From Sphingomonas sp. LM7 (GTDB taxonomy: Bacteria > Pseudomonadota > Alphaproteobacteria > Sphingomonadales > Sphingomonadaceae), in the NCBI RefSeq assembly GCF_002002925.1, contig NZ_CP019511.1:1550001-1614000 (forward strand): a stretch of DNA of 64,000 bases. The letters run 5' to 3'. A program made the position numbers and the translations under genes. The notes under the pieces are model-generated. The model saw only the letters and a program-made list of their open reading frames with translations, made no database searches and was not told where the DNA came from. Below, one piece after another: positions 1-64,000 of the stretch. Position 1 is the first letter of the stretch. Each line of letters begins with the position of its first letter.

Positions 1-789
1 TGGCCGACGGCCGACGGCGACCGCCTCGTGCTCGGGCCCCCGATCATCCCGGTGCAGGAAAATCATCCGCCGCTGACCACGCGCAATCCGGCGTTCGAGC
101 TGGAATATTATCGCTGGGCGCTCGGCACGGCGCAGCGCTGGCGGGAACGCCGCGGCCTTGCGCGCAATGCGGAATGGGATCGCGTGATCGCCCGGCTCGC
201 CCCGCTTCCCGAGCGCGACGGGCTGTATCTGCCGGTCGAGACGGCGCCCGATTTCTGGAAGACCAGCGCTTCGGCCGCGTGCAGCCGCCATGCCACGCCG
301 CCGCGATGCCTCAACCGCGACCATCCTTCGTTTCTGATGGCCCATGGGCTGATCCCGGGGCGCGTCGATCCCGCGACGATGGGCCGCACGCTGGCGGCAA
401 CCGAAGCGCACTGGGATCTGCGCCAGACCTGGGGCTGGGACTTTCCCGTCATGGCGATGACTGCGGCGCGGCTCGGCGATCCGGACAAGGCCGTCGACTG
501 GCTGTTCCGCGACGTGCCCAATAATCGCTGGGGGGTGAGCGGGATGACGCCGCGGGTGCATCTGGAGGAAGAAAAGCAGCTGGTCGGGCCTGCCGCCGGG
601 AATGCGGGGCCGGGGCCGGACGGTCCTGGCTATGCCCGCGCAGCGGAAACCTACTTCCCGTCCAATGGCTCTTTGCTGCTTGCGGTGGGCATGATGGCAC
701 AGGGCTGGGACGGGTCGCAGGGACCCGCGCCGGGCTTTCCGCGGCAGGGCTGGAAAGTGCGCGCCGAAGGAATCACGCCGCTGCCCTGA
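1..789 (+). CDS. C-terminal part of a glycoside hydrolase (six-hairpin type), 5' truncated by window edge
   Basis: The frame is open from the first base, so the gene starts outside the window and about 262 C-terminal residues are visible. The text around FELEYYRWALGTAQRW, LNRDHPSFLMAHG, TWGWDFPVMAMTAARLG and the terminal SNGSLLLAVGMMAQGWDG is typical of large alpha/alpha-barrel (six-hairpin) glycosidases related to GH65/GH95; a more exact family cannot be set from this fragment. Its position beside L-fucose genes suggests a role in releasing fucose from glycans, which is inference. The 137 bp after the stop shows no clear gene. Confidence 0.6.
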   Translation, partial: WPTADGDRLVLGPPIIPVQENHPPLTTRNPAFELEYYRWALGTAQRWRERRGLARNAEWDRVIARLAPLPERDGLYLPVETAPDFWKTSASAACSRHATPPRCLNRDHPSFLMAHGLIPGRVDPATMGRTLAATEAHWDLRQTWGWDFPVMAMTAARLGDPDKAVDWLFRDVPNNRWGVSGMTPRVHLEEEKQLVGPAAGNAGPGPDGPGYARAAETYFPSNGSLLLAVGMMAQGWDGSQGPAPGFPRQGWKVRAEGITPLP

Positions 790-926
790 CTGTCCCAATC
801 CGGTGTAATGCGTACTGTTCGGCAGACCTATTCAGGAGTATGAAGGTTGGGCTCCGCAGGGTTCCCCCCTAAGGGGTGCGGTCGGGCGGCGTTTAACTCC
901 CTTTTCCGCCGTCCGGCCGTCCTGCG

Positions 927-1697
927 CTACAGTCGATAGAGCCGCCGCGCATTGGCGCCGAACACTGCGTCGTGATGCTCCGCGGGGATCAGCGATCGCG
1001 ACATTTCCAGCCAGTCGCTTAAGCTTGCGGCCAGGGTGATAACCGGCCAGTCGCTCCCCCAGAGCAGACGCCCGGGTCCGAAAGCGTGCCACAGCAATTC
1101 GGCTACTGCGGCGATCTCCGCGCTTTCCGTCACCAGTCCCGACAGCTTGCAATGCACGTTCGCGTGGCGGGCGATCGAGTCGATGGCGCGTTTCCATGAG
1201 TCGAAACCGGCGGAATCGGGCTTGGCGGCGTGATCGATGACGATGGCCAGGTCGGGATGCCGCACCGCCAGCCGGGCGAGCGCATCGAGGTGCTGCGGAC
1301 GGATCAGCGCGTCCAGCACCAGGCCCTGCGCCGCCATTGCGGCCAGCGCGGCATCGTTGGCGTGATCATACCAGTCCGCGGCGAGATCCTGGACCATCGG
1401 TCGCAAGCCCTTGAGGCATGGCTGCGCCGCCAGCGCCGCGACCTGTTGCAATGCGTCGGGCGCGGCGAGATCGGCCCAGCCGACGATACCGGCGATCAGC
1501 GGATCTTCGAGACCGAGCAGCCATTGCGTGTCGGCAGCGGCGGGCTGGCTCTGGACGAGCAACACGCCTTCGACCTGCCCTGTAGCGCGTCGATAGTCGG
1601 ATAGCGTGAAATCACGGTAGAGGGCGGGAAGATCGGAGCCGGGCCACGAGCAGCCATGCGCGCCGATCCGCCAGACATGCACATGCGCGTCGATCAA
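927..1697 (-). CDS. Amidohydrolase, probable L-fuconolactone hydrolase
   Basis: A 256-residue amidohydrolase-2 (COG3618) TIM-barrel protein. It starts MIDAHVHVW, the metal-binding HxH strand of the superfamily, and has VIDHAAKP in the middle and LLWGSDWPV near the end, the expected last metal aspartate motif. In this family and context it would hydrolyse L-fucono-1,5-lactone to L-fuconate in the cytosol. The start codon overlaps the stop of the fucP-like gene by 4 bp (ATGA), so the two are translationally coupled. No signal peptide is seen. Related lactonases act on other aldonolactones; the fucose assignment comes from the neighbours. Confidence 0.82.
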   Translation of the reverse strand: MIDAHVHVWRIGAHGCSWPGSDLPALYRDFTLSDYRRATGQVEGVLLVQSQPAAADTQWLLGLEDPLIAGIVGWADLAAPDALQQVAALAAQPCLKGLRPMVQDLAADWYDHANDAALAAMAAQGLVLDALIRPQHLDALARLAVRHPDLAIVIDHAAKPDSAGFDSWKRAIDSIARHANVHCKLSGLVTESAEIAAVAELLWHAFGPGRLLWGSDWPVITLAASLSDWLEMSRSLIPAEHHDAVFGANARRLYRL

Positions 1698-2995
1698 GCC
1701 CGCAGGGTCCCCACGCGCAGCGCGAACGCCAGGACGACGAGGAAGCAGCCCGCGGGCACCAGCATCGCCCAGAGGATCGACCCGCTGCTATCCGAGACAT
1801 AGCCCATCAGCGCGGTGAGCACGGCGCCGCCGATGATCGCCATCACCAGCAATGCGGCGGCAGACTTGGTGCGCCGGCCGAGCCCCGCCACTGATTCGGC
1901 GAAGATCGTCGGGTACATGATCGACATGAAGAAGCTGGTCGCGATCAGCGCGGCGACGCCGATGCTCCCGCCGATCGCGGTTGCGACGAGGCAGAGCAAG
2001 GCAGCGATGCCGGCAAAGCCCGCGAGCAGCGGCAGCGCGGCGACGCGGCCCATCAGCGCCGCACCGGCGAAGCGGCCGGCCATGAACAGCGCGAGCGACA
2101 GGGTGAGCCAGCCCGCGGCGCGATGCTCGCCGGTGCCGGGCACCGCGACTTGCGCATAGCGGATGAGATAGCTCCAGATCCCAACCTGCGCGCCGACATA
2201 GAAGAATTGCGCGGCGACGCCGAAGCGCAGGCGGCGCTCGCGCAGCACCGCGCGGAAATCATCGAGCGCGCCGACGCCTTCCTCCACGTCGCGCTCGGTC
2301 GCCACGGGAGGAAAACGGACGGTGCGGATCAGCACGGCCCAGCCGATCACCACGAAGGCGATGAGCAGATAAGGAAGCTGGAGCGCCGCGGCTTCGTCGG
2401 CACGCCATGCCGCGAGCGCGGCGGGGGTCATCGCCGCCATCTGTTCGGGGGTGACGGTAACGCCCGACAGGATGAGCTGGCTGCCCAGCACCACGCCGGC
2501 GATCGAGCCGAGCGGGTTGAACGCCTGGGCGAGGTTGAGCCGCTGCGCCGCGGTTTCCTCCGAGCCGAGCCGGGCGATGAGCGGGTTTGCGGAGGTCTCC
2601 AGAAAAGCGAGCCCGCTGGCGATGACGAACAGCGCGGCGAGGAAGAAGGGATAGCTCTGCGCACCCGCGGCCGGCCAGAACAGCAACGCGCCAAGCCCGT
2701 AGAGCCCAAGCCCGGTCAGCACCGCGGCGCGATACCCCCATGCCCGCATGAACAGCGCCGCGGGGATCGCGAGGCAGAAATAGCCGAGATAGAATGCCGA
2801 CTGCACAAGCCCGGCCTGGAAATCGCCGAGTGTGAACAGCTTGCGGAAATGCGGGATCAGCACGTCGTTGAGGTTGTTCGCCACGCCCCACAGGAAGAAC
2901 AAAGCGACGATCAGCGCGATCGGGAGCAGCCCGGCGGTGCCGCGGCGGCGTTGAGGCACATCCACGGGCGCAGCAAACGGCGTTCGGGCTTCCAT
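1694..2995 (-). CDS. fucP: L-fucose:H+ symporter, MFS family
   Basis: A 433-residue major-facilitator permease with about 12 hydrophobic segments. The N-terminal stretch FFLWGVANNLNDVLIPHF is the hallmark of the FucP group (the conserved Asn and Asp in helix 1 bind proton and sugar), and FLETSANPLIARLG with RLNLAQAFNPLGS also match FucP. I chose the ATG at 2995 because GGGGAGGA lies just upstream; the open frame runs further but without a good ribosome-binding site. It is co-transcribed with the downstream lactonase through an ATGA overlap and diverges from the IclR regulator. It imports L-fucose across the inner membrane; other 6-deoxyhexoses are possible substrates. Confidence 0.88.
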   Translation of the reverse strand: MEARTPFAAPVDVPQRRRGTAGLLPIALIVALFFLWGVANNLNDVLIPHFRKLFTLGDFQAGLVQSAFYLGYFCLAIPAALFMRAWGYRAAVLTGLGLYGLGALLFWPAAGAQSYPFFLAALFVIASGLAFLETSANPLIARLGSEETAAQRLNLAQAFNPLGSIAGVVLGSQLILSGVTVTPEQMAAMTPAALAAWRADEAAALQLPYLLIAFVVIGWAVLIRTVRFPPVATERDVEEGVGALDDFRAVLRERRLRFGVAAQFFYVGAQVGIWSYLIRYAQVAVPGTGEHRAAGWLTLSLALFMAGRFAGAALMGRVAALPLLAGFAGIAALLCLVATAIGGSIGVAALIATSFFMSIMYPTIFAESVAGLGRRTKSAAALLVMAIIGGAVLTALMGYVSDSSGSILWAMLVPAGCFLVVLAFALRVGTLRA

Positions 2996-3153
2996 GACGT
3001 CCTCCCCTGCGCGGCTCTCTGCGGAGCTTGCGCATATAAAAACATTCTTCACATGCGAATGCAATGCTGTGCCACTATCGCCTGCGTGCCCATCTTCATT
3101 CCGGGGCCGGCAACAGATACACGGTGCGGAGAAGAACGCCATGAGGGGGTGCC
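2996..3153. promoter_or_regulatory. Divergent control region between fucP and the IclR gene
   Basis: This 158-bp gap must hold both divergent promoters. An inverted repeat CATTC-N9-GAATG lies at 3043-3061, next to an AT-rich patch at 3034-3042 in otherwise GC-rich DNA. It is a candidate site for the adjacent IclR-type protein; this is inferred from position only. Confidence 0.4.
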
Positions 3154-3945
3154 GTGAAGAAGGCCGCTGACGACAAGAGCGAGATCGATTCGCGCTACCG
3201 GGCACCTGCGCTCGAAAAGGGGCTCGACATTCTCGAGCTGCTGGCGAGCGAGGCGCGGCCGATGACGCTTACGGCGATCGTCAACCGGCTGGCGCGCTCG
3301 CATGGCGAACTGTTCCGCATGGTCCAGGTGCTCGAATTCCGCGGCTATATCGAGCAGGACGCTTCGAACGAAGGGTATCGCCTCACCGACCGGCTGTTCT
3401 CGCTGGGCATGCAGCAGCCGCGCACGCGCAATTTGATCGAGGCAGCGCTGCCGGTGATGCGCCAGCTCGCGTCGAGCGTCGGGCAGTCGTGCCACCTCGC
3501 ACTGCACACCCAGGGCGAGATGGTGGTGGTGGCACGGATGGAATCGAGCGAGCAGCTCGGCTTCTCGGTGCGCGTCGGCTATCGCCGGCCGCTGGTGCAG
3601 GCGGCGTCGGGGCTGGTGCTCTACGCCTTCCAGCCCGAGGATGTCCGGCGGCGCTGGGAAAGCCTGCTCGCCCCCCAGCTTTCGGACGCCGAACTCGCCG
3701 AATTCCGCGCGCATGCCGACGAGATTCGCGAGCGCCAGGTCGAGATGACGCCGAGCAAGTTCGTCGCGGGCGTGACCGACATCTCGGCGCCGGTGATGCG
3801 CGGCGGGATGGCGGCGGCGGCGCTGACCGTGCCGTATCTCAAGAAGCTCCAGCCTTCGATTTCGCCCAAGGAGACTGGGGATCTGGTCCGGCTGGCGGCG
3901 ACGCAGATTTCCGAGCAGTTGGTCGAAGGCGACAGCCGGATCTAG
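3154..3945 (+). CDS. IclR-family transcriptional regulator of the fucose genes
   Basis: A 263-residue regulator. Residues about 17-80 form the winged helix-turn-helix (APALEKGLDILELLA, then a recognition helix around RSHGELFRMVQVLEFRGYI). The rest is the IclR ligand-binding domain (SVGQSCHLALHTQGEMVVVARMES, and VTDISAPVMRGG near the end). The start is GTG at 3154; an upstream ATG at 3141 is out of frame and soon stops. It is divergent from the permease-lactonase pair, so it probably senses fucose or a pathway intermediate and controls the surrounding operons. The effector is not deducible from sequence. Confidence 0.88.
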   Translation: MKKAADDKSEIDSRYRAPALEKGLDILELLASEARPMTLTAIVNRLARSHGELFRMVQVLEFRGYIEQDASNEGYRLTDRLFSLGMQQPRTRNLIEAALPVMRQLASSVGQSCHLALHTQGEMVVVARMESSEQLGFSVRVGYRRPLVQAASGLVLYAFQPEDVRRRWESLLAPQLSDAELAEFRAHADEIRERQVEMTPSKFVAGVTDISAPVMRGGMAAAALTVPYLKKLQPSISPKETGDLVRLAATQISEQLVEGDSRI

Positions 3946-4049
3946 CGCCGGAACGCAGGCGCCCGCTTTCGCTCCAGTTGCGGAAGCTCATTAATTTGGA
4001 TTGCCAGCGGGAATCGCCGCTCCTCCTAAGCAGTCGCCATTCCCCACCT

Positions 4050-4154
4050 GTCACCCCGGCCTTGTGCCGGGGTCCACCAAGCAGTGGGCGAGAAGCAAGA
4101 GGTGAGAGGCGCCCGCGTGCCGCACAGTGGACCCCGGCACAGGGCCGGGGTGAC
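4050..4154. repeat. REPIN-like pair of inverted palindromes (family A, copy 1)
   Basis: Two 28-29 bp palindromic units face each other. The left arm at 4050-4078 begins GTCACCCCGGCCTTG; the right arm at 4127-4154 ends GGGCCGGGGTGAC. Each arm can fold on itself (CCCCGGC with GCCGGGG), and the two pair with each other. The unit fills much of the 283-bp gap between the convergent IclR and SDR genes. A second copy with nearly identical arms is at 18151-18283. This is the structure of paired REP sequences. Confidence 0.85.
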
Positions 4155-4228
4155 GATGAAGTGGGCACGCAGAAGGCGAGCGGCAGCTAACCACCACTCC
4201 AGCCATCCGCGATACGTGCATCCAGGAC

Positions 4229-4960
4229 CTAAACCGTCCAGCCGCCGTCGATGACGTGGATCTGGCCGGTGGTGAAGGCGGAGTCGTCCGAGCCGAGATA
4301 GAGCGCCAATGCGGCGATCTCGTCCGCCTTGCCGAGCCGGCCCATCGGCTGGCGGGCGTTGAACGCGCGCAACGCGTTGTCGTAGTCGCCGGTGGCGCGC
4401 AGGCGCTCGTGGAGCGCGGGGGTATCGACGGTGCCGGGGCAGATCGCGTTGCAGCGGATGCCCTGCGCGACGTAGTCCGCGGCGACGGCCTTGGTGAGGC
4501 CGATCACCGCGGCCTTGGAGGCGCCATAGGCGAAGCGATTGGGCACGCCGGTGATCGTGCTGGCGACCGACGCCATGTTGACGATCGAGCTGCCCCCATT
4601 GGCCAGCATCTTCGGCAGCGCGGCGCGGATAAGGCGGTACATCGCGGTTACGTTGAGGTCGAACGAGGCCTGCCAGTCCTGCTCGCTGCAATCGAGGATC
4701 GTGCCCGCGGCGACCATGCCGGCGCAATTGAAGAGGATGTCGAGCGGCGGCGCCTCGGCGATCAGCGCCTCGACTGCCTGCGCGTCGCAGATATCGACGC
4801 GCCGCGGCACGCAGCCGTTCAGCATGGCGAGTGCCTCGGCGTCGCGATCTACTGCCCAGACCTGCGCGCCTTCGAGGAGGAAGCGTTCGGCGGTGGCGCG
4901 GCCGATGCCGTGCGCCGCACCGGTGATCATCGCCGTCTTGCCCGCGAGCCGTCCCGTCAT
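4229..4960 (-). CDS. SDR-family dehydrogenase, probable 2-keto-3-deoxy-L-fuconate dehydrogenase
   Basis: A 243-residue classical short-chain dehydrogenase. The NAD(P)-binding motif TGAAHGIG is at residues 13-20, the NNAG-like stretch NCAG near 78-81, and the catalytic residues Ser131, Tyr145 and Lys149 are present (YGASK). The protein ends in the usual IHVIDGGW motif. In the non-phosphorylative fucose pathway such an enzyme oxidises 2-keto-3-deoxy-L-fuconate to the 2,4-diketo acid. The start overlaps the stop of the upstream aldo/keto reductase by 4 bp. A sugar dehydrogenase acting on fucose itself is the main alternative. Confidence 0.82.
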   Translation of the reverse strand: MTGRLAGKTAMITGAAHGIGRATAERFLLEGAQVWAVDRDAEALAMLNGCVPRRVDICDAQAVEALIAEAPPLDILFNCAGMVAAGTILDCSEQDWQASFDLNVTAMYRLIRAALPKMLANGGSSIVNMASVASTITGVPNRFAYGASKAAVIGLTKAVAADYVAQGIRCNAICPGTVDTPALHERLRATGDYDNALRAFNARQPMGRLGKADEIAALALYLGSDDSAFTTGQIHVIDGGWTV

Positions 4961-6000
4961 GCCGTACGAACCTCTTGAGAGTTGAACCGGGTCGGGACCG
5001 GCGCATCGGCGCGCAACAGTCCTTCGAGCTTGAGTTCGGCCCAGAGCTGGGCGGGGATCGGCGCGGTGTAGCGCGCGATCGTATCGGCGACCTCGGCGGC
5101 GCTCGCCAGCCCGGGCACGACACTGGCGACCGCGGGATGCGCGAGCACGAACTGGAGCGCGGCGGCGCCCAGCGCGACTTGGTGCCGCGCGCAGACCGCT
5201 TCGAGGCGGCGCGCCTTGTCGATCACCGGCGCGGGCGCGGCCGCATAGTCATACCGCGCGTCGGCGTCTGGCCCCTGCCCCGCCAATATCCCGCTATTGT
5301 ATGGACCGCCGATCACGATCCCCGTGCCCGAGGCTTCGCAGCGCGGCAGCAGCGCGTCGAGCGCGCCTTGTTCGAGCAAGGTGTAGCGCCCGGCGAGGAG
5401 GATAAGGTCGAGCGGACCGCGGTCCAGCAGCTCGAGCGCGACTTCGCATTCGTTGACCCCGATGCCGAACGCAGCGATTGCGCCCTGATCGCGCAGCCGG
5501 GCGAGTGCGCGAAGGCCGCCGCCTTCGACCAGTTGCGCCAGCATCGCCGGATGGCGATCGCCATGAGTCAGCCGGCCGATATCGTGGACCAGCAGGATAT
5601 CGACCCGATCGACGCCGAGCCGAGTGAGACTCGCCTCGTGCGCGCGGAGCACGCCTTCATAGGAATAGTCGTAGACCGGCGCATAGGGTTCGGACGAGCG
5701 GAAGCCGTGGCGTTCCTCGGGCAGCGCGGCGTCGGCGACCGGTTCGAGCAGGCGGCCGACTTTGGTCGAGACGATCGCGTGTTCGCCGCGCAGCCCGACG
5801 CCGAGCCGCGCCTCGGCAAGGCCAAAACCGTAATAGGGCGCCGTGTCGGCGAAGCGCATGCCCGCGGCGAGCGCGGCGGCGATCGTGGCCGCGGCATCGG
5901 CATCGGATACCGCCCGAAACAGGTTGCCCAGCGGCGCCGTGCCGAAGCCGAGTTCCGGCAAGTGCAGGCTCGTGTTTCCCAACCGACGCGACGCGATCAT
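4957..6000 (-). CDS. Aldo/keto reductase, probable L-fucose (D-threo-aldose) dehydrogenase
   Basis: A 347-residue aldo/keto reductase. The catalytic tetrad motifs are visible: FADTAPYYGFG (Asp and Tyr), IVSTKVGR (Lys) and LLVHDIGR (His). Members of this subgroup oxidise L-fucose or L-galactose to the 1,5-lactone with NAD(P)+. The start at 6000 overlaps the stop of the upstream mutarotase (ATGA), and its own stop overlaps the SDR start, giving a tight three-gene operon. I used the internal ATG at 6000 rather than the longer open frame because MIASRRLGNT is the natural family N-terminus. Confidence 0.83.
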   Translation of the reverse strand: MIASRRLGNTSLHLPELGFGTAPLGNLFRAVSDADAAATIAAALAAGMRFADTAPYYGFGLAEARLGVGLRGEHAIVSTKVGRLLEPVADAALPEERHGFRSSEPYAPVYDYSYEGVLRAHEASLTRLGVDRVDILLVHDIGRLTHGDRHPAMLAQLVEGGGLRALARLRDQGAIAAFGIGVNECEVALELLDRGPLDLILLAGRYTLLEQGALDALLPRCEASGTGIVIGGPYNSGILAGQGPDADARYDYAAAPAPVIDKARRLEAVCARHQVALGAAALQFVLAHPAVASVVPGLASAAEVADTIARYTAPIPAQLWAELKLEGLLRADAPVPTRFNSQEVRTA

Positions 6001-6332
6001 TCGCCGGCTCCGAAAGTGAAGATGCGCTGCATCGGCACCCATTTCTCGTCCGGGCCGGCATGGGGAAGCGCACGCTGGAAGCGCCACATCAACGCCTCCC
6101 ATTCGTCGATCTCGGGCGGGGTTTCGACGGCGCGGGGATAATCGTCCGCCACCTCGGCGATCATCACCATGCGATCGCCGGTGCGCCAGATTTCCATCGC
6201 CTCGACGCCCTGCGCGCGCAGAAACGCCAGCACCGCCGGCCAGACCGCATTGGGGGCATGCCGCGCCTCATACTCGGCAATCAGCGCGGCATCATCGACC
6301 AAATCGAGCGCGAAACATTGCCGCCGTACCAT
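5997..6332 (-). CDS. L-fucose / L-rhamnose mutarotase family protein
   Basis: A 111-residue protein of the RhaM-type mutarotase family (DUF718). The signature Tyr-x3-His (AEYEARH, Tyr21 and His25) and the later WEALMWRFQ and WVPMQRIF segments match RhaM catalytic and dimer positions. It interconverts sugar anomers and so feeds the dehydrogenase encoded next. The ATG at 6332 follows GGGGAGGGG. It is the first gene of the mutarotase - dehydrogenase - SDR operon, divergent from fuconate dehydratase. Fucose rather than rhamnose is inferred from the operon. Confidence 0.85.
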   Translation of the reverse strand: MVRRQCFALDLVDDAALIAEYEARHAPNAVWPAVLAFLRAQGVEAMEIWRTGDRMVMIAEVADDYPRAVETPPEIDEWEALMWRFQRALPHAGPDEKWVPMQRIFTFGAGE

Positions 6333-6553
6333 TGCCCCTCCCCTTGCCTGCGGTTCACCGCTCGCTTGGCGCCACTTATCACAACAGGAAACTTGCGCCA
6401 CACGCAATTCCCACCTATGAAAATCATAATCATCTGCAAACATGCAGTGCAAGGTCCGGACGATTGGACCGTGCGGGAGGGGGCAGCGGGATCGATGGCT
6501 GAGAAGGCGCGTGCGAAAAGCCGAAATGCGGGTCGGGAGGCCGCTGACGCCGC
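6333..6553. promoter_or_regulatory. Divergent promoter region of the two fucose operons
   Basis: A 221-bp gap that must contain the promoters for the mutarotase operon (left) and the fuconate dehydratase operon (right). The stretch 6395-6450 is distinctly AT-rich compared with the neighbourhood. I could not define a convincing common operator with the fucP region. Confidence 0.4.
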
Positions 6554-7858
6554 GTGACGATCATCCGTACTTTGCGCGTGCTCGACGTCCGCTTCCCGAC
6601 GTCGCAACTGCTCGACGGCTCGGACGCGATGAACCCGGACCCCGATTATTCGGCAGCCTATTGCGTGCTGGAAACCGACGAACCGGGATTGGAAGGCCAT
6701 GGGCTGACCTTCACGATCGGACGCGGCAACGATATCGTCTGCGCGGCGATTGAGGCGCTGGCGCCGCTGGTCGAAGGGCTCGATCTCGACTGGATCCGCG
6801 ACGACGGCGCGCGTTTCTGGCGGCACGTAACCGGGGACAGCCAGCTGCGCTGGATCGGGCCGGAAAAAGGGGTGATCCACCTCGCCACCGGCGCCGTGGT
6901 CAATGCCGTGTGGGACCTGCTGGCCAAGGCAGCGGACAAGCCGTTGTGGCAGCTGATCGGCGAGATGTCGCCCGCCGAGCTGATCGGGCTGATCGACTTT
7001 CGCTATATCACCGATTGCATCACGCCCGAAGAGGGTCTCGCACTGCTGGAGACGCGCGCGGCGGGCAAGGCCGAGCGCTTCGCGACGCTACGCGCCGACG
7101 GCTATCCGGCCTACACCACGTCGGCGGGGTGGCTCGGCTATTCGGATGCCAAGCTCGAACGGCTGTGCCGCGAGGCGGTGGCGCAGGGCTTCGAGCATGT
7201 GAAATTGAAGGTAGGGCGCTCGGTGGACGACGATATCCGTCGCGCGACGATCGCCCGCGAAGTGCTCGGCCCCGAGCGGAAACTGATGATCGACGCCAAC
7301 CAGGTCTGGGAAGTCGATCAGGCGATCCGCCATCTTCATGCGCTCGCCTTTGCCGACCCGTGGTTCATCGAGGAGCCGACCAGCCCCGACGATGTCGAGG
7401 GGCATCGCGCGATCCGCGAGGCGGTCCGCCCGCTGCGTGTCGCGACCGGCGAGATGTGCCAGAACCGGGTGGTCTTCAAACAGTTCATCATGCGCGGCGC
7501 GATCGATGTGGTGCAGATCGACGCGTGTCGGCTGGGCGGAGTCAACGAAGTGCTAGCCGTGCTGCTGATGGCGGCGAAATACGATCTGCCGGTGTGCCCG
7601 CATGCCGGTGGCGTGGGCCTGTGCGAGTATGTCCAGCATCTCGCGATGATCGACTATCTCGCCTTTGCGGGCACGATGGACGGGCGCGTGATCGAATATG
7701 TCGACCATCTCCACGAGCATTTCATCGAGCCATGCCTAGTGGAGCGCGGCGCCTATCGCGCGCCGACCGCGCCGGGCTTTTCGATCGAGATGAAGGCATC
7801 GAGCCTCGCGACTTTCGGCTATCGCAAGCAGATGTTGGCGGCGGACGCAGCCGAATAG
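6554..7858 (+). CDS. fucD: L-fuconate dehydratase (enolase superfamily)
   Basis: A 434-residue protein with the full residue set of Xanthomonas FucD, shifted by one position: the K-x-K pair at Lys217/Lys219 (VKLKVG), metal ligands Asp247 (IDANQ), Glu273 (EEPT) and Glu300 (ATGE), the dyad Asp323 and His350 (CPHAGG), and Glu381. It dehydrates L-fuconate to 2-keto-3-deoxy-L-fuconate using Mg2+. The start is GTG at 6554. It is followed after 8 bp by a secreted glycoside hydrolase, so the two probably form an operon. The family assignment is firm because the length and the spacing of all ligands are conserved. Confidence 0.93.
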
Positions 7859-7866
7859 GAGGATAT

Positions 7867-9465
7867 ATGAAGCGAGTGGTCGGGTTGCTGGCAGCGCTGC
7901 TGCTCGCCCTCCCCGCGGCGGCGCAGGACGTGCCGAGCATCGTCTCGAAGGGCGGGCGGCATGCGCTGATCGTCGATGGCGCGCCGTTCCTGATGCTCGC
8001 CGCCCAGGTCAACAATTCGAGCAACTATCCCGCCGCCTTGCCCAAGGTGTGGCCGGTGATCGACCAGCTTCAGGCCAACACGCTCCAGGTGCCGATCGCG
8101 TGGGAGCAGATCGAGCCGGTGGAAGGCAGGTTCGACTTCTCGTTCGTCGATACGCTGCTGGCGCAGGCACGCGAGCATGACGTGCGGCTGGTGCTGTTGT
8201 GGTTCGCGACATGGAAGAACACCGGGACGGCCTATGCGCCGGGCTGGGTGAAGAAGGACAACAAGCGCTTTCCGCGGATGATCGGCCGCGAGGGCAAGGC
8301 GCATTATGCCTTCACCCCGCTGGCGAAATCGACGCTGGAGGCGGACAAGAAGGCGTTCGTCGCCCTGATGCGGCGCCTGCGCGAGACCGATCCGCAGAAC
8401 ACCGTGATCATGATGCAGGTGCAGAATGAGCCGGGCACCTATAGCAGCGCGCGCGATCATTCGGCGGCGGCGGACACGCTGTTCGCGGGCCCGGTGCCGG
8501 CGGCTTTGTTGAAACAGACCGGGAAGCGGCCGGGAAGTTGGGCGCAGGTCTATGGCCGCGATGCCGAGCTGTTCTTCCACAGCTGGCATGTCGCCAGCTA
8601 CATCGATGCGATCGCCGCGGCGGGCAAGGCAGTCAAGCCGCTGCCGATGTACGCCAATGCCGCGCTGACGGGCAGCCCGTTCGGCTGGCAGGATCCCAAC
8701 ACCTATGCCAGCGGCGGCCCGGCGCACACGGTGATCGACGTGTACAAGGCCGCGGCGCCGCATCTCGAGCTGGTCGGGCCCGACATCTACAATCCCGATC
8801 ACAAGGCATATCTAGGCTTTCTCGACGCCTATGCGCGGGCGGACAATGCGCTGTTCGTGCCCGAGACGGGGAATGCGCGGAGCTATGCGCGGTACTTCTT
8901 CCCGACGATCGGGCGCGGCGCGATCGGCTGGTCGGTGTTCGGGATGGACGCGAGCGGCTATTCGAACTTCCCGCTGGGCGCGCCGAAGCTCGACGCGGCG
9001 ACGATCGACTTGTTCGCGCGGAACTACCGGCTGTTCCGGCCGATGCAGCGCGAATGGGCCCGGCTGGCGTTCGAAAGCGAAGTCTGGGGCGTCGCCGAAC
9101 CAACCGATCCCGAGGCAAAGCACAGCCAGACGCTCGACCTCGGCGCGTACAAGGCAACCGTTACGTTCGGGCGGCACCAGTTCGGGTTTGAAGCCCCCAC
9201 GGGCAATGCCGAGCCGCTCGGCGGGATGGCGGTCGCGCGGCTGGGGCCGGATGAATTCCTGGTCACTGGCTTCGATGCGCGGATCGAATTCGCGTTGACG
9301 AAGCCGGGCAATCATAATCTGATGTTCGACCGCGTCGAGGAAGGCCATTTCGCCGACGGCAAATGGGTGTTCGAGCGAGTGTGGAACGGTGACCAGACCG
9401 ATTACGGGCTGAACTTCACCGGGCAGCCGCAGGTGCTCAAGGTGAAGCTGGCGACGTGGCCGTGA
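7867..9465 (+). CDS. Secreted GH42/GH35-like beta-galactosidase family protein with DUF5597-type C-terminus
   Basis: A 532-residue protein with a clear signal peptide (hydrophobic residues 4-18, cleavage after ALPAAAQ). The clan GH-A barrel shows the acid/base glutamate Glu188 in [11 protein letters not shown] and the likely nucleophile Glu333 in FVPETGN. The last 170 residues look like the beta-rich DUF5597 domain found on such enzymes. It probably cleaves terminal galactose in the periplasm or outside the cell. It begins 8 bp after fucD, linking it to fucose-containing glycans such as xyloglucan or galactofucans; the exact substrate is inference. Confidence 0.8.
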
Positions 9466-9484
9466 ACTGACAAGGAGCGACGTG

Positions 9485-9880
9485 ATGCTGAACAGGCGCG
9501 ATTTCGGCCGAGGCATGGCCGCGAGTGTTGGTGCAGTGACGATCCTATCCCCCGAGGCAGCTCTAGGTGCTTCGGCACCGATGGCGAGCCTGAACGTCCT
9601 GTACCCGAGCAAGGAGGGCGCGCGCTTCGATCTCGCTTACTATCGCGCCACCCACATCCCGCTGGCGATGAAAGTCATGGGTGCCGCCAATGTCATCCTG
9701 ATCGAGGGCGTGGCGATGGGCAGTGCCCCACCCGCCTATGTGATGATCGCGCATTTCCAGTTCGCCTCGCCCGAAGCGTTGCGGGCCGGGCTGGCCAATC
9801 CGGCAATCGCCGATGTGCGGGCCGACATCGCCAAGTTCACCGACATCAAGCCGACGGTAATGCAGGGAAGATCGGCATAG
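9485..9880 (+). CDS. EthD-domain protein with twin-arginine signal
   Basis: A 131-residue protein. The N-terminus has a twin-arginine motif (NRRDFGRG) and a hydrophobic stretch, suggesting Tat export. The mature part is an EthD-type dimeric alpha+beta barrel (MASLNVLYPSKEGARFDLAYYRATHIPLA, with the conserved Tyr-x3-His). Function in this context is unknown. The ATG at 9485 is preceded by AAGGAG; a GTG at 9482 is in the same frame. It follows the glycoside hydrolase by 19 bp and is likely the last gene of the fucD operon. Confidence 0.75.
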   Translation: MLNRRDFGRGMAASVGAVTILSPEAALGASAPMASLNVLYPSKEGARFDLAYYRATHIPLAMKVMGAANVILIEGVAMGSAPPAYVMIAHFQFASPEALRAGLANPAIADVRADIAKFTDIKPTVMQGRSA

Positions 9881-9896
9881 CGGCCGAGAACGCAGC

Positions 9897-10520
9897 TTAC
9901 TCCGGCGCGTCGAACGCGAAGCTGTGTGCCTCCCCGGCCAGCGTCACGGTCACCACCAGGCCGCGTTCGCGTTTGTTGCGGAACTTGATCTTCTCGCTGA
10001 CCAGCTGGCCCGCGACGACCGCGCCCGGCGCGATCGTGCCGTCCGTGAGGATGCCGGCCCGTAACGCCGCCACCTGCGCCTCGGCGGCGGGATCGGGCTT
10101 TGCCTTGCGCTTGCGGCTGCCCTGCGCGACCGCGGTGCCCATGCTGCCGGTATAGCCGCCGACGTCGCGCTGGCCGGCATTATTGGTGCCGATCGCCGGG
10201 GCCTCGACCACGCCGGCAACCGCGCCGCGGGTTTCACCGCCTTCCCCGCGGACATCGGCGATCAGCGCGCCGAGCGGGCGGATCGGCACGGGTTCGCCGG
10301 CAGCAGTCGCAATCCTCACCGATGCGGGTCCGAACGGCGCCGGGGCTTGAGTGCGGTTCTGCGCAGCGATGCGGAGCACCAGCCGTCCGTGGGACAGCGC
10401 AGGATCGGCGCTGACGATTACCGTGCCGGCGGTCTTGGCCGACGTGATGCCCGCCTGGATGTCCTGCGCCGCGGCGGGAACGCTCGCTAGCATCAAGGGG
10501 AGGAGAATACGCAGCTTCAT
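9897..10520 (-). CDS. Secreted protein of unknown function, last gene of the halogenase operon
   Basis: A 207-residue protein with an N-terminal signal peptide ([19 protein letters not shown]). The mature protein has an immunoglobulin-like feel: alternating hydrophobic strands ([24 protein letters not shown]) and a closing strand [16 protein letters not shown], with a low-complexity glycine/alanine region in the middle. I do not recognise the family. The start overlaps the stop of the upstream halogenase by 4 bp, so it is co-translated with it and probably works in the same outer-membrane or periplasmic process. Confidence 0.75.
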
Positions 10521-12055
10521 AGGGCCTCCTGGAATGCGAGCGGCATCGTCGTGCGCGGGGCGGCGCGGCAATGCCGGTCGATATATTGCTGGTGGCTGGG
10601 CATGCGGTCGGCAGTCTGGTCGATCACCTGGCGCATGCCGGCGAGGATCGCGGCGAGTTCCTGCGGCGGGACGGTGTCGGCGAGCGGATCGTGCGCGGCG
10701 GGGTGCACCCCCTGCCCCAGCAGCACCGCAAGCCAGCTCGGCGGGTGGAAGAGATCATATTGGCGCTCGATCAGCCGGCCATTGGCACGGAACATCGCCA
10801 TCTTCTCCGCGAGCGTGTCCGGGATCGGCATGGCTCGGCACTGGCGCCAGAACGGCTCTTCGCGCGCGTTGGCATGGTAGTGGAGGACCAGGAAATCGCG
10901 GATCGATTCCATCTCCGCGTCGACGAGGCGGTTATACTCGGTCGCGAGCAGCGGATCGAAATTACGATCGGGGAACCACGATAGCAGCTTGGAGATCCCC
11001 GTCTGGATCAAGTGGATGCTGGTCGACTCCAGCGGCTCGAGAAAGCCCGAGGCGAGGCCGAGCGCGACGACGTTGCGGTTCCACGCCTTTCGGCGGCGGC
11101 CGGTGGTGAAGCGCAGCATGCGCGGATCGGCTTCGGGAGCGCCGTCGAGGCTGGCGAGCAAATCGGCATGGACCTCGTCATCCGCGATCGCGCCGCTGCA
11201 ATAGACTTGGCCGTTGCCGGTGCGGTGCTGAAGCGGGATGCGCCATTGCCAGCCGGCCTTGCGGGCGGTGGAGCGGGTGTAGGGCTCGGGGTCGGCGACG
11301 CGGGTGCAGGGGACCGCCAACGCGCGGTCGCAGGGCAACCATTGGGTCCAGTCGTCATAGCCGGTGCCCAGCGCTTCGGTGATCAGGCCGCGAAAGCCGG
11401 TGCAGTCCAGAAATAGATCGGCTTCGAGGCTGCGGCCGTCGGCGAGAGTAAGGCGCTCGACGAACCCGTTCTCCGGGCGGAGGATCACCTCGGCGATCTT
11501 GCCTTCGAGGCGCGCGACGCCCCGGCTCTCCGCCAAGCTGCGGAGATACCGGGCGTAGAGCGCGGCATCGAAATGATAGGCGTAGGACCAGGTCGAGAAG
11601 ACGCGGGGCGATTGCGGCGTAGGGATCTCGAACTTGCCGCGATAGGCCGCCTGGTGATTGAGCGACCAGGCATCGAGCGGGAGCGAGTTGCCGAGCGCCC
11701 GGGCACGCAGCCATTGCTGATGGAAGGGCGCGAAGCCGAAATCGTCGCCGTAGCGGCCGAAGGGGTGGAAGTAGCGCTCGCCTTCACGCAGCCAGCCGAC
11801 GAATTCGATGCCGAGCTTGAACGTCCCCTGCGTCTCGCGGACGAAGTCGCGCTCGTCGATGCCGAGCAGCTTGTTGAAAAGCTGGATCGTTGGGATCGTC
11901 GCCTCGCCGACCCCGACGGTGCCGATCTCGTCGGATTCGACCAGCGTGATGCGGCATTGGTGCGGCTTGAACGCCGCCGAGAGCGCCGCCGCCGCCATCC
12001 ACCCCGCGGTGCCGCCACCGGCAATCAGGATCGAGCGGATCGGATCGGCGCTCAC
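10517..12055 (-). CDS. Flavin-dependent tryptophan halogenase family protein (paralogue 2)
   Basis: A 512-residue flavoprotein. The FAD-binding GGGTAGW is near residues 13-19, the catalytic lysine of tryptophan halogenases is at Lys80 ([11 protein letters not shown]), the family signature WQWRIP is present, and the active-site strand reads [10 protein letters not shown]. These match PrnA/RebH-type enzymes, which chlorinate or brominate using reduced FAD and oxygen. The GTG start at 12055 overlaps the stop of the upstream paralogue (GTGA). Its substrate is unknown; no flavin reductase gene is nearby. Members of this group beside TonB receptors may not use free tryptophan. Confidence 0.86.
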
Positions 12056-13563
12056 GCCGCCTCGGCCGGACAGCAGCGCTGGATGAACACTTCGTGCGGG
12101 GGCATCGCCTCGGCGGCGCGGACGAGCAGCCGGCGGCGCTGGGCCAGCCCGGCGCGCAGCTTCTCGGAGTCGATCCGGTCGACCAGCGGATCGTAGCGAT
12201 CGGGCAGGAAGCCATTGCCCGCGAAGATCGCGACCCAGCTCGGTTCCTGATAGGATTCCTCGGCAAGCAACGGCACCCGGCCGGCGGCGCGGAACGTCTC
12301 GATCTTGTGCGCGAGCGTGTCGGGCAGTTCCATCGTCCGGCAATAGTCCCAGAGCGGAGCATCCTCGCGGCGCGTGAGGCAGTAATGCAGGATCAGGAAG
12401 TCGCGGATCCGCTCGAACTCGCTCGTCGTGACGCGGTTATATTCATCGGCGATGCGCGGGTCCCAGTTGCGATCGGGGAAATAATCGATCAGCCGCGCAA
12501 TCGCGGTCTGGATCAGCTGGATGCTGGTCGATTCGAGCGGCTCCATGAACCCGCCGGCGAGCCCGATAGCCACGCAATTGCCGTTCCAGAATTTGCGGCG
12601 GCGGCCGGTGGTGAAGCGTAGCACGCGCGGATCGGCGAGGAGCTTGCCCTGGACATTGGCGGTGAACAGATCGCGGGCGCGCGCGTCATCGGTGAAGCGC
12701 GTCGAATAGACATAGCCGTTGCCCATGCGGTGCTGGAGTGGGATGCGCCATTGCCAGCCGGCTTCGCGCGCGGTGGAGAGCGTGTACGGCGCCGGCGGGC
12801 CCACCGGCGCGCTGGGGGCGACGACTGCGCTGTCGCACGGGAGCCAGTGGCGCCAGTCCTCATATCCGGTGCCGAGCGTTTCCTCGATCAGCAGCCCGCG
12901 GAAGCCCGAGCAATCGATGAAAAGGTCCGCCGCATGGCGTTGTCCGTCGGCGGTGAGCACCGCGGCGATGCGGCCGGTTTCGCCTTCGAGCTCGGCATTC
13001 ACCACCCTCCCCTCGACCCGTCGGATGCCGCGCTGCTCGCAATAGGTCCGCAGGAAGCGGGCATACAGGATAGCGTCGAAGTGGAAGGCGTAGCGATAGA
13101 ACGAGGTCTGGCTCGCCGGATCGGGCGACGGCGGCGCGAAGCGGCCGCGGCGGGCCATCGCCGAGGGCAGGCTGTATTCGTCGATCGGAGTGGAGTCGCC
13201 CTCGCCACGCAGCTTGAGCCAGTGATGGTGCGGGGCGATGCCTTCGATCGCGTCGCCATAATCGCCAAAGCCGTGGAAATGGGTGTTGCCGATGCTGCCC
13301 CAGTCGCGGAACTCGATGCCGAGCTTGAAGCTGCCCTGCGTCGCCTTGACGAATTCGCGCTCGTCGATGCCGAGCAGGCCGTTGAGATGCTGCATCAGCG
13401 GGACGGTCGCCTCACCGACGCCGACGGTGCCGATCTCTTCGGACTCGATCAGGGTGATGCTGCAGCGCTTGGGATCGAGGAAGCGCGAGAGCACGGCCGC
13501 GCTGATCCAGCCGGCGGTGCCGCCGCCGACGATGATGATGGATCGGATGACCGTATCGGACAT
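12052..13563 (-). CDS. Flavin-dependent tryptophan halogenase family protein (paralogue 1)
   Basis: A 503-residue paralogue of the next gene with the same architecture: GGGTAGW at 13-19, GVGEATVP at about 48-55, catalytic Lys80 ([10 protein letters not shown]), WQWRIP at 270-275, and [11 protein letters not shown] near residue 360. All key residues of an active flavin-dependent halogenase are kept. It begins 81 bp after the TonB-receptor stop, with a hairpin in between that could reduce read-through. In sphingomonads and Caulobacter, genes of this family recur behind TonB-dependent receptors in polysaccharide loci, but their role there is not established. Confidence 0.87.
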
Positions 13564-13606
13564 GAACGCCCCGAGGTTAGGCGCGAAGGAAACCGGAAGA
13601 AAGAGT

Positions 13607-13632
13607 GGCGGCGTCCCCGAGGGAACGCCGCC
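13607..13632 (-). terminator. Intercistronic hairpin between TonB receptor and halogenases
   Basis: An 11-bp arm GGCGGCGTCCC pairs with GGAACGCCGCC with one mismatch around a short loop. On the minus strand it is followed by a pyrimidine-rich tract with CTTTCTT. It could act as a partial terminator or an mRNA-stabilising stem that lets the receptor be made in excess over the halogenases. Confidence 0.55.
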
Positions 13633-13644
13633 TAGTTTCTGGGA

Positions 13645-16600
13645 TCAGAAACTGGCCCGGATAATACCGGCGATGCGCCTGTCGGTATCCGTCCAGCTGT
13701 AGCGCGGATGGAGGACCGCACCTCCGACATCCAGGAACGTGCGCGTGTTGAGCAGATTGGTCGCCTGCACGCCGATCTTGATGTTGTTCGTGACGTTGAA
13801 GAGGATCGAGCCGTCGAGCTGGCCATAATCCTCCGACCATACCGGCGCGTTGAGGTTCGCTGCCGAGGTGGTCAGCAGATATTCGGAGCGCCAGTTATAG
13901 GCGAGCCGGGCCGAGACGCCGTATTTCTCGTAGATCGCCGCGACGTTGTAGCTCCATTTCGACATGCCCTCGAGCGGCAGCGTGGTGTCGTTGGCGTTGC
14001 CGATCTGGTTGGGATCGAGCGTGTTGATCGGCTGGTTGGCGCCGCCGGTGCTGTCGACGTAGGTCAGATTGCCCTGGAAGCCGAACCCGCCCAGCGCGCC
14101 GGGCAGCATGTCGAAGAACTGGGTGTAGGCAAGCTCGAAGCCCTTGATCTTGCCCTTCTCGCCATTGACTGCGCGAGTGACGTTGAAGGTCAGTTCCTGG
14201 CCGTTGTTGGTATAGGTTTCGTTGGAATTGCCCGAGATGATGTAGTTGCGGATATCCTTGTAAAAGGCCGCGAAGGTGATGCTGTTCGAGCGGCCGAAAT
14301 AATATTCGGCGCTGAAGTCGAACTGGTCCGACTTGGTCGGCTTCAGGTACGGATTGCCCGCCTGGCCGGTCAGGCCGAGCGGCTGCGGCAGCAGCACCGG
14401 CAGGACCGGATCCAGCGTGAAGCTCAACGAGGCATAGGGCCGCAGCTGCGAAAAATTGGGGCGCACCATCGCGCGGCCGGCAGCGAAGCGCAGCTGGAGA
14501 TCGTCGGTCACCTTGAACCGCAGATTGAGAGTCGGCAGCACGTCGGTATAAATGTTCTGATAGGTCGCGTTCGACAGCCGCCCGCCCGCACCGTTGTTCG
14601 AGAACGCCAGCGCGGAAGTAAGCGCCGAACAGGCCGGCGCCGTAGGCGTGAGCGTGCAATTCGACGTGATCGTGCCGACGCTCAGATAGCCGGTGGCCTC
14701 ATTTTTGGTACGAACGACGCGGACGCCGATGTTGCCGTCGACGATACCGGCGCCGAAGCGCAGCATGCCATAGCCGGCGAGCGTCTTCTCGTTCTGGGTC
14801 GCGACGCCGCCGAGGACGTTGTCCGATCCCGGATTGGCGGCATCGAAGCTGTTGTCGGTCAGCGGCGACCAGCCCCAGCCCGCGGTCTGGGTGGAGCGCA
14901 GATATTCATATGCCTTGGTGTTGCCGTTGGCGAGCAGGTCTACGGTCGGGAACCAGCCCACGCCCGGTACCGCAACGCTGCCGCGGAAGAAGTCATCATA
15001 ATTATATTGTTCGGTCTGTTGCGGCAGCCCGGAATTGGCCGGCGATCCGGTCTGGTTGAGATAGACGGGATTCCCGCCCGCCATCCAATACTGCATCGAC
15101 AACAGGCCCCAATTATAGCCCGTCTGGCGCGTGACCGCCTCGCGATCGGTGGCGCGGACGCCGGCGCGGAACGACTTCAAGAAGCTGTTGTCGTCGAACT
15201 TATACTCGACATCGAGCCGTTCGGCCCATTCGCCGGCGGTGTTCTGTTCGAGATGGTCCATCGCCGCGGCCCACCAGTAATTATTCTGGGCGGCGAGCGA
15301 GGCGCCGTTCTCGCGCGTGGTCACGCTGGGCGTGTTGCCGCTTAGATTGAAGCTGATGTCCGGGCGACGCGGATCGAAGCCGGGATTGGATAGATCGGAA
15401 CCGGCGACACCGAATTCGGTGAACGCAGTGAAGCTGACCACGTCCGACGTCGAGTGGATGCGCTGGACGTCGGCGCTGATCGCCCAGCGGTCGCCGGGGG
15501 TCCATTTCCAGTTGATCGAATAGTCGCGCGTGACCTTGTGCGATTCACCGTAGCGGGTGTCGAGGTCCATGTTGGCGTTGCGATAGGTGCCGGCCTGGAG
15601 CACGCCGTCGCTGTTGACCTGATAGGTGCTGTCGTAATCCGGCAGCTGGTAGACGCCCTCGGCATGCTCGACGTCCTTGGGATCGGCCGAGGAGATGAAG
15701 CCTTCGAAGGTGAAGGTCATGTCGGGTTCGGGACGCAGCTGGACCGAGCCGTTGAACGACGTGCGCTTCTGCTCCCAGTCGATCCGGCGCCAGCCGAGCG
15801 ACGAGGGGACGAGGATGTTCTGGAATGCCGCCGGAGCGCCGCTATTGGCGCGCACCGTATAGGTGCCGAGCTGGATGCTGTCGGTGCGGTTGCCGATATT
15901 GTTGATGCTGCCCGAGAGCAGGATACCGACTTCGCCGATGCCGACGTCCCAGCGATTGCTGTAGAGCGCGTTGCCCGACCAATAGCCCTTCTCGCGCATA
16001 TCGGCATAGTTGTAGTCGCCCGAGATCGCGAGGAGCTGGCCCTCCTGATCGAACGGCTTGCGCGTGCGCAGGTTGACGATGCCGCCCACGCCGCCTTCGA
16101 CCATCTCGGCCGACGGGTTCTTGTAGACGTCGACGCCGGCGAGGAGATCGGGCGAGACGTCCTCGAAGCTCAGCCCGCGGCCGTTGTTCGCCGAGAAGAT
16201 GTCGCGGCCATTGGTTTCGGAGCGGACCCAGGAAAGCCCGCGGATAAAGACGCCGCCGCCTTCCGCGGCGAGACGCGCGGGGTCGCGATTCTCGTTGGTG
16301 CGCTGCAGGGTGATGCCAGGGATGCGCTGGAGCGCTTCGGAGACAGAGCGGTCGGGCAGCGCGCCGATGTCCTGCGCCGTGATCGAGTCGACGATCTGAT
16401 CGGCGTTGCGCTTGATGTTGCGCGCGCTGGTGAGCGAGGCGCGAATGCCGGTGACGACGATCGTTTCCTGATCCTGCGTCTCCGCGGCGGGCGCATCGGC
16501 CTGGGCCTGGGTCTGGTCCTGCACGGGCGGAACGGCGGGCGGATCATCGGCGGCCAAGGCCGGCGCGATCCAGCCGGTGGCTATCAGCGCCAGCGTGGAA

Positions 16601-16659
16601 ACACCGCGGCGAATCGATAGTGCGCGCGATGCGCCGGGACCGGAACGAACCTCAGTCAT
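13645..16659 (-). CDS. TonB-dependent outer-membrane receptor (Xanthomonas/Caulobacter type)
   Basis: A 1004-residue receptor with a signal peptide ending at APALAADD, a plug domain starting at ETIVVTGIRASL (TonB-box-like segment just before), the plug text DQIVDSITAQDIGALPDRS, and a C-terminal beta-barrel that ends in a phenylalanine (RASF), as outer-membrane barrels do. The ATG at 16659 has GGAGGGGGAG upstream. It heads an operon with two halogenases and a secreted protein. It probably imports an oligosaccharide or a related ligand; the ligand cannot be read from sequence. A LacI-type operator lies 110 bp upstream. Confidence 0.9.
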   Translation of the reverse strand: MTEVRSGPGASRALSIRRGVSTLALIATGWIAPALAADDPPAVPPVQDQTQAQADAPAAETQDQETIVVTGIRASLTSARNIKRNADQIVDSITAQDIGALPDRSVSEALQRIPGITLQRTNENRDPARLAAEGGGVFIRGLSWVRSETNGRDIFSANNGRGLSFEDVSPDLLAGVDVYKNPSAEMVEGGVGGIVNLRTRKPFDQEGQLLAISGDYNYADMREKGYWSGNALYSNRWDVGIGEVGILLSGSINNIGNRTDSIQLGTYTVRANSGAPAAFQNILVPSSLGWRRIDWEQKRTSFNGSVQLRPEPDMTFTFEGFISSADPKDVEHAEGVYQLPDYDSTYQVNSDGVLQAGTYRNANMDLDTRYGESHKVTRDYSINWKWTPGDRWAISADVQRIHSTSDVVSFTAFTEFGVAGSDLSNPGFDPRRPDISFNLSGNTPSVTTRENGASLAAQNNYWWAAAMDHLEQNTAGEWAERLDVEYKFDDNSFLKSFRAGVRATDREAVTRQTGYNWGLLSMQYWMAGGNPVYLNQTGSPANSGLPQQTEQYNYDDFFRGSVAVPGVGWFPTVDLLANGNTKAYEYLRSTQTAGWGWSPLTDNSFDAANPGSDNVLGGVATQNEKTLAGYGMLRFGAGIVDGNIGVRVVRTKNEATGYLSVGTITSNCTLTPTAPACSALTSALAFSNNGAGGRLSNATYQNIYTDVLPTLNLRFKVTDDLQLRFAAGRAMVRPNFSQLRPYASLSFTLDPVLPVLLPQPLGLTGQAGNPYLKPTKSDQFDFSAEYYFGRSNSITFAAFYKDIRNYIISGNSNETYTNNGQELTFNVTRAVNGEKGKIKGFELAYTQFFDMLPGALGGFGFQGNLTYVDSTGGANQPINTLDPNQIGNANDTTLPLEGMSKWSYNVAAIYEKYGVSARLAYNWRSEYLLTTSAANLNAPVWSEDYGQLDGSILFNVTNNIKIGVQATNLLNTRTFLDVGGAVLHPRYSWTDTDRRIAGIIRASF

Positions 16660-16770
16660 CAAACTCCCCCTCCTCATCCGCGGAAAGGCGAGTTCGGCCG
16701 CATGCCGTGCCCTCGTCCCTTTGTCCGCACGCTCCCCGCCTCTGATCGGGCAGGGTCGCCGTCATGTTTA

Positions 16771-16781
16771 TTAGCGCTAAC
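16771..16781. promoter_or_regulatory. LacI-type operator upstream of the TonB receptor / halogenase operon
   Basis: The perfect palindrome TTAGCGCTAA, flanked so that it reads TTGTTAGCGCTAATAA on the minus strand, is close to the general operator of LacI/GalR regulators, with the central CG step. It sits in the 292-bp gap between the receptor and the dipeptidase gene. The window contains no LacI-family gene, so the regulator must be elsewhere. Confidence 0.65.
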
Positions 16782-16951
16782 AATTTTCACATACAAGTAC
16801 AGATTGCACTGGTGAGTATTTGATCGTCCTTACGCACGAGGCTCGCAGGACAGGTATTCCGGGGAGCTATGAGGCTGGCGTTCTCGGTGGGGTGTACTGG
16901 CGTCGCGGCCCGCGCCATGCTGGGGACTATTGTCTCAGCCGAGGTGCCCGA

Positions 16952-18136
16952 ATGAAGAAGCTCGTCCTGCTTGCCCTGCTCACCACCAGCGCCTGCGCCA
17001 CGCCGCATGCCGCAACCGGCGGCGGCGAAACACTCCACCAGCGGCTGCTGACGCTCGACACGCATCTCGACACGCCGGTCTATTTCAGCCGGCCCGGCTG
17101 GAGCTTCGGTGATCGGCACAAATATGAAGACGATCTGGTCCAGGTCGATCTCGGGCGGATGGACGAAGGCGACTTGGATGGCGGGTTCTTCGTCATCTAT
17201 ACGTCGCAAGGCCCGCTGACCGCCGAAGGCTATGCCGCGGCGAAGGCGTTCGCGCTCAACCGTTCGGACGAGATCCACGCGACCCTGGCCAAATTCCCCG
17301 ACCGGATCGGGCTGGCGACGCAGGCGAGCGACGCCGCGCGGCTCGACAAGGCCGGCAAGCGCTTCGGCTATATCAGCATCGAGAACAGCTATCCGATCGG
17401 CGAAGACCTTTCCCTGCTCGGCGAGTTCTACAAGCGCGGCGTGCGGATGGCGTCACCGGTGCATTTCCGCAACAATCAGTTCGCGGACTCGGCGACCGAC
17501 AAGCCGAAGTGGAACGGGTTGAGCCCGTTGGGCAAGCAATGGGTCGCCGAGATGAACCGGCTGGGGATGGTGCTGGATGCCAGCCATGCCTCGGACGACG
17601 TGCTCGACCAGATGATCGCATTGTCCAAGACGCCGGTGATCCTGTCGCATTCGGGCGCGAAGGGCATCTTCGATCATCCGCGCAACCTCGACGATGCGCG
17701 GATCCGCAAGCTGGCGGCGTCGGGCGGAGCGATCTGCGCCAATGCCGCCTATCTCAACACGATGCGATCGACTCCCGAGCGCAGCGCGCTTTCGGACCAG
17801 GCCGAGGAGATGGGCAAGCTATCTCCTGCCGAGCAGGCCGAACTGGTCCGGAAAATCCGCGCGCTCGACGCGACATCGCCGGTGCAGGACGCCGATTTCG
17901 AGACCTATATGCGGCTGGTGCTGCACCTGATCAAAGTCGCCGGAGTCGATCATGTCTGCTTCGGCGCAGACTGGGACGGCGGCGGCGGGGTCAAGGGCTT
18001 CGAGGATATCGACGCGCTGCCCAAGGTCACCGAACGGCTGGTCGCGGCCGGCTATTCGGCGGCGGACATCGAGAAGATGTGGAGCGGCAACGTGCTGCGG
18101 CTGCTGCGGACCGCGGAGGCGAAGAAGGGGCGGTAA
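16952..18136 (+). CDS. Membrane dipeptidase (peptidase M19), predicted lipoprotein
   Basis: A 394-residue protein of the renal-dipeptidase family. Zinc ligands are visible: His38 and Asp40 (DTHLDTP), a glutamate in SIENSYP, and histidines in LDASHASDD and ILSHSGAKG. The N-terminus is a lipoprotein signal with a cysteine at residue 15 (LLTTSAC), so it is probably anchored in a membrane facing the periplasm. The family cleaves dipeptides, including D-amino-acid-containing ones. The ATG at 16952 is chosen because the signal peptide begins there. It is transcribed away from the TonB receptor. Confidence 0.86.
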   Translation: MKKLVLLALLTTSACATPHAATGGGETLHQRLLTLDTHLDTPVYFSRPGWSFGDRHKYEDDLVQVDLGRMDEGDLDGGFFVIYTSQGPLTAEGYAAAKAFALNRSDEIHATLAKFPDRIGLATQASDAARLDKAGKRFGYISIENSYPIGEDLSLLGEFYKRGVRMASPVHFRNNQFADSATDKPKWNGLSPLGKQWVAEMNRLGMVLDASHASDDVLDQMIALSKTPVILSHSGAKGIFDHPRNLDDARIRKLAASGGAICANAAYLNTMRSTPERSALSDQAEEMGKLSPAEQAELVRKIRALDATSPVQDADFETYMRLVLHLIKVAGVDHVCFGADWDGGGGVKGFEDIDALPKVTERLVAAGYSAADIEKMWSGNVLRLLRTAEAKKGR

Positions 18137-18150
18137 TCACTCCCCTACTC

Positions 18151-18283
18151 GTCACCCCGGCCTTGTGCCGGGGTCTACCGGGCAGGAAATGGAAGGATTA
18201 GCGGTTTCGTGGCGAGCGTTTGCAAAAGCGCCGCCAATTTCTCGCTAGTGGCGCCGTGGACCCCGGCACAAGGCCGGGGTGAC
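18151..18283. repeat. REPIN-like pair of inverted palindromes (family A, copy 2)
   Basis: The left arm at 18151-18178 and right arm at 18256-18283 are nearly identical to the arms of the copy at 4050-4154 (left GTCACCCCGGCCTTG, right GGCCGGGGTGAC), while the spacer between them differs. It lies between the convergent dipeptidase and OMF genes. Confidence 0.85.
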
Positions 18284-18305
18284 GGTTGCGGGTGCAGGGT
18301 TGGGC

Positions 18306-19700
18306 TCAGCTCGTCTGCCACCCTCCCCCAAGCGCCTTGAACAGATCGACCTGCGTCGTGGCGATCTGCGCATCCGCAGCCGCCAGAGCGGCCTCGGCGT
18401 CGGCGAAGGTGCGTTCGGCGTCGAGCAGCGCGAGGCTGTCGATATCGCCTTCGCGCTGGCGGGTGCGCGAGATGTTCACAGCCGCCTGTGCCTCGGTCTG
18501 CGCCGCCTGGAGCGCGGCGCGGCGTTCGAGCGCATGGGCATAGGCCGACAGCGCGGTCTCGGTTTCCTGCAACGCGCCGAGCACCACTCCGTCGAAGGTC
18601 GCGAGCGCGGCCTGGGTATCGGCTTCGGCTGCCTGGACGCGCGCGCGCGCCGGCTCGGGGTTGATCGCCCAGTTGAGCAGCCCGCCCAGCAGGAAGCGCA
18701 GCGGCCCGCCGGTGAAGATCTCGCCAATATCGCTGCCGGTCGAGCCGACCGAACCGCCCAGCGTGATCCGCGGATAGAGATCGGCGGTGGCGACGCCGAT
18801 CCGCGCGGTGTTGGCGGCGAGGCGGCGCTCGGCGGCGCGGATGTCGGGACGGCGGGCAAGCAGGGCGGCGCCGTCGCCGACCGGGATCGGTTGGGCGAGG
18901 CGGAGCGTCGTCGTGCGCGCGCGGGCGGTATCGGGCAGGTCGGCCGGCTTGCGGCCGGTGAGCGTGGCGAGGCGGAACAGCGCCGCGTCGCGCTGGGCGG
19001 CAAACGCGGGGACTTCGGCCTGGCGCTGGTTGCGCAGCGCGCCGATCCGCGCGGTGTCGAGCCGGGTGGCGAGGCCGACGCCGCGACGGCGCTCGGTCAG
19101 GTCGATCGACTGGTCGAGCAGCTTGACGATGCGCTCGGCGACCGCGAGCCGCTCGGCGGAGGAAGTCGCATCGGCATAGGCGCGCGCAGTCTCGGCGGCG
19201 ACGATCACGCGGACCGCGTCGGCATCGGCCTCGGCAGCCGCCAAGTCGCCCTGGCCGGCTTCTACGCCGCGCGAGACGCGGCCGAACAGATCGACTTCGT
19301 ACGAGACGTTGAGGCCGGCATCGACCTGCCAGTCCTCGCGCGACGCGCCGGGCGGCGCCTGCATTTCGGGGAGGCGGACATAGTTGCCGCCGGCAGCGAT
19401 ATTGGCCTGGGGCAGCCGGTTGGCATTGGCCCCGCGCAGCGCCGCGCGCGCACGGGCGATGCGCGCGACGGCGACGCGGACATCGGTATTGGCGGCCAGC
19501 GCGTCGGTGACGAGCTGGTCGAGCACCGGATCGTTGTAGAGCCGCCACCAGTCGCCCTTGACGGGCTCGGGGGTGACGGCCGCGCTGGTGGCGACGAAGT
19601 TACCGGCGGCGGTCTGGGGATGGACCGGGGCGGTGTAGTTCGGGCCGGCGGCGCAGGCGGCTAGTGCCAGTGCCGAGGCGGTGATCAGGAAATTGCGCAT
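18306..19700 (-). CDS. Outer-membrane efflux lipoprotein, NodT/OprM family
   Basis: A 464-residue TolC-like outer-membrane factor. The N-terminal lipoprotein signal has its cysteine in ALAACAAGPNY. Two copies of the OEP repeat are seen, including RRPDIRAAERRLAANTARIGVATADLYPRI, a standard NodT-family signature, and the end FKALGGGW. It forms the exit duct for the RND pump encoded upstream. The ATG at 19700 is followed by the signal peptide. A 120-bp junction with a palindromic repeat separates it from the RND gene. Confidence 0.9.
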   Translation of the reverse strand: MRNFLITASALALAACAAGPNYTAPVHPQTAAGNFVATSAAVTPEPVKGDWWRLYNDPVLDQLVTDALAANTDVRVAVARIARARAALRGANANRLPQANIAAGGNYVRLPEMQAPPGASREDWQVDAGLNVSYEVDLFGRVSRGVEAGQGDLAAAEADADAVRVIVAAETARAYADATSSAERLAVAERIVKLLDQSIDLTERRRGVGLATRLDTARIGALRNQRQAEVPAFAAQRDAALFRLATLTGRKPADLPDTARARTTTLRLAQPIPVGDGAALLARRPDIRAAERRLAANTARIGVATADLYPRITLGGSVGSTGSDIGEIFTGGPLRFLLGGLLNWAINPEPARARVQAAEADTQAALATFDGVVLGALQETETALSAYAHALERRAALQAAQTEAQAAVNISRTRQREGDIDSLALLDAERTFADAEAALAAADAQIATTQVDLFKALGGGWQTS

Positions 19701-19720
19701 GATAGCGTCCTTTGATTTCT

Positions 19721-19814
19721 CTGCCCTCACCCTTCCCACCGCTTCGCGGCGGGCCCCTTCCCTCTCCCATCGGGAGAGGGAGGGAGGCGCGGAGCGCCGG
19801 AAGGATGAGGGCAG
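19721..19814. repeat. Palindromic repeat with nested hairpins (family C, solo copy)
   Basis: Outer 16-bp arms at 19721-19736 and 19799-19814 pair with one mismatch. Inside are a CCGC/GCGG stem, a central 9-bp stem (CCCTCTCCC with GGGAGAGGG, 19760-19780) and a GGCGC/GCGCC stem. The order C-rich segment, GC hairpin, GGCCCCT, then CTCCCAT hairpin is the same as at the right end of the DUF559 cassette (25626-25689). It fills the RND-OMF junction. Confidence 0.75.
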
Positions 19815-19820
19815 CATCGG

Positions 19821-22800
19821 TTACTCAGCCGGCTGCAGCACGGGTTCGGCGTGTCCGCCCGATCCACGCCGCCTGCGCGCGAGACGCTGTCCAAGCCCGC
19901 GGCAGACGACGTAGAAGGTCGGGGTGAAGAGCAGGCCGAACGCGGTCACGCCCATCATTCCGAAGAACACCGCAGTGCCGAGCGCCTGGCGGAGCTCGGC
20001 CCCTGCCCCGCTTGCGATCAGGAGCGGCACGGCGCCGAGGATGAACGCGAACGAGGTCATCAGGATCGGCCGCAGGCGATCGCGCGCGGCACGCACCGCG
20101 GCTTCGACCGGCGACAGGCCATCCTCTTCCTCGGCCTGCTTGGCGAACTCGACCACGAGGATCGCGTTCTTGGCAGCCAGCGCGATCAGCACGACGAGGC
20201 CGATCTGGGTGAGGACGTTGTTGTCCATTCCCCGCAGGTTCACGCCGGCCATCGCCGCGAGCAGGCACATCGGCACGATCAGGATGATCGCGAGCGGCAT
20301 CGTCAGGCTCTCATATTGCGCCGCGAGCACGAGGAAGACGAACAGCACCGCCAGCCCGAACACGAGACCTGCCGTGCTTCCCGCCATCTTCTGCTGGAAG
20401 GCGATGCCGGTCCATTCGGCGCTGTAGCCGGCGGGCAGCTCGCTCGCGATCTTCTCCATCGTGTCGAGCGACGCTCCCGAGCTGTAGCCCGGCGCGGTGT
20501 CGCCATCGACTTCGACCGCGGGGAACAGATTGTAGCGCGTCACGCGATACGGCCCGGTCTTGTTCTCGAAGGTCGAGACCGACCCGATCGGCACCATCTG
20601 GCCCGAGTTCGAGCGAGTCTTGAGGTTGGCGATGTCCGCCTCGGTTGCGCGGAACGGCGTGTCGGCCTGCGCGGTGACGCGATAGGTGCGACCGAGCATG
20701 TTGAAGTCGTTGACGAAGGCCGAGCCGAGATAGACGTTGAGCGCCTCGAACACGCGTTCGGGTGGCACGCCGAGCATGTCGGCCTTGCGCCGGTCGATAT
20801 CGGCGAAAACGCGCGGGGTGGCGGTGTTGAAGAAGGTGTAGATCTGCTGGAGGCCCGGGGTCTGGTTGGCCTGGCCGATCAGCCCGTACGCGGTCTTTCC
20901 GAGCGCTTCATAGCCGTGCTCGGCGCGGTCCTGGACCATCATCCGATAGCCGCCGGCCGAGCCGATGCCCTGGATGAGCGGCGGCGGCACCACGAGCAGC
21001 ATCGCCTCGTTGATGTCGGCGGTGCGTTTCCGCGCCTCGTTCATGATCCCGGCATAGCTGACGCCGAGCTTCGCGCGCTCCTCGAACGACAGCAGCGGGA
21101 CATAGGCAGCGGCCGAGTTCGGCGCGAGCGTCTGGGACGGACCGTCGAAGCCCGCAAGCATCACCGAACCCTTGACGCCCGGGATCGGCAGGATGCGCGC
21201 AACGACCTTGCGCATCACCTCATCGGTGCGTTCGAGCGACGAGCCCGGCGGCAGCTGGATCACGGTGAGGAAATAGCCCTGGTCCTGCGCCGGGATGAAG
21301 CCGACCGGCGTCACCCAGAACATGCCCACCGTGGCAGCGATCAGGCCGACATAAGTGACCATCATCCGCTTGGGACGCGTCACCAGCTTGCGCGTCAGGC
21401 TGGCATAGCCGTTGCTCATCCGCTCGAAGCCGCGGTTGAACCAGTCGGCGCCACGCTGGGTGACCCGACCGATCCTCCCCCTGGGCTCGCCTTCATGGCC
21501 GCGCAGCAGCAGCGCCGCGAGCGCAGGAGAGAGCGTGAGCGAGACAAGCAGCGAGATCGCGGTTGCGGCCGAGATCGTCACGGCGAACTGCTTGTAGAAG
21601 GCGCCCGACAGACCGTTGAGGAACAAGGTCGGCAGGAACACCGCGAGCAGCACCAGCACGATTGCGACCAGCGCGCCCGACACTTCGTCCATCGAGGTCT
21701 GCGCCGCCTTGAGCGGAGTCATCCCCCGCGCGAGATTACGCTCGACATTCTCGACCACGACGATCGCGTCATCGACGACGATACCGATCGCCAACACCAG
21801 GCCGAACAGCGAGAGGTTGTTGAGTGAGTAACCGAGCGGCAGCAGCACTGCCATCGTGCCGATCAGCGAGACCGGGATCGCGACCACCGGAATGATCGCC
21901 GCACGCCACTTCTGCAGGAAGACGATCACGACGAGCACGACGAGCAGGATCGCCTCGCCCAGCGTGTGATAGACGGCGTCGATCGACTGGGCGATGAACT
22001 CGGTCGGGTTGTAGATGACGCGATATTCGAGACCCTTGGGGAAGGTCTTCGACATCGTCTCGAGCTCGTGCTCGATGGCCTGCGCCGAGGCGAGCGCGTT
22101 CGAGCCCGGGCGCTGGAACACGCCGAGGATCACGGTGGGCTGGTTCGAGAGATAGGTGTTGGAGGAATAATCCGCGGCACCGAGCTCAACGCGCGCGACG
22201 TCGCTGACGCGGACTTGGCGGCCATCGGCGTCCGAGCGGATCACGACCTGGCCGAATTCGCTGGGGTCCTTGAGGCGGCCCTGGGTCTCGATATTGACCT
22301 GATAGGCATTGCCCGCCGGCGTGGAGCCCGGCTGTCCGAGCGTGCCCGCGGCGACCTGGATGTTCTGCGCGCGCAGTGCCGAGACGATGTCGCCTGCAGT
22401 GAGATTGAGCGCGGCGGCGCGGCCCGGATCGATCCAGATCCGCATCGCATAATCGCGCGCGCCGAACATCCGCACGTCGCCCACGCCTTCGATACGCGCG
22501 AGGCGATCCTTGACCTGGGTGAGCGCGTAGTTCGAGATGAAGCTACGATCGACCGAATTGTCGGGCGAGATAAGGTTGACCACCATCAGGAAGTCCGGAG
22601 TGGTCTTGCGCGTCACCACGCCGAGCCGCTGGACTTCCTGTGGCAGGCGCGGCGTTGCGACCGCGACGCGGTTCTGCACCAGCACCTGTGCGTTATCGAG
22701 ATCGGTGCCCGACTTGAACGTCACCGTGATCGTGACATTGCCGTCGCCGGTCGATTGCGACGACTGGTAGAGCATGTCGTCGACGCCGTTGATCTCCTGC

Positions 22801-23003
22801 TCGATCGGCGCGGCGACGGTCTCGGCGACGGTCTCGGCCGAGGCGCCGGGATAGGAGGCGCTGACCGTCACCGTCGGCGGGACGATGTCGGGATATTGCG
22901 AAATGGGAAGCGCGAGATAGGCGATCGCGCCGATGATCGTGATGACCACCGATATGACCGCCGCAAAGATCGGGCGCGTGATGAAGAAACGCGAGAGGCG
23001 CAT
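19821..23003 (-). CDS. RND multidrug efflux permease, HAE1 (AcrB/MexB) family
   Basis: A 1060-residue inner-membrane pump of full HAE1 length. It begins MRLSRFFITRPIFAAVISVV, typical of AcrB homologues. The proton-relay aspartates lie in GIVVDDAIVVVENVER (helix 4), the relay lysine is in ALAAKNAILVVEFAKQ (helix 10), and two large periplasmic loops are present. It uses proton influx to expel hydrophobic or amphiphilic compounds through the adaptor and outer-membrane factor in the same operon. The substrate range cannot be told. A 167-bp junction with repeats separates it from the adaptor. Confidence 0.93.
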   Translation of the reverse strand: MRLSRFFITRPIFAAVISVVITIIGAIAYLALPISQYPDIVPPTVTVSASYPGASAETVAETVAAPIEQEINGVDDMLYQSSQSTGDGNVTITVTFKSGTDLDNAQVLVQNRVAVATPRLPQEVQRLGVVTRKTTPDFLMVVNLISPDNSVDRSFISNYALTQVKDRLARIEGVGDVRMFGARDYAMRIWIDPGRAAALNLTAGDIVSALRAQNIQVAAGTLGQPGSTPAGNAYQVNIETQGRLKDPSEFGQVVIRSDADGRQVRVSDVARVELGAADYSSNTYLSNQPTVILGVFQRPGSNALASAQAIEHELETMSKTFPKGLEYRVIYNPTEFIAQSIDAVYHTLGEAILLVVLVVIVFLQKWRAAIIPVVAIPVSLIGTMAVLLPLGYSLNNLSLFGLVLAIGIVVDDAIVVVENVERNLARGMTPLKAAQTSMDEVSGALVAIVLVLLAVFLPTLFLNGLSGAFYKQFAVTISAATAISLLVSLTLSPALAALLLRGHEGEPRGRIGRVTQRGADWFNRGFERMSNGYASLTRKLVTRPKRMMVTYVGLIAATVGMFWVTPVGFIPAQDQGYFLTVIQLPPGSSLERTDEVMRKVVARILPIPGVKGSVMLAGFDGPSQTLAPNSAAAYVPLLSFEERAKLGVSYAGIMNEARKRTADINEAMLLVVPPPLIQGIGSAGGYRMMVQDRAEHGYEALGKTAYGLIGQANQTPGLQQIYTFFNTATPRVFADIDRRKADMLGVPPERVFEALNVYLGSAFVNDFNMLGRTYRVTAQADTPFRATEADIANLKTRSNSGQMVPIGSVSTFENKTGPYRVTRYNLFPAVEVDGDTAPGYSSGASLDTMEKIASELPAGYSAEWTGIAFQQKMAGSTAGLVFGLAVLFVFLVLAAQYESLTMPLAIILIVPMCLLAAMAGVNLRGMDNNVLTQIGLVVLIALAAKNAILVVEFAKQAEEEDGLSPVEAAVRAARDRLRPILMTSFAFILGAVPLLIASGAGAELRQALGTAVFFGMMGVTAFGLLFTPTFYVVCRGLGQRLARRRRGSGGHAEPVLQPAE

Positions 23004-23033
23004 GGGCCTACTCCTCGCTGGAGGGATGCGAAT

Positions 23034-23125
23034 TCCCGCTCGGGCTAGGCTTGTCGAAGACCGGCCACGTGCGACGTGCGCGTAGCGGGCCGCCCTTCGA
23101 CAAGCTCAGGGCGAACGGGTGGTTT
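23034..23125. repeat. Imperfect inverted repeat (family B) in the adaptor-RND junction
   Basis: The segment GGCTTGTCGAAG at 23048-23059 is opposed by CTTCGACAAGCTCAGGGC at 23094-23111, with flanking CCCGCTCGGG and GCGAACGGG extending the match to about 25 bp with mismatches. The right arm is a sequence commonly seen as a dispersed palindrome in sphingomonads and xanthomonads. Confidence 0.65.
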
Positions 23126-23170
23126 GGGTCCTGCCGCCGGGCCATTGGGGACCGCCCGGCGGCAGGTCGG

Positions 23171-24442
23171 TCAGCGGGCGAAGGTTGCTTCGCCCGTGAC
23201 CGGAGCCGAGATGACCGGAGTCTCCGCCGCCTTGAGCGGCTCGACCTTGCCCTGTCGGATCTGAACCTTGACGCCGGGCTGCTGGACCAGCTGGGCCCCG
23301 GCGATGACGACGCGGTCCTGCGGGGTGAGCCCGGTGCGGATGACGCGCAGGCCGTTGACGACGGGCCCGACCTGGACCTGCCGCGGCTCAAGCGTGCCCT
23401 GCTTGCCGACCACCATCACGATTTTCCGCGCCTGATCGGTGCTGACCGCGACATCAGGGACCATCAGCGCGCTGGAGGTGCCGCCGGCCGAGAGCCGCAT
23501 GTTGCCGAACATGCCCGGGGTGAGGAACATCCCCGGATTGGTCAGCACCGCGCGGCCGCGCATCGTCCCCGACTTGGGATCGAGCCCGTTGTCGGTGAAG
23601 TCGAGCCTGCCCTTCCAGCGATAGTCGGGCTCGTCCTGCAGACGGATCTCGACGGGAGACTCGGCGCCACCCGCCTCTGCCGCGCGCTTGGCCTTGAGGA
23701 ACAACGCCTCCGACCCGTCGAAGCTGAAATAGATCGGATCGAGCGAATTGATCGTGGTGAGCAGCGAACTGCCTGCCCCTTCCCCGGCCGCGACCAGATT
23801 GCCGGCATCGACCTTGCGGTCCGAGATGCGGCCGGCGATCGGAGCGCGGACCTGGGTGAACTCGACATCGAGCGAACGGGCACGGACCCGGGCCTGCGCA
23901 GCGGCGACTGACGCGCGGGCTGCGCGGACGCGGGCCTGGAGCCGCTCGACATCGCTCTTCGATACCGCTTCCACGGCGACCAGCCGCTCGGCGCGGCCCA
24001 GATCGGATTCGGCGAGCGCGAGGTCGCTTTGCGCGGTCGCGACACCGGCGCGGGCCTCTGCCAGCGCCGCGGCGAACGGGCGGCTGTCGAGCGAAAAGAG
24101 CAACTGGCCCTTCTGGACAATCGCGCCATCGGTGAAGTGGATGCCGACGACCTGCCCCGAGACGCGCGGACGCACCTCGACGCTGCGGCTCGCTTCGAAG
24201 CGGCCGACATAATCATCCCATTCATTGACCTGGCGGACCAGGGGCTGGGCGACGGTGACGGTGGGCGGCGGCGGCGCGGCGATCGCGGGCGCCTGACGGT
24301 TGGCGAGGCCGAGCCCGCCGGCAACCAGGACGATCGGCAGCGCGACGAACGCGCCCTTGTGCCAGAGCGGCCGGCGCTTAGGGCTCGGGCCGGGCGGCGC
24401 CTGATCGGGCTCGACCGCATCGATACGCGTGATCATGTTCAT
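23171..24442 (-). CDS. RND efflux periplasmic adaptor (AcrA/MexA-type)
   Basis: A 423-residue membrane fusion protein. A short cytoplasmic N-terminus and one membrane anchor (residues about 31-47) precede the lipoyl half (RVSGQVVGIHFTDGAIVQKGQLLF), an alpha-hairpin (LAEARAGVATAQSDLALAESDLGRAERL by pieces), the second lipoyl half (TQVRAPIAGRISDRKVDAGNL) and the beta-barrel domain. It bridges the pump and the outer-membrane factor. Its ATG overlaps the stop of the small upstream gene (TAATG), so the two are coupled. Confidence 0.9.
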   Translation of the reverse strand: MNMITRIDAVEPDQAPPGPSPKRRPLWHKGAFVALPIVLVAGGLGLANRQAPAIAAPPPPTVTVAQPLVRQVNEWDDYVGRFEASRSVEVRPRVSGQVVGIHFTDGAIVQKGQLLFSLDSRPFAAALAEARAGVATAQSDLALAESDLGRAERLVAVEAVSKSDVERLQARVRAARASVAAAQARVRARSLDVEFTQVRAPIAGRISDRKVDAGNLVAAGEGAGSSLLTTINSLDPIYFSFDGSEALFLKAKRAAEAGGAESPVEIRLQDEPDYRWKGRLDFTDNGLDPKSGTMRGRAVLTNPGMFLTPGMFGNMRLSAGGTSSALMVPDVAVSTDQARKIVMVVGKQGTLEPRQVQVGPVVNGLRVIRTGLTPQDRVVIAGAQLVQQPGVKVQIRQGKVEPLKAAETPVISAPVTGEATFAR

Positions 24443-24840
24443 TAGCGATTTCCCTGATTGAGGGCTGCCCGGCCCCGGCTGATGCTGGCGAGCAGCGTTT
24501 CATATTGTTCGGTGGTGAAGCCGACTTCGTGGAAGGCGCGGATCGCGGCGCGCGGCACGGTGTAGCCCTTGTGCCACGCATGAACCGCCAGACGGCGAAG
24601 CGCCTCGAGCCGCGAGTCGGCGAGCTCGGGATTGGGCCGCTGGCCGCCGAACACCATGGTCAGCGCGGTGGCGAGCTTGCCCGGCTTGTGGAGCGAAGAA
24701 AGGCGATCGTTCTGGGCGATCGCGACGACTTGCCATTCCAGCGCGGAGAAGCCGGTGTGGGTGCGCGGCGCGGTGGCGACGACGTCGGCGGGCGCCGTGA
24801 TCGGGCTGCCTTCGAGCGCGCTGAAATTGAGATAGGCCAT
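24442..24840 (-). CDS. Small protein of unknown function heading the RND operon
   Basis: A 132-residue protein, probably cytosolic: no signal peptide or membrane segment. The sequence is rich in helix-forming residues; recognisable pieces are TGFSALEWQVVAIAQNDRLSSL and GFTTEQYETLLASISRGRAAL. I do not recognise the family. Its stop overlaps the adaptor start by one base (TAATG), and it starts the operon, so it is likely expressed under the same control as the pump. It might be a regulatory or chaperone-like partner; no function is assigned. Confidence 0.7.
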   Translation of the reverse strand: MAYLNFSALEGSPITAPADVVATAPRTHTGFSALEWQVVAIAQNDRLSSLHKPGKLATALTMVFGGQRPNPELADSRLEALRRLAVHAWHKGYTVPRAAIRAFHEVGFTTEQYETLLASISRGRAALNQGNR

Positions 24841-25017
24841 GATAGTCTCCCTTCTGGCCGGCGGCGGACGTGCCGCTCCCCTGCCCGCGGCGCATCGGCC
24901 ACGGGATCACCGGCGATTGTTTGTCGCGAAGGCGCAGGTCTTCCTCGCCCGAGCGATGCTCGCGCGGCAGGATGGCCAAGCCTCAAAATGTGGATCGACG
25001 CGCGGGGCGCCGATGGT

Positions 25018-25059
25018 TCAGGCCGTGGCCCGTTCTCGTTTGCTTGCGAGCTGACGCAT
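25018..25059 (-). CDS. Possible 13-residue leader peptide upstream of the RND operon
   Basis: A short frame, MRQLASKRERATA then TGA, has a strong AAGGAG ribosome-binding site six bases upstream (25067-25072). It lies in the long 5' region of the efflux operon, between the operators (25109-25169) and the first gene (24840). The strong ribosome-binding site ahead of a tiny frame is the pattern of a leader peptide that controls downstream expression. It could also be chance. Confidence 0.35.
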   Translation of the reverse strand: MRQLASKRERATA

Positions 25060-25108
25060 AGGCGGCTCCTTCGTCTGGTCCCGGTTGCGAAGGTGACTTC
25101 TCACTTCC

Positions 25109-25122
25109 ATACCGACTGGTAT
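25109..25122. promoter_or_regulatory. TetR-type operator 1 of the efflux operon
   Basis: The palindrome ATACC-GACT-GGTAT has 5-bp arms around a 4-bp spacer. A related site follows 47 bp further on. These are probably bound by the TetR protein encoded at 25715-26326. Confidence 0.6.
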
Positions 25123-25155
25123 AGAAATCGCGCTGCGGTGCGTCAAGGGCTTTCT

Positions 25156-25169
25156 ATACTGGGCGGTAT
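25156..25169. promoter_or_regulatory. TetR-type operator 2 of the efflux operon
   Basis: ATACT-GGGC-GGTAT, the same 14-bp format as operator 1 with one arm mismatch. The two centres are 47 bp apart. It is embedded in an AT-rich stretch likely to contain the efflux promoter. Confidence 0.55.
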
Positions 25170-25226
25170 TTTTATTGTCGAGGGGAGAAATGTGAGGCCG
25201 AACCCTCTCCATTCTGGATGCCATAG

Positions 25227-25689
25227 CCCTCCCCCTTGATGGGGGAGGGTTGGGTGGGGGTGACCTCTCCGCTAGGCTGCGCGCTGTGAAGCGGGTTCCA
25301 CCTCTCGGCAGTACGGCCCGCGCACGCGCCGCCCGCAAGCAACCAACCGACGCAGAACAGGCACTATGGACGCTGCTCCGTAGGGGCTTCCCAGACCCCC
25401 ACTTCCGTCGCGAGGTCAATTTCCGCCAGTATCGCGCCGATTTTGCCAGCCATCGCGAGAAGTTGGTGATCGAAGCGGATGGCGGACAACATAGCCCGGA
25501 AACCGATGCCGACCGAACCGCGACTATCGAAGCCGATGGCTATCGCGTGCTGCGGTTCTGGAACAACGATATCCTCGCCAACCCCGAAGGGGTCGCAGAA
25601 ACGATAGCGCTCAGCTTGCGACACGGTCACCCTCATCCTCCAACGCGCCGATGCGCGCGGGCCCCTCCTTCTCCCATCAAGGGAGAAGG
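25227..25689. mobile_element. Hairpin-flanked cassette carrying a DUF559 nuclease gene (family C, gene-bearing copy)
   Basis: The left end is a hairpin with 9-bp arms CCCTCCCCC and GGGGGAGGG and loop TTGAT (25227-25249). The right end is a hairpin with arms CCTTCTCCC and GGGAGAAGG and loop ATCAA (25667-25689). The loops are reverse complements, so the ends are inverted repeats. Inside each end lies a G-rich stretch ending GGTGACC (left, 25250-25264) or its complement GGTCACCC (right, 25625-25632). The DUF559 frame begins just inside the left end. No target-site duplication was obvious. Confidence 0.6.
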
Positions 25690-26320
25690 GTTATTTGACG
25701 CAATCGCTAACGCTTCACTTCGTCGGCCAGACCGCGAGGCTGGTTTCGACGAGCCGTTCGAGCTCTTCGTGGCTCGCCCCTGCCCCAGCCTGGAGCGACA
25801 GCCCCTGGAGCAGTGCGCCGAGATAGCCGGCGAGATCCTCGGCAGTCATATGCTCGGGAAGCTCGCCATCCGCCTTGGCCTTGTCGAAGCGCGCGATCAG
25901 CGCGTCCATCGACGATTTGCGACGAGTGATGACTTCTTCGCGGATCGACTCGGCCTCTACACCGCAAGCGACCGAGCTGATCACGCGCAGGCAGCCGCGG
26001 GGTTCGCAATCGCTGGCCTGCATCGCCAGCGCGCCGCGCAGCAACCGGTCGGCGACGCCGCGCGCGGTCGGCGCGTCGAGCGCCTGCGACATGTAGCAGA
26101 GCTTCTCGCGCTCGTAGAGGTCGAGTGCCTTGCGGAACAGCGCCTCCTTGTTGCCGAACGCGGCATAGAGGCTAGGGCGCGTGATCCCCATCGCATCGGT
26201 CAGGTCGGTGAGCGAGGCGCCTTCATATCCCTTGCTCCAGAACACGCGAAGTGCCTGGGCGAGCGCCTCATCGACGCAGAATTCGCGCGGGCGTCCTTTG
26301 GGAGCATTGCAGATCGCTAG
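25286..26320 (+). CDS. DUF559 / Vsr-like endonuclease-domain protein, C-terminus running antisense through the TetR gene
   Basis: From a GTG at 25286 the first about 115 residues form a DUF559 domain (PD-(D/E)XK fold): TDAEQALWTLLRRGFPDPHFRREV, then FRQYRADFASHREKLVIEADGGQH with the acidic Asp and Glu-x-Asp pattern, and DGYRVLRFWNNDIL. Such proteins are usually about 120 residues and resemble very-short-patch repair nucleases. Here no stop follows the domain; the frame passes the right terminal hairpin and runs 600 bp antisense to the TetR gene. The true product is probably the domain plus an accidental tail, or the gene lost its stop. Biological role unknown. Confidence 0.6.
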   Translation: MKRVPPLGSTARARAARKQPTDAEQALWTLLRRGFPDPHFRREVNFRQYRADFASHREKLVIEADGGQHSPETDADRTATIEADGYRVLRFWNNDILANPEGVAETIALSLRHGHPHPPTRRCARAPPSPIKGEGLFDAIANASLRRPDREAGFDEPFELFVARPCPSLERQPLEQCAEIAGEILGSHMLGKLAIRLGLVEARDQRVHRRFATSDDFFADRLGLYTASDRADHAQAAAGFAIAGLHRQRAAQQPVGDAARGRRVERLRHVAELLALVEVECLAEQRLLVAERGIEARARDPHRIGQVGERGAFISLAPEHAKCLGERLIDAEFARASFGSIADR

Positions 26321-26326
26321 TTTCAT
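25715..26326 (-). CDS. TetR-family regulator, probable repressor of the RND operon
   Basis: A 203-residue TetR protein. The N-terminal HTH reads GYEGASLTDLTDAMGITRPSLY followed by AAFGNKEALFRKAL, a textbook TetR DNA-binding domain. The C-terminal ligand domain resembles the TetR_C subgroup with SDCEPRGCLRVISS. The ATG at 26326 is preferred to the longer frame since MKLAICNAPKGRPREF is the normal beginning. A degenerate copy of the efflux operator overlaps its own start codon. It is therefore likely to repress itself and the efflux operon 0.9 kb away; the DUF559 cassette has been inserted between them. Confidence 0.85.
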   Translation of the reverse strand: MKLAICNAPKGRPREFCVDEALAQALRVFWSKGYEGASLTDLTDAMGITRPSLYAAFGNKEALFRKALDLYEREKLCYMSQALDAPTARGVADRLLRGALAMQASDCEPRGCLRVISSVACGVEAESIREEVITRRKSSMDALIARFDKAKADGELPEHMTAEDLAGYLGALLQGLSLQAGAGASHEELERLVETSLAVWPTK

Positions 26327-26338
26327 AATGATCGGTAT
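26325..26338. promoter_or_regulatory. Degenerate TetR operator at the regulator's own start
   Basis: On the minus strand this reads ATACC-GATC-ATTAT. One arm matches the efflux operators exactly; the other keeps 3 of 5 bases. It covers the start codon, consistent with autoregulation. Confidence 0.45.
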
Positions 26339-26449
26339 ATAATCACAAAGTGTGGAAAAATCACTAGTATTAACGCGTAGGCGGACAATGAGGCCCAACC
26401 GTGGCCGCACAAAGAGGGTTGCCCGTGCGATTATGCAACCTTATGCACT

Positions 26450-26465
26450 GTTCGTTCGAACGAAC
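26450..26465. promoter_or_regulatory. 16-bp palindromic operator of the CecR-type regulator
   Basis: A perfect palindrome, GTTCGTTC followed by GAACGAAC, ends 11 bp before the ATG of the TetR/CecR gene. Its position suggests autoregulation of the whole exporter operon. Confidence 0.7.
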
Positions 26466-26476
26466 GAAGGCGGTGA

Positions 26477-27097
26477 ATGGTCTCTGCAACGCTCCTCGAC
26501 ACGGCGATCGACCAGTTCGGCCGGCTGGGCTTCGAAGGCGCCAGCACGCGCGAGATCGCCCGCGCCTCGGGCACCGCGATGTCGTCGATCACCTACCATT
26601 TCGGCGGGAAACACGGGCTGTACCTCGCCGCGGCCGAGCATATCGCGGCTTCGATTCGCACCCTGCAGGGAGAGACCGTCGCGCGGGCCGTGGCCGAAGG
26701 GCTGGAATCGGACGCGGCCGCCACGCAAGCGCTTGCGACGATCCTCGACAGCCTTGCCGAGATGATGCTGCGGCCGGAGACCGAGGCGTGGTCGCGGATC
26801 ATCATCCGCGAGCAGCAATTCCCGACCGAGGCGTTCGACATCCTGTTTTCGAAGGCGATGCAGCCGATCCTCGACGCGTTCGTCGCGCTGATCGGGCGGG
26901 CGCGCGCCGACCTCGATCGCAAGGGCGCGGTGGCGATGGCAATCCTGTTGTTCGGTCAGGCGATGGTGCTGCGATCCGGGCGTGCCGCGGTGTGTCGCGC
27001 GCTCGGTGTGGGCCAGATCGACGACGCGACGGCCATGCTGCTGCGCGACCGCCTGCGCGCCAATGTGCTCTGCATCCTTTCGGAGAAGCCGCAATGA
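26477..27097 (+). CDS. TetR-family regulator of the CecR (YbiH) type
   Basis: A 206-residue TetR protein. The HTH is clear (GFEGASTREIARASGTAMSSITYHFGGKHGLYLAAAEHI) and the C-terminal domain (MMLRPETEAWSRIIIREQQFPTEAFDIL in pieces) is that of CecR/CerR proteins, which control YbhGFSR exporters. It is the first gene of a six-gene operon: its stop overlaps the adaptor start by 4 bp (ATGA). A palindrome lies directly upstream. It probably represses the operon in the absence of an inducing drug or metabolite. Confidence 0.86.
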   Translation: MVSATLLDTAIDQFGRLGFEGASTREIARASGTAMSSITYHFGGKHGLYLAAAEHIAASIRTLQGETVARAVAEGLESDAAATQALATILDSLAEMMLRPETEAWSRIIIREQQFPTEAFDILFSKAMQPILDAFVALIGRARADLDRKGAVAMAILLFGQAMVLRSGRAAVCRALGVGQIDDATAMLLRDRLRANVLCILSEKPQ

Positions 27098-28101
27098 ACC
27101 GACGCCGCCTGATCGTGCTTGCCCTGGTGGTGGCGCTTGCCGTGGCGGCGTTCGCGACGCGCGGCTTCGGGCTGCTGCCGGCTCGGCCCGATACCGAGCT
27201 CAGCCTGTTCGGCAATGTCGATATCCGCGAAGTCGATATGGGCTTTCGTGTCGGCGGGCGGATCGCCGGGATCGGCGTCGATGAAGGCGCCAGGGTGAGG
27301 CAGGGCCAGTTGCTCGCGACGCTCGACACCGCGACGATCGACAGCCGGATCGCCGAGTCCGACGCACGCGTGGCCCAGGCCCAGGCCAATTACGACAAGG
27401 CACGCAACGGCGCGCGGGTGCAGGATGTCGGTCAGGCACGCGCGCGGGTCGCGGCGGCGCAGGCGGTCTATGACAATACCCAGCGCGATTTTGTCCGGCG
27501 TCAGGCGCTGGTCGAGCCCGGCGCGATCAGCCGCGACCTCTGGGAGCAAACCCGCAGCGAGCGCGACCGCGCGGCCGCCCAACTTGCCGAGGCGCGGCAG
27601 GGGCTGTCGTTGTTGCGGGCGGGTACACGGCCCGAGGACGTCGCCGCGGCAGCCGCCGAGCTCAAATCCGCCCAAGCAGCGCGCGCAAGCGTCGGCACCG
27701 ACCAATCGGACACCCGGCTCGTCGCGGCAACCGCGGGCACCGTGGTGACGCGCGCGCGAGAGCCCGGTGCGATCGTCCAGCCGGGCGAGACCGTGCTCAC
27801 CTTGTCGATCGACCGGCCGATGCGGGTGCGCGCCTATGTCGCCGAGACCGATCTCAGCCGAGTCAGCCCGGGCATGAAGGTGCAGGTCAAGGCCGACGGC
27901 AATGCCAAGGCGTATCGCGGCACGATCGGCTACATCGCCCCCCGCGCCGAATTCACTCCCAAGTCGGTCGAGACCGAGAACCTGCGCACCGATCTCGTCT
28001 ATCAGGTCCGTGTGATCGTCGATGATCCCGACGACGCGCTCCGCCAGGGCCAGCCAGTGACGATCGCGGTGATCGGCGCACGGGCGCGACATGAGGATTG
28101 A
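27094..28101 (+). CDS. HlyD-family membrane fusion protein (YbhG-like)
   Basis: A 335-residue adaptor with an N-terminal membrane anchor (residues about 6-22). The first lipoyl half reads VDMGFRVGGRIAGIGVDEGARVRQGQLLATLD, followed by a long coiled hairpin (residues 90-210) and the second half RLVAATAGTVVTRAREPGAIVQPGETVLTL. It couples the ABC permeases to an outer-membrane duct. Start overlaps the regulator stop (ATGA). A 118-bp palindromic element separates it from the ABC ATPase gene. Confidence 0.88.
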   Translation: MNRRRLIVLALVVALAVAAFATRGFGLLPARPDTELSLFGNVDIREVDMGFRVGGRIAGIGVDEGARVRQGQLLATLDTATIDSRIAESDARVAQAQANYDKARNGARVQDVGQARARVAAAQAVYDNTQRDFVRRQALVEPGAISRDLWEQTRSERDRAAAQLAEARQGLSLLRAGTRPEDVAAAAAELKSAQAARASVGTDQSDTRLVAATAGTVVTRAREPGAIVQPGETVLTLSIDRPMRVRAYVAETDLSRVSPGMKVQVKADGNAKAYRGTIGYIAPRAEFTPKSVETENLRTDLVYQVRVIVDDPDDALRQGQPVTIAVIGARARHED

Positions 28102-28113
28102 GGCAACTTTTCT

Positions 28114-28231
28114 CCCCTCCCTGAAAGGGAGGGGCCGGGGGTGGGTGCGAGCGAAGCGAGCTCTCGCTAACGGCGGAGCGCGCCCCTACGGGACGCGCAC
28201 CCACCCCCATCCCCTCCCTTTCAGGGAGGGG
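28114..28231. repeat. 118-bp element with inverted terminal hairpins (family C, gene-less copy)
   Basis: The left hairpin has arms CCCCTCCC and GGGAGGGG with loop TGAAA (28114-28134); the right hairpin has the same arms with loop TTTCA (28211-28231), the reverse complement. Inside the ends, GGGGGTGGGTGCG at the left is matched by CGCACCCACCCCC at the right. Two more short stems lie in the centre. The architecture equals that of the DUF559 cassette without the gene. Confidence 0.8.
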
Positions 28232-28239
28232 CGTGCTTG

Positions 28240-29961
28240 ATGGAAAGCGTCGCTTCCACCACCAACTTGGTAAAGCGCTTCGACGCGCTGACCGCGCTCG
28301 ACGGCGTGTCGATGGCGATCGCGCCGGGCAAGGTCACCGGGCTGGTCGGCCCCGACGGCGCAGGCAAGACCACGCTGATCCGCATCCTCGCTGGCCTGAT
28401 GGCGCCGAGCGAAGGCGAGGTCGAGGTGCTGGGCGCGGCGGCGGGGCAGAAGCTCGACGATCTCGGCTACATGCCCCAGCGCTTCGGGCTGTACGAAGAC
28501 CTCACCGTCATCGAGAACCTCAATCTCTATGCCGAGGTCCGCGGACTGCCCAAGTCCGAGCACAAGGAAAGCTTCGATCGGCTACTCGACTTCACCGATC
28601 TCGCGCGCTTCCAGGATCGGCTCGCGGGCAAGCTCTCAGGGGGCATGAAGCAGAAGCTCGGGCTCGCCTGCGCCTTGGTCAAGACGCCAAAGCTGCTGCT
28701 GCTCGACGAGCCCGGGGTCGGCGTTGACCCGATCTCGCGCCGCGAGCTGTGGGCGATGGTCGGTGACCTGACCGATCAAGGCATCGGGGTGCTGTGGTCC
28801 ACCGCCTATCTCGACGAGGCCGAGAAGTGCGACACCGTCTATCTGCTCAACGAAGGCAAATTGCTGTTCGACGGTCCGCCGGGCGACCTTACGGGCAAGG
28901 TCGAGGACCGGGTGTTCCGCGTCACCGGCTTCAAGGACCGCCGCCGCCGTTTCCTCACCCGTACGCTCGACCGCGACGAAGTGATTGACGGGACGATCCA
29001 GGGGCGTTCGGTGCGGCTGTTGATGGCCGAGGACGCACCCGCGCCGACGCCGGAATCGCTCGACGCTGCGGGTAGCGAAGTCGAAGCCGCGCCACCGCGC
29101 TTCGAGGACGGCTTCATCGAGCGGCTGGGCGGCGGACCCAAGGGCACCAGCGCGCTCGCCGAACGCTATTGCGAGATTCCCCAGAACAGCGAGTGCGCGA
29201 TCGAGGCCAAGGGGCTGACCAAGCGCTTCGGCGATTTCACCGCGGCGAGCGACATGAACTTCGCGATCCCGCGCGGGCAGATTTTCGGGCTGCTCGGCCC
29301 GAACGGCGCGGGCAAATCGACCACCTTCAAGATGCTGTGCGGCCTGCTCACCCCGACCAGCGGCAGTGGCGCGGTGGCGGGGCATGATTTGCGCCGCTCG
29401 CGGGCCGATGCCCGCGCGTCGCTCGGCTATATGGCGCAGAAATTCTCGCTCTATGGCGATCTGAGCGTCCGCCAGAATCTCGACTTCTTCGCCGGCGCCT
29501 ATGATCTCGACCGCAAATCGGCCGAGCGCGCGATCGAGGCGATGATCGAGATCTTCGAGCTCAAGGGAAAGCTCGACGTCAACGCCGGCACTCTGCCGCT
29601 CGGCTTCAAGCAGCGGCTCGCTTTGGCCTGCGCCGTGATGCACGAGCCGCCCGTCCTGTTTCTCGACGAGCCTACCTCGGGCGTCGATCCGGTGACGCGC
29701 CGCGAATTCTGGACCCACATCAACGGGCTGGTCGAGAAGGGCGTGACCGTGCTGGTCACCACCCACTTCATGGACGAGGCCGAATATTGCGACCGCGTCA
29801 CCCTGATCTACCGCGCCGAGCAGATCGCCACCGGCACACCCGACGAGCTCAAGGCACAGGCGGGCAAGCTCGCCGATATCGACGACCCGACGATGGAAGA
29901 CGCCTTCATCGCGCTGATCGAGGAATTCGATCGCAAGCGCGAAGCTAAGGAAGCGGCGTGA
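28240..29961 (+). CDS. Dual ABC ATPase of an ABC-2 exporter (YbhF-like)
   Basis: A 573-residue protein with two nucleotide-binding domains. The first has Walker A GPDGAGKTT, signature LSGGMKQK and Walker B LLLLDEPGVGVD; the second has GPNGAGKST, a signature-like LPLGFKQRLA and VLFLDEPTSGVD. In the second domain the signature is LPLG in place of LSGG, as is common in this family. It powers the two permeases encoded next. The ATG at 28240 lies 8 bases after GGGAGGGG, which is the last arm of the upstream repeat. A TTG just before is a less likely start. Confidence 0.9.
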   Translation: MESVASTTNLVKRFDALTALDGVSMAIAPGKVTGLVGPDGAGKTTLIRILAGLMAPSEGEVEVLGAAAGQKLDDLGYMPQRFGLYEDLTVIENLNLYAEVRGLPKSEHKESFDRLLDFTDLARFQDRLAGKLSGGMKQKLGLACALVKTPKLLLLDEPGVGVDPISRRELWAMVGDLTDQGIGVLWSTAYLDEAEKCDTVYLLNEGKLLFDGPPGDLTGKVEDRVFRVTGFKDRRRRFLTRTLDRDEVIDGTIQGRSVRLLMAEDAPAPTPESLDAAGSEVEAAPPRFEDGFIERLGGGPKGTSALAERYCEIPQNSECAIEAKGLTKRFGDFTAASDMNFAIPRGQIFGLLGPNGAGKSTTFKMLCGLLTPTSGSGAVAGHDLRRSRADARASLGYMAQKFSLYGDLSVRQNLDFFAGAYDLDRKSAERAIEAMIEIFELKGKLDVNAGTLPLGFKQRLALACAVMHEPPVLFLDEPTSGVDPVTRREFWTHINGLVEKGVTVLVTTHFMDEAEYCDRVTLIYRAEQIATGTPDELKAQAGKLADIDDPTMEDAFIALIEEFDRKREAKEAA

Positions 29962-31085
29962 GTAGCTTCTCCGCCCGCCGCCTCGCCGCGCTGGTCCGGA
30001 AAGAAGGCGCGCAGATCCTGCGCGATCCTTCCACCTTCCTCATCGCCTTCGTACTGCCGATGATCCTGCTGTTCCTGTTCGGCTATGCGGTGTCGCTCGA
30101 CAGCAGCCGAACGCGGATCGGCGTGGTGCTGCAGGATTCGAGCGCCCCTGCCCTGCGCCTCGCCCAGGCCTATCAGACCTCGCGCTATTTCGAAGTCGAG
30201 ATGGCGCGGACGATCCAGCCGATGCGCGAGAAGATGGTGTCGGGCGACCTGCGCGCGATCATCGTCATTCCGCTCGATTTCGGCGAGGGCGTGAAGCGTG
30301 GCCGGATGCCAGCCATCCAGATTATCGCCGACGGGTCGCAGCCCAACACCGCCAATTTCGCCGCAGCCTATGGCGAAGGCGTCCGCGCGCAATGGGCCGC
30401 AAACGAAGGCCTCGAGCGCAACCCCAAAGCGGCCGAGCCACCGGTCAGCCTGTCGTCGCGCTTCTGGTACAATCCCGAGCTCAAGAGCCGTTATTTCCTC
30501 GTCCCGGGATCGATCGCCAACGTCATGACGATGATCGGCACGCTGCTAACCGCGCTGGTGGTCGCGCGCGAATGGGAGCGCGGGACGATGGAAGCGATGA
30601 TGGCCACGCCGATCTCGATGGCCGAGTTCATCGCCAGCAAGGTCATTCCTTATTACCTGCTCGCGCTCGCCTCGATGGCCTTGTGCACAGTGATCGGCGT
30701 GTTCGTATTCGGCGTGCCGTTCCGCGGATCGGTGTTCGCGCTGTTCGTCGTCGGATCGGCGTTCCTGATGCCGGCACTGGGGCTCGGCCTGTTCATTTCC
30801 TCGGCGACCAAGAACCAGTTCGTCGCGAGCCAGATCGCCTTGCTCTCGGCCTTCCTGCCCACCTTCCTGCTCTCGGGGTTTATCTACGAGATCAGCTCGA
30901 TGCCCTGGCCGATCCAGGCGCTGACCTACCTCGTCCCGGCGCGTTACCTGATCCCGGCGCTGGAATCGGTGTTCCTCGCCGGCGACCAATGGGCGCTGCT
31001 GCTCCCCAATATCGGCATCATGCTCGGCTTCGGGCTGGTGTTCTTCCTGCTCTCCTTCCGCGTCACCCGTCGGAGCCTCGACTAG
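29958..31085 (+). CDS. ABC-2 type permease (YbhS-like)
   Basis: A 375-residue ABC-2 permease. One hydrophobic helix near the N-terminus (IAFVLPMILLFLFGYAVSLD) is followed by a large periplasmic loop and five C-terminal helices. RDPSTFLIAFVLP is typical of YbhS/YhhJ proteins. Start GTG at 29958 overlaps the ATPase stop (GTGA). With the next gene it should form the membrane heterodimer of the exporter. Confidence 0.88.
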   Translation: MSSFSARRLAALVRKEGAQILRDPSTFLIAFVLPMILLFLFGYAVSLDSSRTRIGVVLQDSSAPALRLAQAYQTSRYFEVEMARTIQPMREKMVSGDLRAIIVIPLDFGEGVKRGRMPAIQIIADGSQPNTANFAAAYGEGVRAQWAANEGLERNPKAAEPPVSLSSRFWYNPELKSRYFLVPGSIANVMTMIGTLLTALVVAREWERGTMEAMMATPISMAEFIASKVIPYYLLALASMALCTVIGVFVFGVPFRGSVFALFVVGSAFLMPALGLGLFISSATKNQFVASQIALLSAFLPTFLLSGFIYEISSMPWPIQALTYLVPARYLIPALESVFLAGDQWALLLPNIGIMLGFGLVFFLLSFRVTRRSLD

Positions 31086-32189
31086 ATGCGCCGCCTCTAT
31101 GCCATGATCGTCAAGGAGATGTGGGCGGTGCTGCGCGATCCCAAGTCGCGGATCGTGCTGTTCATTCCGCCGCTGATGCAGCTGTTCATCTTCACCTTCG
31201 CGACCACGCTCGACGTCAAGAATGTCGATGTCGCGATCCTCGATCGCAGCTCCGGCGTACATTCGGCAGAGATTGTCAGCCGCATCGCCGGCAGCCCCAA
31301 TTTCCGCGAGATACTACCCCTGCGCAGCACGCGCGAATTGCGCGACGCGATCGACAACCAGCAGGTGATCGCTGCACTGATGATCGACGAGGATTTCGAC
31401 CGGCGCATCACCGCGGGCAAGCCGGCGATCATCGGCGTGGTGCTCGATGGCCGCCGCTCGAACGCCGCGCAGATCGTCAACGGCTATCTCGCCCAGATCG
31501 TCGGCAGCGTTGGCGCCGATCTCGATCCACGCTCCGGGCCTGCCGAGCCGCCGGGGAGCGTAGTGACCAATTGGTACAACCCGTCGCTCGACTATATCTG
31601 GTTCACCCTCCCCTCGCTGGTGGCGATCATCACTTCGGTCGCCGGGCTTGCGATCACCTCGCAATCGGTGGCGCGTGAGCGCGAACTCGGCACTTTCGAC
31701 CAGCTGATGGTCTCGCCCTTGCGCATCCACGAGATCCTGATCGGCAAGATGGTCCCGCCCTTCATCATCGGGATGATCAACGGCAGCCTGTATCTGATCA
31801 TCGCGCCGCTGGTATTCGGCGTGCCGTTCACCGGCTCGTTCGTCCTCTTCTTCCTGAGCCTGGCGATGTACATGCTCGCGCTGATCGGGCTGGGCATGCT
31901 GGTCTCGGCGATCGCCAAGACGCAGCAACAGGCGTTCCTCGGCGTGTTCCTGATCACCACCCCGCTGATCCTGCTCTCGGGCTATGCCAGCCCGATCGAC
32001 AACATGCCGCCCTGGCTCCAGATCGTGACCTATCTCGATCCCGCCCGCTATTTCCTCGTCATCGTCCAGGGATTGTTCCTCAAGGCGATGCCCGCCGCCG
32101 CCGTGTTCCACCAGCTCTGGCCGCTCGCGCTGATCGCCTGCGCGACGCTTGCCGCGTCGGCCTGGCTGTTCCGCGCGCGCATGGAGTGA
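31086..32189 (+). CDS. ABC-2 type permease (YbhR-like)
   Basis: A 367-residue paralogue of the preceding permease with the same layout: helix 1 in IVLFIPPLMQLFIFTFATTLD, a loop to about residue 180, then five helices including ERELGTFDQLMVSPL and the closing VTYLDPARYFLVIVQG motif. It directly follows the previous gene with no spacer. The pair probably exports drugs, dyes or lipids; substrate not known. Confidence 0.88.
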   Translation: MRRLYAMIVKEMWAVLRDPKSRIVLFIPPLMQLFIFTFATTLDVKNVDVAILDRSSGVHSAEIVSRIAGSPNFREILPLRSTRELRDAIDNQQVIAALMIDEDFDRRITAGKPAIIGVVLDGRRSNAAQIVNGYLAQIVGSVGADLDPRSGPAEPPGSVVTNWYNPSLDYIWFTLPSLVAIITSVAGLAITSQSVARERELGTFDQLMVSPLRIHEILIGKMVPPFIIGMINGSLYLIIAPLVFGVPFTGSFVLFFLSLAMYMLALIGLGMLVSAIAKTQQQAFLGVFLITTPLILLSGYASPIDNMPPWLQIVTYLDPARYFLVIVQGLFLKAMPAAAVFHQLWPLALIACATLAASAWLFRARME

Positions 32190-32194
32190 CCGTC

Positions 32195-33589
32195 ATGCCT
32201 CGCCTGCCCCTCCTCGCCCTGCTCGCCCTCGCCGGCTGCACCGTCGGCCCCGATTACCAGCGCCCCGCGCCCAGCGCGGCCAACCAGGCGCCTTGGCTCG
32301 AGCCTGGCACCCCCGGCGCAGTCGACCTCGCCTGGTGGGACGCGTTCGGCGACCCGCAGCTCTCGGCGCTGGTCAATCGCGCGCTGGCGGCCGCGCCGGA
32401 CCTGCGCGAAGCCGAAGCCCGCCTCGCCGAAGCGCGCGCCAATCGCGATGCCGTGGTCGGCGGACGGTTGCCGAGCCTCGAAGCCAAGGGCTCGGTCACC
32501 GAGAACCGGCTGAGCGAAAACGGCCAGCTCCCGATCGGCAACATCCCCGGTGTCGACCGCCAGTTCCGCCTGTTCGACTTGGGCTTCGACGCGAGCTGGG
32601 AACTCGATTTCTGGGGCCGCCGCACCCGCCAGGGCGAAGCGGCGAACGCCCGCGCCGAGGCGGCACTTTACGGCCAGCGCGACGTGATGCTGACGCTGAT
32701 CGGCGAAGTCGCCCGCAACTATTTCGATCTTCGCGCGGCGCAGGCCGACATGGGAAGTGCGCAGGCGCTCGCCCGATCGGACGTTGAACTCGCGCACCTG
32801 ACCCGGCTGCGCTTCAACGCCGGCGAGTCATCGCGGCTCGAACTCGAACGCGCCGAGAGTGCGGCGCGGACGAGCGCGGCCGGCGTCCCCGATTCGGAGG
32901 CGCGGGCTGCGGCTGCGGCGTATCGGATCGCGGCGCTGGTCGGTGCGGCGCCCGAGGAAGTCGCTCCCGGGCTGCGCAAGCCGGCGCCTCTCCCCGCCAG
33001 CCCGGACGCGATCCTTGTTGGTGTGCGCTCCGAACTGCTCGAACGCCGCCCCGACATCCGCCGCGCCGAGCGCGAACTCGCCGCCGCCACTGCCGATATC
33101 GGCGTCGCCACGGCAGACCTGTTTCCGCGCTTCAGCCTGTTCGGCAGCCTGGGCCAGCAGGCCCGCACCCCCGGCGACCTGTTCGCAGGCGAGAGCACCC
33201 GGCTCCAGATCGGCCCCAGCGTCTCTTGGCCGATCTTCTCGGGCGGCACGATCCGCGCACAAATTCGCGCCGCCGACGCCCGCGCGCAAGGCGCCGCAGC
33301 CCGTTACGAAAAGGCCGTGCTCGGCGCGCTTGCCGACAGCGAGGCGGCGATCAACCGTTTCCTCGGCGCGCGCACCGCGGAGGTCGAGGCCAGTGCCGCA
33401 TTGGGCCGCGAACGTTCGGCGTTTGCGCTGGCGGAGAAACGCGCGAACAGCGGCGAAGACGACCGGCTGACGCTGGCCCGCGCCCACCAGTCGCTGCTCG
33501 CGACAGAGCGCCGCGCGGATCAGGCGCGCGCGGCAAAGGGCCAGGCAGCCGTGGCGCTATACAAGGCGCTGGGTGGCGGTTGGCGCTAA
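32195..33589 (+). CDS. Outer-membrane efflux lipoprotein (NodT family) of the ABC-2 exporter
   Basis: A 464-residue TolC-like protein with lipoprotein signal (LLALLALAGC) and the family motifs GPDYQRPAP, SWELDFWGR and RRPDIRRAERELAAATADIGVATADLFPR. I prefer the ATG at 32195 because GGAG is 8 bases upstream; a GTG at 32186 that overlaps the permease stop (GTGA) is also possible. It gives the exporter its own outer-membrane duct, which the E. coli ybhGFSR operon lacks. It ends 38 bp from the convergent GntR gene. Confidence 0.88.
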   Translation: MPRLPLLALLALAGCTVGPDYQRPAPSAANQAPWLEPGTPGAVDLAWWDAFGDPQLSALVNRALAAAPDLREAEARLAEARANRDAVVGGRLPSLEAKGSVTENRLSENGQLPIGNIPGVDRQFRLFDLGFDASWELDFWGRRTRQGEAANARAEAALYGQRDVMLTLIGEVARNYFDLRAAQADMGSAQALARSDVELAHLTRLRFNAGESSRLELERAESAARTSAAGVPDSEARAAAAAYRIAALVGAAPEEVAPGLRKPAPLPASPDAILVGVRSELLERRPDIRRAERELAAATADIGVATADLFPRFSLFGSLGQQARTPGDLFAGESTRLQIGPSVSWPIFSGGTIRAQIRAADARAQGAAARYEKAVLGALADSEAAINRFLGARTAEVEASAALGRERSAFALAEKRANSGEDDRLTLARAHQSLLATERRADQARAAKGQAAVALYKALGGGWR

Positions 33590-33622
33590 AAATCTCCTCC
33601 CCCGCTTCGCGAGGGTGGATTT
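33590..33622. terminator. Bidirectional terminator between convergent genes
   Basis: An interrupted palindrome begins AAATCTCC and ends GGATTT around a CGC-TTC-GCG tip. Located directly after the OMF stop and before the convergent regulator's stop, with A/T tracts on both sides, so it can serve both strands. Confidence 0.6.
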
Positions 33623-33627
33623 GACGC

Positions 33628-34326
33628 TCAAGGCATCAACCGCTTGCGCCCCTGCGACAAATGCCAGCGCATCGCCAGCGCCGCGCCGTCGGCGTCCTGG
33701 GCGCGGATCGCTTCGACCACCATCTCGTGCTCGGTGATCATCGCGCCGATCGCCTCGACCGGCCGTTCGCGCGAGATTTCTACGCCGGCGCGCAGAATCC
33801 GGTAGATGCCTTCCTCGAGATGGTCGAACGCGGCGACGAAGGCGGGGTTGGCAGTGGCCTCGAAGATCGAGCGGTGGAGCACCCAGTCCTCTTCATGTGC
33901 AGGGCCGTTGGACTGCAACGCGCCGCGCAGCGCTTCCATCGCGGCCTGGATCACTTCCATCTGCTCGGGCGATCGGCGCATCGCCGCGAGCCGGCATGCC
34001 TCGGCCTCCAGCACGAAGCGGACTTCATAGGTGCCGAGAGTCGCCGACAGCTCGGCCATCGGCATGTGTGCGCCCAGCCGCTCGGACGGCCGCCGCATGA
34101 TGTACGAGCCCGCCCCGCGCCGCGCCTCGGTGATCCCGTCGGCGGCGAGGCGGACCAGCGCCTCGCGCACGACTGTGCGCGACATGCCGAACCGTTCCGC
34201 CAGCCGCGGCTCGGACGGCAGCCGGTCGCCGATCCCAAGATCGCCGCCGTTGATGATCTCGACGATCTGCATATAGGCGCGGTCGGCCAGCCGCCCCTCG
34301 CCCGCATGCGCCATGCTGGTTGCCAA
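33628..34326 (-). CDS. FadR-subfamily GntR regulator (FCD domain)
   Basis: About 232 residues. The N-terminal GntR winged helix reads IGDRLPSEPRLAERFGMSRTVVREAL; the C-terminal FCD domain has EVRFVLEAEACRLAA, the metal-ligand EDWVLHRSIFEATANPAF and TEHEMVVEAI, MRWHLSQG. The start is uncertain: GGGGAGA is best spaced for a TTG at 34326; a GTG at 34332 and an ATG at 34314 share the frame. Palindromes of the GT-N3-AC kind lie 50-80 bp upstream. It may control sugar-acid or glycan metabolism genes; the target is not evident. Confidence 0.82.
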   Translation of the reverse strand: MATSMAHAGEGRLADRAYMQIVEIINGGDLGIGDRLPSEPRLAERFGMSRTVVREALVRLAADGITEARRGAGSYIMRRPSERLGAHMPMAELSATLGTYEVRFVLEAEACRLAAMRRSPEQMEVIQAAMEALRGALQSNGPAHEEDWVLHRSIFEATANPAFVAAFDHLEEGIYRILRAGVEISRERPVEAIGAMITEHEMVVEAIRAQDADGAALAMRWHLSQGRKRLMP

Positions 34327-34380
34327 AAACACTCTCCCCTTGCCTCAAGCTAGCCGCAACCCGGGCGTCTTGCCAAGCCC

Positions 34381-34404
34381 ATGTCGGACATATTGGTTAG
34401 ACAG
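34381..34404. promoter_or_regulatory. FadR-type operator pair upstream of the GntR regulator
   Basis: ATGTC-G-GACAT at 34381-34391 is a perfect 11-bp palindrome with a GT-N3-AC core, the usual core of FadR-family sites. TGGT-TAG-ACAG follows at 34394-34404 with the same core. They lie between the regulator and the divergent small gene. Confidence 0.55.
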
Positions 34405-34541
34405 ATTTCGGGTGTTTCCGTGCATATTTGGCAATTGACGTGCCGAAATGGTGCGGCATACTCCAAACCTGTCCAACCGATTCAGGACTCGGCCATAGAA
34501 GCCGGCGCAGTCGGACAATAGGACGAGACCTGGGAGGGGTT

Positions 34542-34796
34542 ATGGACACGATGTGCGGCGCTGCCGTGAATCTGCCGCCGATGAGCGCCTTTGCTGAAGT
34601 ATATGTGCATCGTCCCTCCGCGCGCGGCGGACCGGTCACGGCGCTGTTCGGCCCGTTCGGCGACTGCGCCTTCGTGCTGGTGCGCCAGGGCGGCTATGGC
34701 GATGCCGAATGCTGGATCGAGAGCGCGACCGGCAGGGTTTCCTATGCCGACGTCGTCGAGGCCGACCGCGCCGGATTGATCCAGCGCGCTACTTGA
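34542..34796 (+). CDS. Small hypothetical protein
   Basis: An 84-residue protein starting at an ATG with GGGAGGGG seven to ten bases upstream. Sequence such as MSAFAEVYVHRPSARGG and GDAECWIESATGRVSYADVVEAD suggests a small beta-rich cytosolic protein. It is not recognised. It is divergent from the FadR-type regulator, whose candidate sites lie in its promoter region, and its end overlaps the convergent nagE gene by 8 bp. Confidence 0.6.
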   Translation: MDTMCGAAVNLPPMSAFAEVYVHRPSARGGPVTALFGPFGDCAFVLVRQGGYGDAECWIESATGRVSYADVVEADRAGLIQRAT

Positions 34797-36486
34797 CCGG
34801 CTGAAGCGCCGCCGCCAGCTGCGCCGTCGCGCTGCCGGCAATGAGGTGGACCGGCTGGCACGCATCGCCCGGAATCACGGTCGCCAGGATGCCGCCGCGC
34901 GCGAGCGCCGGTTCGTCGATCTTCGACAGATCTTCCAGATCGACCAGCAGGCGTGTGCCGCGTGCACGCACTGCACGGATGTTTCCACTGCCCAGCGCGC
35001 GGACGATCGCCGCCGCATCGAAAGCGGGCCCGGTCGGTGCGGCGATGGGACCTGCAGCCAGTGCCGCGCGCACTTCGCCGGCGATCTGGTCCGCCATCGG
35101 GCCGAACACGACTTGCAGGCCGCCCTTGTCGAGCTTGAGCACGCCGCGGGCGCCAAGCGCACGCAAGGCGTTCTCGTCGATCGCCGCATGGTCGGCCACG
35201 ACCAGCCGGAGCCGCGTGGTGCACGCGTCGACGCTGCGGACGTTGCTGCCGCTGCCCAGCGCGGCCAGGATTGCGGGGCCGCGTTCGCCCGACGCCGCCT
35301 GCTGCGCGGCAGGGGTCACTTCGGCGTCTCGGCCGGGGGTCTTCAGGTCCCAGCGGCGGATGCACCAGCTGAACGCAGCATAGTAAAGCCAGAAATAGAG
35401 CGCGCCGACCGGGAGCAGCCACAGCGGATTCGTGGCGAGCCCGAAATTGAGCACATAGTCGAATAGCCCGGCTGAGAACCCGAAGCCCAGCTTCACTCCC
35501 AGTGCGTCCATCAGCACCATCGCGATGCCGGTGAGCACCGCGTGGACGAGGTAGAGTATGGGTGCGAGGAAGATGAAGGTGAATTCGATAGGCTCGGTGA
35601 CGCCGGTGAGGAACGACGTGAGCGCAAGGCTGAGCAGCAGGCCACCCACGGCCTTGCGCCGTTCGGGCAGTGCATTGCGGTACATCGCAAGGCATGCGGC
35701 GGGCAGGCCGAACATCATCACCGGGAAGAAGCCCGACATGAACGCACCCGCAGTCGGGTCGCCGGCGAAGAAGCGCTTGATGTCGCCGGTCGCGCCGTTG
35801 AAGTCGCCGAGCAGGAACCAGGCGATGTTGTTGATGATGTGGTGCAGCCCGGTGATCAGCAGCAGCCGGTTGAGCAGGCCATAGAGGAACAGCCCGAACG
35901 GCCCGGCGCCGAGCACCCAGCGGCTGAGCGTATCGACACCCGCCTCGAACCACGGGAAGCCGACGCCGAAGAGCACTGCGCCGGCCAGCCCGGCAAGCCC
36001 CGCGACGATCGGCACGAAGCGGCGGCCGGCGAAGAAGGCGAGATAATCGGGCAGCCGGATGTTGGAGAAGCGATTGTAGAGCACGCCCGCGACGATGCCC
36101 GCGCAGATGCCGGCGGCGACGCTGAGCTTGCCGATCTCCTTGGCCCGCCACGCAGCCTGCTCGACGGCGGAGGCCGAAAGAACCTCGGGCGGAAGATGCA
36201 GCAGCACCTTCGCGCCCTCGACTGCGACGAGATAGGCGACCACGCCCGCAAGCGAGGCGGCACCGTGGTTCTCGCGCGCCAGGCCGACCGCGACGCCGGC
36301 CGCGAACAGCAATCCGAGATTGGAGAAGATCGCCTCGCCCGCCGCCGCGACGAATGGGATACCAAGCATATCGGCCTGCCCCAGCCGCAGCAAAAGCGCA
36401 GCAATCGGCAGCACCGCGATCGGCAGCATCAGCGCGCGGCCGAGCGGCTGCGCCTTGGCGAGGAGCGAAGCGGGTCGGAAAGTCAT
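34789..36486 (-). CDS. nagE: N-acetylglucosamine PTS permease IIBC with an extra degenerate IIB domain
   Basis: A 565-residue PTS protein. The IIC membrane part (residues 1-380) contains HHIINNIAW and the family motif GVTEPIEF (near 295-302). A IIB domain follows (404-478) with the phosphorylated Cys422 in DACTTRLRL. A second IIB-like domain (489-565) repeats the pattern but has Arg509 where the cysteine should be (RARGTRLLV). The IIA function is in the next gene upstream. It imports and phosphorylates GlcNAc. ATG overlaps the upstream stop by 4 bp. Confidence 0.88.
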   Translation of the reverse strand: MTFRPASLLAKAQPLGRALMLPIAVLPIAALLLRLGQADMLGIPFVAAAGEAIFSNLGLLFAAGVAVGLARENHGAASLAGVVAYLVAVEGAKVLLHLPPEVLSASAVEQAAWRAKEIGKLSVAAGICAGIVAGVLYNRFSNIRLPDYLAFFAGRRFVPIVAGLAGLAGAVLFGVGFPWFEAGVDTLSRWVLGAGPFGLFLYGLLNRLLLITGLHHIINNIAWFLLGDFNGATGDIKRFFAGDPTAGAFMSGFFPVMMFGLPAACLAMYRNALPERRKAVGGLLLSLALTSFLTGVTEPIEFTFIFLAPILYLVHAVLTGIAMVLMDALGVKLGFGFSAGLFDYVLNFGLATNPLWLLPVGALYFWLYYAAFSWCIRRWDLKTPGRDAEVTPAAQQAASGERGPAILAALGSGSNVRSVDACTTRLRLVVADHAAIDENALRALGARGVLKLDKGGLQVVFGPMADQIAGEVRAALAAGPIAAPTGPAFDAAAIVRALGSGNIRAVRARGTRLLVDLEDLSKIDEPALARGGILATVIPGDACQPVHLIAGSATAQLAAALQPVK

Positions 36487-38951
36487 GCCAGCGCCTCGCG
36501 GGCGAGCGTGCGGACTTCGGCGGGAGACGAGGCATCGCACGCTTTCTCCGCCAGCGCAGTGCAGGATGCGATGTCGAGCCGACGGACGACTGCCTTGAGC
36601 CCGGGTATCGCCGCCGGAGTCGCCGAAAGCTCGGTGATGCCAAGACCGATCAGGATCGGCGCGGCGAGCGGATCGGAGGCAAGGCTGCCGCACACGCCGG
36701 CCCAGCGCCCCGCTTCACGGGCGCCCCTGCCAACTTCGCGGATCAGGCGGAGCACTGCGGGGTGCAGCGCGTCGATCCGCTGCGACACAGCGGCGTTCCC
36801 GCGATCGGCCGCGAGCGTGTACTGAGTCAGGTCGTTGGTCCCGATCGAGAGGAAATCGGCCTCGCGCGCGATCTGGCCGGCGAGCATCGCTGCAGCGGGC
36901 GTCTCGATCATCACTCCTAGTGGCACCGGCTCGACGATGCCCAGCACGGCACGCACTTCGTCGAGTATCGCGCGGACCGGGCGATAATCGCCCAGATCGG
37001 CGACCATCGGCAGCATGATCCGACACTGGCTGGCAGGTACGCCGCGCAGGATCGCGCGGAGCTGGAGCCGCATCAGGTCGGGCCGGGCGAGGCTGAGGCG
37101 CACGCCGCGCAGGCCCAGCGCCGGGTTCTCCTCGCCGCCCAGCGGCAGATAGGGCACCGGCTTGTCGCCGCCGATGTCGAGCGTGCGGACGATCAGCGGG
37201 CGCTCGCCCAGCGTGGCCGCGATCCGTGAATAGGTCTCGCGCTGCTCCTCCTCGTCGGGCGCGATGTCGCGGTCGAGGAACAGGAATTCGGTGCGCAGCA
37301 GGCCGCATCCTTCGGCGCCGGCAGCGACGGCGGCGGCGGCGTCGGTCACCGAGCCGAGGTTGGCGAATATTTCGATGCGCGTTCCGTCGGCCATGCGGCA
37401 GGGTGTATGTGCGTCGGCGGAGTCGCGTGCCCGGCGCTCGCGCGTGGCAAACAGCTTTTTGCTGGCGTGCGAGAGCGCATCCGGACTCGGATCGACCATG
37501 ATCGTGGCAACATCGGCGTCGAGAATGACCGGCGTCCCCTCGGCGATCGACAACACCTCCTCGCCCGCCGCCACCACCATCGGAATGCCGGCCGAGGCAG
37601 CGAGGATCGCGACATGCGATGTCGGGCCACCCGCGGCGGTGCAGACCCCGGCGAGATTGGCGGTGTCGAGCGCGAGGAATTGCGAGGGCAGCAGATCCTC
37701 GGCGATCAGGATCGTGCCGGGGCGCAGCGTGGGGACGCTGGCGCCTGACGTACCGAGCAACGCGGCGACGACCTGGCGTTCGAGATCGACCAGATCGGCG
37801 ACGCGCTCCATCAGCAGCGCATCGCCGGTCGCGCGGATAGCAGTGGCGGCCTGCGCGGTCGCGGCGCGCCACGCGAAGGCCGCGCTGCGTCCGGCGGCGA
37901 TTTGCTCACCTGCTGCGCGCAGCAGTTCGGGATCGGCGAGCAGCGCGCGATGCGCCTCGGCGATCTCGGCGGCAGCGCCGCGAGCGCCCGCCAGTCCACT
38001 GGAAAGTTCGTCGAGCGCCGCATCCAGCGACGCGCGTTCTGCATAAGCGCCGGTGCCGTCCTGCGGCACGTCCTGATCGAGGGCCCTTAGTTGCAGCGCC
38101 TGACCGATGGCGAGGCCGGGCGATGCGCAGACCGGCCCGTGCGCGCGGACGACGGGTGCTGCCGGCGCTGCCGAAACCGCTTCGCCGAGACCTGACAGGA
38201 TCAGATCGGCGACCGTGTCGACCGCGGCACGTGCATCGGCACCAGTGCCGATGATGCGGACCTTGCTCCCCGAGGCGATGCCGAGCCCGAGCAGTGCGAC
38301 GGTGCTGCGCGCATTCGCCCGCTTGTCGCCTGATGCAAGTTCGGTTGCGGCGACGAATGGCCGCAATGCCGCAGCGATCCGTGCTGCCGGGCGCGCATGG
38401 ATGCCGTGCGGCGCGGTGACGGTTACCTCGCGTTCGAAGCGCTCCTCGATAGCAGCCTTGCGACTCGCCTCGTGCCGCGTGCCGCCTGAAATGTACGCGA
38501 CCGGTGTGCCGGCCTCGACCCGGCGGCCAGTCGCCTCCAGCGTTAGGACATAGCCGTCGCTGGCGAGTACCACCGGTGTGATCAGGGCCTTCGCACCCTC
38601 AGCGACGGCATCGAAATCGAACGCGATCAGCGGGTCGCCGGGGGCGACGCGTTGGCCCACGCGAACTTTGGCTTCGAAGCCCTCGCCACCGAGCGCGACC
38701 GTTTCGAGGCCAATGTGGAGGAGCAGCTCGGCGCCATTGTCCAGCCGCAGCGTCACGGCGTGCGCGGTAGCGGGGATCGAGAGGATTTCGCCCGCCGCAG
38801 GTGCGCGGAGCACGCCCTCGACGGGATCGACCGCGAAGCCGTCACCCATCATCCGCTCGGCGAATACCGCGTCGGGCACGGCGTCGAGCGATGCAAGCCA
38901 ACCGGCTAACGGCGCGACCAGCGTGATCGTGCCTGCAATCACGCCGCTCAC
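36483..38951 (-). CDS. Fused PTS protein IIA(Glc)-HPr-Enzyme I
   Basis: An 822-residue multiphosphoryl-transfer protein. The IIA domain (1-150) has its active histidine at His79 (LLLHIGLET). The HPr domain (about 173-260) has His185 in GIHARPAA. The Enzyme I part (270-822) has the phospho-His446 in GGPTSHVAI and the PEP-binding text FLSIGTNDLTQYTLAADR. Start GTG at 38951 has GGGGAG eight bases upstream. It relays phosphate from PEP to NagE, so the nag PTS carries its own general components. The order IIA-HPr-EI matches NagF-like proteins. Confidence 0.92.
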   Translation of the reverse strand: MSGVIAGTITLVAPLAGWLASLDAVPDAVFAERMMGDGFAVDPVEGVLRAPAAGEILSIPATAHAVTLRLDNGAELLLHIGLETVALGGEGFEAKVRVGQRVAPGDPLIAFDFDAVAEGAKALITPVVLASDGYVLTLEATGRRVEAGTPVAYISGGTRHEASRKAAIEERFEREVTVTAPHGIHARPAARIAAALRPFVAATELASGDKRANARSTVALLGLGIASGSKVRIIGTGADARAAVDTVADLILSGLGEAVSAAPAAPVVRAHGPVCASPGLAIGQALQLRALDQDVPQDGTGAYAERASLDAALDELSSGLAGARGAAAEIAEAHRALLADPELLRAAGEQIAAGRSAAFAWRAATAQAATAIRATGDALLMERVADLVDLERQVVAALLGTSGASVPTLRPGTILIAEDLLPSQFLALDTANLAGVCTAAGGPTSHVAILAASAGIPMVVAAGEEVLSIAEGTPVILDADVATIMVDPSPDALSHASKKLFATRERRARDSADAHTPCRMADGTRIEIFANLGSVTDAAAAVAAGAEGCGLLRTEFLFLDRDIAPDEEEQRETYSRIAATLGERPLIVRTLDIGGDKPVPYLPLGGEENPALGLRGVRLSLARPDLMRLQLRAILRGVPASQCRIMLPMVADLGDYRPVRAILDEVRAVLGIVEPVPLGVMIETPAAAMLAGQIAREADFLSIGTNDLTQYTLAADRGNAAVSQRIDALHPAVLRLIREVGRGAREAGRWAGVCGSLASDPLAAPILIGLGITELSATPAAIPGLKAVVRRLDIASCTALAEKACDASSPAEVRTLAREALA

Positions 38952-39100
38952 TGGGCAGACTCCCCGGCTGCGCATGCGGCGCTGAGCGCCAGGAACGATC
39001 GAGGAAAGAAAATCAAGCGCGGCTCCCGACGATGATCCGACGAGCTTAGGCGGTTTCGCGCCCGGCTCAATCGGCTGCTTTCCACTCGCTCAGGCGGGAA

Positions 39101-39134
39101 CGGGCGGCGGAGAAACGCGTGTCTCCGCCACCCG
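39101..39134 (-). terminator. Terminator of the nag TonB receptor
   Basis: GGCGGAGA pairs with TCTCCGCC around an 8-base loop, extended by GGG/CCC beyond one mismatch. It begins 18 bp after the receptor stop. Confidence 0.55.
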
Positions 39135-39152
39135 AACCGCCCTACTGCAGCG

Positions 39153-41837
39153 TCAGAAGTTGACGTTGACCGAGGCGAGTGCCCGGCGGCCAGTGCGATA
39201 GACCCCGCGCGGCAGGCGCGGCGTGTTGGCATAGGCGTAATATTCGCTGTCGGTGAGGTTCATCCCAGAGATGGTCAGGCCGATATTCTGGGTGATGTTG
39301 TAGGTCGCCGAGACATCGACGTTCGCGGTATCGCGGACGTACATCTGGTCACCGCGATCAATGCCAGTGAAGTATTTCGACCGCCAGGTATAAGTCCCGC
39401 GGATCGAGACCGGGCCAGCCTCGAAGAACGGGCTCAGACTAGCTTGATGCCGCGAATTGAACGGCAAGTCTGCCCCACTATCGGCTTTGCCGTCGGAGTA
39501 GGTGTAGTTTGCGAGGAGGCCGAAGCCGTAGGGAAGGTTCTGCTGATAGGCGATTGCGAAGCCCTTCACCTGCGCCGAACCGGCATTGAACGGACGGCTG
39601 ATGTCGTAGTTGGTGACGATCCCGAGCGACGTGTTGAAATGGCTTTCAACCCCAGTGCGCTGGAGGATGTAATTGGTGACGTTCTTGTAGAACAGCTCGG
39701 CGGCGAGGATAGCGCGCGGCGCGAAATACCATTCAAGCGAGGCATTGAAATTGTCCGATTCATACGGATCGAGATCGGGATTGCCCCCGCCGCCGGTGAG
39801 GATCTGGTCCGACAGCCAGAAATAATTGGTCATGTCGGCATAGTTGGGCCGCGAGATCACCTGCGTCGCGGCGAAGCGGAAGATAAGGTCCTGCTTGAGA
39901 CCGATCGCGATGTTGATCGTCGGCAAGACCTTCTCATAGGTCTTGCTGGTGCTCTCCCAGGTCCAGTTGGCCTGCGTGCTGCACGTCGTGCCCGGAATGC
40001 AGACATAACCCGCGCTCTCGCTGGCGGTGTGCACATAGCGCGCGCCGATATTGCCGTGCAGCGCACCCTGTTCGAAATCGATCTGGGCATAGGCGGCGTG
40101 GATGTCCTCGGTCACGTCCCAATTGCCCGCGGTGAACTCAGCCGCGGCGAATTGCGACGGCGTCGGCACCGCCCCGCCACCGGGCACCCAGCTGCCGCCC
40201 TGGACGTAATCGACCATCGACTCGCCGTTGATCTTGAAGCGGCCGGTCATCTGGTCGTTCACGCCATTGAAGCCGCGCAGATAATTGTCGCTCACCTGGC
40301 TGGTATCAAACAGCGATGCGGCAGCATTGACGCCTGCGACGGTGACGCCGGCATAACGCTGACCAGTCTCGTGGCGGCGGTATTTATAGCCGAGCTGCAG
40401 GCTCTTGAGGCTGCCGTCGAACTTGAACTTGAGGTCGGCCTGACCGTAGCGCTCCTTGTCGGTGGTCGGCTTCTCGACGAGATTGCCGCTCCAGCCCGGA
40501 TCGGTCGCAAAGGCCGCGGGATTGCCGAGCACGTTGGTGCTGTAGCTGATCGTTCCAGGGCTGCCGGGCGCGCCGCTGATATCGACGGTGTAATTGGCCC
40601 AGTTCAGGAATTCGAGGAACACCTGCTTCTTGGTGCCGCCATCGGCGTCGGACATGCCGCCTTCGACATTCAGGTTCCAGTTCACGCCTTCCCAGCCGAT
40701 CTGGCCGTGCCACGTCTCGGAATGCATCTCGGCGACGCGATACTGCGCGTCGAGCACCGAGAGCGCGTTGGTGAACGACGCCTGGGTGACGATGCCATCC
40801 TGCACCTGCAAGCCGTTCAGCGCGCCGGCGCTATTCCAGGTGTTGCCCGGGAAGGCGTACATCGACTGGTTGAGGTTGTCATAGGTCGCATCGATGCGGA
40901 GATAATCGACGCCGACCGTGAGCTCGGGCACCGGCTTCCACTGCGCCGCCGCCGAATAGGTCAGCCGTTCGCGGCCCTGCTCGAAATACGACGTGCCGAA
41001 TGCGTTGGGGAACACCGCATCGGGATTGGCGGCGAGCGTGGTCGCGCAGGTGCCGGTGCAATTGCCTGTGGTGATCGAGCTGGTGCCGGCGTCGTTTTGC
41101 CCGTTCCAGAAGTCCGCGGTGATCGTGCCATAGGCTTCGAGACCGTCGCGGCGGAGCCGGTCCTTGGCACGCTGGAACGAGGCGAGCAGGCCGATCGTAC
41201 CCGCTTCGTTGCGCCAGCTGACCAACGCAGAGCCCTGCACGTCGCCCTTTTCCGAGCGATCGTTATAGAGGTAGCCAAGCGTGCCGGCGACAGTGAACGG
41301 CTTGAGGTCGAGCGGCTTGCGCGTGATGACGTTGACCGTGCCGCCGATCGAACCTTCATCGATCCGCGCTTCGGCCGACTTGTACACGTCGACCCGGCTG
41401 ACCAGCTGCGGCGCGAGCAGCGCGTAGTTGAAGGTTCGGCCCGGCGAATCGAGGATGAACCAGTCGGCCGACGCGACGGTCTGGCCATTGAGCAGCGTGC
41501 GGTTGAGCGCCGGGTCGGTGCCGAGGATCGAGACCTTCTCACCCTGGCCGAACTGTCGATCGACGGTGACGCCCGGAACCAGCGTCAGCGCTTCGGCGAC
41601 GTTGGTATTGGGGAATTTGCCGACGTCCTCGGCCGATACGGAGTCGATGATCGAATTAGCGTTGCGCTTGTTCTCGATCGCCGCGGCGAGTGAGGCGCGA
41701 TAGCCGGTGACGACGATGTCCTCACCTTCCTGCGCTTCGGCCGTAGCCGGCGCATCGTCTGCAGTCTGTGCGTGCGCGGCGCCCGTGAGCAGCGCGAACG
41801 CGCTGGCGGTGCCGACAAGAAGAGCCCGAATCCGCAT
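39153..41837 (-). CDS. TonB-dependent receptor, probable N-acetylglucosamine/chito-oligosaccharide transporter
   Basis: An 894-residue outer-membrane receptor with a signal peptide (ending TGAAHAQ), a plug starting at EDIVVTGYRASLAAA with the following NANSIIDSVSAEDVGKFPNTNVAEAL, and a barrel ending in aromatic strands (ASVNVNF). It is next to the nag genes and corresponds in place to the Caulobacter GlcNAc receptor. It should bring GlcNAc or its oligomers across the outer membrane using TonB energy. Divergent from the GntR regulator with two operator-like sites between. Ligand assignment is by context. Confidence 0.85.
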   Translation of the reverse strand: MRIRALLVGTASAFALLTGAAHAQTADDAPATAEAQEGEDIVVTGYRASLAAAIENKRNANSIIDSVSAEDVGKFPNTNVAEALTLVPGVTVDRQFGQGEKVSILGTDPALNRTLLNGQTVASADWFILDSPGRTFNYALLAPQLVSRVDVYKSAEARIDEGSIGGTVNVITRKPLDLKPFTVAGTLGYLYNDRSEKGDVQGSALVSWRNEAGTIGLLASFQRAKDRLRRDGLEAYGTITADFWNGQNDAGTSSITTGNCTGTCATTLAANPDAVFPNAFGTSYFEQGRERLTYSAAAQWKPVPELTVGVDYLRIDATYDNLNQSMYAFPGNTWNSAGALNGLQVQDGIVTQASFTNALSVLDAQYRVAEMHSETWHGQIGWEGVNWNLNVEGGMSDADGGTKKQVFLEFLNWANYTVDISGAPGSPGTISYSTNVLGNPAAFATDPGWSGNLVEKPTTDKERYGQADLKFKFDGSLKSLQLGYKYRRHETGQRYAGVTVAGVNAAASLFDTSQVSDNYLRGFNGVNDQMTGRFKINGESMVDYVQGGSWVPGGGAVPTPSQFAAAEFTAGNWDVTEDIHAAYAQIDFEQGALHGNIGARYVHTASESAGYVCIPGTTCSTQANWTWESTSKTYEKVLPTINIAIGLKQDLIFRFAATQVISRPNYADMTNYFWLSDQILTGGGGNPDLDPYESDNFNASLEWYFAPRAILAAELFYKNVTNYILQRTGVESHFNTSLGIVTNYDISRPFNAGSAQVKGFAIAYQQNLPYGFGLLANYTYSDGKADSGADLPFNSRHQASLSPFFEAGPVSIRGTYTWRSKYFTGIDRGDQMYVRDTANVDVSATYNITQNIGLTISGMNLTDSEYYAYANTPRLPRGVYRTGRRALASVNVNF

Positions 41838-41879
41838 GTCTCATCCCCTTAAGATGATTTATTGTGGCATGCCTTTTTT

Positions 41880-41896
41880 ATACCAGTTGCATACCA
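41880..41896. promoter_or_regulatory. nag operator-like site 1
   Basis: On the minus strand: TGGTAT-GCAAC-TGGTAT, two direct half-sites 11 bp apart, 43 bp upstream of the TonB receptor gene. A matching site on the opposite strand lies at 41985-42001. Confidence 0.6.
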
Positions 41897-41984
41897 TTGA
41901 GCAGACCATCTGCCACGCCATTGCGACCGTCAAGAGGGAATCTTTCACAAATGTGACGAGAAGAGGCATTTTATGGCTGGCGTG

Positions 41985-42001
41985 TGGTATGATATTGGTA
42001 T
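41985..42001. promoter_or_regulatory. nag operator-like site 2
   Basis: On the plus strand: TGGTAT-GATAT-TGGTAT, two direct half-sites 11 bp apart, 45 bp before the GntR gene. It mirrors site 1, so each divergent promoter has one. Confidence 0.6.
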
Positions 42002-42045
42002 TAGTGTTGCTTCTGTCGCACACAAGCCCAATGGTGGGAGCCAAG

Positions 42046-42789
42046 ATGCCGCTGCTGGCCGAAAAGATACGTCCTCTTGATGGAGCCGGTGGCGGGCCGC
42101 TGTACCGCCGGCTGGAAGACGCCCTGCGCGATGCGCTGCGCGATCAGGTGCTCAAGCCTAACGAGGCGTTGCCCGCGGAACGCGATCTGGCCGCCGACCT
42201 CTCGGTCTCGCGCATCACGTTGCGCAAGGCGCTCGACACACTGGTCAACGAAGGCCTGCTGGTCCGCCGCCAGGGCGCAGGCACTTTCGTCGCCGGGCGC
42301 GTCGAGAAGCAGTTCGCCAAGCTCTCCTCCTTCTCCGAGGACATGGCCGCACGCGGACGGACGGTGCGCAGCGAATGGCTCGGCCGCTCCTCGGGCGCGG
42401 TGACGCCCGACGAGTCGCTTACGCTGGGCCTGAGCCCGGGCACCCCGGTCTATCGCTTCAACCGCATCCGCTTTGCCGACGATACGCCGATGGCGATCGA
42501 ATATTCGACCATTCCCGGCTTCGGGCTGGACGGCGAGGAAGGCGTGGGCGCATCGCTCTACGCCGCGCTGGAAGCGAGCGGCAATCGGCCGGTACGCGCA
42601 CTCCAGCGGCTGCGCGCCGTGCTGTTCGACGCGGCGCAGGCCGAATTGCTGGGGATCGAGGCGGGCGCGCCGGGGCTGTATATCGAGCGCCGCGGCTTCC
42701 TGGCCGATGGCCGGGTGATCGAAGCGACGCAGAGCTGGTATCGCGGCGACGCCTATGACTTCGTCGCCGAACTCGACACGCGAGGCTGA
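42046..42789 (+). CDS. GntR/HutC-family regulator of the nag genes
   Basis: A 247-residue regulator. The HTH (residues about 15-80) reads VLKPNEALPAERDLAADLSVSRITLRKALDTLVNEGLL; the C-terminal UTRA domain has KLSSFSEDMAARGR, SPGTPVYRFNRIRFADDTPMAIEYSTIPG by pieces, and closes TQSWYRGDAYDFVAEL. HutC-type regulators of this kind (YvoA, DasR, NagQ) bind GlcNAc-6-P or GlcN-6-P. The ATG at 42046 has GGGAG five bases upstream; one at 42031 is in frame but less well placed. It is followed by the deaminase and deacetylase genes in one operon. Confidence 0.88.
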   Translation: MPLLAEKIRPLDGAGGGPLYRRLEDALRDALRDQVLKPNEALPAERDLAADLSVSRITLRKALDTLVNEGLLVRRQGAGTFVAGRVEKQFAKLSSFSEDMAARGRTVRSEWLGRSSGAVTPDESLTLGLSPGTPVYRFNRIRFADDTPMAIEYSTIPGFGLDGEEGVGASLYAALEASGNRPVRALQRLRAVLFDAAQAELLGIEAGAPGLYIERRGFLADGRVIEATQSWYRGDAYDFVAELDTRG

Positions 42790-42793
42790 TCCA

Positions 42794-43825
42794 GTGACGA
42801 GCCCTGAAACGACGAAGATGTTCCAAGAAGCCGGCGAGGCCGCGGCGGTGGTGCGCCGCCAGCTGACCGCCAACCAGAGCGCAGTCACCGCGCTCGCCGC
42901 GCAGCTTCGCGCCGAATCGCCGCGCGGTGTTCTCACCTGTGCGCGCGGCAGCTCTGACCATGCCGCGACGTTCGGCAAATATCTGATCGAGACGCGGCTG
43001 GGCGTGCTGACCACTTCGGCAGCGCCTTCGATCTCGTCGGTCTACGGCGCGTCGGCCAAGCTTGCCGGCATGTTGGCGATAGGCATCTCGCAATCGGGCA
43101 AGAGCCCCGATATTCTCTCGGCGATGCGCGCGGCCAAGGCAGGCGGCGCCCGCACGGTGGCATTGGTCAACACCGCCGATTCGCCGCTGGCGAATGAAGT
43201 CGACACCTTCCTGCCGCTCCATGCCGGCGCGGAACTCAGCGTCGCGGCAAGCAAATCCTACATCGCCAGCCTGGCCGCCTTGCTGCACCTGGCCGGCGAA
43301 TGGGCCGGTGACGGCGAGCTGCTCGAAGCGCTTCACGGCGCCCCTGCCCTGCTCGAACAGGCATGGACGGCGGACTGGTCGCCGATGGTCGAGCGGCTGG
43401 AGCGGGCGCAGGGGCTGTACGTCATCGGCCGTGGCCTGGGCTTCGGCATCGCCCAGGAGGCAGCGCTCAAGTTCAAGGAGACCTGTGGACTCCATGCCGA
43501 AGCGTTCAGCGCCGCCGAAGTCCGCCACGGGCCGATGGCGCTGGTCGGGCGCGATTTTCCGCTGCTCGTGTTCCGCCAGGGCGACGAGACTGCCGATGGA
43601 GTCGACGAGCTGGTCGCAGAAGTGCTCGCCCGCGGCGGCGACGTGCTGGTGAGCGGCGGCGACGTGCCCGGCGCGGTGCAGCTACCGCATCCGACTGCGC
43701 ATCCGGCGATCGAGCCGATGCTGCAGGTCCAGGCATTCTACCGTGCCGTCAACGCACTCTCGCTGCGCCGTGGCTTCGACCCCGACCGGCCACCCCTGCT
43801 CGCCAAGGTCACCGAAACCGTCTGA
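42794..43825 (+). CDS. SIS-domain glucosamine-6-phosphate deaminase (NagB-II type)
   Basis: A 343-residue protein with two SIS domains, as in the isomerase half of GlmS and in NagB-II. SIS motifs: CARGSSDHAATFGKYLIE and AIGISQSGKSPD in the first, YVIGRGLGFGIAQEAALKFKE and FSAAEVRHGPM in the second. It converts GlcN-6-P to fructose-6-P and ammonia. The GTG at 42794 has GAGG eight bases upstream; an ATG at 42818 is possible. Stop overlaps the nagA start (TGATG). Confidence 0.88.
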   Translation: MTSPETTKMFQEAGEAAAVVRRQLTANQSAVTALAAQLRAESPRGVLTCARGSSDHAATFGKYLIETRLGVLTTSAAPSISSVYGASAKLAGMLAIGISQSGKSPDILSAMRAAKAGGARTVALVNTADSPLANEVDTFLPLHAGAELSVAASKSYIASLAALLHLAGEWAGDGELLEALHGAPALLEQAWTADWSPMVERLERAQGLYVIGRGLGFGIAQEAALKFKETCGLHAEAFSAAEVRHGPMALVGRDFPLLVFRQGDETADGVDELVAEVLARGGDVLVSGGDVPGAVQLPHPTAHPAIEPMLQVQAFYRAVNALSLRRGFDPDRPPLLAKVTETV

Positions 43826-44970
43826 TGGTCGCAGCGCTGGTCAATGGCCGCGTGCTTCGCGACGGCGCCCTTCGCGATGGCGAGGCGGTGCTGCTGGAGG
43901 GCGAGCGGATCGCCGCCATCGTGCCGTTGGAGGAAGTGCCGGTGGGTGCGGCGCGCCACGATCTTAAGGGTGCGATGCTGCTTCCCGGCTTCATCGACAC
44001 CCAGGTCAACGGCGGCGGCGGCGTGCTGTTCAACGATTCGCCGACTGTCGAGGGGATCGCCGCGATCGGCGCGGCGCATCGCCGCTTCGGCACCACCGGC
44101 TTCCTCCCGACGCTGATCAGCGACGATCTCGACGTGATCCGGCGCGCGATCGCCGCCGTGGATGCGGCGATCGATGCGGGCGTACCGGGCGTGCTGGGCA
44201 TCCATATCGAGGGCCCGTTCCTCAACGTCGAGCGACGCGGCATCCATCGTTCGGACAAGATCCGATCGCTCGACGACGAAGGCTTCGCGGTGCTGACCTC
44301 GCTTCGGCGCGGGCGGACGCTGGTGACGCTGGCGCCCGAGCGGACCACCCCCGCGACGATTCGCCGGCTGGTCGATGCCGGGCTGATCGTCGCGGCGGGT
44401 CACAGCAACGCCAGCTATGCGCAGTCTATCGCCGCAGTGGAGGCCGGAGTCACCGGCATCACCCATTTGTTCAATGCGATGTCGCCGCTCACCTCGCGCG
44501 CGCCCGGCCTCACCGGTGCGGCGCTGGAGCGGCCCGAACTCATTTGCGGGATCATCGTCGACGGGCATCATGTCAACCCGACCACGCTCAAGATCGCACT
44601 GTGCTGCAAGGCGCCCGAGGGGCTGATGCTGGTGACCGACGCGATGCCGTCGGTGGGCAGCGATGCCGACAGCTTCATGCTGCAGGGCCGCCGCATCGAT
44701 GTCCGCGACGGGATCTGCAGGGATGCCGACGGAACGCTGGCCGGATCGCATCTCGACATGGCCGCCGCAGTCGCCAACAGCGTCGCGATGCTGGGGGTCT
44801 CGATCGAAGCCGCGGCGTGCATGGCCGCGCAGGCACCCGCGGCGTTTCTCGGTCTGCAGGGTAGTGTCGGCACGATCGCCCCGGGCTACCGCGCCGATCT
44901 GGTCGCGCTGGATGCGACCTTCGCAGTGATCGGCACCTGGATCAGCGGCGCTCGCGCAACGCCGCCTTGA
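43825..44970 (+). CDS. nagA: N-acetylglucosamine-6-phosphate deacetylase
   Basis: A 381-residue amidohydrolase with NagA motifs: GFIDTQVNGGGGVLFND, the metal glutamate in IHIEGPFLN, histidines in AAGHSNASY and GITHLFNAMSP, substrate HH in VDGHHVNP and the catalytic aspartate in MLVTDAMP. It deacetylates GlcNAc-6-P to GlcN-6-P for the deaminase. It starts on the stop of the preceding gene (TGATG), and its last 29 bp overlap the convergent histidine kinase gene. Confidence 0.93.
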   Translation: MVAALVNGRVLRDGALRDGEAVLLEGERIAAIVPLEEVPVGAARHDLKGAMLLPGFIDTQVNGGGGVLFNDSPTVEGIAAIGAAHRRFGTTGFLPTLISDDLDVIRRAIAAVDAAIDAGVPGVLGIHIEGPFLNVERRGIHRSDKIRSLDDEGFAVLTSLRRGRTLVTLAPERTTPATIRRLVDAGLIVAAGHSNASYAQSIAAVEAGVTGITHLFNAMSPLTSRAPGLTGAALERPELICGIIVDGHHVNPTTLKIALCCKAPEGLMLVTDAMPSVGSDADSFMLQGRRIDVRDGICRDADGTLAGSHLDMAAAVANSVAMLGVSIEAAACMAAQAPAAFLGLQGSVGTIAPGYRADLVALDATFAVIGTWISGARATPP

Positions 44971-47002
44971 GCTGTTCTGGCGTGAAGGGCTTGTCGAGGA
45001 TGCGGACGCCTGCGCTTTCCGAGGCATTGAGGTCGGCCTGGGCATAGCCGGTGATGATGAGCGCGGGGAAATCGGTGCGCTCGTTGCGGACCTGACGCAC
45101 AAGCTCGGCACCCGACATGCGCGGCATCGCATAGTCGGTGATCAGCAAGTCGAAGCCCGCGGGATCCTTGCGGAACAAGTCGAGCGCCTGCGCGCCCTCG
45201 GTCACGTGCTGCACCGTGTGGCCGAGATCCTCGAGCAGCGCCGCAGTGACGGTGCGGACGCCGTCATGGTCGTCGACCAGCAGGATCCGCATCGCCGCGA
45301 CTGCGACGTCCGCCAGATCCTCGGCGATGGCCGGCGCCGCGCCGGGTTCGGGATCGGGTGCGCGGGGTAGCCAGATCTCGACACAGGTGCCGCTGCCGAG
45401 CTCGCTGTCGACGCGAACCTCGCCGCCCGATTGCTGCGCGAAGCCATAGACCATGCTGAGCCCCAGCCCGGTGCCCTTGCCCACCGGCTTGGTGGTGAAG
45501 AAGGGTTCGAGCACCTGCTCGATCAGCTCGGGCGCGATCCCGCAACCGGTGTCGCCGACGCCGATCACGACATAATGGCCGGGCTTGAGGCCAGTGCGGC
45601 CGACCTGCTCGACGATCTCGCGATCCTCGGCGGCGACGGTGACGACGCCGCCTTCGGGCATCGCATCGCGCGCGTTGATGATCAGGTTCATCAGCGCGAG
45701 TTCGAGTTGCGCGGCGTCGGCGTAGACCGGCGAGAGATCGTCCGAGAGCTTCCAGCCGAGTTCGACCATCCCGCCCAGGGTGTGTGCGAGCAGGCTGGTG
45801 ACGGACTGGGCGAGCCGCGGGATCTGGATCGATGCCGGCTCTAGCTTCTGGCGGCGGGCGAAGGCGAGCAGATGCTTGACCAGCTCGGCGCCCTGCTCGG
45901 CCGCGTGCTTGGTCATGCCGACGATCTTGGCCTGGTCATCGCTCAGCGGCACGCGCCGCTGGATCATGCCGAGTCCGCCGAGCACCGCGGCGAGCAAGTT
46001 GTTGAAGTCGTGCGCGATGCCACCAGTCAGCTGGCCGATCGCGTCCATCTTGCGTGCCTGGGTGAGCTGGCTTTCCAGTTCCTTGCGTTCGGTGACGTCA
46101 AGCAGCGTGCCGGCAAACTCGACCGGATTGCCGAAGGAATCGCGCAACAGCACCGCCTGGTCGAGGAAATGCTTGTATTGGCCATCGGCGCATTGCCAGC
46201 GATACTCGACGGCGAGCGCCTCGCCCGACCGGCGTGCGCCGAGCGCTTCGAGCGCACGTTCGCGGTCCTCGGGATGCAGCCGGTCGGCCCAGAGCGCCGG
46301 GGCATTCTGGATCTCCTCGAACGCATAGCCGGTGACCGCTTGGAAATTGCCGCTGACGAACTTCGGGATGCGTGGATCGGCGTCGACTTCCTCAAGGTAG
46401 AGCACGATCGGAAGCGACTCGATGATCGCCGCCTGGCGCTGCTCGGCGAGGCGCAATTCCTGCTCGACGCGCAGCCGCTCGGCATTGGCGCGCAGGTTCG
46501 CGTCGAGCAGTGCCTGCTCCTGCCGCGCCTTGCGCTGGATTTCGCGCGTCATCAGGAACAGGTCGACGAACACTGCCACCTTCGAGCGGATGACCACCGG
46601 CTCGACCGGCTTGAACACATAGTCCACGGCACCCATCGAATAGCCGCGCAGGAGATGCTCGCTCTCCTTGTTTACGGCGGAGAGGAAGACGATCGGCACG
46701 CGCTTGGTCTGCTCGCGCGATCGGATCATCTGCGCGGTCTCATAACCGTCGATGCCGGGCATGTAGACGTCGAGCAGGATCACTGCGAATTCGGTACGGA
46801 GCAGCTGGCGCAGCGCTTCCTCGCCCGAATTGGCGACGACGACTTCGGCGACGTCCTCGAGCACGTTGGCGATCGCGAGCAGGTTGCGCTCGTCATCATC
46901 GACGACGAGCACCTTGGCGCGATCCTCGATGATTTCTGCGTCTGCCACCAATATCGCCTCGGCTATCGTCGCGGTTCGGGTCGACGGGATCTTCGCACGC
47001 AT
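44942..47002 (-). CDS. Soluble hybrid histidine kinase (REC-PAS-HisKA-HATPase-REC)
   Basis: A 686-residue protein. N-terminal receiver with phospho-acceptor Asp78 (ILLDVYMPG), coiled linker (150-190), PAS domain (190-310, with WRQ-type PAC text), HisKA with His331 (QLTGGIAHDFNNLL), ATPase domain with DTGCGI and GTGLGLSMVYG, and a C-terminal receiver (LLITDYAMPRMSG). No membrane segment, so it is cytosolic. The ATG at 47002 has GAGG five bases upstream and lies just after the stop of the giant kinase, so the two are co-expressed and may form a phosphorelay. Confidence 0.9.
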   Translation of the reverse strand: MRAKIPSTRTATIAEAILVADAEIIEDRAKVLVVDDDERNLLAIANVLEDVAEVVVANSGEEALRQLLRTEFAVILLDVYMPGIDGYETAQMIRSREQTKRVPIVFLSAVNKESEHLLRGYSMGAVDYVFKPVEPVVIRSKVAVFVDLFLMTREIQRKARQEQALLDANLRANAERLRVEQELRLAEQRQAAIIESLPIVLYLEEVDADPRIPKFVSGNFQAVTGYAFEEIQNAPALWADRLHPEDRERALEALGARRSGEALAVEYRWQCADGQYKHFLDQAVLLRDSFGNPVEFAGTLLDVTERKELESQLTQARKMDAIGQLTGGIAHDFNNLLAAVLGGLGMIQRRVPLSDDQAKIVGMTKHAAEQGAELVKHLLAFARRQKLEPASIQIPRLAQSVTSLLAHTLGGMVELGWKLSDDLSPVYADAAQLELALMNLIINARDAMPEGGVVTVAAEDREIVEQVGRTGLKPGHYVVIGVGDTGCGIAPELIEQVLEPFFTTKPVGKGTGLGLSMVYGFAQQSGGEVRVDSELGSGTCVEIWLPRAPDPEPGAAPAIAEDLADVAVAAMRILLVDDHDGVRTVTAALLEDLGHTVQHVTEGAQALDLFRKDPAGFDLLITDYAMPRMSGAELVRQVRNERTDFPALIITGYAQADLNASESAGVRILDKPFTPEQLKAALRERR

Positions 47003-47009
47003 CCGCACC

Positions 47010-52400
<5,391 letters not shown>

Positions 52401-52595
52401 CTGGCACTCCTGGTATGTGTTCCCCCGCCCCGAGAAATGCTGAACGGCCCCCCGGCCTGACGCCAGCATAGCAACAGCAGCGCTGTAGGAAAAGTGAACG
52501 CGCGCATGGTTTTGAAGCGATTGCGGCATTTCACCGAAACGGTAGGAATGGCGCGAAACGTGGGGGAAACAACCGGATGACAGACGGCGCGCAGG

Positions 52596-52967
52596 ATGCC
52601 GGGCAAACAAGAGCTCTCCAGTTTCATTCGCGCCACATTCCGCTCGGTCTGGGCGCTCGAACTGCTGTGCTTCCTAAAGACGAACCACGATCGGGCATGG
52701 TCGCAGGCCGAACTGGTCACAGCACTTCGGGGCAGCGATCTGGTCGTGTCGCAAAGCGTCGAGTCGCTGCTCGCCGCGGGGCTGGTGGTGATCGAAGCCG
52801 GCGAGCTGGTGCGCTATCAGCCGACGTCCGAGGCGGTCGACAAGCTCGCGACCGCTACGGAATCGCTCTACGCGGCGCGGCCCGACGCAGTGCGGCGCAT
52901 GATCGTCGCGGCCACGCCATCGGGCCTCACCAGCTTCGCCGACGCGTTCAAGCTGTGGAGGGACTGA
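52596..52967 (+). CDS. Small winged-helix-like protein of unknown function
   Basis: A 123-residue cytosolic protein. The text [58 protein letters not shown] in pieces follows the helix-helix-helix-wing order of a winged helix domain, so it may bind DNA or protein. It is the first of three short genes and is divergent from the giant kinase, 195 bp away. It is not a recognised family to me. Confidence 0.7.
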
Positions 52968-52968
52968 A

Positions 52969-53247
52969 TTGACTGCCTGGTTCGCGCCGGTCGTCTATCT
53001 GCTCTGCTTTGCGACCAGTGCGGCGTGTACGCTGCTGCTCGCGCGCAGCTATCGCCGCAGCGGCATGCGATTGCTGCTGTGGAGCGCCTCGTGCTTTGGC
53101 CTGCTCGCCGCGAACAACCTGTTCGTGATCGTCGACCTGCTGCTGATCCGTTCGATCGATTTCGGGCTGGTGCGCCAGTTCCTGTCGCTGGCGGCGGTGG
53201 CCGTGCTGCTGCTCGGTTTTATCTGGGACATGGAGCAGGACGCGTGA
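52969..53247 (+). CDS. DUF5985-family small membrane protein (1)
   Basis: A 92-residue protein with three hydrophobic helices (about 5-25, 33-53, 68-86). The text LLWSASCFGLLAANNLFVIVDLL matches the DUF5985 pattern. The start is a TTG at 52969, the only codon in place: GGAGGG lies seven bases upstream and no ATG or GTG precedes it in frame. It follows the winged-helix gene by one base and overlaps the next gene by GTGA. Confidence 0.75.
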   Translation: MTAWFAPVVYLLCFATSAACTLLLARSYRRSGMRLLLWSASCFGLLAANNLFVIVDLLLIRSIDFGLVRQFLSLAAVAVLLLGFIWDMEQDA

Positions 53248-53504
53248 CGCTCACTGCCTTCCTTTCGGGCGCGATCACGCTGGGCTTCGCGACTGCGGCG
53301 CTGTTCTTCCTGCGCTTCTGGCGCGACACGCGCGACGAGCTGTTCCTGGCCTTCGCTGCCGCCTTCCTGCTGCTCGGCTTCGGCCAGGCGATCCTGGCGC
53401 TGGGCGGCATTCCCGACGAGCAGCGCAGCTGGGTCTATCTGGTCCGGCTGGTCGCGTTCCTGATCATCCTCTACGCGATCCTCCGCAAGAACCGCGCCGT
53501 GTAG
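53244..53504 (+). CDS. DUF5985-family small membrane protein (2)
   Basis: An 86-residue paralogue of the preceding protein with three hydrophobic helices and the text FLRFWRDTRDELFLAFAAAFLLLG, AILALGGIPDEQRSWVYLVRL. GTG start at 53244 overlaps the previous stop. It ends 7 bp from the convergent FkbH gene. The pair may form a small inner-membrane complex; function unknown. Confidence 0.75.
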   Translation: MTLTAFLSGAITLGFATAALFFLRFWRDTRDELFLAFAAAFLLLGFGQAILALGGIPDEQRSWVYLVRLVAFLIILYAILRKNRAV

Positions 53505-53511
53505 GGCAGGT

Positions 53512-55059
53512 TCAGGCGGCTTCGGCCTCCACCCCGCCGCCCAGCGCCACCTGCTCGACCCAGCAATCGACCTGCCCGGCGATCTTGCTGAGCAGGCCGG
53601 CATGATAATGGGTGACGTCGGCCATCTCGTCGTCACGCTCGATCAGGTGCGCGAGGTCGAGCACCCAGAGATGCTCCGGATTTTCGCGCGCCGCGCGGCG
53701 CCAAAGCGCGTTGAAGAAATGCGTGCGCTCGCGGGTGTGGTTGAGCCCGGGGCGATATTTGTCCTCGGGCGCATCCTCGGGCGGCAACACCACCAGCATG
53801 CGCAGCCCGCGCTCGATCAGCAGGGTGCAGGTCCGGATCACGCAGGTCTGGTAGACGCCGCGTTCGAGCAAATGCCATTGGCCCGGCCAGCGCACGTCGA
53901 GATAATCGACCGTCGCGCCGTAAACCAGGAACGGCGGGAAATGCTGCTCGGCATAGCTGCCGTCCATCATCATCCGCAGCGCGAACAGCCGGGGATCATT
54001 GTCGAATTCGGTCACCGCCCGGAAGCGGCTGAAATGCGCGATCCCGCCGGATTGGCAATCAAACATGACTCGGATCGCCGGTTCCGCGGCGACGGGCAGC
54101 TGCTCGGCAAGCAACTGGGCGCGGATCTGCGCGTCGTGGAAGCTGCAATCCTCGATCCAGTCGGGCGCGGTGCGGCTGAAGCGGCCGTCCCAGGCGCTGG
54201 TATCGATTTCTGGCCAGTTCGCGCGCACCTTGGCCAGGGCATATTCCTCGATCCCCATGTGCATCACGCGGCACGAGAAGGTGAAATGGACAAGCCGCCC
54301 GGCCCTGCGATCGACCATCACGAAGCCGACCAGCCCGTAGCGGCCGTAGTTATCCCAGGCGAAGATCGACCAGCTGTCGAAGCCGACCAGGTCGATGATG
54401 TCGCGCTCGAGCGCGGCCTGCTCGACGCGCAAGCCAGTATAGTTGAGCTGGTTCGATCGGTTGATCAGTTCGGCAATACGCGGCGCGAAATCGAGATTGT
54501 CCATCATGTGCGGCGCACAGGCGCGGATGCCGCACGACCGCAGGAAATCCTCGTTGGACAGAGTGGTCGCGGCGGCACGGTCGCGTTTTTTTCGTTCAAG
54601 CATGCGATAGTCGTCGAGCCGGCTGCGCGTGCCGGTCTGGAGCGCGAGCAGGCCGGCGAGCTGGTCGTCGGCATCGGCGCGGGTAATGTCGAGCGTCTGG
54701 ATCTCGGGCAGAAAGTGGCGGACTTCGGCGAGGTTCAGCGCGTTGTCGTCGACGAACAGCACATTGGCGGGGCGCAGCTGCATGTCCTCGACGATCGCCT
54801 GGATCGCTGCGGGCTTGGGCGCGAAGGCGATATGCGGGAACACGAACTCGTCCCACAGGCCAAGCCCGACAAGCATCGCCTTCGCCGTTTCGAAATCGTT
54901 CTTCGAGCAGATCGAGGAGACCACGCCCTTCGCGTTGAACGCGCGGACGAATTCGGCACGATGCGCGTGCAGCGCGACCGCATCGCCGTCGGCGAGTGTG
55001 CCGCGCCACAACGTATCGTCGAGGTCCCAGATGATGAGCTTGATCGGTGCCGTCCACAT
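53512..55059 (-). CDS. HAD-IIIC (FkbH-like) phosphatase/acyl-transfer protein
   Basis: A 515-residue protein. The N-terminal HAD domain has the nucleophile motif DLDDTLW (Asp12, Asp14) and FVDDNALNL. The middle reads like the FkbH GNAT-type domain (FAPRIAELINRSNQLNYTGLR and SIFAWDNYGRYGLVGFVMV). The C-terminal 170 residues (CTLLIERGLRMLVVLPPED, HYHAGLLSKIAGQ) resemble an SGNH-like fold. FkbH proteins load glyceryl units onto carriers, but no PKS or carrier protein is nearby; here it may modify a surface glycan. Single gene, not in an obvious operon. Confidence 0.78.
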   Translation of the reverse strand: MWTAPIKLIIWDLDDTLWRGTLADGDAVALHAHRAEFVRAFNAKGVVSSICSKNDFETAKAMLVGLGLWDEFVFPHIAFAPKPAAIQAIVEDMQLRPANVLFVDDNALNLAEVRHFLPEIQTLDITRADADDQLAGLLALQTGTRSRLDDYRMLERKKRDRAAATTLSNEDFLRSCGIRACAPHMMDNLDFAPRIAELINRSNQLNYTGLRVEQAALERDIIDLVGFDSWSIFAWDNYGRYGLVGFVMVDRRAGRLVHFTFSCRVMHMGIEEYALAKVRANWPEIDTSAWDGRFSRTAPDWIEDCSFHDAQIRAQLLAEQLPVAAEPAIRVMFDCQSGGIAHFSRFRAVTEFDNDPRLFALRMMMDGSYAEQHFPPFLVYGATVDYLDVRWPGQWHLLERGVYQTCVIRTCTLLIERGLRMLVVLPPEDAPEDKYRPGLNHTRERTHFFNALWRRAARENPEHLWVLDLAHLIERDDEMADVTHYHAGLLSKIAGQVDCWVEQVALGGGVEAEAA

Positions 55060-55101
55060 CCCCTTATTGTAGGACGTGCGCGCGCTCTCCGGGCGGAAGC
55101 A

Positions 55102-56007
55102 CTAGAGCAGCCCCTGCTCGCGATACCAGGCGGCGGTCGCAGCGAGCCCGGCATGCGTCTCGACTTGCGGGCGCCAGAGATCGGCGGGCGGGCGGCGGGA
55201 CGCGTCGATCACCCAATCCTCATGGCAGAAATAGGCGACGCGGTCAGGCGTCAGCTTGGCTCGCTTGCCGCGCACCAGCCGGTCGAGATGCGCGCCTGCC
55301 ATCATCAGCGGCCGCGGTAGCGCGATCGCGGCAACGCGCTTGCCGGTCGCAGTGCCGATCGCGCGTCCGAATTCCCTGTGGCTCCAGCCATTTTCACGGC
55401 CGTCGTCGCAATCATAGCTGCGCCCGCCGTTCCCGCCATTGGCGAGCGCGAGCAACAGCCGGCCGAGGTCACCGACTTCGATCACGGACAGCCGTCCGCC
55501 GGGGGGCAGCAGCGCGATGCCGTTTCTCGCCAGACGGAACAGTTCGAGCATCTCCATGTCACCCGGGCCATAGATTGCCGGCGGCCGCACGATGCTGGTG
55601 TCGAGCAGCGAATGCGCGACCAGTTGCTCGGCTTCGGCCTTGGACCAGCCATAGGCGGACATATCGGGCTCACGCGCGGCGAGCGACGAGACATGGACGA
55701 ATCGCTGCACTCCCGCACCCTCGGCAGCGGTGAGCATGTTGCGCGTACCCTCGATATTGCCGGCCGCGAAGCCGGCGCGGTCAGGCGCGTTCACGACCCC
55801 CGCGACATGGATCACCGCATCGGCGCCCTGGCAAAGCCGCGCCAGTGCCACCGTGTCGCCGAGATCGCCGGCGATCCAGTCGATATGCGCGCGCGCCGCC
55901 TGCTCGCGCCGGGTGAGCGCGCGAACGTGGTGCCCCGCTGCGGTGGCGAGCGCGATCAGCCGCGACCCGACGAACCCGGTGCCCCCGGTGATCGCGAGAA
56001 CGCTCAC
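55102..56007 (-). CDS. NAD-dependent epimerase/dehydratase (extended SDR)
   Basis: A 301-residue extended SDR. The Rossmann motif GGTGFVGSR lies at residues 8-16, the active-site Tyr-x3-Lys is YGWSK, and VRPPAIYGPGD is the usual substrate-domain text. It resembles NAD(P)H-dependent sugar-nucleotide or sterol-type reductases without a clear specificity. GTG start at 56007 overlaps the proB stop (GTGA), placing it in the obgE-proB operon. A link to proline synthesis is not apparent. Confidence 0.82.
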   Translation of the reverse strand: MSVLAITGGTGFVGSRLIALATAAGHHVRALTRREQAARAHIDWIAGDLGDTVALARLCQGADAVIHVAGVVNAPDRAGFAAGNIEGTRNMLTAAEGAGVQRFVHVSSLAAREPDMSAYGWSKAEAEQLVAHSLLDTSIVRPPAIYGPGDMEMLELFRLARNGIALLPPGGRLSVIEVGDLGRLLLALANGGNGGRSYDCDDGRENGWSHREFGRAIGTATGKRVAAIALPRPLMMAGAHLDRLVRGKRAKLTPDRVAYFCHEDWVIDASRRPPADLWRPQVETHAGLAATAAWYREQGLL

Positions 56008-57116
56008 AGCAGCGCCATATGGCTGCGATGCACCAGCGCCGAGCGCGGGGCGTAACCGAGGATCTCGGCATGCTCGTCGCTACGCCGCCCGACCAGACGC
56101 GCGGCATCATCGACCGGATATTCGGCCAGTCCACGCGCGAACGCCCTGCCGTCGGGTCCGGCGATCACCACAAGGTCGCCCCGCGCGAAATCGCCCTCGA
56201 CGCGCGCTGCGCCGGCAGCGAGCAGGCTCTTGCCCGCTGTGAGCGCCTTCGCGGCACCGGCATCGACATGGATCGTACCTTTTGCCGTCAGCCCGCCCGC
56301 GAGCCACGCCTTGCGCGCAGGCGCCGACTTCTCGGCGACGAACAGCGTGTGCCGCGCATCGGCGGAAAGCGGCCGCTCGACTCGGCCCGAAGCGATAGCG
56401 AGATGCGCGCCGGCCGCATTGGCGATGCGTGCGGCGGCGATCTTCGAAACCATTCCGCCCGATCCCATGCCCGATGCCGAGCCCTTGTCCGCCATCGCCT
56501 CGATCGCCGCATCGATCCGCTCGACGCGATCGATATGCTGCGCACCCGGCAGCGCGGGATTGCGGTCATACAGGCCATCGACGTCGGACAGCAGGACCAC
56601 GCCCTGCGCGCCCGCCGCCTGCGCCACGCGCGCCGCCAGCCTATCATTATCGCCGAAGCGGATTTCCTCGGTTGCGACGCTGTCATTCTCGTTAAGCACC
56701 GGCACCACGCCGAGTCCGAGCAGCCGATCGAGCGTCGCGGCGGCATTCAGATAGCGGCGCCGGTCCTCGAGATCGTCGAGCGTCACCAGCATCTGCGCCG
56801 CGGTCATGCCATTGGCGCCAAGCATCTCGGCCCAGACCTGCGACAGCGCGATCTGCCCGGTCGCAGCAGCGGCCTGCGCGTCCTCCAGGCTGGCGCGCCC
56901 GCCCTTGGCCAGCCCAAGCCGGCGCGCGCCCAACGCGATCGCACCGGAGGAGACCACCGCGACCTGCTGCCCCGCCCGCGTGCGATCGGCGATGTCCGCG
57001 GCGATCCCCGCCAGCCACGTCCGCCGCACGCTGCCATCAGGATCGACGAGCAGCGCCGAGCCAATCTTGACGATCAGCCGCGGACAGGAGGTGGGCGGGA
57101 ACAGCGCCGCATGCAT
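56004..57116 (-). CDS. proB: Glutamate 5-kinase
   Basis: A 370-residue enzyme of full family length. The amino-acid kinase domain has LIVKIGSALLV, VVSSGAIALG, the glutamate-binding NENDSVATEEIRFGDND and the catalytic GSGGMVSKI. A C-terminal PUA domain follows (LLAAGAARVEGDFARGDLV). It makes gamma-glutamyl phosphate, the first step of proline synthesis. Start is one base after the obgE stop. proA is not in the window. Confidence 0.95.
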   Translation of the reverse strand: MHAALFPPTSCPRLIVKIGSALLVDPDGSVRRTWLAGIAADIADRTRAGQQVAVVSSGAIALGARRLGLAKGGRASLEDAQAAAATGQIALSQVWAEMLGANGMTAAQMLVTLDDLEDRRRYLNAAATLDRLLGLGVVPVLNENDSVATEEIRFGDNDRLAARVAQAAGAQGVVLLSDVDGLYDRNPALPGAQHIDRVERIDAAIEAMADKGSASGMGSGGMVSKIAAARIANAAGAHLAIASGRVERPLSADARHTLFVAEKSAPARKAWLAGGLTAKGTIHVDAGAAKALTAGKSLLAAGAARVEGDFARGDLVVIAGPDGRAFARGLAEYPVDDAARLVGRRSDEHAEILGYAPRSALVHRSHMALL

Positions 57117-57117
57117 C

Positions 57118-58167
57118 TCAGACCGGCGACCACTCGATCGTGTCTTCGCCCTCGTCGTCGTCGCTTACTCTGGACGCCTCGGGGCCGATCGCTTCGAGCA
57201 GCTTGTCGAGCGCCCAGTCGACGCCCACGCCGCTCGCGCCGGAGATCGGGATCACCTGCGCGCCGCTGGCTTCCTCGAGCTCGGCCGAAAGCGCTGCGAT
57301 CAGCTCGTCGTCGAGCGTGTCGATCTTGTTGAGCGCGACGACGACATGCTTGTCGGTGAGCCCGGCGCCGTAATTCTCCAGCTCGTCGCGGACGATGCGA
57401 TAGCTTTCGGCGACGTCGGGATCATTAGCGTCGACCAGATGGAGCAGCACCCGGCAGCGTTCGATATGGCCGAGGAAGCGATCGCCGATCCCCGCCCCTT
57501 CCGCCGCGCCTTCGATCAGCCCGGGAATGTCGGCGACGACGAATTCGCGCTGCTTGTACCGCACGACTCCCAGCTGTGGCCGGGTGGTGGTGAAGGCATA
57601 GGCGCCGACCTTGGCCTGCGCATTGGTGACCCCGTTGATGAAGGTCGACTTGCCGGCATTGGGCAGCCCGACAAGGCCCGCATCGGCGAGCAGCTTGAGG
57701 CGGAGCCACACCCATGCCTCTTCATGCGGCCAGCCAGTGCCGTGCTGGCGCGGCGCGCGGTTGGTCGAGGTCTTGTAGCTGGCATTGCCGCGGCCGCCGT
57801 CGCCACCGCGCAGGAAGACGATGCGTTCGCCTTCCTTGGTGAGATCGGCGAGCAGCGTGCGGTCATCGTCGTCGCTGAGGACCTGGGTGCCGATCGGCAC
57901 CTTGATCACCAGATCGTCGCCGCCACCACCGGTCCGGTTCGAGCCCGAGCCGCCATGCCCGCGCGGCGCGCGGAAATGCTGGGTGTAGCGGAAGTCGATC
58001 AGGGTATTGAGCCCTGCCACCGCCTCGAAGATGATGTCGCCGCCCTTGCCGCCATTGCCGCCGTCGGGGCCGCCATATTCGATGAACTTTTCGCGCCGGA
58101 AGCTTACCGCACCGGGTCCACCGGCGCCCGAGCGCACGAAAATCTTCGCCTGATCCAGAAAATGCAT
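57118..58167 (-). CDS. obgE: Obg/CgtA GTPase
   Basis: A 349-residue GTPase. The N-terminal Obg fold is glycine-rich (GGPDGGNGGKGGD, RGGDGGRGNASYKT); the G domain has G1 GLPNAGKST, G3 DIPGLIEGA and G4 NKID. It acts in ribosome assembly, stress response and cell-cycle control. The acidic tail DDDEGEDTIEW replaces the OCT domain. First gene of the obgE-proB-epimerase operon. Confidence 0.96.
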   Translation of the reverse strand: MHFLDQAKIFVRSGAGGPGAVSFRREKFIEYGGPDGGNGGKGGDIIFEAVAGLNTLIDFRYTQHFRAPRGHGGSGSNRTGGGGDDLVIKVPIGTQVLSDDDDRTLLADLTKEGERIVFLRGGDGGRGNASYKTSTNRAPRQHGTGWPHEEAWVWLRLKLLADAGLVGLPNAGKSTFINGVTNAQAKVGAYAFTTTRPQLGVVRYKQREFVVADIPGLIEGAAEGAGIGDRFLGHIERCRVLLHLVDANDPDVAESYRIVRDELENYGAGLTDKHVVVALNKIDTLDDELIAALSAELEEASGAQVIPISGASGVGVDWALDKLLEAIGPEASRVSDDDEGEDTIEWSPV

Positions 58168-58322
58168 GGGGCGTCATATAGACGTTACCGCCAATCCGTC
58201 ACCCCATCTCGGGCGCTCCGTCGTTTGGGGGTGGCGCATGGCGGAACCACGGGTATAGGCTCTTGCTTTACTGAGCGGCGCGTCTCGCGTCGGCCACGAC
58301 GGAGCAGGCACTCGCCACCTTC

Positions 58323-59525
58323 ATGAATTCGATCGATCGCTACATGGCGCGGCTGATCGCGGTTCCGTTGATCTCGACGTTGTTGATCGCGGCGATGCTG
58401 CTTGTGCTCGACCGCATGCTGCGGCTGTTCGACTTCGTCGCGACCGAAGGCGGCCCGGTCAGCGTCGTCTGGCGGATGCTCGCCAATCTGCTTCCCGAAT
58501 ATCTGGGTCTCGGCATCCCGATCGGGCTGATGCTCGGCTGCCTGCTCGCCTTTCGCCGACTTGCCACCTCGTCCGAGCTCGACGTGCTTCGCGCCGTCGG
58601 GATCAGCTATACCCGGCTGCTCCGCGTGCCCTTCATGTACGCGATCGGGCTGGCGATCCTGAACTTCGTAATCGTCGGCTATGTCCAGCCACGCGCGCGC
58701 TACAATTACGAGCAGCTGCGCTTCGAGCTGCGCTCGGGCGCGCTCGGCGCGTCGATCAAGGTGGGCGAGTTCACCAATTTCGGCAGCCAGATGACGCTGC
58801 GGATCGAAAGCAGCGCCAACGAGGGCCGCGATCTCTCTGGCATCTTCGTGCGGATGACGACCAAGGACGGCCCGGTGGCGGTGACCGCCGAGAAGGGCCA
58901 GTTCCTGCGCGCCGACGATCCCAACACCATCATCTTCCGGCTGACCAAGGGCACATTGGTCCACACTGCCCAGGGTTCGGCGGTGCCGCGGGTGCTGACC
59001 TTCGACACGCACAATCTGCCGATCCCGCTCCCGAAGTATGAGCAGTTCCGCAAGCGCGGCGACAAGAGCCTCGAGCGTACGCTCCCCGAGCTTGCGGTGC
59101 TCGGCAAGGATCATGCGATCCCCGACGAGTTGCGCGCCACCAGCCGCGCAGCGTTCCACTTCCGCCTCGCCGAAGTCATATCGATGTTCCTGCTGCCGAT
59201 GCTCGCCGCCGCGCTCGGCATCCCGCCCAAGCGATCGACATCGGCGCTCGGCGTGTTCCTGTCGATCGTGATGATCGTGACCTATCACAAGATCAACGAA
59301 TATGGGCAGGCGATCGGCAGCCTTGGCCGGATCGATCCTATCCTGGCGCTGTGGGTGCCATTCGCGTTCTTCGCGGGCCTGGTGCTGTGGATGTACTATA
59401 CGGTCGCCTATGTCCCAGGCGGCCAGCCGATCGGCGGGCTGGAGAAGATGTTCGCCAAGATCTGGACGGCGATCCGCAAGCGCCTGCCCGGCCGGCGCCG
59501 CAAGACCACCGAGATTCCGGCATGA
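58323..59525 (+). CDS. lptF: LPS export permease LptF
   Basis: A 400-residue YjgP/YjgQ-family permease with six helices around a periplasmic beta-jellyroll domain (residues about 130-260, GVFLS later in IPPKRSTSALGVF). It starts MNSIDRYMARLIAVPL. With LptG and LptB it extracts LPS, or in sphingomonads possibly glycosphingolipids, from the inner membrane. Stop overlaps lptG start (ATGA). LptF by order; identity between F and G rests on sequence and position. Confidence 0.9.
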   Translation: MNSIDRYMARLIAVPLISTLLIAAMLLVLDRMLRLFDFVATEGGPVSVVWRMLANLLPEYLGLGIPIGLMLGCLLAFRRLATSSELDVLRAVGISYTRLLRVPFMYAIGLAILNFVIVGYVQPRARYNYEQLRFELRSGALGASIKVGEFTNFGSQMTLRIESSANEGRDLSGIFVRMTTKDGPVAVTAEKGQFLRADDPNTIIFRLTKGTLVHTAQGSAVPRVLTFDTHNLPIPLPKYEQFRKRGDKSLERTLPELAVLGKDHAIPDELRATSRAAFHFRLAEVISMFLLPMLAAALGIPPKRSTSALGVFLSIVMIVTYHKINEYGQAIGSLGRIDPILALWVPFAFFAGLVLWMYYTVAYVPGGQPIGGLEKMFAKIWTAIRKRLPGRRRKTTEIPA

Positions 59526-60619
59526 ATCTCGTCAACTTCTTCCCGTCGCGGACGATGTCGCTCTACATGGGCAAGATGTTCCTGGTGCGCACCTTCGCCA
59601 TATTGGCGGGGCTGGTGCTCATCCTGCAGTCGCTGGACCTGCTGAGCGAATCGGGGAAGATCATGGCCTATGCCGGCAATGGCGATGCCGAGGTCTTGCG
59701 CTATGTCGGCCTGCGCACGCCCCAGATCATCGCGACCTTCCTGCCCTTCGCAGTGCTGCTCGGCACGATCCTGGCGCTGTCGCAGCTCAACCAGAACAGC
59801 GAAGTCATCGCAATGAAGGCGTCTGGCCTGTCGGCGCATCAGGTGCTGGCGCCGCTGCTGCTTACGGCGTTCGGCGTCGCGGCCCTGTCGTTCGCGTTCA
59901 ACGACCGCATCGTTGCGCGCGCCACCTCGACGCTAGAGCAATGGAAGAAAGTCGATTACGGCCCTTTGCCCATCGATCGCGGCGACCGTTCCAACGTCTG
60001 GGTAAAGGACGGCGACAATCTGATCGTGGTCGACCAGATTCGCGGCAAGGGCGACGCGGCCCAGCTCTATAACGTCACGGTCTACGAGCGTACCGGCCAG
60101 TCGCTGCGTGGGATCATAACCGCCAAGCACGGCGCGCGCGATGGCCAGGGCTGGCGCATCGACGGCGTGCAGCGCTTCGACGTCGGCGCGGGCACAATCC
60201 TGCCGCTGCCGCCGCGCCGCATCGCCGATGGGGTGCGCCCCGACCAGTTCACGCTCAGCCACATCAATGCCGATGGGCTGTCGTTCGGGGCGCTCAGCGA
60301 AGTGATCGACGATCTCAAGCTCGCCGGTCGCCCGACCAAGGCGCTTGAAGGCTCGCTGTGGCACAAGCTGTCGGGGCCGCTCTCTTCGGTGCTGATGCCG
60401 CTGCTCGGCGCAGTCGCTGCCTTCGGCATCGCGCGATCGGGCAAATTGTTCGTCCGCGCGGTGATGGGCATGGCGCTCGGCTTCCTGTTCTTCGTCGCCG
60501 ACAATTTCGCGCTGGCGATGGGCAATCTCGGCGCGTACCCGCCGTTCCTCGCGGCCTGGGCGCCGTTCCTGCTTTTCCTGATGATCGGCGAGGCCGTGCT
60601 GCTGCGAACCGAGGAGTAG
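59522..60619 (+). CDS. lptG: LPS export permease LptG
   Basis: A 365-residue partner of LptF. It begins MNLVNFFPSRTMSLYMGKMFL, has helix text TFLPFAVLLGTILALSQLNQNSEVIAMKASG typical of LptG, and a periplasmic domain. It shares an ATGA overlap with lptF. The terminal helices close with FLLFLMIGEAVLL. Confidence 0.92.
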   Translation: MNLVNFFPSRTMSLYMGKMFLVRTFAILAGLVLILQSLDLLSESGKIMAYAGNGDAEVLRYVGLRTPQIIATFLPFAVLLGTILALSQLNQNSEVIAMKASGLSAHQVLAPLLLTAFGVAALSFAFNDRIVARATSTLEQWKKVDYGPLPIDRGDRSNVWVKDGDNLIVVDQIRGKGDAAQLYNVTVYERTGQSLRGIITAKHGARDGQGWRIDGVQRFDVGAGTILPLPPRRIADGVRPDQFTLSHINADGLSFGALSEVIDDLKLAGRPTKALEGSLWHKLSGPLSSVLMPLLGAVAAFGIARSGKLFVRAVMGMALGFLFFVADNFALAMGNLGAYPPFLAAWAPFLLFLMIGEAVLLRTEE

Positions 60620-60776
60620 GTCAGGCTGTTGCCAGTGGTTCCGACGATGCCAATCTTTTGGTTGGATTGGCCTGCTGTTTCTCGATGGTGAAAGCGGGGC
60701 CTGCGGGCTTCACTGAGACGCCTCGCCTGCGACACCGTCCCACCTTCCCTCCTCAACCCCTCCCGGCTAAGCACGC

Positions 60777-60815
60777 CCTCAAAATGAAAGGGCCAGCCCC
60801 GCGAAGGACCGGCCC
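60777..60815 (-). terminator. Intrinsic terminator of the desaturase gene
   Basis: On the minus strand, GGGCCGGTCC pairs with GGGGCTGGCCC (two wobble pairs) around TTCGC, followed by TTTCATTTT. It begins 30 bp after the desaturase stop. Confidence 0.75.
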
Positions 60816-60844
60816 GATATTGTTGCAATGGAGCGGATCGTTTT

Positions 60845-61948
60845 TTAGCGGCGCACGCCCATCGTGCTGCGCGCTAGCTGCGTCACCAGGCCAGGTAGCC
60901 CGGCATAGCTCGCCTTGTGATAGGGCGATTCCGGATCGACCAGCGCGGTCAGGCGCCGGTGCGCCTCGGCGAGGTTGTGATAGGGTACGCTCGGCAACAG
61001 ATGGTGCAGCGCGTGGTAGCGCAAGCCTACCGGCGCCCATAGCGCAGGCAGCAGGCTCGGCGGGGGCACGTTGACGCTGTCGAGATACTGCGCGGTCACC
61101 GTCATCGCCTCGCCTTCATTCTCCCAGAGATGCGCGACCAGTGTGCGGATCTGGTTGATCACCGTCACTGCGCTGATCACGCCGAGGAAGATCAGGAACG
61201 CCTTGAGCGGGATCACGCCGGCGGCGGTCAGACCCATCAGCGCGATCGCCCAGACACTGGCGGCGACTTCCTGCGCCAGCCAGCGGGTGCGATCGGCGCC
61301 CTCGGCCGGGCGGCGGCGGAAGGACGGGTTGATCACCAGCCCCGAGAAGCGCTCTCGCACGATGGTGCGCAGCGGCGGCACCACCAGCGACAGCGGCGAA
61401 AGCACACCATAGCGCAGCAGCAACCCGATCGGCGCGAGTACCGAGATCAGCACGAACAGCGGCAGCGACCAGGGCTTCATCAGCGCCAGCGGGAGATATT
61501 CAGGATCCTCGGCCGTGCCGTAGCGGGTACGGTTGTGGTGGAGGTTGTGGACACCCTCGTACATGAACGACGGCACCATCAGCGGCACGCCGACCAGCGC
61601 GTTCCACGCGAGGCGGAAACCCGGCAGATTGCTGTGCTTGAGATGGCTGATCTCGTGGATGAAAAGCAGCGCGCGGTACAGCGCAAGCACGGCGACCAAA
61701 CCGGCGACCAGCGCCCAGCCGAGCGACGGCGCGAGAATGGTCGCGGCGAGCGCGGCATAGCCGAGCGCGGCCGAGCCGAGCATGTCGGCCCAGAAGATCG
61801 CCTTGTTGGGCTTGTGCAGGTCACGCGCGATCTCGGCGGCGGCGCGCAGCATTGCCTTGTCGTCGGCGATGCGCTCCGCGACGCGCGCGGCCGGCGCGGC
61901 GGACTCGCGCAAATCCAGTGCGATAGAGCTGTTCATGGGTATGTCCAT
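60845..61948 (-). CDS. Membrane fatty acid desaturase
   Basis: A 367-residue protein with three histidine boxes: HEISH, HNLHH (with a following TAEDPEYLP) and HALHHLLP, and four to six membrane helices. It is a diiron membrane desaturase or hydroxylase acting on an acyl chain. The ATG at 61948 (MDIPMNSS) is used; a second at 61936 is in frame, and the ribosome-binding sites for both are weak. The gene is monocistronic with its own terminator. Confidence 0.88.
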   Translation of the reverse strand: MDIPMNSSIALDLRESAAPAARVAERIADDKAMLRAAAEIARDLHKPNKAIFWADMLGSAALGYAALAATILAPSLGWALVAGLVAVLALYRALLFIHEISHLKHSNLPGFRLAWNALVGVPLMVPSFMYEGVHNLHHNRTRYGTAEDPEYLPLALMKPWSLPLFVLISVLAPIGLLLRYGVLSPLSLVVPPLRTIVRERFSGLVINPSFRRRPAEGADRTRWLAQEVAASVWAIALMGLTAAGVIPLKAFLIFLGVISAVTVINQIRTLVAHLWENEGEAMTVTAQYLDSVNVPPPSLLPALWAPVGLRYHALHHLLPSVPYHNLAEAHRRLTALVDPESPYHKASYAGLPGLVTQLARSTMGVRR

Positions 61949-62070
61949 TGCCCTGAGATAGTGGCTAGATATGGGCAATAACAGGGGGATGCCGCGGCGC
62001 GGCAGGTTGTGCTTGACAAGCACGGCCCTCTAGCGGGACTTCGGCGCAACTCTCGCAAAGGCCCGTTTTC

Positions 62071-63222
62071 ATGCCCGCACCCGCGATCCGCCCCGTCGTC
62101 AACAAGGCGGACATCAACGCTTTCGTCGAACTCGCGTATCAGCTGAACGGCGACGATCCGCACTGGGTCGCGCCACTACGCAGCGAAGTGAAGGCGACGA
62201 TTTCTCCCGGCAAGAACGGCTGGTTCAGCCATGCCGAGGCGCAGCTTTTCCTCGCCGAGCGCAATGGCAAGCCGGTGGGGCGGATTTCGGCACATATCGA
62301 TCGCCTTGCGCTGGAAATGCCGCCCGAGCAGGGCTTCGGACCCGGCACCGGTTTCTGGGGATTGTTTGAGGCCGCAGACGAAGCGACTGCTGTCGCCCTA
62401 ATCGCGCAGGCCGAGCAATGGCTGCGCAACAAAGGGATGACTCGCGCGCTCGGTCCCGTCAGCCTGTCGATCTGGGAAGAGCCCGGGCTGCTGGTGAAGG
62501 GACAGGATCACGCGCCAACGGTGCTGATGGGGCATCATCCCGCGCGGTATCAGGGCTGGATCGAGGCGCTGGGCTATGCGCCCGCCAAGAAGCTGCTGAC
62601 CTACGACCTCGACATAACCCAGCAATTCCCGCCGATCGTCCAGCGCATCATCGCCGCAGGCGAAAAGAATGCGCGGATCCGGGTGCGCAAGGTGGACAAG
62701 TCGCGCTTCGACGAGGAAGCCGCGATCATCCTAGGCATCCTCAACGATGCATGGTCGGACAATTGGGGCTTCGTGCCGCTGACCCAGCCTGAGATCGACG
62801 ACGTCGGTAAGAAGCTCAAGCCGCTGGTGTTCGAGGATCTGATCATGATCTCAGAGCTCGATGGCGAGCCGGTGGCGTTCATGATCACCCTCCCCGACTT
62901 CAACGAGGCGCTCCAGCCCCTCAAGGGCAGCCTGTTCCCCTTCGGCTGGGCCAAGCTGCTGCTATGGCTGCGCAAGCCGAAGGTGCGGACGATGCGTGTG
63001 CCGCTGATGGGCGTGGTGAAACGGCTGCAGAGCTCGCGGATGGCGAGCCAGCTGGCCTTCATGATGATCGAATATATCCGCCGCGCCGCGGTCCCGATCT
63101 ATGGGGCGAGCCGCGGCGAGATCGGCTGGGTGCTCGACGACAATCAGGGGATGATCGCCATCGCCGAAACCATCGAGAGCCGCATCAACCGCGAATATGT
63201 GATCTACCAGAAAGCGCTCTGA
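62071..63222 (+). CDS. GNAT-like N-acetyltransferase family protein
   Basis: A 383-residue protein of the YghO-type family sometimes labelled as dATP pyrophosphohydrolase. Visible pieces: NGDDPHWVAPLRSEVKA, ALGPVSLSIWEEPGLLVKG, GILNDAWSDNWGFVPLTQPEI and a C-terminal GEIGWVLDDNQGMIAIAE. The first half and second half each look like a GNAT fold. No signal peptide. Substrate unknown; members often sit near membrane-lipid genes, here next to a desaturase. Confidence 0.78.
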   Translation: MPAPAIRPVVNKADINAFVELAYQLNGDDPHWVAPLRSEVKATISPGKNGWFSHAEAQLFLAERNGKPVGRISAHIDRLALEMPPEQGFGPGTGFWGLFEAADEATAVALIAQAEQWLRNKGMTRALGPVSLSIWEEPGLLVKGQDHAPTVLMGHHPARYQGWIEALGYAPAKKLLTYDLDITQQFPPIVQRIIAAGEKNARIRVRKVDKSRFDEEAAIILGILNDAWSDNWGFVPLTQPEIDDVGKKLKPLVFEDLIMISELDGEPVAFMITLPDFNEALQPLKGSLFPFGWAKLLLWLRKPKVRTMRVPLMGVVKRLQSSRMASQLAFMMIEYIRRAAVPIYGASRGEIGWVLDDNQGMIAIAETIESRINREYVIYQKAL

Positions 63223-63228
63223 GAATCA

Positions 63229-63260
63229 GGCCCGCGGCGGGAGCGCTGCCGCCGCGGGCC
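63229..63260. terminator. Strong GC hairpin between convergent genes
   Basis: A perfect 12-bp stem, GGCCCGCGGCGG with CCGCCGCGGGCC, and an 8-base loop. It lies 6 bp after the GNAT gene stop and 8 bp before the convergent small gene's stop. No long T run follows, but the position fits a bidirectional terminator. Confidence 0.65.
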
Positions 63261-63268
63261 CTTACTGC

Positions 63269-63541
63269 TTACTTGCGGACTTCGTTGACCGGATCGTGGC
63301 CGGTGCGCGCGATCCATTCGGCGCGGGTGCGGCAGATCTTCTGGCGGCGATGGCTACCGGTGGGCGTCTCGACGACGCAGTAGCGCTCGGACTTCTCGAC
63401 CTTGGCTGGTGCGGCCGAGCCGGCGCCGGTGGTCGGATCCGCGGCATAAGCCGGTGCGGTGGCGCCCGCGACGAGAACGGCTGCAGCGATCATGGCGGCG
63501 GCAACGCTGGAGACGCGGCCGGTGGTGCGATTGAAAGTCAT
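63269..63541 (-). CDS. Small secreted protein of unknown function
   Basis: A 90-residue protein with a signal peptide (hydrophobic SVAAAMIAAAVLVAGATAPAY, cleavage after AYAA). The short mature part has two cysteines (YCVVETPTG and KICRTRAEW) that could form a disulfide, and ends HDPVNEV. This small format with the closing CRTRAEW is common in sphingomonads but has no known function. Confidence 0.75.
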   Translation of the reverse strand: MTFNRTTGRVSSVAAAMIAAAVLVAGATAPAYAADPTTGAGSAAPAKVEKSERYCVVETPTGSHRRQKICRTRAEWIARTGHDPVNEVRK

Positions 63542-63796
63542 TTCCCTCTACTCCTTGTACTTGTGGACACCAGGCGCTCCCTCGTTCCGCCTGCCTCCCA
63601 AGCATTGCACCCACCGTGCCAAAATGAACTATCGTGCAGTCTCAAACACTTGGCATTGTGACACTCACAAGTCACCGCCATAACACGGCAATACACGCCA
63701 AGAATTGGCGTCCTGCCCCAAACGGTGTTCGGAAAGGGACAGTGGCGACTGTCCGGAAGCGGTCAGAGCCGAATTCGGCGTCCGGCCCCGCGCAGC

Positions 63797-64000
63797 TCAG
63801 CGCAGCGTTACCCAGGTCGGAGCATGATCGCTGGCGCGCTCGCGGCCGCGATAGTCCTTGTCGACGCCGGCACCAGCCAGCCGATCGGCTGCCTGCGGGC
63901 TCAGCAACAGGTGATCGATGCGGAAACCCGCGTCGCGCTGCCACGCGCCGGCCTGATAGTCCCAGAAGGTCCAGATTCCGCCGGCGGGGAAGCGCGTGCG
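63797..64000 (-). CDS. xthA: Exonuclease III, C-terminal part (5' end beyond window)
   Basis: The last 67 residues are visible. They read FPAGGIWTFWDYQAGAWQRD, then RIDHLLLSPQAADRL and ERASDHAPTWVTL before the stop. TFWDYQAGAWQR, RIDHLL and SDHAP are diagnostic of exodeoxyribonuclease III (the last holds the catalytic histidine). It acts in base-excision repair. The gene continues past the right edge. Confidence 0.9.
   Translation of the reverse strand, partial: RTRFPAGGIWTFWDYQAGAWQRDAGFRIDHLLLSPQAADRLAGAGVDKDYRGRERASDHAPTWVTLR

Follow-up and report, generated by a model that had tools for sequence, protein, structure and literature searches.

What is a gene for a DUF559 nuclease doing between two inverted hairpins in a sphingomonad genome, and could the enzyme be what moves them? 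The first-pass annotation of the window (the whole 64-kb stretch of DNA that was analysed) had proposed that the gene and the two hairpin elements enclosing it, at 25227..25689, form a nuclease-associated mobile repeat in which DUF559 occupies the place held by RAYT proteins in REP systems. The enclosed gene is borne out by the sequence, by a Pfam match of the window ORF to DUF559 (5.4e-28) and by our motif finder, and the substitution for RAYT is supported by flank tests and by enrichment of the repeats near DUF559 genes. We consider it likely that DUF559 genes and the triplex-type repeats that surround them constitute one mobile nuclease-repeat system, and the recurrence of the arrangement across many bacteria suggests that the enzyme spreads long-unexplained repeats around genomes.

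The window cassette and the code of its ends

Each end of the cassette (Table 1) had been described as a hairpin followed inward by a G-rich segment ending in GGTGACC. The hairpins are present and GGTGACC is found inward of both, but the conserved unit is a three-arm motif of triplex type rather than a hairpin with a G-rich segment. Each end comprises a pyrimidine arm, a loop, a purine arm, a linker and a purine-rich third arm, and the third arm is the mirror of the first purine arm, with G opposite G and A or T opposite A. Because the third segment mirrors the purine arm, the elements are class II intrastrand-triplex motifs (TM); as far as sequence can tell, the arm pattern is the code of the class II (purine-motif) intrastrand triplex, and we infer that it would fold as such in cells. 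The TM_ECO triplex is reported to be stable in vitro by CD and NMR, and the cited sections of the same paper report no support for stable triplexes in cells (Holder et al. 2015, PMC4666352).

Table 1. Positions of the cassette, its parts and the gene-less sites in the window
Feature	Position	Strand	Detail
Left hairpin	25227-25249		CCCTCCCCC-TTGAT-GGGGGAGGG
Left end, three-arm triplex motif	25227..25260	+	finder and sequence
Arms of the left end			pyrimidine arm 25227-25235, loop TTGAT, purine arm 25241-25249, linker TT, mirror third arm 25252-25260
GGTGACC, inner border of left end	25259..25265	+	sequence
DUF559 nuclease-domain coding region	25286..25618	+	GTG start at 25286; alternative start TTG at 25250
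GGTGACC, inner border of right end	25625..25631	-	sequence
Right end, triplex motif	25630..25689	-	hairpin 25667-25689, long linker, mirror third arm
Right hairpin	25667-25689		CCTTCTCCC-ATCAA-GGGAGAAGG
Gene-less inverted pair, left half, type B	28114..28146	+	finder; matches L004 and L005
Gene-less inverted pair, right half, type B	28199..28231	-	finder; matches L004 and L005
Gene-less element sharing a hairpin with 19759..19811	19724..19781	-	finder; best match L002 at nrdA
Gene-less element sharing a hairpin with 19724..19781	19759..19811	+	finder; best match L002

The TM finder, which seeks a pyrimidine arm, a loop, a purine arm and a mirror-image third arm, returned six elements in the window, all at the three places named by the annotation, and 0 elements in five first-order Markov shuffles of the window. 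It accepts no mismatch in the pyrimidine arm and hence overlooks degenerate copies; three sites in the window's own genome that carry its TTGAT hairpin are degenerate and escaped the finder. The two ends of the cassette are mutually diverged, with a flank-versus-flank score of 14.0, under the threshold of 15.0. There is no stop codon in the right end, and the DUF559 frame is open through the right repeat to 26320. This open frame (25250-26320, +) runs into the antisense of a neighbouring ORF (25715-26410, -) that is TetR-like on reading its sequence.

The order of letters in the third arm was assessed in a sample of 192 gene-flanking ends, in 170 of which a simple rule finds a hairpin (none in 22); the arms are asymmetric in 163 of the 170, and the order test was run on these. 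Downstream, a strict mirror fits better than a direct repeat in 99 of the 163 ends, worse in 10 and equally well in 54, and with A and T held equal the mirror is better in 90, worse in 17 and tied in 56. Against permutations of the same letters (158 ends), the median percentile is 0.963 for the mirror and 0.75 for the direct order, and a mirror match with at most one mismatch is found in 134 of these 158. Some hairpin changes are also echoed at the mirror position (e.g. L080, L053, L065 and L099). A direct repeat of the purine arm was rejected because its fit, although also above chance, is poorer than that of the mirror. A G-quadruplex in place of the triplex is disfavoured by arms with broken G runs (L080, L053 and L065), which keep the mirror match; the G-rich TM types may form one.

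In Pfam the window protein matches DUF559 and, weakly, MTES_1575, and the PDB matches by profile are to 3hrl ('Endonuclease-Like Protein', 3.8e-36), to 3r3p ('Mobile intron protein', E 1.6e-5), which we take to be I-Bth0305I, and weakly to Vsr (1cw0, E 0.021). An alignment of 43 sequences shows six residues with conservation of 90% or more, E24, D52, E63, D65, H69 and D74; the window protein has all of them, and they could fit an EDxHD-type motif. Among the PADLOC anti-phage models none matched the window ORF or E. coli YcjD at E 0.01. In the passages cited, YcjD is assigned to the PD-(D/E)XK superfamily (PMC1189080), a DUF559 gene of Thermosynechococcus is called an EDxHD homing endonuclease (PMC9403480) and VsrA of Caulobacter, also a DUF559 protein, is connected with DNA damage and the SOS response (PMC12907096).

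The annotation had also taken 28114-28231 for the same ends without the gene and 19721-19814 for a further gene-less copy. The first site shares the architecture but is of a different repeat type and lacks GGTGACC: its ends score 26.5 and 30.5 against DUF559 locus L004 of the same genome and 26.5 and 28.0 against locus L005, versus only 9.0 and 10.5 against the window's own gene locus. Elements are likewise present at the second, but its halves match DUF559 locus L002 best (39.0 and 36.0), versus 13.0 and 20.5 for the window's gene. By sequence, the two gene-less sites thus resemble other DUF559 loci of the window's own genome and not the window gene.

DUF559 genes and triplex motifs across bacteria

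We screened 41 genomes, of which 25 belong to the genus and 16 to the order, and analysed 96 of the 115 DUF559 matches in them. Usable flanks are available for 94 of the 96; two matches at contig ends, eight in long ORFs (used as controls) and nine fragments or low-ranked matches were left out. Inverted flank repeats score above 15.0, the 99th percentile of 601 random placements, in 83 of the 94 genes of these sphingomonads and relatives, the window locus being one of the 11 that fall under it, and in 8 of 407 control ORFs from 60 long loci. TM are found on both sides within 250 bp in 46 of 60 DUF559 genes versus 2 of 407 other ORFs. Hairpins scattered everywhere with no enrichment near DUF559, which the annotation had named as counter-evidence, are not what is seen: TM reach 4.25 per kb in the 250 bp next to DUF559 versus 0.0-0.2 per kb between 250 bp and 7 kb, with 0.41 per kb in the last distance bin, which pools everything past 7 kb. 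DUF559 domains within ORFs of 954-2063 aa have TM at none of eight loci in 17.5-18 kb. Chance or base composition as the source of the association is excluded by the Markov shuffles, the random placements, the other ORFs and the long-ORF DUF559 domains.

The window's own genome has eight PF04480 matches, five of which score above 15.0; below it are the window locus, L006 (11.5) and the fragment L007 (9.0), and repeat-like sequence is seen by eye beside L006 and L007. Orientation is nearly uniform: in a search out to 350 bp from each of the 96 genes, the closest TM on the left is + in 84 of 88 and the closest on the right is - in 69 of 73. In 62 of 73 genes of this genus and order set, the ORF has already entered or passed the right TM when it reaches its stop codon. 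Most DUF559 ORFs with a right TM therefore take their final codons from the repeat itself (62/73, and 46/52 in the named set below), and the repeat-encoded protein tails include PNPLPQAGEG, HPNPSPEGEG and PPPRAGED.

A scan of species genomes yielded 556 loci, the best 80 of which form the named set. TM lie within 350 bp in 71 of these best 80, on both sides in 44, and nine loci have none within that distance; together with the 83 of 94 genes that pass the flank test, this runs against the annotation's other ground for refutation, DUF559 genes elsewhere without such flanks, and makes the link between gene and hairpin, first noted at one locus, a general one. TM density in the best 80 is 4.30 per kb within 250 bp and 0.08-0.31 beyond. 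With gene ends approximate, the left TM of this named set is + in 57 of 63, the right TM - in 46 of 52, and the stop lies inside or past the right TM start in 46 of 52. Titles among the best 80 of the 556 include Omnitrophota, Nitrospira, Dehalococcoidia, Spirochaetota and Deltaproteobacteria.

Thirty further loci are the best matches supplied from the 116 of 299 genomes with a DUF559 match; half of them, 15, are positive by flank score, and in the remaining 15 TM occur at some position in the locus (about 3.3 kb or shorter), frequently paired to one side of the gene. The finder places TM within 400 bp of DUF559 on two Deinococcus plasmids, one Azospirillum plasmid and one Synechocystis plasmid, and further TM copies are seen by eye on the plasmids of these genera. 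DUF559 is also present in plasmid-collection records of Neisseria gonorrhoeae and Klebsiella pneumoniae (H7, H8, H18-H21), with the match split in two pieces in the Klebsiella records.

Across 299 Pseudomonadota genomes, with a strong DUF559 match defined as a best E below 1e-10 and the TM pattern as the published one, slightly widened, 51 have both, 39 DUF559 only, 14 the TM pattern only and 195 neither. This co-occurrence corresponds to an odds ratio of 18 (23.6 when stratified by family), and a reversed control pattern gave one match in all 299. E. coli has its DUF559 gene in ycjD, for which 3363 of 5426 genomes give a match covering at least 80% of the query, and TM lie downstream of it in the three E. 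coli strains read, two of them by eye.

Repeat types, copy number and occupied sites

On sequence similarity, each DUF559 clade has its own TM type. Protein and TM similarity are correlated over the 83 flank-passing genes (Mantel rho 0.56, p 0.002), among same-genome pairs (n=139, rho 0.49, p 0.001) and with pairs at the nrdA site removed (rho 0.55). Clades were cut from these 83 genes alone, which leaves other genes without a clade, and one genome can hold two genes of a clade, as the window's own does at L004 and L005.

Copy number is linked to the presence of the cognate clade, without exception in two of the three TM types and with exceptions in one. Among the 41 genomes, type-A TM are found only in the four with the type-A clade (G000 2, G004 9, G009 14 and G021 3), so that the 25 genus genomes divide into four with the clade and 2-14 copies and 21 without it and 0. 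Ends of the genes themselves are part of these counts: they make up both TM in G000 and, judged by position, two each in G004 and G009. Both type-A TM of the window's own genome are its gene's own ends, and there is therefore no gene-less type-A copy there. Type E is present in 7-94 copies in the nine genus genomes with its clade and in 0-4 in the 16 without, and its copy number does not track clades A or B. Type B is present in 8-118 copies in six genus genomes with its clade and in 0-179 in the 19 without; of the latter, 14 have 0 and the others 1, 1, 7, 13 and 179, the exceptions being G015 (179), G017 (13) and G004 (7). G015 has no DUF559 match above 44% identity to any type-B-clade protein, and the sequence of the DUF559 fragment that it carries at 149334 places this fragment in another clade, so this exception stands. 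A weaker cross-association between types A and B (p 0.007) follows from three of the four type-A genomes also having the type-B clade.

In 20 type-E pairs without a gene, taken from four genomes, the ends are near-identical but the flanks are, by eye, unrelated in all 20. At these 20 pairs no target duplication was noticed by eye, and most are preceded by a loose TAAG, not GTAG. The empty and occupied sites that the annotation looked to were found in part. Downstream of nrdA (L244-L267, 24 genomes, 1.1 kb read), DUF559 and TM are both present in 11 genomes and both absent in 13, the G004 copy of DUF559 being present only in pieces; what did not emerge was a clean insertion junction, and neither such a junction nor a target duplication was found at the sites compared between genomes or strains. 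The nrdA-site genes of the 11 genomes fall in at least two clades. The gene at this site looks inherited in place, not recently moved, and the site itself may reflect old inheritance or preference. After fliP, the window's own genome has a full cassette, and in G004, whose fliP is 88% identical, both the gene and TM are absent from the stretch read.

Two strain-variable TM sites of E. coli, yjdP-phnP and zntA-tusA, show no simple insertion and were rejected as clean insertion sites; the yjdP-phnP alleles look like partial deletions or unrelated sequence. Between sapF and fabI, ycjD and an efflux operon are found as alternatives at the same place, as the cited part of PMC12817139 also describes. 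Strains with and without ycjD thus differ by the efflux operon, and this is not a simple empty site. In strain Xuzhou21 the efflux operon replaces ycjD, yet TM are apparently still present (extra places).

Possible routes of spread and relation to known repeats

Movement by the nuclease is the best reading of the association, with cutting and transfer its presumed activities. The gene-bearing form has the order TM(+)-nuclease gene-TM(-), pyrimidine arms outermost; the gene-less form, two inverted TM that together span roughly 95-120 bp, would be mobilised in trans by the nuclease of the matching clade. Where DNA is single-stranded, at replication forks or in repair, an element end could fold into a hairpin or triplex; the Vsr-like nuclease would recognise the folded end and cut at or beside the fold, and the element could then be copied into or out of the break, either by excision and reinsertion or by homing-like repair. 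It is a real possibility, though we stop short of calling it probable, that DUF559 proteins are structure-guided mobilisers, the cognate enzyme reading the triplex as its signal for cutting and transfer, and that they created the TM_ECO/PIT elements of E. coli and of bacteria in several phyla. If true, this would be a class of mobile element in which a Vsr-like nuclease and a DNA triplex replace a transposase and protein-read terminal repeats. The cognate nuclease is a candidate origin for intrastrand triplex repeats, and DUF559, a widespread domain of unknown function, would gain a biological role. The question is testable in E. coli K-12, which carries ycjD and TM.

The same cassettes could arise by homing into existing repeats, if DUF559 cut TM and the gene were copied into the cut pairs by recombination between arms while something else made and spread the TM. 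Such homing would suit the profile match to the 'Mobile intron protein' 3r3p (E 1.6e-5) and the resemblance of gene-bearing cassettes to gene-less pairs with the spacer swapped for a gene; TM-bearing genomes without a strong DUF559 match do exist (14 of 299), and G015 has many type-B TM without the clade. We think it rather unlikely, as it leaves unexplained both the absence or rarity of types A and E in genomes without the cognate clade and the clade-specific TM sequences. A role in maintenance, in which TM arise by replication slippage and DUF559 repairs or processes them and prevents fork stalling, so that loss of the nuclease is harmful and both persist, strikes us as improbable. It predicts neither a gene bracketed in fixed orientation nor near-identical-ended pairs at unrelated sites, and G015 retains 179 type-B TM without the clade, whereas the distant Vsr profile match (E 0.021), the link of Caulobacter VsrA (DUF559) to DNA damage and the SOS response (PMC12907096) and, in the cited text, the instability of TM regions in E. 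coli (PMC4666352) speak for it.

There is scarcely any chance that TM are ordinary terminators or regulatory repeats at gene ends, with DUF559 as small cargo that happens to lie there. The location of TM between genes, as given in the relevant part of PMC4666352, and the many DUF559 ORFs that end in TM are what such a reading would lead one to expect, but TM bracket just 2 of the 407 other ORFs from these loci, long-ORF DUF559 domains have TM in 0 of 8, and the clade matching is also contrary. PMC4666352 also reports no regulatory trend and cites earlier work in which no promoter or terminator activity was seen.

Taken as a system moved by its nuclease, DUF559-TM suggests that the REPIN-RAYT lifestyle was reached a second time by independent evolution. 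As the latter is set out in the cited sections of PMC3116915, the two share inverted pairs of about 100 bp between genes, palindromic repeats, and a dedicated enzyme whose gene sits between repeats of the matching type, with enzyme and repeat diversifying together; DUF559-TM indeed has both the inverted doublets and a cognate gene bracketed in this way. DUF559-TM works like REPIN-RAYT but is not a member, differing in enzyme class and repeat tag: the RAYT enzyme is an IS200-like Y1 (HUH) tyrosine transposase (PMC3116915), whereas DUF559 is of Vsr/PD-(D/E)XK type, and the REPIN repeats are described as GTAG-tagged REPs, whereas here they are three-arm triplex motifs with a loose TAAG before most type-E pairs. 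RAYT genes are, in that account, single-copy (PMC3116915), unlike DUF559, of which two genes per clade are possible in one genome.

EDxHD homing endonucleases such as I-Bth0305I may be alike in their distant relation through 3r3p and, if DUF559 is mobile, in having genes that drive their own spread, but they are mainly phage-encoded and have long target sites, and the cited portion of PMC3943268 makes no mention of dispersed triplex repeats. CGTC/GTAG repeats are palindromic too, and the CGTC class is mostly alphaproteobacterial and apparently without a dedicated transposase; they are defined by GTAG or CGTC tags, however, and a third arm is unmentioned in the pages cited (PMC3733652).

TM_ECO/PIT elements, given in PMC4666352 as 3610 copies in 262 proteobacterial genomes with no known function or mobiliser, have the same architecture, inverted pairs and two linker types, and their published pattern, slightly widened, matches DUF559-bearing genomes. 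That paper reports, in the part cited, that mobility genes were never found nearby, and its main text uses neither the word nuclease nor endonuclease; in our data the motif goes with DUF559, in E. coli as well, where ycjD lies beside a TM. We found no link between DUF559 and triplex repeats in the open-licence PubMed Central literature, and a description may exist elsewhere. Many linkers at DUF559 ends exceed the 1-6 nt loops allowed by the published TM search. In gene-less pairs the linkers of the two ends often differ (TT or TTG versus CC, CT or AT), a difference that matches the type A/type B pairs of E. coli in the cited part of PMC4666352, and the two ends of a pair may have different roles. 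At L099 and L105, TM form rows near DUF559 with a spacing of about 75-285 bp.
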